DNA from: a virus
DNA length: 20,681 nt
IMG/VR virus record: IMGVR_UViG_3300028653_000065
Span: 1-20,681 of that record
Reading direction: 5' to 3' (one strand)
The position numbers were made by a program, and so were the translations under genes. This document shows positions 1 to 20,681 of the stretch, piece by piece; the stretch's first letter is position 1, and each line of letters starts with the position of its first letter. Under the pieces are notes generated by a model. The model saw nothing but the letters and a program-made list of their open reading frames with translations, was not told the origin of the DNA and searched no databases.

Positions 1-2
1 AT

Positions 3-494
3 ATAATGAATTTTTTTGGGGAAGAAGAACATCGTATACTTGAACAATTTATGGAAGCATTATATCAATTATCAAGTGATGGCGTTCAGTCAACCCCAAA
101 ATATTTTCCGATGCTTTGTGGACATAATATTATAAATCATGATATTCCTTTTTTAATTAAAAGATTTATTATTAATAAAAATAAATTTGAAATAAAAAAG
201 GGATTGCCATTAATTTTAAAAAAGTGTTTAAGTGCAAAACCTTGGGAATCTGATATTGTTGATACTGTTAATGTTTGGAAATTTAATGGTTATGATTATA
301 TATCATTAATGCTTATTGCTGATTTTATGGGTCTTAAAAAAACAGTAGATTTATTACCAAATAATGAATTATCGAAATATTATTGGAATAATGTCAAAGA
401 AAAACCAGAAGAAACACTTAAATTTATATTATTACAATCAGCAACACAAACAAATCTTGTCATTCACCTCATGAATGAATTGAGACGATTATAA
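3..494 (+). CDS. DnaQ-fold 3'-5' exonuclease, C-terminal part (PolB exonuclease-like)
   Basis: The reading frame is open to the left edge, so the ATG at 6 is probably internal and the start and first catalytic motif (DxE) lie outside the window. The visible part resembles the stand-alone 3'-5' exonucleases related to the proofreading domain of family B polymerases. Counting from the ATG, a GHNIINHDIPFLIKR stretch (residues about 39-53) matches the ExoII motif with its Asp, and a block with WESDIVDTVNVWKF followed by a Tyr-Ile-Ser-Leu segment (about 80-103) matches the usual DLMD-WKF-YxSL region. The expected ExoIII YxxxD position, near LLQSATQTNLV (about 142-152), seems to lack Asp. The enzyme would trim single-stranded 3' ends of DNA. 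Family assignment is inferred from motif pattern only. Confidence 0.62.
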   Translation: MMNFFGEEEHRILEQFMEALYQLSSDGVQSTPKYFPMLCGHNIINHDIPFLIKRFIINKNKFEIKKGLPLILKKCLSAKPWESDIVDTVNVWKFNGYDYISLMLIADFMGLKKTVDLLPNNELSKYYWNNVKEKPEETLKFILLQSATQTNLVIHLMNELRRL

Positions 495-679
495 TAATAT
501 ATTTTATTCACTGAATAGAAGTGGTTTTAATCGATTTTAAGTCATAATTTGTTTTTAATGTCTTCTCCCATATATTTTCACAAACATCACCTAAATCCTA
601 TCTCAAAACTCTATTTTGATGGTAATTTGATTTGATATCTTATTTTAAGGACATATAAAATAATAATTTAAGAATTTAA

Positions 680-979
680 CTAATTAATCCATTTTAATAC
701 ATCAATAAATTTTCCTTCAATATATGGTGCATCATAATAACTATCATATTCTTCTTCATCCATATAAGCACATTTTATTTTATATACGCCATTGAGTAAA
801 TAATTAAACATATCAAACATAGTATTAAAGAAAATATATATTTTATTTTCATGATTGAAAATAAAAATAAAACTTTCTTTCCAATCATCATTATCTAATG
901 AATGATTAATTATAACGCCTAGTGTTTTACTACCATCAGAGTATTGTTCTTCATGTGCTGATTTTAATTTTGTTTTCAT
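680..979 (-). CDS. Small acidic protein of unknown function
   Basis: This 99-residue protein is not recognised. It is acidic, with a cluster of Asp, Glu and Tyr near residues 72-85, and alternates short hydrophobic strands (SFIFIF, KIYIFF) with charged segments, suggesting a small alpha/beta fold. It has no signal peptide or membrane helix. Its start lies inside the end of the lytic transglycosylase gene (29 bp overlap), so the two are probably co-transcribed and translationally coupled. A role linked to the transglycosylase, such as an inhibitor, is possible only from position. Confidence 0.6.
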   Translation of the reverse strand: MKTKLKSAHEEQYSDGSKTLGVIINHSLDNDDWKESFIFIFNHENKIYIFFNTMFDMFNYLLNGVYKIKCAYMDEEEYDSYYDAPYIEGKFIDVLKWIN

Positions 980-1628
980 TCTTTTTTATATTTGTGTAAA
1001 ATTTATTATTTGAGTGTCTTCTTAAAATATAATCAATATAATCAATTGTTTCTTGAATTGGTGGAACACCACGAAATTTAATTACTTTTTTAATACCTGC
1101 ATTATAACATGCAAGTGTTAATTTCCATGAATATTTATCACTATAACCTTTTGTACGCCAATAATCATGCAAATCTTTTAACATTGTTAATCCAATATAT
1201 ATATTTTTTCGATTATAATCCAAATTAAGTGCATTAATATTAAGGATTATAGAATATGCATCTTCTGTTTCTGGCATAAGTTGAAAAAAACCTTTTGCAC
1301 CTACAGGTGAAATAATAGTATCAATAAATTTTGATTCTTGTGATATTAATCTAAAAACAGTTCTTATTGGTAATTTAAATTCAATTGATTTATTATAAAT
1401 ATATTCAATATAATTAGTATCAACATATTTTGGAATTTTAATTTCTGCTTGAAACTCAATTGTATCAATCATTTTACATAGTTTTTCCAATCTCATTTGT
1501 TGTTTGATTTGATTAAATTTTGTTTCATCATTAGCTCTATTATAAATCCCAAACATACTAATACTACCAATATTTGTGGCATTCATACAAGTAAAAAGAA
1601 TTATAATTATAAACAATATTTTTTTCAT
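951..1628 (-). CDS. Secreted lytic transglycosylase (SLT, GH23-like)
   Basis: The 225-residue protein begins with a Lys-Lys pair and a hydrophobic run (residues 4-13), a signal peptide or signal anchor that would take it to the periplasm. The SLT domain spans about residues 70-205. Its marks are ISQESKF with catalytic Glu98, the GAKGFFQLMP motif at 110-119 (family consensus GAxGLMQLMP), and the ACYNAG motif at 173-178. Such enzymes cleave the MurNAc-GlcNAc bond of peptidoglycan and leave a 1,6-anhydro end. In a phage this could serve lysis or local wall opening. The Cys at position 14 is in a poor lipobox (LFTC), so lipidation is doubtful. The gene lies after a structured leader of about 260 bp and overlaps the next gene by 29 bp. 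Confidence 0.9.
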   Translation of the reverse strand: MKKILFIIIILFTCMNATNIGSISMFGIYNRANDETKFNQIKQQMRLEKLCKMIDTIEFQAEIKIPKYVDTNYIEYIYNKSIEFKLPIRTVFRLISQESKFIDTIISPVGAKGFFQLMPETEDAYSIILNINALNLDYNRKNIYIGLTMLKDLHDYWRTKGYSDKYSWKLTLACYNAGIKKVIKFRGVPPIQETIDYIDYILRRHSNNKFYTNIKKNENKIKIST

Positions 1629-1670
1629 ATTTTAATTTTTAATAGTTCATGTTATTTTTTTGAAAATCAA

Positions 1671-1760
1671 TTAGTTATTAACTAAAAATTTTTAAATATT
1701 ACCACAAATTAGTGGCATTTTTAAACTAAAATGCCTGAAAAATATTATTTTTTCAGGTAT
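1671..1760. other. Cluster of short inverted repeats in a 262-bp gene-free gap
   Basis: Four inverted repeats follow closely: TTAGTT/AACTAA (1671-1685), CCAC/GTGG (1702-1714), GCATTTT/AAAATGC (1715-1734) and CCTGAAAAA/TTTTTCAGG (1734-1757, extended to 1731-1760 by A-T, T-A and one G-T pair). The third and fourth share only base 1734, so they abut. Read on the minus strand, the last hairpin is followed by CATTTTAG, a weak terminator shape for the GNAT-like gene. The whole array could also be the leader of the transglycosylase mRNA. The rest of the gap (1761-1890) holds no convincing gene or promoter. Confidence 0.45.
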
Positions 1761-1890
1761 TGCTATATATATTGGAGAAATTTGTCCTGTACTTTCAGTA
1801 GAATCGGCAAAATTGTATGTTCTTTTTAATTGTTTCAAATTTTAATTATTTAAATTTAGTAAATATAAATACTTAGACATTTTTAATTTA

Positions 1891-2625
1891 TCAACCAATT
1901 GATTTTACATATTTACGTTTCTCCAACATTCTTTCAATTGTTTTTTCTGGAGAATATATAAATAAATGAGAATTATTAATTCTATTAAAGCCACATTTAT
2001 TAGCAATTGTAAATAACTTATATTCATTTATTTCAGTATCTTTTTTCTTGGTTAATTCATCAAGTGAATAGTATTTAAATGCTGGAACATTAATAATTTC
2101 AGTTAATTTAAGATTTTCTTTAACTTGAACTGATTTTCGATTATAATAATAATCAGCATCGATATAATTATTTTGAAATGGTTTAATTAATGCAATAATT
2201 GCAGTGTTTTTATAATAAAAATCTCTATAAATCATTTCAATGAATTCTTCAGTTATTCCACATTTCCGATAATCTTTACGTAAAATAAAAGAATGAATAA
2301 AAACAATTTTTTTGAAATCTTTTATTTCAATTTCTTTATCTTGAGCCATATCTATCAATTCAGAATAAGTATTTTCGACAATACGTTCTGTAATTAATTT
2401 GTTTAAATTCGCACCAAATTTTATTCCTAATTCAATATCCCATACAGAGAATCCATATTCACCAATAATAAGTGGCGGTTTTTGATTAGCTATTCTAATT
2501 TCAGATACACATCCTTCATATTCAGTAATAATATTTTCATCATCATTTACAAGGTCAAAATTCTTACGATAACCTTGTGTTTTGAATGTGATATTACTCC
2601 ATAATTTCAAATTTATATCATTCAT
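1891..2625 (-). CDS. GNAT-like acetyltransferase
   Basis: This 244-residue soluble protein has the layout of a GNAT fold in its second half. A beta strand (VFIHSFIL, residues 108-115) leads into RKDYRKCGITEEF, comparable to the acetyl-CoA loop (R/Q-x-x-G-x-G/A) and following helix, then a strand AIIALIKP. A later segment, KCGFNRINNSHLFIY (210-224), fits the final helix-strand part. GNAT enzymes move an acetyl group from acetyl-CoA to an amine; the substrate cannot be read here. The second Gly of the loop is replaced by Thr, so activity is uncertain. The ATG at 2625 is chosen because a TAnnTTTG promoter box ends only 4 bases before it, implying a leaderless message. Confidence 0.55.
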   Translation of the reverse strand: MNDINLKLWSNITFKTQGYRKNFDLVNDDENIITEYEGCVSEIRIANQKPPLIIGEYGFSVWDIELGIKFGANLNKLITERIVENTYSELIDMAQDKEIEIKDFKKIVFIHSFILRKDYRKCGITEEFIEMIYRDFYYKNTAIIALIKPFQNNYIDADYYYNRKSVQVKENLKLTEIINVPAFKYYSLDELTKKKDTEINEYKLFTIANKCGFNRINNSHLFIYSPEKTIERMLEKRKYVKSIG

Positions 2626-2629
2626 TGTG

Positions 2630-2661
2630 CAAATATATGTAAAATTAATTTAATGTGCAAA
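2630..2661 (-). promoter_or_regulatory. Bacteroidota-type promoter for the GNAT-like gene
   Basis: On the minus strand, TTTG (2661-2658) is followed by 20 bases and then TATATTTG (2637-2630), an exact TTTG-N20-TAnnTTTG match to the Bacteroidota primary-sigma consensus. The -7 box ends 4 bases before the start codon, so transcription should begin at or next to the ATG. Both boxes sit in the same ATTTGCAC octamer, giving a direct repeat 28 bp apart. Confidence 0.8.
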
Positions 2662-2662
2662 T

Positions 2663-3097
2663 TCATTGTAATTCATTTGCCTTCCCCATTTTACCCAATA
2701 GGTCAACATAATAGTTCTTTATTTCATTGGTATGTAAATATTCTTTAGGTTCGAAATTCTCATCTATCCAGTCCATCCAATAAAGTTGAATACCAAATCT
2801 TTGCATATCATTAATAAAATCATTAATAGTAATTGGTATTGATATTATGTATTTTATAGTATTTGAAACATTTTTATAAATAATATAATGTTTTGGATAA
2901 AATTCGAGAATAATTTTATCATCATTCGTGAATTTATACCAATTCATCATGTTTTTACAATGCCAACCCTCAAAGAGTGTTTCACAAGATTTTTCATTAA
3001 ATACCGGATATAACATATCAATAGTGAATGGAAGAGCGAGAAATTGTTTGAACTTCTCGCTCCCTGTTGTTTGTATGAATGGAACTACTTTTATCAT
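2663..3097 (-). CDS. Protein of unknown function
   Basis: This 144-residue protein is not recognised. It is rich in Trp, Tyr and Phe (for example EGWHCKNMMNWYKF near 43-56 and YWMDWIDENF near 105-114) and appears soluble, with alternating strand-like segments and no signal peptide. It starts 6 bp after the lipoprotein gene and is likely in the same transcript. Its stop codon abuts the promoter of the GNAT-like gene. Confidence 0.7.
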   Translation of the reverse strand: MIKVVPFIQTTGSEKFKQFLALPFTIDMLYPVFNEKSCETLFEGWHCKNMMNWYKFTNDDKIILEFYPKHYIIYKNVSNTIKYIISIPITINDFINDMQRFGIQLYWMDWIDENFEPKEYLHTNEIKNYYVDLLGKMGKANELQ

Positions 3098-3103
3098 GTT
3101 ATT

Positions 3104-3877
3104 TTATTTTGAATAATGTTGCCAAATATCATACGTTCCATCATTATTTGGTGTAAAACGCCAAGTTTTCCAAGAATAATCTTCATCATGTCCATTATCA
3201 CTGATAAATATCAATAATCGTATTTCTATATTACCATTATCTAATTTTTTTACGTATCCATTGCTAACACCATTTTTAACATAAAGTAGGTCTTTAAGGT
3301 CATCTCTATTTAAATATGTATAGCTATATGATGCTACACCATCAGAAGTACAACCATAATAATCAGTTTGAATGGCATTTGATGCAACATTCCATTTACC
3401 GTTATCATAACGAAGTAAATAAAGATTTCTTTCTATTTTTTCTCCATAATGTAAAACAGGAAAATTCCGAAAATTAAGTGTATCTGCATATGAAATCAAA
3501 TATAATTTACCATTTTCACCATAAAATGAATATGTTCTTGTTTTTAAATATTCATTTAAATCTCCACCCTTTTGAGCACACCAAATACGAGATTTATCAA
3601 CATCAACAAATGATGTGTTCGTTCCAAATTGACATATTTGCGACCCAACATGTTCTTTGTGACCAAAGAAATTGGAAGCCTTAGCGATACTGTCAGCTAT
3701 AGCTTGAGCTTTAGCTGTAGAATCTGCAATACGCTGATTTTCTGCTTGAACTTTAGCAAGAGAGTCAGCCATTTTGGTAGAGTCAGCAATTCTTTGTGCT
3801 TCAAGTTCTTCAGCACTTGGTTCACATGCAGTGATTATTAAACCTGCAATAACGAATAATAATAATAACTTTTTCAT
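3104..3877 (-). CDS. Lipoprotein with ADS-repeat coiled coil
   Basis: The 257-residue protein has a clear lipoprotein signal: Lys-Lys, a hydrophobic core, then the lipobox ITAC with Cys18 as the lipidated residue. Residues about 21-68 are a repetitive Ala/Glu/Lys/Asp helix with recurring ADSTK, ADSLAK, ADSTAK and ADSIAK units, typical of coiled-coil stalks in Bacteroidota envelope proteins. The C-terminal 185 residues form a Tyr- and Asn-rich, probably beta domain ending in WRFTPNNDGTYDIWQ, with two Cys (near 88 and 96) early in the domain. It likely sits in the outer membrane or periplasm of the host. Acidic residues follow the Cys (CEPSAEE), so surface export is possible but the match to the CxKDD signal is weak. 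It is the first gene after the 3931-3959 terminator. The function is unknown. Confidence 0.75.
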   Translation of the reverse strand: MKKLLLLFVIAGLIITACEPSAEELEAQRIADSTKMADSLAKVQAENQRIADSTAKAQAIADSIAKASNFFGHKEHVGSQICQFGTNTSFVDVDKSRIWCAQKGGDLNEYLKTRTYSFYGENGKLYLISYADTLNFRNFPVLHYGEKIERNLYLLRYDNGKWNVASNAIQTDYYGCTSDGVASYSYTYLNRDDLKDLLYVKNGVSNGYVKKLDNGNIEIRLLIFISDNGHDEDYSWKTWRFTPNNDGTYDIWQHYSK

Positions 3878-3930
3878 TTGTTTTATTTTTTCTTTACTTG
3901 ATTATACGGAAAACAAGTAAAAATGTTGCA

Positions 3931-3959
3931 AAAAACACGTATTTTTTGTACGTGTTTTT
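3931..3959 (-). terminator. Intrinsic terminator, perfect 11-bp stem
   Basis: AAAAACACGTA (3931-3941) pairs perfectly with TACGTGTTTTT (3949-3959) around a 7-base loop. On the minus strand the stem ends in a T-run of six followed by GC, just after the gene ending at 3980. The arrangement is also T-rich on the plus strand, so it may work both ways. It closes the seven-gene run that starts at 8112. Confidence 0.82.
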
Positions 3960-3979
3960 ATTTTTAGATAAAATATGTG

Positions 3980-4195
3980 TTATTTTAATTCATATTCACC
4001 GACCACTAATACCATAAGATTGGTTGGCTTTTTTTTATCTTTCATTTCGGTTTTCATCACCGCATCAACATAATAATCAGAAAAAATTTCTCCAACATTT
4101 AACCATGTCCTGTCATTTATTTCAAAGAGTACTGCTTCAGTATCGGCATTAATAAATTTAACAGTTAGTCTTGGTGTTTCTTTTGTGTATTTCAT
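3980..4195 (-). CDS. Small protein of unknown function
   Basis: A 71-residue soluble protein with no recognised domain. Beta-prone stretches (RLTVKFINA, EAVLFEIND, LMVLVVGEYELK) surround a charged KDKKKPTN turn, suggesting a small beta-rich fold. It is the last gene before the hairpin terminator and follows the DEDDh exonuclease by 22 bp, so it is probably co-transcribed with it. Confidence 0.62.
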   Translation of the reverse strand: MKYTKETPRLTVKFINADTEAVLFEINDRTWLNVGEIFSDYYVDAVMKTEMKDKKKPTNLMVLVVGEYELK

Positions 4196-4217
4196 AATTA
4201 TAATTAATTAATAATGT

Positions 4218-4745
4218 TTATGGTAATTTAATATTAAATTTATTCGATAAATATAATAATGCTTCTGCATTACCTTTACAGTCATCTAAGGGAAAATGCG
4301 AGTGATGTGTTATTCGATGTTTTTTCCATTTATACCACATATCATGTTCTGCTCCACAAAATAAATCACCAATCCTTCTTGAAGAATAGCCAAATGGATT
4401 ACTACCATAAAATTTATGAAAATAATAATTAAGACATACACCAAAATCATATCCATTATTATCTGAAATACCAATGGGTTGACCATTTACATTTTCTTTC
4501 AACCAATCCGCAAATCTTTTCATTACTATTTCTGGCTCATCAAATTTAAGATGTTCTTCACGACTAAAACCACTAATAGCTAATGCTTCGGGATTCCATT
4601 TATCAGAAATTGGTCGCATTTGTCCATAAAATGTTTTGGAAAGTGATGGTTCGACAATAATTGCAGCAAAACAAACTATTGAATAATCCGGCATATAACC
4701 GCCATCGCTCTCACAATCCACACATATTAGTCTATTTTTACTCAT
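4218..4745 (-). CDS. DEDDh 3'-5' exonuclease (DnaQ/RNase T-like)
   Basis: The 175-residue protein carries all the acidic positions of a DEDDh exonuclease: DxE at Asp10/Glu12 (VDCES), ExoII Asp100 in NNGYDFG, and ExoIII His150 with Asp155 in HFPLDDCKGNAEAL. The HxxxxD spacing and the following Asn-Ala fit the DnaQ/RNase T fold. These enzymes remove 3' nucleotides from DNA or RNA using two metal ions. The length equals a bare catalytic domain. It overlaps the upstream membrane-protein gene by 4 bp. With the exonuclease at the left edge, the phage has at least two DnaQ-fold nucleases. Whether DNA or RNA is the substrate cannot be told. Confidence 0.85.
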   Translation of the reverse strand: MSKNRLICVDCESDGGYMPDYSIVCFAAIIVEPSLSKTFYGQMRPISDKWNPEALAISGFSREEHLKFDEPEIVMKRFADWLKENVNGQPIGISDNNGYDFGVCLNYYFHKFYGSNPFGYSSRRIGDLFCGAEHDMWYKWKKHRITHHSHFPLDDCKGNAEALLYLSNKFNIKLP

Positions 4746-4987
4746 ACTTTTAATGCCATTTTTTGTAAATTTGATTTAAATGCTTGTCTTGCAAAAATAA
4801 ATAAAAATATTTCATAAAATGTATGCATTAATGCAAAACCATAATGAAATATTGTTATAAGTAAGGCAACAATTAAACCAAAGGTTAATTTATATAACCA
4901 GCCATTAAAACGATTAAATAATACTACAATTCGTTTCCAATGAATTTTTTCTTTTTTCCAAAGTATTATAAATAAATTTGTTTTCAT
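4742..4987 (-). CDS. Small membrane protein
   Basis: This 81-residue protein has a basic N-terminal part (KKEKIHWKR) and one or two hydrophobic helices in residues about 35-70 (LTFGLIVALLITIFHYGFAL, then FYEIFLFIFA), followed by a basic tail. It belongs to a run of three membrane-protein genes (7052 to 4742) and is coupled by an ATGA overlap to the DEDDh exonuclease gene. No family is recognised. Confidence 0.65.
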   Translation of the reverse strand: MKTNLFIILWKKEKIHWKRIVVLFNRFNGWLYKLTFGLIVALLITIFHYGFALMHTFYEIFLFIFARQAFKSNLQKMALKV

Positions 4988-4989
4988 AA

Positions 4990-5625
4990 TTAGAATGGTA
5001 TTTTACGAATTAATGAATCTGGTATTAATTTATATTCTTTTGGCGGAATATAAAGAATTGTAATTGTTTTAATGCTTGGTAAACTAAAACCAACGAGCCA
5101 ACTACTTTTACTTTTTGGTATATCATATATTAATTTTTTCTCGCATCGATATGCAATAGTATCTGATTGACTTGGCGCAATGTATACTTCGTTCCATTTA
5201 TCATAATCTTGTTGATATGACTTACAAAAAGTTCCAACATGAAAATTTTTTAATTTTACATCGTTGGTGTCATTAGTATAAAACAAAATTGTGATAGGAA
5301 ATTGTTTATGCAACGTATCTTTTCTTTTAAAGAATTCTGTTGCATTATGATTTTCATAATAATTAAATCCTAAAACAACATGACTTTTATGATAATCTTT
5401 AAAAAGACTTTTTTGCGTAAAAAATGTATGTAATGGACTTGTGGTAATAATTTCAGTTCTGGTTTGTAAACTTCCACGAACTATGAAATTAGTTACAAGT
5501 GTAGCAACAAATGCTACACCACAAATAATTAAAAGTACTAAATATCTATTTTCCCAAAATTTGTTTTTGAAAAAACAAAGCGAAATTATTGATGTGATTA
5601 TAGCTGATAATATAAACGTTAACAT
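4990..5625 (-). CDS. Membrane-anchored protein of unknown function
   Basis: The 211-residue protein starts with two hydrophobic helices (about 2-19 and 27-49) separated by a short basic loop (KNKFWENR), and continues with about 160 soluble residues rich in Tyr, Thr, Asn and Lys that look mostly beta. The soluble domain contains a SHVVLGFNYY segment and ends in a Pro-rich stretch. It lies 29 bp after the large multi-pass protein and 2 bp before the next small membrane protein, so the three probably form one membrane module. No family is recognised. Confidence 0.68.
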   Translation of the reverse strand: MLTFILSAIITSIISLCFFKNKFWENRYLVLLIICGVAFVATLVTNFIVRGSLQTRTEIITTSPLHTFFTQKSLFKDYHKSHVVLGFNYYENHNATEFFKRKDTLHKQFPITILFYTNDTNDVKLKNFHVGTFCKSYQQDYDKWNEVYIAPSQSDTIAYRCEKKLIYDIPKSKSSWLVGFSLPSIKTITILYIPPKEYKLIPDSLIRKIPF

Positions 5626-5654
5626 AATTTTAAGTTTTAAGTGTTAAAAAATTT

Positions 5655-7052
5655 TTACTTTTCTTCTTCAGTATCAACCCATTCAATTCCGGGACAATAA
5701 TCACTATAACTTGCATTGAAGTATTCACCAAATACCCCACTACTATTTTTGAGACCACTACCAAATGCTTTGAATATCTTCCAAATAAGGATACCTAATG
5801 GTGCAAGTATAAGTTTAAACATAAAACTATAGAATATAATTTTAATTGGTATACATATTACATAAAAAAATCCGTATGCAAATCCAAGTACAATATATTT
5901 CACAGGATACCAAATTAAATAAATTAATGGTTCAACATACCAAACCTTTTTACCAATTTGATATTTATTAACTATATTTTGTAACCAACCGCTAATAAGC
6001 ACATATAGTACATAAAAAATACCAATAATAATTGCAACACAACCAATAAATGCAAAAATCGCCCAATTTGCAATACACCAATCAGTAACTACAATTATAC
6101 AATATACTAATCCATTAACCCCAAAATAAGATACTGCAAGTAGGAATAAAGTAACAATGCCACCAACAAATTGTTTAGTTCTTTTAATAATGTTTTTTAA
6201 ATTAGCTGGATTAAAAGTAAATGCGTTAGAAATTGAAGCAAAGATTTTCTCAAAACCATCATTAATTGGTTTCATTTTAGCATCCCATTTAGCTTTTCTT
6301 TCTGCTTGAAGACGTTTACGTTCAAAATATTTACGTTTATTTTCTTCTTCTCTTTTTTGTGCTTCTTCTCTAATAAATTGATGAGATTTTGCTAATTCTT
6401 CACGCCATTCTTCCCATTTTATTGTAAGTTCTTTTTTCTTTTTTTGATATTCTTCTGGATTTATTTTACCATCAAGATGATATTTTTCAAGCAAGAAATA
6501 ATCTAAGAAATTCTCATCAGATTTGTTAAAATATATCTTTGCTGTTATTGGCATTTTTTTATTGCTATACCAATATATGTCCCATACTTGTCGTTCATCG
6601 ACATTCATTATCCAATCATCAGTAAGTTTTTTTAGTCCCCAAACTAATGCTTTAGGAATTAATAAAAATATGAATTTAATTAAATATCCAAGCAATACAA
6701 ATATTACCACAAATAGTGAAAACAGTAATAACCAGAAATAAGGACAACCATTTTGCATTGTTTTAGGTGTTGGTGCATTACTGCGAAGTATGAATTTAAT
6801 CAAACGATAATGCCATGATTTCATACTAACTCGCATAAGTTTAGGTTTTTCAGATAAAGTGATAAATTGTGCATCGCTTTCTTTTAAAGATACTTTCTCA
6901 TCGATGGCAATATTACCATTATCAATTTCAACGACTTTTATGTAATAGCCATCAATACCATTTTTATAGAGAAATCCTCTATAATGAGAAATAGTTGATT
7001 GATTATATTCAACCACTTTGTTCAACAATAATTCTAATTTTTCGTTTTTCAT
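5655..7052 (-). CDS. Large multi-pass membrane protein with central coiled coil
   Basis: This 465-residue protein has a soluble N-terminus (1-100), a hydrophobic hairpin at about 104-135, a long highly charged helix at about 198-262 (runs of KKKK, EEWREEL, KREEENKRK), and a C-terminal half with about four membrane segments between 293 and 428. It ends in a conserved-looking acidic tail, DYCPGIEW followed by VDTEEEK. The charged helix probably lies in the cytoplasm and may drive oligomerisation. I do not recognise the family. It sits between the HAD phosphatase (2 bp away) and two smaller membrane proteins. A role in remodelling or signalling at the host inner membrane is conceivable but unproven. 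Confidence 0.75.
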   Translation of the reverse strand: MKNEKLELLLNKVVEYNQSTISHYRGFLYKNGIDGYYIKVVEIDNGNIAIDEKVSLKESDAQFITLSEKPKLMRVSMKSWHYRLIKFILRSNAPTPKTMQNGCPYFWLLLFSLFVVIFVLLGYLIKFIFLLIPKALVWGLKKLTDDWIMNVDERQVWDIYWYSNKKMPITAKIYFNKSDENFLDYFLLEKYHLDGKINPEEYQKKKKELTIKWEEWREELAKSHQFIREEAQKREEENKRKYFERKRLQAERKAKWDAKMKPINDGFEKIFASISNAFTFNPANLKNIIKRTKQFVGGIVTLFLLAVSYFGVNGLVYCIIVVTDWCIANWAIFAFIGCVAIIIGIFYVLYVLISGWLQNIVNKYQIGKKVWYVEPLIYLIWYPVKYIVLGFAYGFFYVICIPIKIIFYSFMFKLILAPLGILIWKIFKAFGSGLKNSSGVFGEYFNASYSDYCPGIEWVDTEEEK

Positions 7053-7053
7053 T

Positions 7054-7551
7054 TTATAATAAATTAATTAATTTAAAAATCTTATCTTTTATTCCGCTTT
7101 GTTTAATACCTTCGTTCGCTATTGGTGTTCTAATGAAATTATTAGGAAGCCATTTTGATAAATCAAGGTCATCAATTGCAATAAATTTTTTAATATTATG
7201 GTCTTCAACATATTTTAATATTTCATTTGCACGACATTCTTCTAATTTGGCTAAATTGAAATATTTTATCCCCCATAATTGTGGGGTGACATCAAAAATT
7301 TTTGCATTAACCATATTTATTTCAAAAATGCGATTAAGTTGTTCAATAGTATAACTATCTTTCCAATCACTTGACAATACAATAACTGGTTTTACTTTTT
7401 CAATAATTTGATTAAATACTTTTACGCATTTTTCATCAAATTTATAACGATGATATTCTGAATTCCATTTATCTTTATTAGTAAAATATTGTTCAGTAAC
7501 ACACAGAACTCCATCAATATCCGTAAACAAAATAATTGAATCATCATTCAT
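7054..7551 (-). CDS. HAD phosphatase of the Swiss-Army-Knife RNA-repair type
   Basis: A 165-residue HAD-fold protein. Motif I is FTDIDGVL with Asp11 and Asp13, the nucleophile and general acid; motif II is VLSSDW (Ser60/61); motif IV is AIDDLD with Asp127/128. The short, cap-poor form with SSDW matches HAD domains found in RNA-repair proteins and phage polynucleotide phosphatases, which remove terminal phosphates from nucleic acids or nucleotides. A second related protein is encoded at 12788-13375. It lies 12 bp after the HD hydrolase gene and 2 bp before the large membrane-protein gene, so all three share a transcript. Confidence 0.8.
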   Translation of the reverse strand: MNDDSIILFTDIDGVLCVTEQYFTNKDKWNSEYHRYKFDEKCVKVFNQIIEKVKPVIVLSSDWKDSYTIEQLNRIFEINMVNAKIFDVTPQLWGIKYFNLAKLEECRANEILKYVEDHNIKKFIAIDDLDLSKWLPNNFIRTPIANEGIKQSGIKDKIFKLINLL

Positions 7552-7563
7552 TATTATAATTAT

Positions 7564-8112
7564 TTATTTATTTATATCATGTATATAATCCAATATTACC
7601 CAAAGTTTTTCAACTTCATCCATATTAAGATTATCTTTATACCAAGTTAATGCTTTTTTAAATATTGGTTTGCGATATTTATATTCTTCAACATATTTTT
7701 TATACATCGAACTACCATGTTCTTTACTATATTGAGCATTGGCATAAATATCACACATTTTAAGAATTATTGCACGATAATCTTTTACAGTTTTGGGCAT
7801 TGTAAGTAAGTGTCGCATTAAACGATTTTCTGCAGGAACATCAGTAACTGCTAAAACAATATCGGCAACATCTTTACCACAAACTTCACAAATATTATTA
7901 TATGTTAATTTTGCATCTTCAATACCATCATGAAGGAAAATTGCACCAATGGTTGGTTCAATATCTAATTTATTTTTATATATTAATACATGAGAATTAA
8001 ATATGTCTTTCACCATATTAATATGAATAAAATAATTTCCACCATTATATTCACAATTAGCATCGTTATAAATTTTTTGTGCAAATCCTTTTATTTTTTC
8101 TAAATTTATCAT
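7564..8112 (-). CDS. HD-domain (p)ppGpp hydrolase-like protein
   Basis: The 182-residue protein matches the HD hydrolase domain of RelA/SpoT and MESH1 and is close to MESH1 in length. Visible residues are His30 (FIHIN), His61-Asp62 and Glu65-Asp66 in LHDGIEDA, and Asp121 with Asn125 in KMCDIYAN, which keeps the D-x3-N spacing of the Rel hydrolase site. The block between (LTYNNICEVCGKDVADIV, AVTD) is typical of phage copies. The likely reaction removes the 3'-pyrophosphate of (p)ppGpp, which would blunt the host stringent response; nucleotide substrates other than (p)ppGpp are possible. The Arg nine residues before the first His in Rel seems absent. I chose ATG at 8112: the longer TTG form would begin inside the promoter. 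Confidence 0.82.
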   Translation of the reverse strand: MINLEKIKGFAQKIYNDANCEYNGGNYFIHINMVKDIFNSHVLIYKNKLDIEPTIGAIFLHDGIEDAKLTYNNICEVCGKDVADIVLAVTDVPAENRLMRHLLTMPKTVKDYRAIILKMCDIYANAQYSKEHGSSMYKKYVEEYKYRKPIFKKALTWYKDNLNMDEVEKLWVILDYIHDINK

Positions 8113-8116
8113 GATG

Positions 8117-8124
8117 CAAAGATA
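8117..8124 (-). promoter_or_regulatory. TAnnTTTG promoter box of the minus-strand operon
   Basis: TATCTTTG on the minus strand (8124-8117) ends 4 bases before the ATG of the HD hydrolase, the same spacing as at the GNAT-like gene. A start at or near the ATG would give a leaderless message for the seven-gene run. A good -33 TTG at the right distance is not seen, so the upstream half is weak. Confidence 0.68.
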
Positions 8125-8200
8125 AAACAAAATAATTAATATAAAAATTTTAAAGCAATATTATTATAAAAAATATTAATAATTATTAACACCAATGTGT

Positions 8201-8232
8201 GAATTATGTAATTTTTTATCGGAATTATGTAA
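8201..8232. repeat. Direct repeat GAATTATGTAA x2, 21-bp period
   Basis: GAATTATGTAA occurs at 8201-8211 and again at 8222-8232. The 21-bp spacing is two helical turns, so both copies face the same side of the DNA. They lie in the 227-bp divergent region between the HD hydrolase and the DUF3494 cassette, a fit for a binding site of a regulator or activator. Confidence 0.55.
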
Positions 8233-8264
8233 CATTTATTTAAAACAGTTTTCTATTTATGATA

Positions 8265-8279
8265 TATGATGTAATCATA
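8265..8279. promoter_or_regulatory. Palindrome TATGAT-GTA-ATCATA, possible operator
   Basis: A perfect 6-bp inverted repeat with a 3-bp centre lies 60 bp before the cassette's first start codon. No clear TAnnTTTG box is seen between 8131 and 8339 on the plus strand, so the cassette may need an activator or another sigma factor. Short AT-rich palindromes arise by chance, so this is tentative. Confidence 0.35.
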
Positions 8280-8339
8280 CTTATTCAACATTTACGTCTC
8301 TGTTAATTACACATAATAAATTAAGAACGAACATTAAAT

Positions 8340-9818
8340 ATGCAAAAAATGAAAACAAAAAAATTATTGTCAACTATTATGGGAATTATTATTACATTGA
8401 TTGTATTAATCACATGTAAAAAAGATGATTTTAAAGAAATTGTTGGTACGTGCCCCCAATCACAAATAGAATTTACTGTTGCATTATCATCAAAACCTCT
8501 TGCTGGCGGAACAACAATTGGTGATGGAACATTTCCTAAAGATTCATCGATAACTGTTGCTGCAACTCCAAATACTGGATATGTTTTTACTAATTGGACA
8601 AATGAAGCAACAATTGTTTCAACAAGTTCAAGTTATACATTTACTTTAACAAAAAATACAACATTAATTGCCAACTTTACTCCTGTAATTGCTGGAAATT
8701 TTGCTGTTATATTATCATCAAAACCTCTTGCTGGCGGAACAACAAATGGTGGTGGTTCATTTCTTGCTGGTTCTTCAGTAACAATTAATGCAATACCAAA
8801 TATTAATTATAAGTTTATTAATTGGACAAAAGGAACAACTATTGTTTCCGTAACCCCTAGTCATACGTTTATTTTAACAAAAGATACAACATTAATTGCA
8901 AATTTTTTACTTAATGCATATACATTAAATGTTACCGCAGTTAATGGTAGTGTCACAAAAACTCCCAATCAATTTACGTATAATAGTGGTACTTCGGTTA
9001 TCCTTATACCTATTCCTGCTTTAGGATATGTATTTAATTCTTGGAGTGGTGATGCAAGTGGTAATATAAATCCTTTAAATATTACTATGAATTCTAATAA
9101 GAATATTATAGCTAATTTTACTGCAATTATTATTATTTGCCCTACAATTATTGATTTAGGATTATCAGGTAACTTTGCAATATTTGCAGAATCTGGAATT
9201 TCAACCACTGGTGTTACTTTAATTACAGGCGATATTGGAGTAAATCCTGTGACATCTACATCAATAACTGGATTTGGATTAATTCTTCCAGCAGGTAGTG
9301 CATTTTCAACATCAAGTCTTGTTGCCGGAAAAATTTATGCTCCTGATTATGCTTCACCTTCACCTGCTAACATGGTAACCACAAGTGGCAATATGCATAC
9401 AGCATATACAACTGCAAATGGTTTAGTTGTTCCAGCACCTGTTAATGAATTCATGGCTGGTAATCTTAATGGTCAAACTTTAACTAAAGGTATTTACAAA
9501 TGGAGTTCTGGCGTTTCAATAACAAATGGTATTGTATTGGATGGTGGTGGTGATAATTGTGCAACATTCATATTCCAAATAGCTAAAGACCTTACAGTAG
9601 CAAATAGTGCAATTATTACATTACAGAATGGTGCTCAAGCAAAGAATATATTTTGGATAGTTGCTGGTAGTGGTGCAATTTTAGGAACAAACGTTAATTT
9701 TAGTGGAAATATTTTATGTAAGACATTGATTTCAGTGAATACTGGTAGTAAAGTTACTGGTAGATTGCTTGCTCAAACGGCAGTTACATTAAATGCGGTA
9801 ACAATAGTTAAACCATAA
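8340..9818 (+). CDS. Surface lipoprotein: three InlB B-repeats plus DUF3494 domain
   Basis: The 492-residue protein opens with a lipoprotein signal ending in LITC (Cys26). CKKDD follows, fitting the Bacteroidota lipoprotein export signal (Lys then two acidic residues at +3 to +5), so the protein probably faces outward. Three InlB-type B-repeats (about 43-113, 119-189 and 194-261) each carry a GY/NY-x-F-x-x-W core and end in IANF. A DUF3494 domain follows (about 268-492) with SGNFAIFAESGI, TGDIGVNP, GNLNGQTL, GIYKWSS, ATFIFQIA and the terminal parallel beta-helix pattern. DUF3494 proteins include ice-binding proteins, but many are adhesins or unknown. The first two B-repeats share 35 identical bases. 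Met4 (8349) is an alternative start. It leads the cassette. Confidence 0.87.
   Translation: MQKMKTKKLLSTIMGIIITLIVLITCKKDDFKEIVGTCPQSQIEFTVALSSKPLAGGTTIGDGTFPKDSSITVAATPNTGYVFTNWTNEATIVSTSSSYTFTLTKNTTLIANFTPVIAGNFAVILSSKPLAGGTTNGGGSFLAGSSVTINAIPNINYKFINWTKGTTIVSVTPSHTFILTKDTTLIANFLLNAYTLNVTAVNGSVTKTPNQFTYNSGTSVILIPIPALGYVFNSWSGDASGNINPLNITMNSNKNIIANFTAIIIICPTIIDLGLSGNFAIFAESGISTTGVTLITGDIGVNPVTSTSITGFGLILPAGSAFSTSSLVAGKIYAPDYASPSPANMVTTSGNMHTAYTTANGLVVPAPVNEFMAGNLNGQTLTKGIYKWSSGVSITNGIVLDGGGDNCATFIFQIAKDLTVANSAIITLQNGAQAKNIFWIVAGSGAILGTNVNFSGNILCKTLISVNTGSKVTGRLLAQTAVTLNAVTIVKP
8483..8745 (+). repeat. 35-bp perfect direct repeat inside the B-repeat region
   Basis: Bases 8483-8517 and 8711-8745 are identical over 35 bp, coding for the same LSSKPLAGGTT stretch of the first two B-repeats. 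The period of 228 bp equals 76 codons, so gain or loss of one unit keeps the frame. Identity at silent positions points to recent duplication or gene conversion. Confidence 0.9.
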
Positions 9819-9848
9819 TAATTATAAAGAAAAATAATAAACAAAAAT

Positions 9849-11144
9849 ATGAAAACAAATATTATAAAGAAAATTTTTAACATTAAAACACTTACATTAT
9901 GTATTTTAATGTTGATTGGTACAAATCTTCAATCACAAGAAAACCAGATAAATAAAAATGCTCAAAATTATGTAGATACTACATTAACAAGAAAAGATAC
10001 AATACCATCATGGTGGTTTGGTGCTGCTGTTGGTGGAAATTTAAATTATTACCGTGGTTCAACCCAAAATGTGAATGCTAATTTATTTTCATATCCTGCT
10101 TTCCATAATGGTAATGGTATAGGATTATATATTGCACCTGTTGTTATATTTCATAATCCCGAAAAAGTTTTTGGTGGTATGTTCGAATTAGGATATGATA
10201 ACCGTAAAGGTAAATTTAATGAAGTAACAACTCCATGTAATTGTCCTGCAGATTTAAAAACAAATTTAAGTTATATAACAATTGAACCAAGTATACATAT
10301 GACACCATTTAAAGGTAATTTTTATTTATTTGCCGGTCCTCGTATGGGAATTACAATCGGAAAATCATTTGTATATAATAAAGGTAAAAGTGTTGATGGA
10401 TTAATACCAGCAGAACCTCAATTAAAAGGTAATTTTACTAATATGTATGAAGCAGTAATATCTATGCATATTGGTGCTGGATATGATATTATACTTACAT
10501 CAAATTTTAATGATAGTATTAAAGGTAGTAAAGAAGGTCGAAAATATAATGAAATGGTATTATCGCCATTTATAGATTTCCATCCATACTTTGGTCAGAA
10601 TCCACGCACAATTGAAACATGGAATCTAACTACAATTAGAATAGGTGCAGTACTTAAATTTGGTCATGTAAAGATTCAAGCAAAAACAAGACCAATTATA
10701 ATACCAGTTTCTGATACAATAATACCAGTTCCTGTTCCTGTTGTTGTTATACCTGTTATTATAGTTGTTCCAGAACCAATAAAAATTACTACGGCATATA
10801 CTTTATATTTCAAATTTGATGAATCAAACCTTGATAATCAAACAATTAATTATTTAGATAATTTAATTAATGATTTGAAAAAAGATACAACAATTGGTAT
10901 TCAAATTAAATCATATGCAGATATGAGAGGAACTGAAGATTATAATATAAGTCTTTCAGAAAGACGTGGTAAAGCAGTTGTTGATTACATGATTAGTAAG
11001 GGTATTGATATATCAAGAATTAACTCAACAGCTTATGGTAAAACAAAAATATTTAATGAATATAAAGAAAGTACTAATGAAATTGAATACGCATTAAATC
11101 GTAGGTCTAATATAATAGTAATTGGTATTGCAAGTAAAAAATAA
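9849..11144 (+). CDS. OmpA-family outer-membrane protein
   Basis: The 431-residue protein has a signal peptide (residues 1-30, ending near LQSQ). An N-terminal outer-membrane beta barrel spans about 55-275, with WWFGAAVGGNLNYY and NFYLFAGPRMG, as in Bacteroidota barrels. A Pro/Val-rich linker follows (283-310), then a C-terminal OmpA domain (316-428). In the latter, YADMRGTEDYN and LSERRGKAV give Asp358 and Arg373, the pair that binds diaminopimelate in peptidoglycan. CNCPADLKTNLSY (130-142) is a recognisable segment of this barrel type. It would tie the outer membrane to the wall. It follows the first DUF3494 gene by 30 bp and is probably co-transcribed. Such a protein is unusual for a phage and looks host-derived. 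Confidence 0.9.
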   Translation: MKTNIIKKIFNIKTLTLCILMLIGTNLQSQENQINKNAQNYVDTTLTRKDTIPSWWFGAAVGGNLNYYRGSTQNVNANLFSYPAFHNGNGIGLYIAPVVIFHNPEKVFGGMFELGYDNRKGKFNEVTTPCNCPADLKTNLSYITIEPSIHMTPFKGNFYLFAGPRMGITIGKSFVYNKGKSVDGLIPAEPQLKGNFTNMYEAVISMHIGAGYDIILTSNFNDSIKGSKEGRKYNEMVLSPFIDFHPYFGQNPRTIETWNLTTIRIGAVLKFGHVKIQAKTRPIIIPVSDTIIPVPVPVVVIPVIIVVPEPIKITTAYTLYFKFDESNLDNQTINYLDNLINDLKKDTTIGIQIKSYADMRGTEDYNISLSERRGKAVVDYMISKGIDISRINSTAYGKTKIFNEYKESTNEIEYALNRRSNIIVIGIASKK

Positions 11145-11172
11145 TTAGATTTTAATAAAAACTCCAAATAAA

Positions 11173-11277
11173 ATGATAATTAAGATAATATTATTTGTTA
11201 TTATTGTAATAGTGGTAGTTGCCATATATTTCAAAATAATTAAAGAAAGAAAAAATAAAACAAAAAACTCGTTATAA
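11173..11277 (+). CDS. 34-residue single-span membrane peptide
   Basis: A short frame begins with ATG after an A-rich AATAAA and codes for a hydrophobic helix (residues 2-23, nearly all Ile, Val and Leu) followed by a strongly basic tail (KIIKERKNKTKNS). The composition is that of a real single-pass peptide with cytoplasmic tail. It lies between the OmpA gene and the second DUF3494 gene. No family is recognised; in position and form it resembles the other two small membrane peptides of the cassette. Confidence 0.55.
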   Translation: MIIKIILFVIIVIVVVAIYFKIIKERKNKTKNSL

Positions 11278-11313
11278 TCTTATTGATTATAATATTTTAA
11301 AAAATATAAAATA

Positions 11314-12048
11314 ATGAAAAAAATATTTACATTATTTACTGTAATTAGTATTGCACTAAGTATTTTTATTGTTGAATGTAAAAAAGATAATAATTCTGTT
11401 ATAAAAATTAATATCCCAATTCAAACAATAAAAATGACACAACCATCACTTGCAAGTATAACGAATTTTGTAATTCTTGCTGGTGCGTCAATTACAAGTA
11501 CAAATGCAACTATAATTACAGGTAATCTTGGATTATGTCCGGGTACTTCTATAAGTGGTTTTCCACCAGCAATATTAAATGGAACTCTTCATGTTAATGA
11601 TTTAATTGCAATTCAAGCAAAACTTGATTTGATTTCTGTTTATAATGATTTAATGGGACGTAAAAGTACTGATATTGTAACATTATCGGGAAATATTGGT
11701 GGTCTTACATTAACTCCGGGTTTATATAAATCAACATCTACGTTAGCAATATCTTCCGGTGATTTAACTTTTGATGCGAAAGGTGATACCAATGCTATTT
11801 TTATCATACAAATAGCATCAAGTCTTACAACTACTTCTGGACGTAAAGTTATTTTAACTGATGGTGCTGTTGCATCTAATATTTATTGGCAAATAGGTAG
11901 TTCAGCAACATTTGGAACTACTTCAGTATTTAAAGGAACAATTATCGCATTACAATCAATTACATTTAATACTGGTGCAACACTTAATGGTAGAGCATTA
12001 GTAAGAAATGGTAGTATAACAATGATTGGTAATACAATTACAAAATAA
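11314..12048 (+). CDS. Surface lipoprotein with single DUF3494 (ice-binding-like) domain
   Basis: This 244-residue protein is the minimal form of the family: lipoprotein signal ending in IVEC (Cys22), then CKKDNN, similar to the export signal of the first DUF3494 protein, then one DUF3494 domain (about 46-243). Diagnostic segments are TNFVILAGASI, TGNLGLCPGTSISGFPP, NIGGLTLTPGLYK, AIFIIQIASSL, NIYWQIGSSATFG and GTIIALQSITFNTGATLNGRAL. The fold is a beta-helix; known members bind ice or act as adhesins, but no ice-binding face can be proven by eye. It conforms more closely to the family than the 8340 gene does and lacks B-repeats. Both DUF3494 genes flank the OmpA gene, suggesting a jointly expressed surface set. 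Confidence 0.88.
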   Translation: MKKIFTLFTVISIALSIFIVECKKDNNSVIKINIPIQTIKMTQPSLASITNFVILAGASITSTNATIITGNLGLCPGTSISGFPPAILNGTLHVNDLIAIQAKLDLISVYNDLMGRKSTDIVTLSGNIGGLTLTPGLYKSTSTLAISSGDLTFDAKGDTNAIFIIQIASSLTTTSGRKVILTDGAVASNIYWQIGSSATFGTTSVFKGTIIALQSITFNTGATLNGRALVRNGSITMIGNTITK

Positions 12049-12056
12049 TAAATAAA

Positions 12057-12209
12057 ATGGGAACACTACTTTACATAATAGCATTTATATTTCTCATAGG
12101 ATGGGCAATAGGTGTTTTTGTTTTTGCTGTTAGTGGATTTATTCACGTACTTCTAATTATTGCAATAATTGCAATATTATTTAGACTTATAAAAGGCAAA
12201 ACAATATAA
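12057..12209 (+). CDS. lmo0937/DUF5670-type small membrane protein
   Basis: A 50-residue protein with two hydrophobic helices, the first starting LLYIIAFIFLIGWAIGVF and the second FIHVLLIIAIIAILFRLIKG. The pattern of a first helix with Leu-Ile-x-Trp, a central Gly-x-x-His and a final LFRLIKG matches the lmo0937 family (DUF5670), widespread two-helix proteins often found among stress genes. Its function is unknown. It starts 8 bp after the second DUF3494 gene and 30 bp before the Thivi_2564-type gene. Confidence 0.78.
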   Translation: MGTLLYIIAFIFLIGWAIGVFVFAVSGFIHVLLIIAIIAILFRLIKGKTI

Positions 12210-12239
12210 AAATAATATTATTAATTAAAAACAAATAAA

Positions 12240-12425
12240 ATGAGTTTAATAAGTATTTTAATTGTACTAATCGTAGTAGGAATTCTCCTATGGCTTGTTA
12301 ATACATACATCCCATTAGACGGAAAAATTAAACAAATTCTTAATATCGTAGTAATAATTGCTATAGTGGTATGGTTACTTAAGGCATTTGGACTATTTGC
12401 TTATTTAAAAGGCATACACTTTTAA
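12240..12425 (+). CDS. Thivi_2564-type small membrane protein
   Basis: A 61-residue two-helix protein. Segments ILIVLIVVGILLWLVN, YIPLDGKIKQILN and VVIIAIVVWLLKAFG follow the pattern of the Thivi_2564 family, small inner-membrane proteins of unknown function found in many bacteria and usually chromosomal. It is the last gene of the cassette: 28 bp after its stop begins a 14-bp-stem terminator. Confidence 0.8.
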   Translation: MSLISILIVLIVVGILLWLVNTYIPLDGKIKQILNIVVIIAIVVWLLKAFGLFAYLKGIHF

Positions 12426-12452
12426 AAACAATTCTTTTATTTTTAAGAAATG

Positions 12453-12492
12453 AATGAATGGGATAATTATGTATTTATTCCATCCATTTTTT
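12453..12492 (+). terminator. Intrinsic terminator closing the envelope cassette
   Basis: Bases 12453-12466 pair with 12475-12488 around an 8-base loop; the 14-position stem has one A-C mismatch and one G-T pair. A run of six T (12487-12492) follows on the plus strand. It lies 28 bp after the last cassette gene. Confidence 0.82.
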
Positions 12493-12521
12493 GGATATTT
12501 CATTTATTTGTTATATATTTG
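12491..12521 (+). promoter_or_regulatory. Bacteroidota-type promoter for the 12556 gene group
   Basis: TTG (12491-12493, within TTTTTTG) is followed by 20 bases and TATATTTG (12514-12521). The next start codon is at 12556, giving a leader of about 30 bases. The -33 element overlaps the T-tract of the cassette terminator. The sequence after the box, TCAAAC, is shared with the promoter at 18957-18984. Confidence 0.8.
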
Positions 12522-12555
12522 TCAAACTTTTTAATAAAATATTGTAACCTTTATT

Positions 12556-12807
12556 ATGGAAGATTCGTATTATAGAATAAAAAATATTATGAATATAATT
12601 AAAGTTAGTGGATTTCATATTTTCTCCAAAGGAGATGTAACAATTGATACGAATGATATTCAATGGAAATTACAAGATAATTTTTATTTTGATAATGAAG
12701 AAGAACTTGAAGTTTTTCAAAAAGACATAAAAACTTTGTTTGAAAATTATTGTGGTGAAGTTACTGTAAAAACTTTTGAAGAAGTCGATGGAAGCAATAT
12801 TAAATAA
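12556..12807 (+). CDS. Small acidic protein of unknown function
   Basis: An 83-residue soluble, acidic protein with no recognised domain. A central helix-like segment, FDNEEELEVFQKDIKTLFENY (about 46-66), is flanked by beta-prone stretches (VTIDTNDIQWKL, GEVTVKTFEE), suggesting a small alpha/beta fold. It is the first gene after the 12491-12521 promoter and overlaps the following HAD gene by 20 bp, so both are probably made together. Confidence 0.65.
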   Translation: MEDSYYRIKNIMNIIKVSGFHIFSKGDVTIDTNDIQWKLQDNFYFDNEEELEVFQKDIKTLFENYCGEVTVKTFEEVDGSNIK

Positions 12808-13375
12808 ATATAATTCGGTCCTATTCTTAGATATTGATGGTGTAGTAAATTCGGAGCTATTTTATAAAGAAAAATTTGCGCATTTGGATAAATATAATAA
12901 CATACCTTTATATAGGGTAGTAAAAAAACATTTACTTAAATTGGTTAAATCAAAAGAAATTTTGGAATTGGATTTTTATAAAAGTCAAATGTGTTCAATT
13001 CGAATTGGTTGGTTAAATGCATTATGTGAAGAAACTAATTCAGCAGTTGTTCTTTCAGCTTCAATGAGAAGTCATCATGATGTGGAAAAATTAAATCAGA
13101 TTTTTAAATATTGTGGAGCGACATTCACAATTATTGATAAAACCCCATATACTGGATATGAAAGAGGAACTGAAATTAGTAAATGGTTAAAAGAAAATTG
13201 TATGAAATGGTTTGGTGTTCATTATTATGATTTTTATCGTTTCGCTATAATTGATGACGATAGTGATGTTCTTTTAAATCAACAATTTAACTTTTTTCAA
13301 ACAGATAATTATTCAGGTTTAACCCCAAATATTTGTTATAGAATAAAAAGATTTTTAACACATAAAACATTTTAG
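12788..13375 (+). CDS. HAD phosphatase of the Swiss-Army-Knife RNA-repair type
   Basis: Counted from the ATG at 12788, this 195-residue protein has motif I LDIDGVV (Asp15, Asp17), motif II VVLSAS, an ERGTEISKWL segment with the Arg usual for this group, and motif IV FAIIDDDSDVL. It then has QTDNYSGLT, typical of the C-terminal end of HAD domains in RNA-repair proteins. It likely removes terminal phosphates from RNA, DNA or nucleotides, and the Rnl2-type ligase downstream makes RNA repair plausible. A longer frame from TTG at 12776 is less likely. It differs from the other HAD protein at 7054-7551 in length and in motif II, so the pair are distant paralogues. Confidence 0.82.
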   Translation: MEAILNKYNSVLFLDIDGVVNSELFYKEKFAHLDKYNNIPLYRVVKKHLLKLVKSKEILELDFYKSQMCSIRIGWLNALCEETNSAVVLSASMRSHHDVEKLNQIFKYCGATFTIIDKTPYTGYERGTEISKWLKENCMKWFGVHYYDFYRFAIIDDDSDVLLNQQFNFFQTDNYSGLTPNICYRIKRFLTHKTF

Positions 13376-13377
13376 AT

Positions 13378-13602
13378 ATGAAAAAAATTATATTTTTTTT
13401 ATTTGTTGTACTAATTACAATAGATACATTTTTTATTATTAAAATTAAACAAAAACATGATAGTTTTAAACCAAATTACGAGCAAGGACTTCGGGATGGT
13501 TTTATAAGAACTTTAAAATATCTTGAACATAAAAATTATCTTACAAAAGATACTGTTATAATTAAAAACAGAGAAATTGATAGTATTTTACATCCAAAAT
13601 AA
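13378..13602 (+). CDS. Small membrane-anchored protein
   Basis: A 74-residue protein with an N-terminal hydrophobic helix (residues 4-21, IIFFLFVVLITIDTFFII) after two lysines, then a charged soluble tail of about 50 residues including YEQGLRDGFIRTLKYLEHK. The helix reads as a signal anchor, or a signal peptide without an obvious cleavage site. It begins 2 bp after the HAD gene. The family is unknown; a spanin or holin-like role cannot be excluded but nothing specific supports it. Confidence 0.62.
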   Translation: MKKIIFFLFVVLITIDTFFIIKIKQKHDSFKPNYEQGLRDGFIRTLKYLEHKNYLTKDTVIIKNREIDSILHPK

Positions 13603-13608
13603 ATAATT

Positions 13609-13800
13609 ATGAGTAATATTAGGATTCAATCAACAATTAGACAAGGAAATGTCTATATTAGACAAAGTGATATCATTAAATCATTATATTCTGATTTAGC
13701 AAATGCTACTGATGATATTCTTAAAAAATATTTAAGAGCGCAAATTGAATTATGGGAAGAATATGAAATAAATATTTTGAAACAAGCAAATTTATTATAA
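13609..13800 (+). CDS. Small helical protein of unknown function
   Basis: A 63-residue protein with a predicted N-terminal strand part (IRIQSTIRQGNVYIRQ) and a long amphipathic helix (about 20-60) rich in Leu, Glu and Ile. No signal peptide or metal-binding motif is visible. It lies 6 bp after the membrane-anchored gene and 2 bp before the ATP-grasp gene, so it is probably part of the same message. Confidence 0.6.
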   Translation: MSNIRIQSTIRQGNVYIRQSDIIKSLYSDLANATDDILKKYLRAQIELWEEYEINILKQANLL

Positions 13801-13802
13801 TT

Positions 13803-14552
13803 ATGATAAAGTTTTTAATTCAAAAAATCAATAAAGAAATTAGACATGATTTTGCATTTACATTGCTTGAATCTGTAAATTATAATAATTGGTATAATCC
13901 CGCATCAAATATGCGTGTAATGTTCTTTAATACTAAAGCTGAACAAACAGATTTTGTGTTCAATGAACGATTTCATACTTATATTCCTATTGGTAGTGTT
14001 GAATTTGTATCAGCATTTTTACGACAATTTTATAATAAAGAATTAAAACCATTAAATGTTCCTGAAGAATTATTTGGTTTCGCAGGTCGTGATATACTTA
14101 ATGGTAATCAAATGTCTTTAAATGAAACTAATGTTGGTACATATTTTATTAAAAGTAATGATAAAATAAAAGGATTTACTGAAGTAATTAGAATGGACTC
14201 TAAGCATTTAGTAAATATTCCAATAGGTAATTATCAAATATCAGAATATATAATCATTGATAGTGAATGGCGTGCATTTGTGTATCAAAATAAATTAGTT
14301 GGATTACAAAACTATTTGGGAGATTTTACCATGTTCCCAAATATTAATAAAATTAATGGCATGATTAAAGCATTTAAATCAGCACCTATTGCATATACTC
14401 TTGATGTGGGTATTAGTAATTCAGATACATTTGTAGTTGAATGCAATTCTATGACAAGTGTTGGTCTTTATGGATTTTCTGACTATAGAATATTACCACA
14501 TATGTTTTATAGATGGTTTTATCAATACGTAAGAAATATTAAAAATAAATAA
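13803..14552 (+). CDS. ATP-grasp protein, R2K-like clade
   Basis: This 249-residue protein fits the R2K ATP-grasp families common in phages. Candidate nucleotide-binding Lys117 and Lys123 lie in YFIKSNDKIKGF. The segment SEYIIIDSEWRAFVYQNKLVG (148-168) gives Glu155 and Arg157, and DVGISNSDTFVVECNSM (201-217) gives Asp201, Glu213 and Asn215, the usual metal-binding acidic/Asn set. ATP-grasp enzymes join a carboxylate to an amine or thiol through an acyl phosphate. R2K members are thought to modify peptides or proteins, but the substrate is unknown. Cytoplasmic. It sits just before the small Cys/His protein and the DNA ligase. Confidence 0.72.
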   Translation: MIKFLIQKINKEIRHDFAFTLLESVNYNNWYNPASNMRVMFFNTKAEQTDFVFNERFHTYIPIGSVEFVSAFLRQFYNKELKPLNVPEELFGFAGRDILNGNQMSLNETNVGTYFIKSNDKIKGFTEVIRMDSKHLVNIPIGNYQISEYIIIDSEWRAFVYQNKLVGLQNYLGDFTMFPNINKINGMIKAFKSAPIAYTLDVGISNSDTFVVECNSMTSVGLYGFSDYRILPHMFYRWFYQYVRNIKNK

Positions 14553-14556
14553 TAAT

Positions 14557-14730
14557 ATGAAAAATAAAAATATGAATCGTTTTTGTGAATATCATGTATA
14601 TACAAAAGAAAATCCTGATGGAACTGATTGCGCAGCACATTTAGCTGAAGCAAGAGTTTTTAAATGTCCATATGACATTGAAAAGGCAAAACAAAAATGT
14701 TCGGATTATGAATCAATAAAAGATATATGA
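14557..14730 (+). CDS. Cys/His-rich small protein coupled to DNA ligase
   Basis: A 57-residue frame with Cys10, His13, Cys25, His28, Cys37 and Cys48, a density suggesting a small zinc-binding domain. The stop overlaps the DNA ligase start by 4 bp (ATGA at 14727-14730), so translation of the two is probably coupled. Met6 (14572) is another possible start. No family is recognised. Confidence 0.6.
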   Translation: MKNKNMNRFCEYHVYTKENPDGTDCAAHLAEARVFKCPYDIEKAKQKCSDYESIKDI

Positions 14731-16106
14731 AAATTAAACAGATTTTTGACGAAATTGCTAATGAATCGAGTACTAATGAGAAGATGAATATCCTTTCAAA
14801 GTATAAAGATAATGAACTTTTAGTACGAGTATTATATTTAGCTAATTCAAAACGAATTAAGTTCTATATTAAGCAAATTCCTTCACATTCTGGAAGTTTA
14901 AAAATGTCATTAACTGGTGCGCTAGATTTGTTGTCGACTTTGAGTGATAGAAGTGTTACTGGTTATGATGCAATAGCACATTTAATAAATATACTTAATT
15001 CAGTTGACCCCGATGATGGATATATTATTGAACGTATTATTGAAAAGGATTGCAAAATTGGTATGGGAACTAGAAATATCAATAAGGTGATTCCTGATTT
15101 AATAGAACGAACTGGTTATATGGGTTGTAAGCCATATTCAAAGGAATTAATTAATAAATTGTTAGCTAAAGGTACTTGTTATAGTCAAGAAAAAATGGAT
15201 GGTAGATTTGTTAATATTATTATTCAAGGTGGAGAAGTATTGAATGAATCTCGTCAAGGTGAACCAACATTATTAGATAATCCAGCATTTATGCAGGAAT
15301 TAACGCAATTAAAAGATTGTGTATTGAATGCTGAATTAACTATGGGCAAATACAATGGAATTCCAATTTCACGCTATGAAAGTAATGGAATTATTGCATC
15401 TTTAATAAGTATAGCCAATAAAAAATCTGCTGGCGATGATGTTACAAAAGATATTCAAAAACTTGAAGCTAAACATTTACCATATAGAGAAGCATTAGAT
15501 TTAATTCGAGTTACTGCTTGGGATATTTTAACTATTGATGAATATTTTACAAGGAAATGTAATAGGAAATATAAAGAAAGATTTGTAGATTTAAATTCAA
15601 CCTTACAAGGATTTAAAATGTTATCGGTTGTTGAAACTAGAGAAGTTTCTACCATTGAAGAAGTAATGGCACATTTTAATGAAATTGTTTCTCGTGGTAA
15701 TGAAGGTACTGTCGTTAAAAGTATGGATGGAGTATGGGCAGATACGAAACCTTCATATCAAGTGAAAATTAAACTGGAAATTAATTTAGATTTAAAAATT
15801 GTTGGATTTAATTATGGAACAGGAAAGAATTTAAAACTGATTTCATCACTTAATGTTGAATCCGAAGATGGTTTATTAAAAACTTCACCAACCGGAATAA
15901 ATGAAGATGATATGGAATATATTACCACTAATCAAGATAAATTATTAAATACAATTGTTGAAGTTAAATGTTCTGGTTTGTCACAAGATAGTAGGGGAAA
16001 TTATTCAGCACTTCATCCTGTTTTTAAATTACTTAGAACAGATAAGACAATTGCCAATACATTAACAGAATGTATTGAAATTAATAAATCCTCATCATTA
16101 CTATAA
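14727..16106 (+). CDS. ATP-dependent DNA ligase, T4 gp30-like
   Basis: The 459-residue protein follows T4 DNA ligase (487 residues) from end to end. The N-terminus (IFDEIANESSTNEK, then KDNELLVRVLYLA) and the C-terminus (RTDKTIANTL) both match T4-like segments. Catalytic motif I is EKMDGR with Lys156, which carries AMP. Motif III is LNAELTM (Glu203), IIIa is AWDIL (265-266), IV is EGTVVKSMDGVW (Glu326, Lys331), and V is YQVKIKL (Lys347, Lys349). An ESNGI segment (218-222) matches the SNGI of T4. It seals nicks in double-stranded DNA during replication, recombination and repair. The gene overlaps the Cys/His protein by 4 bp. Its similarity to T4 supports a T4-related replication system. Confidence 0.95.
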   Translation: MKIKQIFDEIANESSTNEKMNILSKYKDNELLVRVLYLANSKRIKFYIKQIPSHSGSLKMSLTGALDLLSTLSDRSVTGYDAIAHLINILNSVDPDDGYIIERIIEKDCKIGMGTRNINKVIPDLIERTGYMGCKPYSKELINKLLAKGTCYSQEKMDGRFVNIIIQGGEVLNESRQGEPTLLDNPAFMQELTQLKDCVLNAELTMGKYNGIPISRYESNGIIASLISIANKKSAGDDVTKDIQKLEAKHLPYREALDLIRVTAWDILTIDEYFTRKCNRKYKERFVDLNSTLQGFKMLSVVETREVSTIEEVMAHFNEIVSRGNEGTVVKSMDGVWADTKPSYQVKIKLEINLDLKIVGFNYGTGKNLKLISSLNVESEDGLLKTSPTGINEDDMEYITTNQDKLLNTIVEVKCSGLSQDSRGNYSALHPVFKLLRTDKTIANTLTECIEINKSSSLL

Positions 16107-16121
16107 TTAATTAAAAATATT

Positions 16122-16337
16122 ATGATAAAATTTTTAAAAGAAAATGGTTATCCAATGACAATATTTATTGAAACTTCAAAAATAATAGACCTTGAAAATG
16201 AATTTAATGAATTCGAATCAATAGTTACTGATAAAAAAAGTAATGAAATATTAAGATTTAGTCATCATAATTTACGTGATAGAATTCATTGGGTATCTGG
16301 ATTCTTCACTGCATTAAGAATGAATAATGGAAATTAA
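16122..16337 (+). CDS. Small protein of unknown function
   Basis: A 71-residue soluble protein not recognised. It has a strand (MTIFIETSKI), an acidic stretch (DLENEFNEFES) and a basic, His-rich end (RFSHHNLRDRIHW). It starts 15 bp after the DNA ligase and overlaps the next gene by 11 bp, so all are likely in one transcript. Confidence 0.6.
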   Translation: MIKFLKENGYPMTIFIETSKIIDLENEFNEFESIVTDKKSNEILRFSHHNLRDRIHWVSGFFTALRMNNGN

Positions 16338-16617
16338 AGGAACTTATAAATTAATATATAGCGTAGATAAACATGAAGAAGAATTACGAGTTGATGTTGA
16401 ATTAAAACCAAACGAATTTCCATTAAAACCTTTTCAAAATGTTTATCGTGGCATTGCTTATGTAAACGGTTCAATATATAATGGAATTGATATTTCTCAT
16501 TCAGTAAATGCTAAATTTGCTGCAGAAGAAATTGGTTTAAATTTAAAAGAAGAATTAAAGAAAAATTTGCGACAAGAAGGTAAAAGTTTTAGATTAAAAA
16601 AAGAAGAAATAAAATGA
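16327..16617 (+). CDS. Small protein of unknown function, upstream of the sigma-like gene
   Basis: A 96-residue protein with a beta-rich N-terminal half (KGTYKLIYSV, ELRVDVELK, GIAYVNGSIYNGIDI) and a basic helical C-terminus (AAEEIGLNLKEELKKNLRQEGK). It may bind nucleic acid or a partner protein through the basic tail, but no family is seen. It overlaps the previous gene by 11 bp and the next by 4 bp (ATGA), linking its synthesis to the gp55-like protein. Confidence 0.62.
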   Translation: MEIKGTYKLIYSVDKHEEELRVDVELKPNEFPLKPFQNVYRGIAYVNGSIYNGIDISHSVNAKFAAEEIGLNLKEELKKNLRQEGKSFRLKKEEIK

Positions 16618-16931
16618 TAAATGAAGAATTTAAAGAACGGTTATTAAAAGAAATAATTCTTTGTAAAGAATTAAAAGAACTTACTATTGAAATTAAAGAT
16701 TTGTTTTTCGAACTAATTAATAGTGAAATCGAAAAACGAGATATGAAAAGATTTAAATTAAATGAAGAAGAAAAAATTATTTTCGAAAATAATGCATATA
16801 TTGCATGTAATAATAATGCATTAAAATTTAACTCAAATAAAACTAATAATGCATATGCATATGTAGTAACAATTATTAGATGTTCTTTTTCAGATACAAT
16901 TGTAAAAAGAAGAAAAGGTCTTGAAATTTAA
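16614..16931 (+). CDS. Probable gp55-like late transcription sigma factor
   Basis: This 105-residue protein resembles the core of phage T4 gp55, a short sigma-70 relative with region-2-like sequence. The key block is about 64-101: an Ala-x-x-x-Cys-x-x-x-Ala-Leu-x-Phe run, a NAYAYVVT segment, then IRCSFSDTIVKRRK. In T4 it aligns to AS-x4-LHNF, NPHAYITQA, then FNAFVQRIKKERK. The N-terminal helices (KELKELTIEIKDLFFELI) match the start of gp55. T4 gp55 is about 185 residues and binds core RNA polymerase and, by its C-terminus, the sliding clamp. This one stops soon after region 2, so the clamp-binding end is missing. Its start overlaps the previous stop (ATGA). Confidence 0.62.
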   Translation: MINEEFKERLLKEIILCKELKELTIEIKDLFFELINSEIEKRDMKRFKLNEEEKIIFENNAYIACNNNALKFNSNKTNNAYAYVVTIIRCSFSDTIVKRRKGLEI

Positions 16932-16956
16932 AACTAAAATAATTTTAATATAAAAT

Positions 16957-17961
16957 ATGAAAAGTTTTACTGAAATTGGTCAATATCGACAAGTAGTTAG
17001 AGAAGTTAAATCACATCATGATTATACTGGTAAAGATGAAAATGGCGATGCCATATATAGTCATACATCTCCATATCCAGTATTAACATTTCGTGGTACA
17101 GTTAAATTGCATGGAACTAATAGTTCTATTGTTAAATACATTAATGATGGTCAGATTAAATATGATTTTCAAAGTAGAGAAAGAATAATAGATTTGACCG
17201 GAAAAGATGGCGATAATTGTGGTTTCATGAGAGAATTTCAAAAAAAAGATTATCAAAAACTTTTTGATGATATTGATTGTAAATCATCAATTGCAATTTT
17301 TGGCGAATGGTGTGGAAATGGTATTCAAAAGGGCGTTGCAATTGTAGAATTGCCAAAAATGTTTGTAATATTTGCGGTTAAAATCGATGATGTATATCAA
17401 GATATGAATAGCTTCAAACATTTAAAAAATGAAGAACAAAATATTTACAATATTTTACAATTTCCTACATTTTCAATTGATATTGATTTTAACAATCCTG
17501 AATTAATTCAAAATAAATTGGTTGAATTAACCACTAATGTTGAAAAAGAATGCCCTGTTGCTAAACAATTTGGTATTACTGGTATTGGAGAAGGAATTGT
17601 TTGGGAACACATCAATGGCAATGAAAGATATATTTTTAAAGTTAAAGGTGAAAAACATCAAAATAGTAAAGTAAAAACTCTCACAACAGTTAATGTTGAA
17701 GAAATTGAAAACATTAAAACATTTGTTGAATATGCAGTAACTGAAAATAGATTATTGCAAGGAATTGATAAAATGAGAGAACTTGGTTTACCTATTGAAA
17801 GTAAAACCACTGGTGATTATTTAAGATGGGTTTATAATGATGTTATTAAAGAAGAAAGTGATACTATTGCAGAAAATAATATTGATGTAAAGAAAATAGG
17901 TTCTGCAATTTCAGCAAAAGCCAGAATGTTTTGGTTAAATTATTTAAACACACATTTATAA
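16957..17961 (+). CDS. RNA ligase, T4 Rnl2-like
   Basis: At 334 residues the protein has the length of T4 RNA ligase 2. Motif I is TVKLHGTNSS with Lys50 as the AMP-bearing residue (KxHG). Motif III is FGEWCGNGIQKG (Glu117), which matches the FGE-x-x-G-x-GIQK pattern of Rnl2. Motif IV is GEGIVWE (Glu212), and motif V is IFKVKGEKHQ (Lys228, Lys230). A C-terminal helical domain (about 245-334), the part needed for nick recognition in Rnl2, is present. The enzyme seals 3'-OH/5'-phosphate nicks in double-stranded RNA. With the two HAD phosphatases it could repair host-inflicted RNA breaks such as cleaved tRNA. It lies 25 bp after the gp55-like gene. Confidence 0.93.
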   Translation: MKSFTEIGQYRQVVREVKSHHDYTGKDENGDAIYSHTSPYPVLTFRGTVKLHGTNSSIVKYINDGQIKYDFQSRERIIDLTGKDGDNCGFMREFQKKDYQKLFDDIDCKSSIAIFGEWCGNGIQKGVAIVELPKMFVIFAVKIDDVYQDMNSFKHLKNEEQNIYNILQFPTFSIDIDFNNPELIQNKLVELTTNVEKECPVAKQFGITGIGEGIVWEHINGNERYIFKVKGEKHQNSKVKTLTTVNVEEIENIKTFVEYAVTENRLLQGIDKMRELGLPIESKTTGDYLRWVYNDVIKEESDTIAENNIDVKKIGSAISAKARMFWLNYLNTHL

Positions 17962-18003
17962 TGGAAAAAAAATTAATTAAATCAAATATAAAAAAGTAAT
18001 ATT

Positions 18004-18477
18004 ATGAAAAAAACATTATTAACAATTATGATTCTATCACTTTCATTAGTGGTAATGGCACAAAATCCTTTTAAGTATTTTTTTAAATCGAATAATGAGA
18101 TTGAAACTAGTACCAATACTTTAAAATCGGGAATGCTCAATACAACTCCAGTTCCAATCCCACAATGGTTTTTTAAATTAGATGGGTCAGTATCTCTTTT
18201 AAGATTTCAGTATGTTGGAGGTACGCAAGGAGTAGAAGTAAGTACTTTCAAAATGGTTGGATTGGGAGTTTCTTATCAAGAAATTAAAATTATAAATAGC
18301 AAAAATTATGCCGATTTAACATTAAAGATTTTACTTGATTTACCTACAATAAATAATGAAAAAATGGGCGGATGTTTTGGAGTATCTTTATGGGATAATA
18401 AAATTGGTGCAATCATTGGTTATACTGTAGATGAAAAATATCCTTTTCTGGGCATAAACGGTAGTTATAACTTTTAA
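18004..18477 (+). CDS. Secreted probable outer-membrane beta-barrel protein
   Basis: A 157-residue protein with a typical signal peptide (residues 1-19, ending VVMAQ). The mature part begins with NPFKYFFK and then has alternating strand-like segments (FKLDGSVSLLRFQYVGG, MVGLGVSYQEIKI, YADLTLKILLDL, GGCFGVSLWDNKIGAIIGY) and ends in GINGSYNF; a terminal Phe is common in outer-membrane barrels. It is thus likely an outer-membrane or periplasmic protein of the infected host. No family is recognised. It follows the RNA ligase by 42 bp and ends before a 152-bp gap with no clear gene. Confidence 0.65.
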   Translation: MKKTLLTIMILSLSLVVMAQNPFKYFFKSNNEIETSTNTLKSGMLNTTPVPIPQWFFKLDGSVSLLRFQYVGGTQGVEVSTFKMVGLGVSYQEIKIINSKNYADLTLKILLDLPTINNEKMGGCFGVSLWDNKIGAIIGYTVDEKYPFLGINGSYNF

Positions 18478-18629
18478 ATATTTTATAAATAATTAACGCA
18501 ATTAAAAAAATAAAAAATTATAAAAATATTATACTTAATTATCAAGGATACTAACATCATTATTTTCATTTTAACATATAATTAATCCTTCTTCCTTTTC
18601 AAAAAAGTATTTATAATAAACTGTTTATT

Positions 18630-18911
18630 ATGAATGCTGTATCGTCAATTATCGCAAACATTAGTTTAAAGAAAATAGTAGACTTAATGGCTGTTTATAT
18701 TCATGAACAAGCGTTAGAAATTCGAAAAGAAAATAATATTGAAGATGGTCATATAAAAATATATTCCGATTATGTCGTTTACCCAACAAATAATAATGAA
18801 TATTATGCCTTTCATTATGTCGTTCATGTTGATAATCAAAGTGAAAGGTTTTTCATAGTATCTTGGACTCCTTCAACAGAAGATGAATTCTTAGACTCAA
18901 TTAAATATTAA
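18630..18911 (+). CDS. Small soluble protein of unknown function
   Basis: A 93-residue protein starting with a helical segment (residues 5-35, MNAVSSIIANISLKK then VDLMAVYIHEQALEIRKE) followed by a beta-rich part (IKIYSDYVVYP, EYYAFHYVVHV, SERFFIVSWTP). No signal peptide or catalytic motif is seen. The 152-bp gap before it (18478-18629) is AT-rich and shows no TAnnTTTG box or strong hairpin, so its promoter is unknown. Its stop codon is followed at once by a TATATTTG box. Confidence 0.65.
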   Translation: MNAVSSIIANISLKKIVDLMAVYIHEQALEIRKENNIEDGHIKIYSDYVVYPTNNNEYYAFHYVVHVDNQSERFFIVSWTPSTEDEFLDSIKY

Positions 18912-18914
18912 CCG

Positions 18915-18922
18915 TATATTTG
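18915..18922 (+). promoter_or_regulatory. TATATTTG box, possible upstream promoter
   Basis: A TAnnTTTG match (TATATTTG) begins 4 bases after the stop of the 18630 gene. No -33 TTG lies at the right distance, so support is weak. If active, it would give the 19006 gene a leader of about 80 bases, in tandem with the promoter at 18957-18984. Confidence 0.35.
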
Positions 18923-18956
18923 TAACATTATTTATTTTTTTTCGTAATATATAGTA

Positions 18957-18984
18957 TTGTTATTGAAATATTTATTTATCTTTG
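18957..18984 (+). promoter_or_regulatory. Bacteroidota-type promoter for the 19006 gene
   Basis: TTG (18957-18959), 17 bases, then TATCTTTG (18977-18984), within the accepted TTG-N17-23-TAnnTTTG range. The box is followed by TCAAAC exactly as in the promoter at 12491-12521, and the ATG is at 19006. Confidence 0.77.
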
Positions 18985-19005
18985 TCAAACAAAAAATAAA
19001 ATGAA

Positions 19006-19896
19006 ATGAGAAAAGCATCTTGTGATAATGGAATAATCATTCATGAAAATAAATTTATTGGTATTTCGCTTGGTTATGATTATTGTGCAGAACATGAGGG
19101 CGGTATTAAAGGAATAAAACGTATTGTTGGAATTCCAGAATCCTCCAAAGAAAATATTGGTGTTAAAAGTCGTAGCATAACCATTTGTCCAAAAAATCTT
19201 ATTTTCAAAGAAGAAATTGATGGTAAAGAAAAATATGCAACACTTATAATTGCATATATGGGATGGAATGAAGAAATTGATGAAGGTCTTCCACATGACC
19301 TAATAAATTATAAGGATGATATAAAATGGAATATTAAATGGAGTAAAGGTAATCCTAATAGCGAGAAAAAAGACCAATTAATTACTGCATGGGATGAAAA
19401 TAGTTTTGGTATTGCAGTAATGGGTGAAAAAGAAGTTAGCTATCTTAAAGAACTTCATAAAGCATTTCAAAATAAAAATATTACAATTGCCAGATTAAAT
19501 TTTGGCGGTATAAATCCTTTTAGTAATGCAAGTCTATCTATATTAATAGCTGACCGTTTACCACAGATTGCATTAGATGGTTTTCTTCATTCCGATAAAG
19601 AACTTTATGACCGTGAAGATTATGAAGAAAAAATTGGTATGAAAGAAATAATCAAAAAATATGGCAATAAAAACGGTAATAAATATTTCTTGGCTTGTAG
19701 TCCTAAATGGATTGATTATGATAATGTGGATGCTCGTGAAAAAACTAAAACAGAATTAAAAACCGAGTATGACATCCGATATTGGATTAATTATAGTGAT
19801 GATGATAATAATTTTGGCTGGTATACCGTTGAAGAAATTAGAAAATGGTTAACAACGCCTAATTTACATCTTGTACAAATTAGAAAAAGAAAATGA
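19006..19896 (+). CDS. Protein of unknown function, 296 residues
   Basis: Not recognised. The protein appears soluble and built of two or three alpha/beta parts. An N-terminal beta-rich segment (about 1-110) includes YDYCAEHEGG and ends in IIAYMGWNEEIDEGLPHDLI. A middle segment (about 126-185) reads WDENSFGIAVMGEKEVSYLKEL, then IARLNFGGINPFSNASLSILIADRLP. A C-terminal part (about 200-296) has FLACSPKWIDYD, a Lys/Glu helix and a basic tail KRK. Cys at 6, 27, 61 and 230 are too scattered to suggest a zinc site. It has its own promoter 20 bp upstream. Its stop overlaps the start of the next small membrane gene by 4 bp. Confidence 0.72.
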   Translation: MRKASCDNGIIIHENKFIGISLGYDYCAEHEGGIKGIKRIVGIPESSKENIGVKSRSITICPKNLIFKEEIDGKEKYATLIIAYMGWNEEIDEGLPHDLINYKDDIKWNIKWSKGNPNSEKKDQLITAWDENSFGIAVMGEKEVSYLKELHKAFQNKNITIARLNFGGINPFSNASLSILIADRLPQIALDGFLHSDKELYDREDYEEKIGMKEIIKKYGNKNGNKYFLACSPKWIDYDNVDAREKTKTELKTEYDIRYWINYSDDDNNFGWYTVEEIRKWLTTPNLHLVQIRKRK

Positions 19897-20009
19897 ATGT
19901 AATTGATGATATTTTTAAAATTCTTTTTCTTGTTATTATATTTGTACTATTACTGTATGTGGGACATGTAATTAAACATGAAAAAGAAAAAAAAATTAAA
20001 TTGAAATAA
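19893..20009 (+). CDS. 38-residue single-span membrane peptide
   Basis: A short frame starts on the ATGA that ends the 296-residue protein and codes for one hydrophobic helix (residues about 8-23, FKILFLVIIFVLLLYVG) followed by a basic tail (HVIKHEKEKKIKLK). The 4-bp overlap and the membrane-plus-basic-tail layout support a real coupled gene. Its role is unknown. Confidence 0.58.
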   Translation: MNVIDDIFKILFLVIIFVLLLYVGHVIKHEKEKKIKLK

Positions 20010-20013
20010 ACAA

Positions 20014-20580
20014 ATGGAAGAAGAAAAAGTATTGGAATATAGAATGTATTTCTTTGTGCCTTATAATGTTAGCGAGATACAAAAAAGTTTACAAGCCGGG
20101 CATTCGGCATTAGAATATGCTCAAAGATATGGTCAATCAGAAGAATTTAAGAATTTTATGAATGATAAAACTTGGATTATCTTAAATGGCGGTACAACTA
20201 ATGATGAAAGGGATTTTAATGAAATTGCATTAGGAACTCTAAATCAAATTGCTGATGGTTTATTGGAGAATGATATACAATTCTCATATTTTCGTGAACC
20301 AGACCTTAATAATGCACTTACTGCAGTTTGTTTCATTTGTGATGAAAGAGTATTTAACGGAAAAGATTATCCAGATTTTGTGGATTATATTCTTGATATC
20401 AAAATGTATACCAAAACAGAAGCAGCAACACCCGCAGAAAATATGATTATGTTAAAAATAAAAACTAATGAAGAATTAATAATAATGTTTCCAGAATATT
20501 ATAAAGAATGGGTGCGCTTTATTGGTGGAATTAAGAATGTATTTCTACGTGAATTAATTAAAGATAAAAAATTAGCATAA
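20014..20580 (+). CDS. PTH2-fold-like phage protein
   Basis: This 188-residue soluble protein has two segments recalling the peptidyl-tRNA hydrolase 2 fold as seen in phage proteins: VPYNVSEIQKSLQAGHSALEYAQRYG (about 15-39), comparable to the QxGHA-like helix start, and FREPDLNNALTAVCF (93-107), comparable to the xEPD-x-x-x-x-LTA strand. PTH2 enzymes free tRNA from stalled peptidyl-tRNA, but many phage relatives have unproven activity. The C-terminal third (about 130-188) is helical and not assigned. It begins 4 bp after the 38-residue membrane gene. Confidence 0.55.
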   Translation: MEEEKVLEYRMYFFVPYNVSEIQKSLQAGHSALEYAQRYGQSEEFKNFMNDKTWIILNGGTTNDERDFNEIALGTLNQIADGLLENDIQFSYFREPDLNNALTAVCFICDERVFNGKDYPDFVDYILDIKMYTKTEAATPAENMIMLKIKTNEELIIMFPEYYKEWVRFIGGIKNVFLRELIKDKKLA

Positions 20581-20617
20581 ATAACAAATAAAATTAACTT
20601 TTAAATAAATTATTAAT

Positions 20618-20681
20618 ATGGAAAAAGAAATAAAGATTAACGTACCTGATGGGTTTGAAATTGATAAAGATAATTCTACTT
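20618..20681 (+). CDS. Start of a gene cut by the window edge
   Basis: An ATG after an AT-rich leader opens a frame that runs off the right edge after 21 codons, beginning MEKEIKINVPDGFEIDKDNS. This N-terminal pattern (KIxVPxGxEIDxxNST) recurs at the start of small proteins in Bacteroidota phages and mobile DNA, from memory. Function is unknown and the rest of the gene is outside the window. Confidence 0.6.
   Translation, partial: MEKEIKINVPDGFEIDKDNST

Follow-up and report, generated by a model that had tools for sequence, protein, structure and literature searches.

A phage-borne cassette of envelope genes with two DUF3494 proteins and an operator-like element

Ice-binding proteins and viral genes related to the locus

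EfcIBP is a bacterial protein with a putative signal sequence and a measured activity (TH 0.53 C at 50 uM; PMC10992025), and we take it to be the protein of structure 6EIO, a solved Antarctic ice-binding protein. IBP2, one of the two DUF3494 proteins described here, is 69% identical to it (145/210) and has most of its Ser/Thr B-face in common, but is phage-borne and known from sequence. The other, IBPB, resembles through its DUF3494 domain the ice-binding protein of Candidatus Cryosericum odellii (9LI0, an engineered form; 9LHN and 9LHS), whose solved chain has 228 residues and no B-repeat stalk, whereas IBPB is a phage lipoprotein. DUF3494 proteins are known from warm habitats too (PMC6892780). 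In viruses, PF11999 has been reported in Arctic vOTUs, homologs have been connected with Synechococcus phage S-SKS1, and Southern Ocean viruses were found to carry an antifreeze protein (PMC11515562 and works cited there). Cryoprotection and a link to Flavobacteriales have been proposed for such DUF3494 or antifreeze genes in viral contigs, and the accessible text of that report covers three annotated genes, with no mention there of an operon, OmpA, an operator or synteny (PMC11515562). A literature search pairing DUF3494 with phage found no papers. Cellulophaga phage phi14:2 also has an OmpA-domain gene, yet with 33% identity over only 25% of our query.

Here we describe a window (the whole 20,681-nucleotide stretch of DNA analysed) in which both DUF3494 proteins are encoded in a set of envelope-type genes between phage genes. 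On balance, and with moderate confidence, we favour a phage-borne mobile cargo operon that would re-dress the outer membrane of infected Bacteroidota, with displayed DUF3494 heads binding ice or some other surface.

A cassette of envelope genes in phage genomes

The sequence-only reading had placed six plus-strand genes at 8340-12425 as one envelope unit inside a phage-like genome, and all six ORFs were found at these coordinates. The flanks hold DNA ligase, RNA ligase and endolysin-like genes, confirming that the surroundings are phage-like and not chromosomal. Two neighbours mark the slot, an HD phosphohydrolase-like phage gene on the left (7564-8130, minus strand) and the conserved phage gene g83 on the right (12556-12807, plus strand), next to a HAD-type (phrog_1818) phage gene at 12788-13375 on the plus strand, in an ORF open from 12776. 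An assembly chimera, or bacterial contamination of the viral bin, would account for the host-like families of the cassette, and we regard it as extremely improbable. The whole window recurs in a 218-kb myovirus contig at 99.95% identity, with 11 of 20,681 positions differing and none of them inside 8340-12425, and both borders are intact in that viral record, which is a separate one from a possibly related sample. The identical cassette in this record and the same slot in diverged phages led us to reject a chimera or contamination, and the codon usage of the three large cassette genes, which lies within the phage range, also argues against it.

A first scan with an IBPB alignment gave four loci and poor patterns, and an alignment of the DUF3494 domain did better. 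Scans with the DUF3494 and OmpA alignments picked the same seven cassette records in IMG/VR, in which DUF3494 and OmpA are usually joined by Thivi_2564. The genes proposed to form one unit do therefore co-occur, but the conserved core is the DUF3494-B-repeat protein, OmpA and Thivi_2564 and not the set of six. Several diverged phages hold the cassette at one locus, between the same neighbours, and it is found in two other phage contexts, one with clamp loader, RNA ligase and NAD genes (L022) and one with terminase and portal genes (L034), where IBPB and OmpA are present and Thivi_2564 was not detected. The site is empty in close relatives of the cassette phages (L067). Two loci are remnants: the operator-like element and Thivi_2564 alone are left in L049, and both are intact in L053 beside a deletion that fuses the start of IBPB to the end of the lmo0937/DUF5670 gene, which makes the cassette dispensable. 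In its phage location and its absence from near relatives the cassette resembles phage auxiliary, or moron, genes, and sequence comparison presents it as an operator-like element, genes and a 3′ hairpin that together occupy a slot left empty in those relatives. Cassette distances are star-like, and we make no claim of recombination from conflicting trees.

What remains in L049 and L053 would also fit a captured host envelope-stress operon that serves chiefly membrane integrity (OmpA, Thivi_2564, lmo0937), with the DUF3494 proteins as passengers, an explanation to which we assign a distinctly low probability. The gene content of L034 speaks against it, as do the rates of change: among the four genes present in all four phages compared, the DUF3494 domain had the lowest median dN/dS (0.09), followed by HAD (0.16), OmpA (0.23) and Thivi_2564 (0.24). 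A weak scan of the genomes of 84,980 species, with two short patterns from the variable OmpA N-terminus, also pointed to no host source: one of 418 matching stretches was a relative, an OmpA-domain hit in Dependentiae, and there was no close relative among them.

The DUF3494 domain gave a dN/dS of 0.07-0.14 in 6 of 6 pairs of the four phages, and this head is the most conserved part of the protein, at 90-92% identity among the five phages with the full domain; by these estimates it is under purifying selection. Such conservation is unlike that of a changing receptor mask, and thus bears on superinfection exclusion, in which stalked lipoproteins and the phage OmpA would block the adsorption of rivals and ice binding would be irrelevant. 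The envelope-type products, a B-repeat number that differs among phages, and a cassette common to phages and subject to loss, like phage-phage conflict genes, all agree with exclusion, but the Ser/Thr face of IBP2, largely complete as described below, also argues against it, and we hold it unlikely.

The two DUF3494 proteins and their companions

IBPB (8340-9818, plus strand, with 8349 as its likely true start, MKTKK) is a predicted lipoprotein with three InlB-type B-repeats (Flg_new_2, 3.4e-41) and a C-terminal DUF3494 domain (Pfam profile PF11999 Ice_binding, 2.7e-66, 223.6 bits against a cut-off of 28.7). Its mature N-terminus is CKKDDF in the window, L012, L013 and L022, that is, in four of the five aligned phages. 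Following the lipobox, this fits the rule C-X-K-(D/E)2-X given for the export of Bacteroidetes surface lipoproteins (PMC5080379), so IBPB appears to bear a Bacteroidota-type surface-export signal. A partial fit is seen in the fifth phage, L007 (CKKDNF, one acidic residue, signal incomplete), and in IBP2, which does not match the full signal (CKKDNN, one acidic residue, Glu before Cys).

The IBPB domain is identical to 9LI0 at 121 of 220 aligned residues, and its modelled fold matches 9LI0 at Z 15.2 in a part of low pLDDT; the B-repeats were modelled with confidence and most of the DUF3494 domain was not, so the fold match simply agrees with the sequence result. When its sequence was aligned with segments of AnpIBP and 6EIO, IBPB showed an irregular B-face, with Ile/Val at the position where AnpIBP needs Thr156, Lys/Gln-Asp/Asn in strand b3, and S/T-G/A-x-S/T retained in b1 and b2 and partly in b6, where the first column is gapped. 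The best 20 of the 41 plasmid records matched by IBPB carry haloarchaeal, actinobacterial and Runella DUF3494, the best among those listed being haloarchaeal, at 47%. In the cultured-phage collection, tblastn with IBPB and IBP2 found no DUF3494, and IBPB had one 34% match, in the B-repeat region.

Together with the occurrence of DUF3494 in warm habitats, the haloarchaeal plasmid matches suggest that something other than ice may be the ligand. The heads would then bind mineral, polysaccharide or cell surfaces, and infected cells would adhere or aggregate, as the irregular face of IBPB and its adhesin-like stalk would allow, the match of the stalk to the InlB B-repeat fold being weak (Z 6.1, and Z below 8 can be chance). 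We consider binding of this kind improbable, about as much so as superinfection exclusion. Against it, the solved structures closest to the two proteins are both titled ice-binding: 6EIO comes from an Antarctic consortium, and 9LI0 from Candidatus Cryosericum, an organism of a cold habitat.

IBP2 (11314-12048, plus strand) is a single-domain DUF3494 protein with a lipoprotein-like start (PF11999, 2.8e-60, 204 bits against a cut-off of 28.7). Its B-face segments ASITST/TSIS/STLAIS/SSLTTT/SSATFG/QSITFN/GSITMI align to SSVTNT/TSIG/SSLAVS/STLTTT/SSASFG/ESITFD/GAVTME in 6EIO, and with Ser/Thr-rich outward columns IBP2 retains a largely complete ice face. Of the several options listed by the sequence-only reading, ice tolerance is the one that we now prefer for one DUF3494 protein of the pair, and the phenotype is still something we infer.

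The OmpA-family protein (9849-11144, plus strand) has a signal-peptide-like start, a probable β-barrel, a Pro/Val-rich linker and a C-terminal OmpA domain (PF00691, 2.1e-16, 60.5 bits against a cut-off of 27.2). Asp358 and Arg373, which we assume have a role in wall binding, are invariant in four phages, and strands were predicted in the N-terminal barrel region by a low-confidence model (mean pLDDT 52). Its matches were to OmpA domains only in the best 20 of 73 plasmid records, and OmpA-domain matches were found in 13 cultured-phage records. The 34-aa ORF at 11173-11277 (plus strand), a putative gene with a single hydrophobic stretch, had no family above the cut-off and a tblastn match in none of the eight other cassette or remnant loci. 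Family models identified the lmo0937/DUF5670 small membrane peptide at 12057-12209 (plus strand; DUF5670, 8.5e-12; lmo0937 NF033488, 1.5e-12, 47.3 bits against a cut-off of 30) and the Thivi_2564 small membrane peptide at 12240-12425 (plus strand; NF041949, 4.8e-22, 77.8 bits against a cut-off of 33). Thivi_2564 is the most widely retained passenger, found outside the window in eight records, of which two are remnants, and had no match in plasmids and cultured phages with the low-complexity filter on. The literature on lmo0937, Thivi_2564 and DUF5670 concerns, by title, Listeria or a sORF database, and for one Listeria paper by its abstract.

Operator-like element, host and proposed role

The divergent regulatory region proposed upstream of the cassette is real and could be narrowed to an operator-like element at 8201-8232 (plus strand), two direct repeats GAATTATGTAA of the unit GAAT(T/C)ATGTAA, 21 bp apart from start to start. 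With up to three mismatches the pattern, itself derived from these same sequences, matched the window once, against 0.02 expected in shuffles. In strict form it was found in five IMG/VR contigs, which all belong to this lineage and have it beside the cassette or what is left of it, and in relaxed form in 13 IMG/VR viral contigs, six of which are cassette or remnant phages and seven have it inside unrelated ORFs. In L022 no operator accompanies the cassette, and the operator region had no meaningful match in plasmids (best E about 1). The promoter/leader region (8233-8339, plus strand) includes a block, approximately TTTTCTATTTATrnTATATGnTGTA, common to relatives in a six-phage alignment. At the 3′ end, 12426-12555 (plus strand), which includes the g83 leader, is predicted to form stable RNA hairpins and is a possible terminator (-23.8 kcal/mol, z -2.97, with 2 of 200 shuffles equally good). 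This is weaker than the strong terminator originally claimed, as the sole terminator-like site in a consensus scan lay inside IBP2. No Rfam family reached its gathering score anywhere in the window.

The host is probably a member of the Bacteroidota, judging from sequence features. Among ATG-start ORFs, an SD-like motif precedes 4 of 183 in pieces of the 218-kb contig (3.1 in shuffled sequence), 4 of 84 in the slot relatives (shuffled 3.6) and 4 of 55 on the contig of L022 (shuffled 1.8), compared with 24 of 41 in other phage contigs (shuffled 8.6). The nearest relatives of the DNA ligase in the window are from Cellulophaga phages, at 48.5%, with the next at 32.6%.

For the cargo operon that we favour, an activator, probably the host's, would bind the 21-bp-spaced repeats and activate transcription in the course of infection. 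Both IBPB and IBP2 would be lipidated, and the C-X-K-(D/E)2-like signal would flip IBPB to the cell surface, where its B-repeat stalk may hold the DUF3494 head outward. OmpA would cross the outer membrane and tie it to the peptidoglycan, and the lmo0937 and Thivi_2564 peptides would work in the membrane. The displayed heads would bind ice, most likely in the case of IBP2 and plausibly in that of IBPB, or another surface, and an infected cell might thereby survive freezing or stay attached long enough for phage production. A stricter proposal, which we find possible but doubtful, is that a horizontally mobile operon with its own operator, exchanged among at least three phage groups, makes ice-binding virocells of infected Bacteroidota by means of stalked ice-binding lipoproteins on the surface and an OmpA anchor, for cryoprotection or ice-anchoring, and is switched by a host regulator sensing envelope or cold stress.

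Viral DUF3494 genes have already been listed as possible cryoprotection genes, without gene context in the accessible text (PMC11515562). The locus described here brings together several surface genes in one cassette, an operator-like element, a comparison with an empty site, copies across phages, decayed copies and purifying selection. Taken together, this evidence would make the alteration by a phage of the physical behaviour of infected cells directly testable, and the operator offers a specific lead in the search for its regulator.

Phage setting of the envelope cassette

In the window, an IMG/VR virus record of 20,681 bases, all six plus-strand ORFs proposed by the sequence-only reading were found in place: IBPB (8340-9818), which joins a DUF3494/PF11999 domain to three InlB-type B-repeats; an OmpA-family gene (9849-11144); an orphan 34-aa ORF (11173-11277); IBP2 (11314-12048), with a second DUF3494 domain; and, by family match, an lmo0937/DUF5670 peptide (12057-12209) and a Thivi_2564 peptide (12240-12425). 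The surrounding genes belong to a phage and not to an ordinary chromosome, as they include a DNA ligase (family match 1.6e-99), an RNA ligase (family match 2.8e-54), an endolysin-like gene and HAD-type phrog_1818 genes. The three large cassette genes have GC3 values of 0.07-0.12, near the mean of the phage (0.131 +/- 0.037, 126 genes), and the codon usage of the two tiny cassette genes is deviant (z -4.7, from 339 bp only). More membrane/lipoprotein-like phage genes (g257, g211, and g465 with a match to membrane family phrog_944; 3104-3877 and 4990-7052) lie along the left side of the slot and have counterparts in relatives whether or not these carry the cassette.

An assembly chimera was ruled out by the recurrence of the full window, borders included, in a viral contig of 218,381 bp, from a sample that may or may not be independent, with 11 mismatches over 20,681 bp and none inside 8340-12425. 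Of 10 proteins of this 218-kb contig that were analysed, four had a family: a tail sheath, a Dda-type helicase, a primase and an exonuclease of phage type. The phrog_2 terminase profile had no match in it and matched two of nine records, both of the same lineage, with the slot but without the cassette. Sheath genes were present in three of the six records examined.

Recurrence, loss and age of the cassette

IMG/VR was scanned by a DUF3494 alignment, which gave 16 loci, and by an OmpA alignment, which gave 7; both scans converged on the same seven cassette records, confirming that the set co-occurs in other contigs; the cassette OmpA was not seen at the remaining nine DUF3494 loci. The cassette lies between an HD gene (7564..8130, minus strand) and g83/HAD (12556..12807 and 12788..13375, plus strand) in the window and 218-kb contig and in three other viral records, L007, L012 and L013, while L021 shows the right side of this slot alone. 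As a fixed six-gene unit it held in part: IBPB, OmpA and Thivi_2564 are common to these four phages, the lmo0937 peptide is found in two, and no relative of the 34-aa ORF or, IBPB aside, of IBP2 was found at any of the eight other cassette or remnant loci. The cassettes of L013 and L022 have two additional products, a small lipoprotein-like protein rich in Tyr and His and a protein of ~100 aa with a hydrophobic tail at its end. In L022, which encodes a clamp loader, an RNA ligase and NAD genes, the cassette is at a different place, and of 36 ORFs seven have a match in the window/218-kb protein set, three of them cassette genes. In L034 the end of the contig truncates IBPB; this gene and OmpA stand ~6 kb ahead of a terminase and a portal gene and are the only two of 20 ORFs with such a match. 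The cassette therefore occurs in at least three phage contexts. Near it, L022 encodes a TROVE (Ro60-like) domain protein (L022:5653-7323, 30.3 bits against a cut-off of 23); the contig also has thioredoxin and NAD-synthesis genes. The RNA ligase gene of L007 (L007:11872-14019) appears to be interrupted in frame by an intein-like insert of some 370-380 residues, which starts CFPYGTPI, ends VHN before S and has a middle that we take to be LAGLIDADG-like.

The cassette is dispensable to the phage. Among 14 slot relatives inspected, the HD-HAD interval is free of a cassette in L067, L041, L042, L054, L055, L056 and L064, and in L064 it contains a homing-endonuclease-like gene; three others (L046, L047 and L065) have a different gene (182-190 aa) in the slot, and L043 and L048 have neither a recognisable HD gene nor a cassette. 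The close relative L067 aligns on both sides of the cassette, at 8012-8125 (92%) and 12559-12696 (85%). Remnants persist in L049, which has the operator-like element and Thivi_2564 only, and in L053, where the remnant is displaced upstream of HD and keeps the element and an intact Thivi_2564; there a deletion joins the start of IBPB to the end of lmo0937/DUF5670 out of frame, with a DNA match of 73% over 83 bp to L012. L053 is a phage contig of 299 kb, and its stretch upstream of this decayed cassette (L053:1-2325) has genes that by eye are transposase-like and recombinase-like.

Homing endonuclease genes lie at or beside the slot in L012:8759-9406 (GIY-YIG by Pfam), L013:7357-8325 and L049:9208-10017 (both LAGLIDADG), L053:9208-10017 and L064:8675-9349 (called by likeness only) and L022:7364-8035 (homing-endonuclease-like, no Pfam match). 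Present near the slot in several phages, they might aid movement of the cassette.

Nei-Gojobori estimates for six pairs among four phages gave dN/dS of 0.07-0.14 and dS of 0.52-0.68 for the DUF3494 domain (6/6 pairs), 0.18-0.32 and 0.71-1.06 for OmpA, and 0.14-0.34 and 0.40-1.33 for Thivi_2564. In the same phages, dS of the downstream HAD gene was 1.21-2.83 in five pairs and saturated in one, that of the EXO, HD, g249 and DNA ligase flanks was 0.79-2.06, and that of g83 was 1.45 and saturated; against the cassette-less L067, dS was 0.39 for HD and 0.86-2.34 for HAD. Because its dS lies below that of the flanks, IBPB looks younger than they do, and OmpA likewise but less clearly, a pattern expected if phages exchanged these genes. 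For Thivi_2564 there is no clear difference from the flanks. Codon bias could account for part of the lower cassette dS.

Operator-like element and host

Upstream of the cassette, at 8201-8232, GAATTATGTAA is present twice with a spacing of 21 bp, about two helical turns, followed 3′ by a partly conserved block in an alignment of six phages. Binding sites of dimeric activators resemble repeats spaced in this way. A strict pattern of the element occurs in five IMG/VR contigs, namely three cassette phages and two remnant phages. A relaxed pattern occurs in 13, of which six are of the window's lineage, with the match upstream of the cassette or remnant; in the other seven it falls within ORFs, and the stretches examined contain no cassette gene. 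Alignment did not find the element in L022, where the cassette is present. Because the cassette has no regulator gene and a single strict site is reported for the 218-kb contig, we infer that the repeats are a putative binding site of a host regulator.

Bacteroidota typically lack Shine-Dalgarno (SD) use and have A-rich leaders. Among ORFs that begin with ATG, an SD-like motif precedes 4/183 in the pieces analysed from the 218-kb contig (shuffled 3.1), 4/84 in slot relatives (shuffled 3.6) and 4/55 in the L022 contig (shuffled 1.8), as against 24/41 (shuffled 8.6), by the identical script, in head-module contigs, which are phages with another DUF3494 type. The closest DNA ligases to that of the window are from Cellulophaga phages (48.5%; next 32.6%); the sheath is closest to an uncultured phage and cyanophages and lends no support to Bacteroidota. 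One weak bacterial-genome scan with two short N-terminal OmpA patterns found no host source of the cassette.

The other DUF3494 type (L028:9986-10657 of 3300050190_000021, also L023-L027 and L030-L032) has no obvious signal peptide among loci whose start is included, is 45-49% identical to the window's IBPB and shows 68-96% mutual identity (five compared). Its gene lies between portal and head-morphogenesis genes in L028 and ahead of terminase and portal genes in L031, and it is perhaps a virion-associated protein of SD-using phages.

Predicted surface export and ice binding

The IBPB signal peptide ends ITC-KKDDF, and the optimal Capnocytophaga surface-export signal is given as C-X-K-(D/E)2-X (PMC5080379). 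CKKDDF is present in four of five phages, with CKKDNF, short by one acid, in L007. IBPB is thus probably a lipoprotein sent to the cell surface by a signal of this type, and its B-repeats would form a stalk, for which a repeat number that varies between phages is as expected. IBP2 has a poorer lipobox and a single acidic residue, and the OmpA protein begins with a signal-peptide-like stretch and carries a peptidoglycan-type domain.

IBP2 is 69% identical to 6EIO, taken to be EfcIBP, whose activity has been measured (PMC10992025). We mapped the ice face by sequence alignment, not structure, to the outward B-face segments described for AnpIBP in PMC7277481. Most columns with Ser/Thr in 6EIO also have Ser/Thr in IBP2. 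The retained residues include the counterparts of AnpIBP Ser153 and Thr156, and replacing that pair is reported to lower activity to 17% (PMC7277481). This face and the match to 6EIO make ice binding by IBP2 likely; IBPB, which retains the Ser but has Ile/Val in place of Thr156 and an irregular face, may or may not bind ice. DUF3494 is also described from warm places (PMC6892780), which counts against the ice reading; OmpA and the small peptides would fit membrane stabilisation equally well, and the cassette may have a role in superinfection.

Among open-licence papers we found none joining DUF3494 with phage. Three viral PF11999 genes, with homologs linked to Synechococcus phage S-SKS1, are proposed as possible cryoprotection genes in PMC11515562, which also refers to other work on an antifreeze protein of viruses from the Southern Ocean. 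These kinds of gene, and phage cargo generally, are thus already known; the combination of genes, the operator and the recurrence across phages appear to be new.
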